From: Candidatus Rifleibacteriota bacterium
GTDB lineage: Bacteria > Riflebacteria > Ozemobacteria > Ozemobacterales > Ozemobacteraceae
NCBI GenBank assembly: GCA_017526725.1
Contig: JAFXRA010000227.1
Span: 1 to 5,462, forward strand
Length of the DNA stretch: 5,462 nucleotides
Direction: 5' to 3'
In this document: piece by piece, positions 1-5,462 of the stretch
How the letters are laid out: every line of letters starts with the position of its first letter
How positions within the stretch are numbered: position 1 is the first letter of the stretch
Notes under the pieces: model-generated
What the model was told of the DNA's origin: nothing
The model's input: the letters and a program-made list of their open reading frames with translations, nothing else
The model's database searches: none
Position numbers and translations under genes: made by a program

Positions 1-27
1 CTGTTCTATGCTTATTTGCTGCTTCAT
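1..27 (-). CDS. 5' end of an unidentified gene, cut by the window edge
   Basis: An ATG at 27-25 overlaps the TGA stop of the preceding gene (ATGA, the stop being 26-24) and opens a frame reading MKQQISIEQ to the edge of the window. No strong Shine-Dalgarno sequence is visible, because the upstream bases are the A-rich Lys codons of the previous gene, so translation would depend on coupling. The same ATGA arrangement links kdsA to that previous gene, which supports a real continuing operon. Nine residues are too few to identify the product. By gene-order analogy with kdsA clusters elsewhere (kdsD, kdsC, lptC, lptA, lptB), a Kdo or LPS-transport gene is a reasonable guess, but this is inference only. 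Confidence 0.5.
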
Positions 28-869
28 TTTTTCTTATTCTTTTTGGCAGATTTTATAAGTTCTTTGTCAAGCTCTTTTAAAGCATTTAAACCGGAATTCA
101 ATTCGCTTAAATGACCTTCTGAAGCTTTAATAAAAGGGGGAAAACCATAAAGCAAATTGCCGGGCGCTTCCCCAAACCATTTTGAAACAGTATATTGAAT
201 TGTTCTGAAACGTTCTAGCAATAAAGTAGCATTAGAACACCAACGAGATTTGTCAGAGTGTTTTCTCTTCCAATTAATATAATTAGGATTTTTTATTCTT
301 GCCAATAAAGCCACATTCTGAGTATGAATATTTTTAACTGCCGGGCTGAAAAGCTTAGTACTAAGCACAAGATTATAAATCTGCTTATTGTTCTCAATGA
401 CGTTAGTCATGACCCCTATAATGCTAGCCGCTTCATCTAAGCCAGGATCCGGAGGTTCTACTTCGTCCGGGGCGTCAACCACATCAACAGAAGACTTGTT
501 TGAGTCAGTCGTTATTACTGGCCTAAAACCATCAGATTTATCAGAAATGGTATTAGACTTTTCTTCATTCTTGTTAGAAAATTTTACTCTATCTACAACT
601 TCTGTATTTATTTTTGGAGTATCAGTATCTTTGAAGGAAGGAATAAAGTTTCTTACTGCCTTAGAGCGAAATCTCGGCGGAATTCTTTCTAAGCTGTCTA
701 CTACGACTAACTGTCCGTGTTCATCATGATAGGAATAGAGTTCTAGACCGCCTGCAGATACTAAAATAGGGAGAAAAACAAATATACTGCCTAAAGCAAA
801 ATACTTTTTACCGGATTGCCACACAGTTCGTGCTCGCAATGACAGATTACTTAAATTTTTCATAATCAT
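24..869 (-). CDS. membrane-anchored or secreted envelope protein with DUF4124-like N-terminal segment, function unknown
   Basis: I do not recognise this 281-residue protein as a named family. It has a basic N-terminal region (residues 1-22), then one hydrophobic segment (about 24-40) ending VSAGG, which could be a signal peptide or a single membrane anchor. Residues 43-71 (Y45, D49, G52, V56, D58, then PPRFR) resemble the short beta-hairpin motif of DUF4124-type periplasmic proteins. Residues about 80-147 are rich in Ser, Asp, Glu and Pro and look disordered. Residues about 148-275 look helical, and the chain ends in a strongly basic tail (KSAKKNKKK). The start ATG (869-867) overlaps the kdsA stop as ATGA; AAGGAG (879-874) lies 4 nt upstream. 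A second ATG at 863-861, 10 nt from the same site, is an alternative start. Position in a kdsA operon suggests an envelope role, but no function can be assigned. Confidence 0.8.
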   Translation of the reverse strand: MIMKNLSNLSLRARTVWQSGKKYFALGSIFVFLPILVSAGGLELYSYHDEHGQLVVVDSLERIPPRFRSKAVRNFIPSFKDTDTPKINTEVVDRVKFSNKNEEKSNTISDKSDGFRPVITTDSNKSSVDVVDAPDEVEPPDPGLDEAASIIGVMTNVIENNKQIYNLVLSTKLFSPAVKNIHTQNVALLARIKNPNYINWKRKHSDKSRWCSNATLLLERFRTIQYTVSKWFGEAPGNLLYGFPPFIKASEGHLSELNSGLNALKELDKELIKSAKKNKKK

Positions 870-1690
870 TCGGCTCCTTGCTTGACGACTTGTTTTATGG
901 CAATTAGCTGCTTAATCAAACCTCTTAATTGATTGAGAGGCAAAATATTATCGGCATCAGAAGGTGATTTTTCTGGTTCAGGGTGAACTTCAAGGAAAAG
1001 GCCATCGACATCACCAGTAGCCATTGCAGCCCTTGCCAAAGTTCCTATATATTCTCGCTGACCGCCGGTTTTTGAACCACCAGAGCTAGGAAGCTGCAGA
1101 GAATGGGTTGCGTCATAAATAACCCCATCGCAATATTCCTTCATTATTGGGAAAGAACGCATATCGACCACCAGATTACCATAGCCGAAAGAAGCACCTC
1201 GTTCTGTTAAAAATACTTCTCCAGAGCCTTCTACTGCTCTAACCTTATCGGCCAAGTGCTTTGTTGCCCAAGGAGACAAGAACTGCCCCTTCTTAATGTT
1301 AACGATTTTGCCGGTTTTAGCAGCTGCTTCTGTCAAATCAGTTTGACGGCAAAGGAAAGCAGGAATCTGAAGAATATCACAAACTTCAGCTACCAACGGA
1401 GCCTGATAAGCTTCATGAATATCTGTAAGAACCGGTAAACCTGTCTTACTCTTTACAGAAGCTAAAATTTCCAAGCCCTTTTCTAGACCAGGACCTCTGT
1501 AAGAATCGCCTGATGTGCGGTTTGCCTTATCATAACTGGCCTTGAATACCACAGGAATATTCAGTTCATTTCCTATATTTTTTATTGTCTCAGCTATTTC
1601 TAAGCAAAGACTCTCTGTTTGAATGACGCAAGGACCGGCAATAAGAAAGAAAGGAGCTCCAACAGAGACTTTTTTTAAAGAAAATGACAT
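866..1690 (-). CDS. kdsA: 3-deoxy-D-manno-octulosonate 8-phosphate synthase (KdsA), metal-dependent type
   Basis: KdsA condenses phosphoenolpyruvate with arabinose 5-phosphate to Kdo 8-phosphate in the cytoplasm, the committed step towards the Kdo of LPS inner core. The 274-residue length is normal for this TIM-barrel family. Visible signatures are IAGPC (17-21), DKANR (54-58), SYRGPGLEKG (63-72), CRQTDL (114-119), KKGQFL, ERGASFGYGNLVVDMRS, DATH (193-196) and LEVHPEPEKS. KANR, rather than the KPRTS of DAHP synthases, marks it as KdsA. Cys21, His196, Glu234 and Asp245 match the four metal ligands of the Aquifex enzyme; the metal-independent E. coli type has Asn instead of the Cys. ATG at 1690 is preferred to the adjacent TTG at 1693 because GGAGG (1702-1698) lies 7 nt before the ATG. 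It is first in its operon and its stop overlaps the next start (ATGA). Confidence 0.97.
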   Translation of the reverse strand: MSFSLKKVSVGAPFFLIAGPCVIQTESLCLEIAETIKNIGNELNIPVVFKASYDKANRTSGDSYRGPGLEKGLEILASVKSKTGLPVLTDIHEAYQAPLVAEVCDILQIPAFLCRQTDLTEAAAKTGKIVNIKKGQFLSPWATKHLADKVRAVEGSGEVFLTERGASFGYGNLVVDMRSFPIMKEYCDGVIYDATHSLQLPSSGGSKTGGQREYIGTLARAAMATGDVDGLFLEVHPEPEKSPSDADNILPLNQLRGLIKQLIAIKQVVKQGAE

Positions 1691-1697
1691 CAATATT

Positions 1698-1702
1698 CCT
1701 CC
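1698..1702 (-). promoter_or_regulatory. kdsA ribosome binding site
   Basis: A consensus GGAGG lies 7 nt before the ATG at 1690-1688 and only 4 nt before the in-frame TTG at 1693-1691. The spacing decides the start in favour of the ATG. Confidence 0.85.
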
Positions 1703-1723
1703 AATTAGAACGTTATTTATTGA

Positions 1724-1732
1724 ATTATACCA
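1724..1732 (-). promoter_or_regulatory. extended -10 promoter of the kdsA operon
   Basis: On the minus strand TGGTATAAT gives a perfect TATAAT preceded by the TGn extension. Only a T-rich stretch, with no good TTGACA, lies at -35, which is usual for extended -10 promoters. Transcription would start near 1717, leaving a leader of about 27 nt. Read-through from the upstream tRNA is also possible, because only a T-rich tract separates them. Confidence 0.7.
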
Positions 1733-1781
1733 TGTTTTAAAAAGTAAAAAAATATAGGATAAATATTTCTAAAATAAAAAA

Positions 1782-1854
<73 letters not shown>

Positions 1855-1865
1855 TAAGCACAAAT

Positions 1866-1894
1866 ATGATATCAGTTTCTTTACAAAAAAGCAA
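1866..1894 (-). promoter_or_regulatory. promoter of the tRNA-Pro gene
   Basis: On the minus strand TTGCTT (1894-1889) and TATCAT (1871-1866) are separated by exactly 17 nt. TATCAT matches the -10 consensus at 5 of 6 positions and the -35 begins TTG. Initiation would fall a few bases before the mature tRNA 5' end at 1854. Confidence 0.65.
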
Positions 1895-1899
1895 TATCT

Positions 1900-1920
1900 A
1901 TCTCAAATATGACTTGAGAT
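1900..1920. promoter_or_regulatory. 7-7-7 inverted repeat, possible operator between divergent promoters
   Basis: ATCTCAA (1900-1906) and TTGAGAT (1914-1920) form a perfect inverted repeat around a 7-nt spacer. The right arm contains the -35 element of the plus-strand gene, and the left arm lies 5 nt upstream of the tRNA -35. A second, outer pair AATATCT (1893-1899) / AGATATT (1934-1940) brackets it. It could bind a dimeric regulator, but in such AT-rich DNA a chance repeat is possible. It does not match the FNR box (TTGAT-N4-ATCAA). Confidence 0.35.
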
Positions 1921-1942
1921 TTTTAACCTAATGAGATATTCT
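1914..1942 (+). promoter_or_regulatory. promoter of the haem-motif barrel gene
   Basis: TTGAGA (1914-1919, 5 of 6 to the -35 consensus) and TATTCT (1937-1942, 4 of 6 to the -10 consensus) are separated by 17 nt. Transcription would start near 1949, giving a leader of about 40 nt that contains TAAGGT, 7 nt before the ATG at 1989. Confidence 0.6.
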
Positions 1943-1988
1943 TAGGCTACAAAAAAATGAACCCAAATAACATCTATAAGGTAAATTA

Positions 1989-2894
1989 ATGAATAAGAAA
2001 ATAACATATATACTTCTAGTTTTCATGCTTGTATTTAGCACTAATTCTTACGCAGAAGAATTATGGGAACTAACTCAGCCCGGAAATGCAAATATTGGGC
2101 AAAGTGTTTTCGTAAACCAAGAAAGGCTCGGTCTCTATATTCCAAAATCATTTGAAGGAAGAAGAGTTAACGAAGACAGAACAAATTTCGGTTTCGAAAT
2201 AAAGAATACTTTCAGATTCAAACATTCAGACAGTGAAGTTAACCTGAAAGGTATGGTCAACAAAATGAATTTTGAATATAAAACCGACATTATTGATGTG
2301 CAAATTTTTCGTTCTAAAAATATGAAACCGGGTGCCTCTGCCTGTATGGATTGCCACGGATCTTCTATTCCGCGAACCTTAGCTACTATTGGTTACGGAC
2401 AGACAAAAATAGATGCATATAGATATGTCGGCAACGACATAAACAAATCAGAATCAAGATTTTTCAGGGCAAACGTAGACCATTGGGTACAAAGAAACCT
2501 TATGCTGAAAGGCGAAGTCAGACTTGGGAAAGTCGAACAAGGAGCCTTATCTCTTGATGCAAAGAGCATTTCTTTAGGGATTGGCGGAACAGCTTTTCAT
2601 CGCTTAACCTGGTCTGGCGATTGGATACTTTCAAAAGTAGATAATTTTAAAGCTAGAAATTCTCTTATAGGTAAAGTTACCTACAAAATAATCGGCGGTT
2701 TAAAGTTTAAGTTTGAAGCTGGTGCATTCCTCGATGGTTATACTCAATTTGGTACAACCTTGTCTGAAATGGGTATGGCAACAGCTGAGCCAGTAAATAG
2801 ATATGCCGACTGGCTGCCAAACTTTTTCAAGAGACTCAAAAACGATGCATTTGGTTACTATAACGCCTGCGTAGAATACGAACACAGATTCTAA
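1989..2894 (+). CDS. exported monohaem-motif protein, probable outer-membrane beta-barrel, unrecognised family
   Basis: I do not recognise the family. The 301-residue product starts with a signal peptide (MNKK, hydrophobic core 7-17, likely cleavage after SYA at 22). A single c-type haem motif CMDCH occupies residues 119-123 (codons 2343-2357), followed by Gly. Around it are amphipathic segments with alternating residues, for example 66-79, 83-97, 101-108, 156-168, 169-184, 188-199, 204-216, 223-236, 237-250 and 286-301. The chain ends in an aromatic-rich strand with terminal Phe (VEYEHRF), the usual signal of outer-membrane barrels. A third Cys (294) lies in the last strand. If haem is attached, Met112, His164 or His204 could be distal ligands. 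A covalently bound haem in a barrel suggests electron transfer at the outer membrane; this is inference, and the motif might instead bind a metal. The gene is monocistronic, with SD TAAGGT 7 nt before ATG, its own promoter and a terminator. Confidence 0.85.
   Translation: MNKKITYILLVFMLVFSTNSYAEELWELTQPGNANIGQSVFVNQERLGLYIPKSFEGRRVNEDRTNFGFEIKNTFRFKHSDSEVNLKGMVNKMNFEYKTDIIDVQIFRSKNMKPGASACMDCHGSSIPRTLATIGYGQTKIDAYRYVGNDINKSESRFFRANVDHWVQRNLMLKGEVRLGKVEQGALSLDAKSISLGIGGTAFHRLTWSGDWILSKVDNFKARNSLIGKVTYKIIGGLKFKFEAGAFLDGYTQFGTTLSEMGMATAEPVNRYADWLPNFFKRLKNDAFGYYNACVEYEHRF
2343..2357 (+). other. codons of the CxxCH haem c attachment motif
   Basis: TGT ATG GAT TGC CAC encodes CMDCH at residues 119-123 of the exported protein, after the Met112-Lys-Pro-Gly stretch and before GSSIPRT. 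In exported proteins this motif normally receives haem through thioether bonds in the periplasm. It is the only CxxCH in the protein. Confidence 0.7.
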
Positions 2895-2926
2895 GCAGTA
2901 TCTTAAAGACGAACTTAACTAAAAGT

Positions 2927-2968
2927 AATAGTCTCTATATTAAAAATAAATATAGAGACTATTTTTTT
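2927..2968 (+). terminator. strong rho-independent terminator, possibly shared with galE
   Basis: A perfect 15-bp stem (2927-2941 with 2949-2963) closes a 7-nt loop and is followed by seven Ts (2962-2968) on the plus strand, 32 nt after the stop of the barrel gene. Genes on both sides converge on it. On the minus strand the hairpin follows galE by 27 nt, but its tail is the weaker ACTTTT, so it may also end galE transcription less efficiently. Confidence 0.9.
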
Positions 2969-2990
2969 ATATTAATTGTCTAATTAATAG

Positions 2991-4004
2991 TTATTCGTAG
3001 CCGTTGGGGTTCTTAGACTGCCAGTTCCAAGAGTCTTTGCACATTTCTTCAATGCCGTTTTCTGCTTTCCAGCCCAATTCTTTATTTGCTTTTGAAGGAT
3101 CGCAATAGCATTCTGCAATATCTCCTGCTCTTCTTCCTGTAATTTTATATTTAATTTTAATTCCGCTGGCTTTTTCAAAAGCTTTAACAACGTCTAAAAC
3201 ACTGTAACCTGTGCCAGTACCGAGATTCCAGATTCCGATACCAGGGTTTTCCTTAAGCTTTTCAATTGCCTTAACATGACCTTTTGCCAAGTCAACAACG
3301 TGAATGTAGTCTCTAACACCTGTTCCATCATGAGTTGGATAATCATTGCCGAAAACGCTTAATTCTTCACGCTTGCCAATAGCTACCTGAGTAATGAAAG
3401 GCATTAGATTATTAGGAATACCATTCGGATCTTCCCCTATAAGGCCGCTTTTATGAGCACCAACAGGGTTAAAATAGCGTAGCAAAGCTATATTCTGCTG
3501 AGGATTAGCCTTTTGCCAATCTTTTAGAATCAGCTCAATAACGTATTTGGAAGTACCATAAGGATTGGTTGTACCACCGGTCGGGAAAGTTTCTTTTATC
3601 GGAACTTCAGCAGGGTCACCGTAAACAGTTGATGAAGAACTGAAAACAAGATTCTTAACATTGCTTTCAATCATGGCTTCACAAAGACTAATAGTACCGG
3701 CAATATTATTCTTATAATAGAACAAAGGCTTTGCAACAGATTCTCCAACTGCTTTCAAACCAGCGAAATGTATAACTGCTTCTATTTTTTCATCTGTCAA
3801 AATTTTGCTTAACAGCTTAGTATCAAGGATATCGCCCTGATAAAATTTAGGACGTTTCCCTGAAATTTGTTCAATTCTATCAAGAACAGCCATTTTACTG
3901 TTATAAAGATTATCGACAATAACTACGTCATGACCAGCCTGAAAGAGTTCAACAGCAGTATGGCTGCCGATATAGCCGGTTCCGCCAGTAAGAAGAATAC
4001 GCAT
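2991..4004 (-). CDS. galE: UDP-glucose 4-epimerase (GalE), possibly also acting on UDP-GlcNAc/GalNAc
   Basis: GalE interconverts UDP-glucose and UDP-galactose with bound NAD+ in the cytoplasm. At 337 residues it is full length for this extended-SDR family. The NAD-binding glycine motif TGGTGYIGS covers 6-14, with Asp31 after the second strand. Ser124 and the YxxxK pair Tyr149/Lys153 are the catalytic residues and fall at the same numbers as in the E. coli enzyme. [20 protein letters not shown] and a C-terminal [12 protein letters not shown] are family signatures. Position 299, Tyr in E. coli, is Cys here (GDIAECYC), as in human GALE (Cys307), which also accepts N-acetylated sugars. ATG at 4004 has AGGGG 8 nt upstream. 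The gene has its own promoter and lies 119 bp downstream of a glycosyltransferase on the same strand, fitting supply of UDP-galactose or UDP-GalNAc for surface glycans. Confidence 0.97.
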
Positions 4005-4012
4005 ATCTTTTT

Positions 4013-4017
4013 CCCCT
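4013..4017 (-). promoter_or_regulatory. galE ribosome binding site
   Basis: AGGGG on the minus strand lies 8 nt before the ATG at 4004-4002, which supports this start. Confidence 0.7.
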
Positions 4018-4035
4018 ATTGTTTATTTGGTCGTT

Positions 4036-4063
4036 ATTTTAGCATACTTTATCAGCAAAACAA
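4036..4063 (-). promoter_or_regulatory. putative galE promoter
   Basis: On the minus strand TTGTTT (4063-4058) is followed after 16 nt by TAAAAT (4041-4036, 5 of 6 to consensus). The -10 is preceded by TGC, an extended -10 pattern. It lies in the 119-bp gap after the glycosyltransferase gene, where I see no convincing terminator, so galE may also receive read-through. Confidence 0.5.
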
Positions 4064-4123
4064 AGACAGATTTATTAAAATACCAAGGATAAAAGCAAAG
4101 TTTCTCAAGCTAAAAACCAAAAC

Positions 4124-5462
4124 TCACTTTTTTCTTTTTAAATCAAACAATAAGCAGCCTAGGAACATAATTGATGGCAAATAAACAGCAAATATTCTCA
4201 GAAATGATGTTCTTAAATGCCAGGATAAATCATGAGGAGTAATCAAATAAATAAAAACATATATCATGTACATTACTAGAATTAGTTTGAATAAGTAATA
4301 ATACTTATAATATCTTTTATCTACAAAACCCAATAATAAATATATTGGAATAAAAAGCATCCAAAAATGCTGTTTTGTAAAATTTATAACATAAGGCATT
4401 ATCATTACATATCTTTCAGGTAAAAATAATTGTATTATTCTTTCGCCCCAACCCAATACCATATCATTTTCGCTATTCGCAAAATATCTTACAAATAAGA
4501 AAGAAATAATAACAGGCAATAAAGCAACAACTGTTTTTAAAAACTTTTTTATTGAAGAAACAAAATTATTATCTTTCTTATAAAGACAATAAATAATTAC
4601 TAAGCTAAAACCTATAAACCATGGAATTCCTTCGTTTTTTACCCAAAAACATAAACCAGCAAAAAGCATACAGAGCCATGGCAAATCTTTGTTTTCCCTT
4701 TCCCAAAGAATAAACTCATATATTGAAATAAGAATAAATAAAGCCAAAGGAATATCAGCATACTGCATACTCCCATAAAAGATATATTGCGGCGAATATG
4801 AAAGAAGACATACAGCTAAGACAGAATAATACTTATTTTTTAATTTTATAAGATATAAATAGACTAAGATAAAAGAAATAAAAGTAAAAAACCAAGAGAA
4901 AAATAAAGGTATAATCGTATCAGTTCCGCCAGTATAATTAAAGCATCTAGCGATTATACAAGGCAGGAAAAGCGGATAATCACGATGGGAGTAATCAAAT
5001 GTGTCTAAGTACATCAGACTCCATTCTTCGTTGCCCAAAGACAAAAACCTTGCCCTGAAATTCCACATTGCTAGAGCATCCCATGATCCATCGGGATATA
5101 TTAAACATCTAACCGCACATAATACAGCAATCAAGCCCAAAAGTATTGTTATCAGATAATTTATTAGCGACCTCTTCTTTTGGCACGAAGAAGTATTTTC
5201 AGAAGATCTGATTATAGATAAATTAGTTGTTTTATTTCGATTTTTAAGCCATAAACGCAAATAAATAACAGCAACAAAACATACCTCAACAATATGGTAA
5301 TTTGAGTTGTATCCATTTACTGCTATTGTGTATAGCCAAAAAGAAATGCTTGTAAGACCTAATCCTAAAAAAAAGCTATGAAACTTTGATATTATACTGT
5401 TCTTTTCCTTTGATTTATAAAAAAATAAATATATTATTCTGCCAAAGAAATAAGCAGTTAAA
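4124..5462 (-). CDS. GT-C-type integral membrane glycosyltransferase (ArnT/PMT-like), N-terminus beyond the window
   Basis: A polytopic protein of the GT-C fold, which transfers sugars from polyprenyl-phosphate donors on the periplasmic face of the inner membrane. The first large loop carries WDALAMW (5083-5063) with the Asp expected of the catalytic site, then HRDYPLFLP. Later come QYADIPLALF, FWVKNEG and, near the C-terminus, HDLSWHLRTSFLR, a pattern typical of PMT/ArnT relatives. About ten hydrophobic segments follow one another, and the chain ends in basic LKRKK. The frame is open to the right edge: the in-frame TTG at 5260-5258 has no Shine-Dalgarno site, and the 67 codons before it encode membrane-like sequence (AYFFGRIIYLFFY, FFLGLGL, FWLYTIAV). 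The gene is therefore 5'-truncated by the window, with at least 445 residues. Composition is visibly more AT-rich than galE downstream, common in surface-polysaccharide genes. Acceptor and donor cannot be told. Confidence 0.85.
   Translation of the reverse strand, partial: LTAYFFGRIIYLFFYKSKEKNSIISKFHSFFLGLGLTSISFWLYTIAVNGYNSNYHIVEVCFVAVIYLRLWLKNRNKTTNLSIIRSSENTSSCQKKRSLINYLITILLGLIAVLCAVRCLIYPDGSWDALAMWNFRARFLSLGNEEWSLMYLDTFDYSHRDYPLFLPCIIARCFNYTGGTDTIIPLFFSWFFTFISFILVYLYLIKLKNKYYSVLAVCLLSYSPQYIFYGSMQYADIPLALFILISIYEFILWERENKDLPWLCMLFAGLCFWVKNEGIPWFIGFSLVIIYCLYKKDNNFVSSIKKFLKTVVALLPVIISFLFVRYFANSENDMVLGWGERIIQLFLPERYVMIMPYVINFTKQHFWMLFIPIYLLLGFVDKRYYKYYYLFKLILVMYMIYVFIYLITPHDLSWHLRTSFLRIFAVYLPSIMFLGCLLFDLKRKK

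Follow-up and report, generated by a model that had tools for sequence, protein, structure and literature searches.

A predicted outer-membrane beta-barrel protein with an internal c-type haem motif in Riflebacteria

The window analyzed here is a stretch of 5,462 nucleotides from a Candidatus Rifleibacteriota bacterium (assembly GCA_017526725.1, contig JAFXRA010000227.1). It contains an open reading frame, hereafter the haem-barrel ORF, whose product combines a signal peptide, a single CMDCH motif and a predicted outer-membrane beta-barrel, and which is flanked by genes on the opposite strand. The features of the window are as follows:

24..869, minus strand: ORF of 281 aa, family without assignment
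866..1693, minus strand: kdsA
1782..1854, minus strand: tRNA-Pro
1978..1981, plus strand: AAGG, Shine-Dalgarno-like, with the ATG 7 bases downstream (direct reading)
1989..2894, plus strand: haem-barrel ORF (homologues; dN/dS 0.04 and 0.07)
1989..2054, plus strand: signal peptide, residues 1-22 (sequence, cleavage by eye; model helix 3-18)
2103..2312, plus strand: predicted barrel strands 1-4, residues 39-108 (AlphaFold2 model)
2313..2375, plus strand: predicted strand 4-5 connection with the haem motif, residues 109-129 (model; position shared by a distant homologue; pLDDT <50 at 120-123; probably periplasmic, by parity)
2343..2357, plus strand: CMDCH c-type haem motif, residues 119-123 (conservation 21/21 and 46/47)
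2376..2888, plus strand: predicted barrel strands 5-12, residues 130-300
2481..2486, plus strand: His165-Trp166, close to where strand 6 ends, put on the periplasmic side by parity only (His 31/34, Tyr 3/34; Trp 34/34)
2733..2849, plus strand: long conserved helical loop between predicted strands 11 and 12, residues 249-287 (model helices 259-264, 266-271 and 278-285; mean column entropy 1.33)
2889..2891, plus strand: C-terminal Phe, putative outer-membrane assembly signal (EYEHRF; Phe ends 46/48 database homologues)
2927..2963, plus strand: terminator-like hairpin, 15 pairs then a T run, between the haem-barrel ORF and the convergent galE
2991..4004, minus strand: galE
4124..5461, minus strand: mannosyltransferase-like protein, open at the window end

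The haem-barrel ORF starts with ATG, encodes 301 amino acids before the stop and is a stand-alone gene in the window, parted from galE by the hairpin (the scan hit it twice, once per strand, against 1.0 hits expected in shuffled sequence). A promoter scan of the window gave 4 hits, against 4.6 expected by chance. Judged by eye, the N-terminus (MNKKITYILLVFMLVFSTNSYA-EE) looks like a signal peptide with cleavage after residue 22; this peptide, the single CMDCH at residues 119-123 and the C-terminal Phe are all present on the 301-aa ORF as the original prediction had described them. The dN/dS values were calculated against the two closest genome copies (NG86) and are rough because dS is 0.9-1.3. 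G019 and G020, the closest genomes, have the same gene order kdsA, haem-barrel ORF, galE, with the galE of G020 truncated at the contig end. The 281-aa protein encoded beside kdsA at 24-869 on the minus strand has a hydrophobic N-terminal stretch and no family match, and displays 79-84% identity over 246-264 residues to proteins in G019 and G020.

The CMDCH motif is real and beyond chance. Shuffling the mature chain 200,000 times produced a CxxCH in 0.031% of cases. Within the phylum group of G001, 20 of 39 genomes matched the protein, and one copy per genome was aligned with the window protein (alignment A2); C119, C122 and H123 are invariant in all 21 sequences, the most distant of which is 24% identical. 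Two protein database searches returned 48 homologues, of which 47 cover the site (P0041 leaves it uncovered), and 46 of these keep the CxxCH. The third position of the motif is Asp in 31/34 alignment rows, and the conserved columns contain no further Cys besides the CxxCH pair. P0040 has a second CxxCH within its N-terminal 20 residues. The homologues include sequences assigned to Candidatus Riflebacteria (P0007), Rifleibacteriota (P0035) and Ozemobacteraceae (P0045), and the closest genomes are G020 (90%), G019 (88%), G022 (77-79%) and G021 (71%).

The one homologue that departs from the motif, P0023, reads CLDCQ and is represented by a cluster of 7 sequences on 2 contigs. It forms a single tip on the tree, sister to the His-keeping P0022, and the loss of the His therefore looks like one late event. 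P0023 carries extra cysteines, four within 15 residues (CLSSSYCLDCQKDEC), and has perhaps lost the haem in exchange for a metal site or disulfides.

Several homologues display irregularities of another kind. The N-terminus of the protein is joined to a DNA gyrase C-terminal domain in P0026 and to a ParcG domain in P0041; both are probably chimeric assemblies, and they are the two of the 48 database homologues that do not end in Phe. In A2 the last residue is Leu in L044 and L045, and the end of L051 differs after its N run. L001 (genome G001), titled Candidatus Methylomirabilis, holds the copy P0033 that groups with the Rifleibacteriota sequence P0035 on the tree, and its label may be wrong. 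Short matches at two contig ends of G025 (C24 and C28), found besides the main copy of that genome, are perhaps a second copy split by the assembly.

The AlphaFold2 model of the window protein contains 12 strands with the CxxCH between strands 4 and 5, and the model of a homologue that is 25% identical to it has the same number of strands and the motif in the same place. Both models are close to KdgM in fold, barrel closure being judged from matches to solved closed barrels and not from coordinates. A barrel rather than a soluble fold is thus predicted twice, with a strand number at the top of the 8-12 originally proposed and with the haem site internal, also as proposed. The even strand number, the signal peptide and the C-terminal Phe of 46/48 homologues are features of outer-membrane beta-barrels. 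Motif residues 120-123 have a pLDDT <50, and strand parity would place them on the periplasmic side. Channels and transporters (KdgM, NanC, COG4313 and FapF) are the best matches in fold, and LpxR and OMPLA, two outer-membrane enzymes of solved structure, are also among the matches; the TM-score is at most 0.63 among the matches listed (50 of 818), and no Cyc2 or Mtr structure is among these, which is no evidence either way. Searches of Pfam and NCBIfam (E up to 1) and of PDB sequences (E up to 10) gave no match to the protein. The outward face is only slightly hydrophobic: its mean hydropathy is 2.83 in strand 11 and ranges from -0.13 to 0.93 in the other 11 strands. Conservation does not differ between lumen- and lipid-facing sites (entropy 1.62 and 1.66, p 0.64) under a crude alternation that is fixed per strand and breaks at bulges, and hence is a weak test either way.

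As to covalent haem attachment, CcsA/ResB maturation genes are present in relatives. PF01578 is matched in 20/20 genomes with the haem-barrel gene, weakly in G009 (E 2.3e-16) and G013 (E 1.4e-10), where the match may be a HemX-type paralogue. ResB is matched in 18/20, is missing from G009 and G020 and is partial in some genomes such as G006. Among the four nearest genomes (G019-G022), PF01578 is found in four and ResB in three. Over the 39 genomes, PF01578 co-occurs with the haem-barrel gene (p 0.047), which says little since 35 of the 39 contain it, and the co-occurrence of ResB is not significant (p 0.41).

The original prediction that no partner cytochrome is encoded next to the gene holds within the window. 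In the relatives G012, G016, G017 and G021 the contig that carries the gene also has ORFs with 8-11 CxxCH, at distances of about 9-24 kb. The G021 ORF (L068:5195-6319), 13.5 kb from the haem-barrel gene, encodes a compact, exported-looking octahaem cytochrome of 375 aa (8 CxxCH) that matches Multi-haem_cyto, PDB 4qo5 (E 3e-30) and hydroxylamine oxidoreductases. Copies 74-81% identical to it occur in G019, G020 and G022, so that each of the four genomes nearest the window has this cytochrome. Homologues were identified in 13 of the 20 genomes with the haem-barrel gene, or in 14 if G012 is included, where the match is weak and partial (E 3.2e-6); seven genomes contain the barrel gene without the octahaem gene and eight the reverse, and the co-occurrence over 39 genomes is not significant (Fisher p 0.20). 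G016 and G017 each have a ten-CxxCH ORF (L055:14879-16609 and L056:2592-4874), at distances of about 9 and 10 kb from the gene and close to cysG-N and a HemX-like gene; in G012 a stretch of ORF containing eleven CxxCH is about 24 kb away.

Other partners were considered and rejected. NrfA (PF02335) gave only short matches in the genomes with the haem-barrel gene, covering roughly positions 232-293 of the profile; those in G023 and G025 pass the cut-off, and in G021 and several other genomes the matches fall inside the octahaem hits. CBB3 (PF13442) was matched in G012 alone among the 20 genomes, below the cut-off. The MtrB/PioB porin (PF11854) has no match in the 20 genomes with the gene.

Haem-biosynthesis genes lie within 3 kb of the haem-barrel gene in 5/20 loci (G012, G013, G014, G015 and G028), in a cluster of cysG-N, hemA, hemC, cobA-hemD and a radical-SAM gene of the AhbC/NirJ type; the three radical-SAM copies scanned, of five, match the NCBIfam models TIGR04546 and TIGR04054 best, below their curated cut-offs. 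In the sister genomes G014 and G015 the haem-barrel gene comes 58 bases after the radical-SAM gene; other ORFs intervene in G013 and G028, where it is on the same strand, and in G012 its orientation is convergent. A HemX-like gene and cysG-N are found about 7 kb away in G016 and G017. The linked lineages span the tree, so the link looks ancestral. Its frequency is no stronger than that of a DUF3417/phosphorylase-like gene (one copy scanned), which is near the haem-barrel gene in 7/20 loci, and the absence of neighbors is uninformative on the short contigs of G006 (3.6 kb), G009 (7.9 kb) and G020 (9.4 kb). Clusters of cysG-N, hemA, hemC, cobA-hemD and an AhbC/NirJ-like gene were observed at L044 and L045 (also L043, L050 and L054), a composition that we take to suggest the siroheme route to haem.

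Within the motif, H123 would be the proximal haem ligand. A conserved distal Met or His, which the original prediction had put forward for checking, was not found as an invariant residue in the 34 alignment rows. The candidate sixth ligand, placed by parity, is His165 (His in 31/34 rows and Tyr in 3/34), which lies on strand 6 beside the invariant Trp166 (34/34) and by prediction at the same mouth as the motif; Met261 is kept in 28/34 rows and His204 in 30/34. K216 was rejected as a ligand because, though invariant (34/34), it lies by parity at the outer end of strand 9. Since no distal Met or His is invariant, a five- and a six-coordinate haem are both possible, and five-coordinate c haems exist.

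From the motif and its conservation, the predicted barrel with the motif's place in it, and the maturation genes of relatives, a mechanism in four steps may be proposed, the electron relay being its most conjectural part. The protein would be exported by Sec; CcsBA (System II) would attach haem to C119 and C122, with H123 as proximal ligand; the barrel would be inserted in a Bam-dependent manner through the C-terminal Phe signal; and the haem would plug or cap the lumen, exchanging electrons with periplasmic multihaem cytochromes, such as the octahaem type of the closest relatives, and with a small solute or acceptor entering the barrel. One haem alone cannot bridge the membrane. This reading, a one-chain monohaem cytochrome-porin with a predicted 12-stranded outer-membrane barrel and a covalent c-type haem in the 21-residue strand 4-5 turn at the periplasmic mouth, stands at about even chances as a whole. 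Its parts differ: the fused cytochrome-barrel architecture is quite likely, and a relay function, given that architecture, is somewhat probable. The low pLDDT of the motif (<50), the absence of an invariant distal Met or His, the co-occurrence values (p 0.20 for octahaem, 0.41 for ResB and 0.047 for PF01578), the barrel sequence of P0023 without the His, the synteny (5/20 against 7/20), lumen sites that are not more conserved and the mildly hydrophobic outward face were all counted against this reading as a whole. The original prediction of a small outer-membrane electron conduit or haem sensor is supported in part.

A haem-bearing outer-membrane sensor or enzyme is an unlikely alternative, in which a five-coordinate or weakly capped haem would bind or reduce NO, O2, peroxide or nitrite at the mouth without long-range conduction. 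The variable distal residues and the presence of LpxR and OMPLA among the fold matches are consistent with it, as is the strong conservation of the predicted outer-side loops 51-58 and 249-287 (entropy 0.57 and 1.33), unlike ordinary surface loops; the latter is possibly a lid or plug closing the outer side. However, fold matches show no function, and no signaling or enzymatic partner gene recurs among the neighbors examined, many of which lack annotation. It is improbable that the protein is a channel or uptake barrel, for example for tetrapyrroles or oligosaccharides, with a structural or gating haem: the best fold matches, the adjoining haem-synthesis genes in 5/20 loci and the barrel that P0023 retains without a CxxCH agree with such a role, but elsewhere the motif is almost invariant, beyond the need of a dispensable gate. 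Least probable is that the CxxCH binds no haem and instead forms a disulfide, a redox-active pair of thiols or a metal site, the protein having a structural role in the outer membrane. The nearly fixed Asp at the third position (haem attachment needs none there) and the four nearby cysteines of P0023 speak for it; the His after the second Cys in 46/47, the conserved columns without any other Cys and the maturation genes in relatives speak against it.

Extending the cytochrome-porin reading, the protein might represent a class ancestral to the Riflebacteria and their kin, in which the haem, inserted in a turn of the 12-stranded barrel instead of being appended as a domain, makes a minimal outer-membrane electron port that receives its electrons from a periplasmic octahaem cytochrome, in bacteria without MtrB/PioB-type porins; this broader proposal is doubtful. 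If the haem is present, a c-type cofactor can be built into an outer-membrane barrel turn, and its attachment is required before or during barrel folding. If the reading is true, it adds a third outer-membrane haem architecture beside the Cyc2 fusion and the porin with a multihaem insert, and points to surface redox chemistry in Riflebacteria, perhaps a compact handling of electrons at the cell surface. One survey describes Riflebacteria and UBP17 as having the most unknown gene families per genome, and lists 26 putative phylum-marking families in Riflebacteria (PMC10849945).

Among the literature matches listed (titles and abstract openings on Riflebacteria, Ozemobacter, Cyc2/porins and monohaem barrels), the protein is not described. 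With KdgM and NanC it shares a predicted 12-stranded barrel fold; it is 13% identical to KdgM and has no channel-family profile match, and these oligosaccharide channels are not known to contain haem. The FapF and COG4313 channels are 7-8% identical to it, and neither is known to have a CxxCH. Like MtrAB and PioAB, it would bring haem and porin together at the outer membrane; those systems have a separate decahaem protein in a 26-strand porin (PMC8406198), and identity with MtrB/PioB was rejected on the lack of a PF11854 match in the protein (Pfam, E up to 1). Its likeness to Cyc2 lies in one CXXCH and one outer-membrane barrel in a single exported chain. In Cyc2 a cytochrome domain at the N-terminus precedes the barrel, which has 16 strands, and an AXPXFAR[Q/K][T/Y] motif comes ahead of the haem site; the haem is expected at the periplasmic mouth (PMC8406198). 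Identity with Cyc2 was rejected: the AXPXFAR[Q/K][T/Y] motif occurs in 0/48 homologues, as does P.FAR, the haem site is not N-terminal, and in the model the CxxCH is within the barrel between strands 4 and 5 with 12 strands instead of 16. The proposed periplasm-facing monohaem relay would follow the Cyc2 principle in another architecture, with its haem at the same mouth but held in a turn of the barrel.
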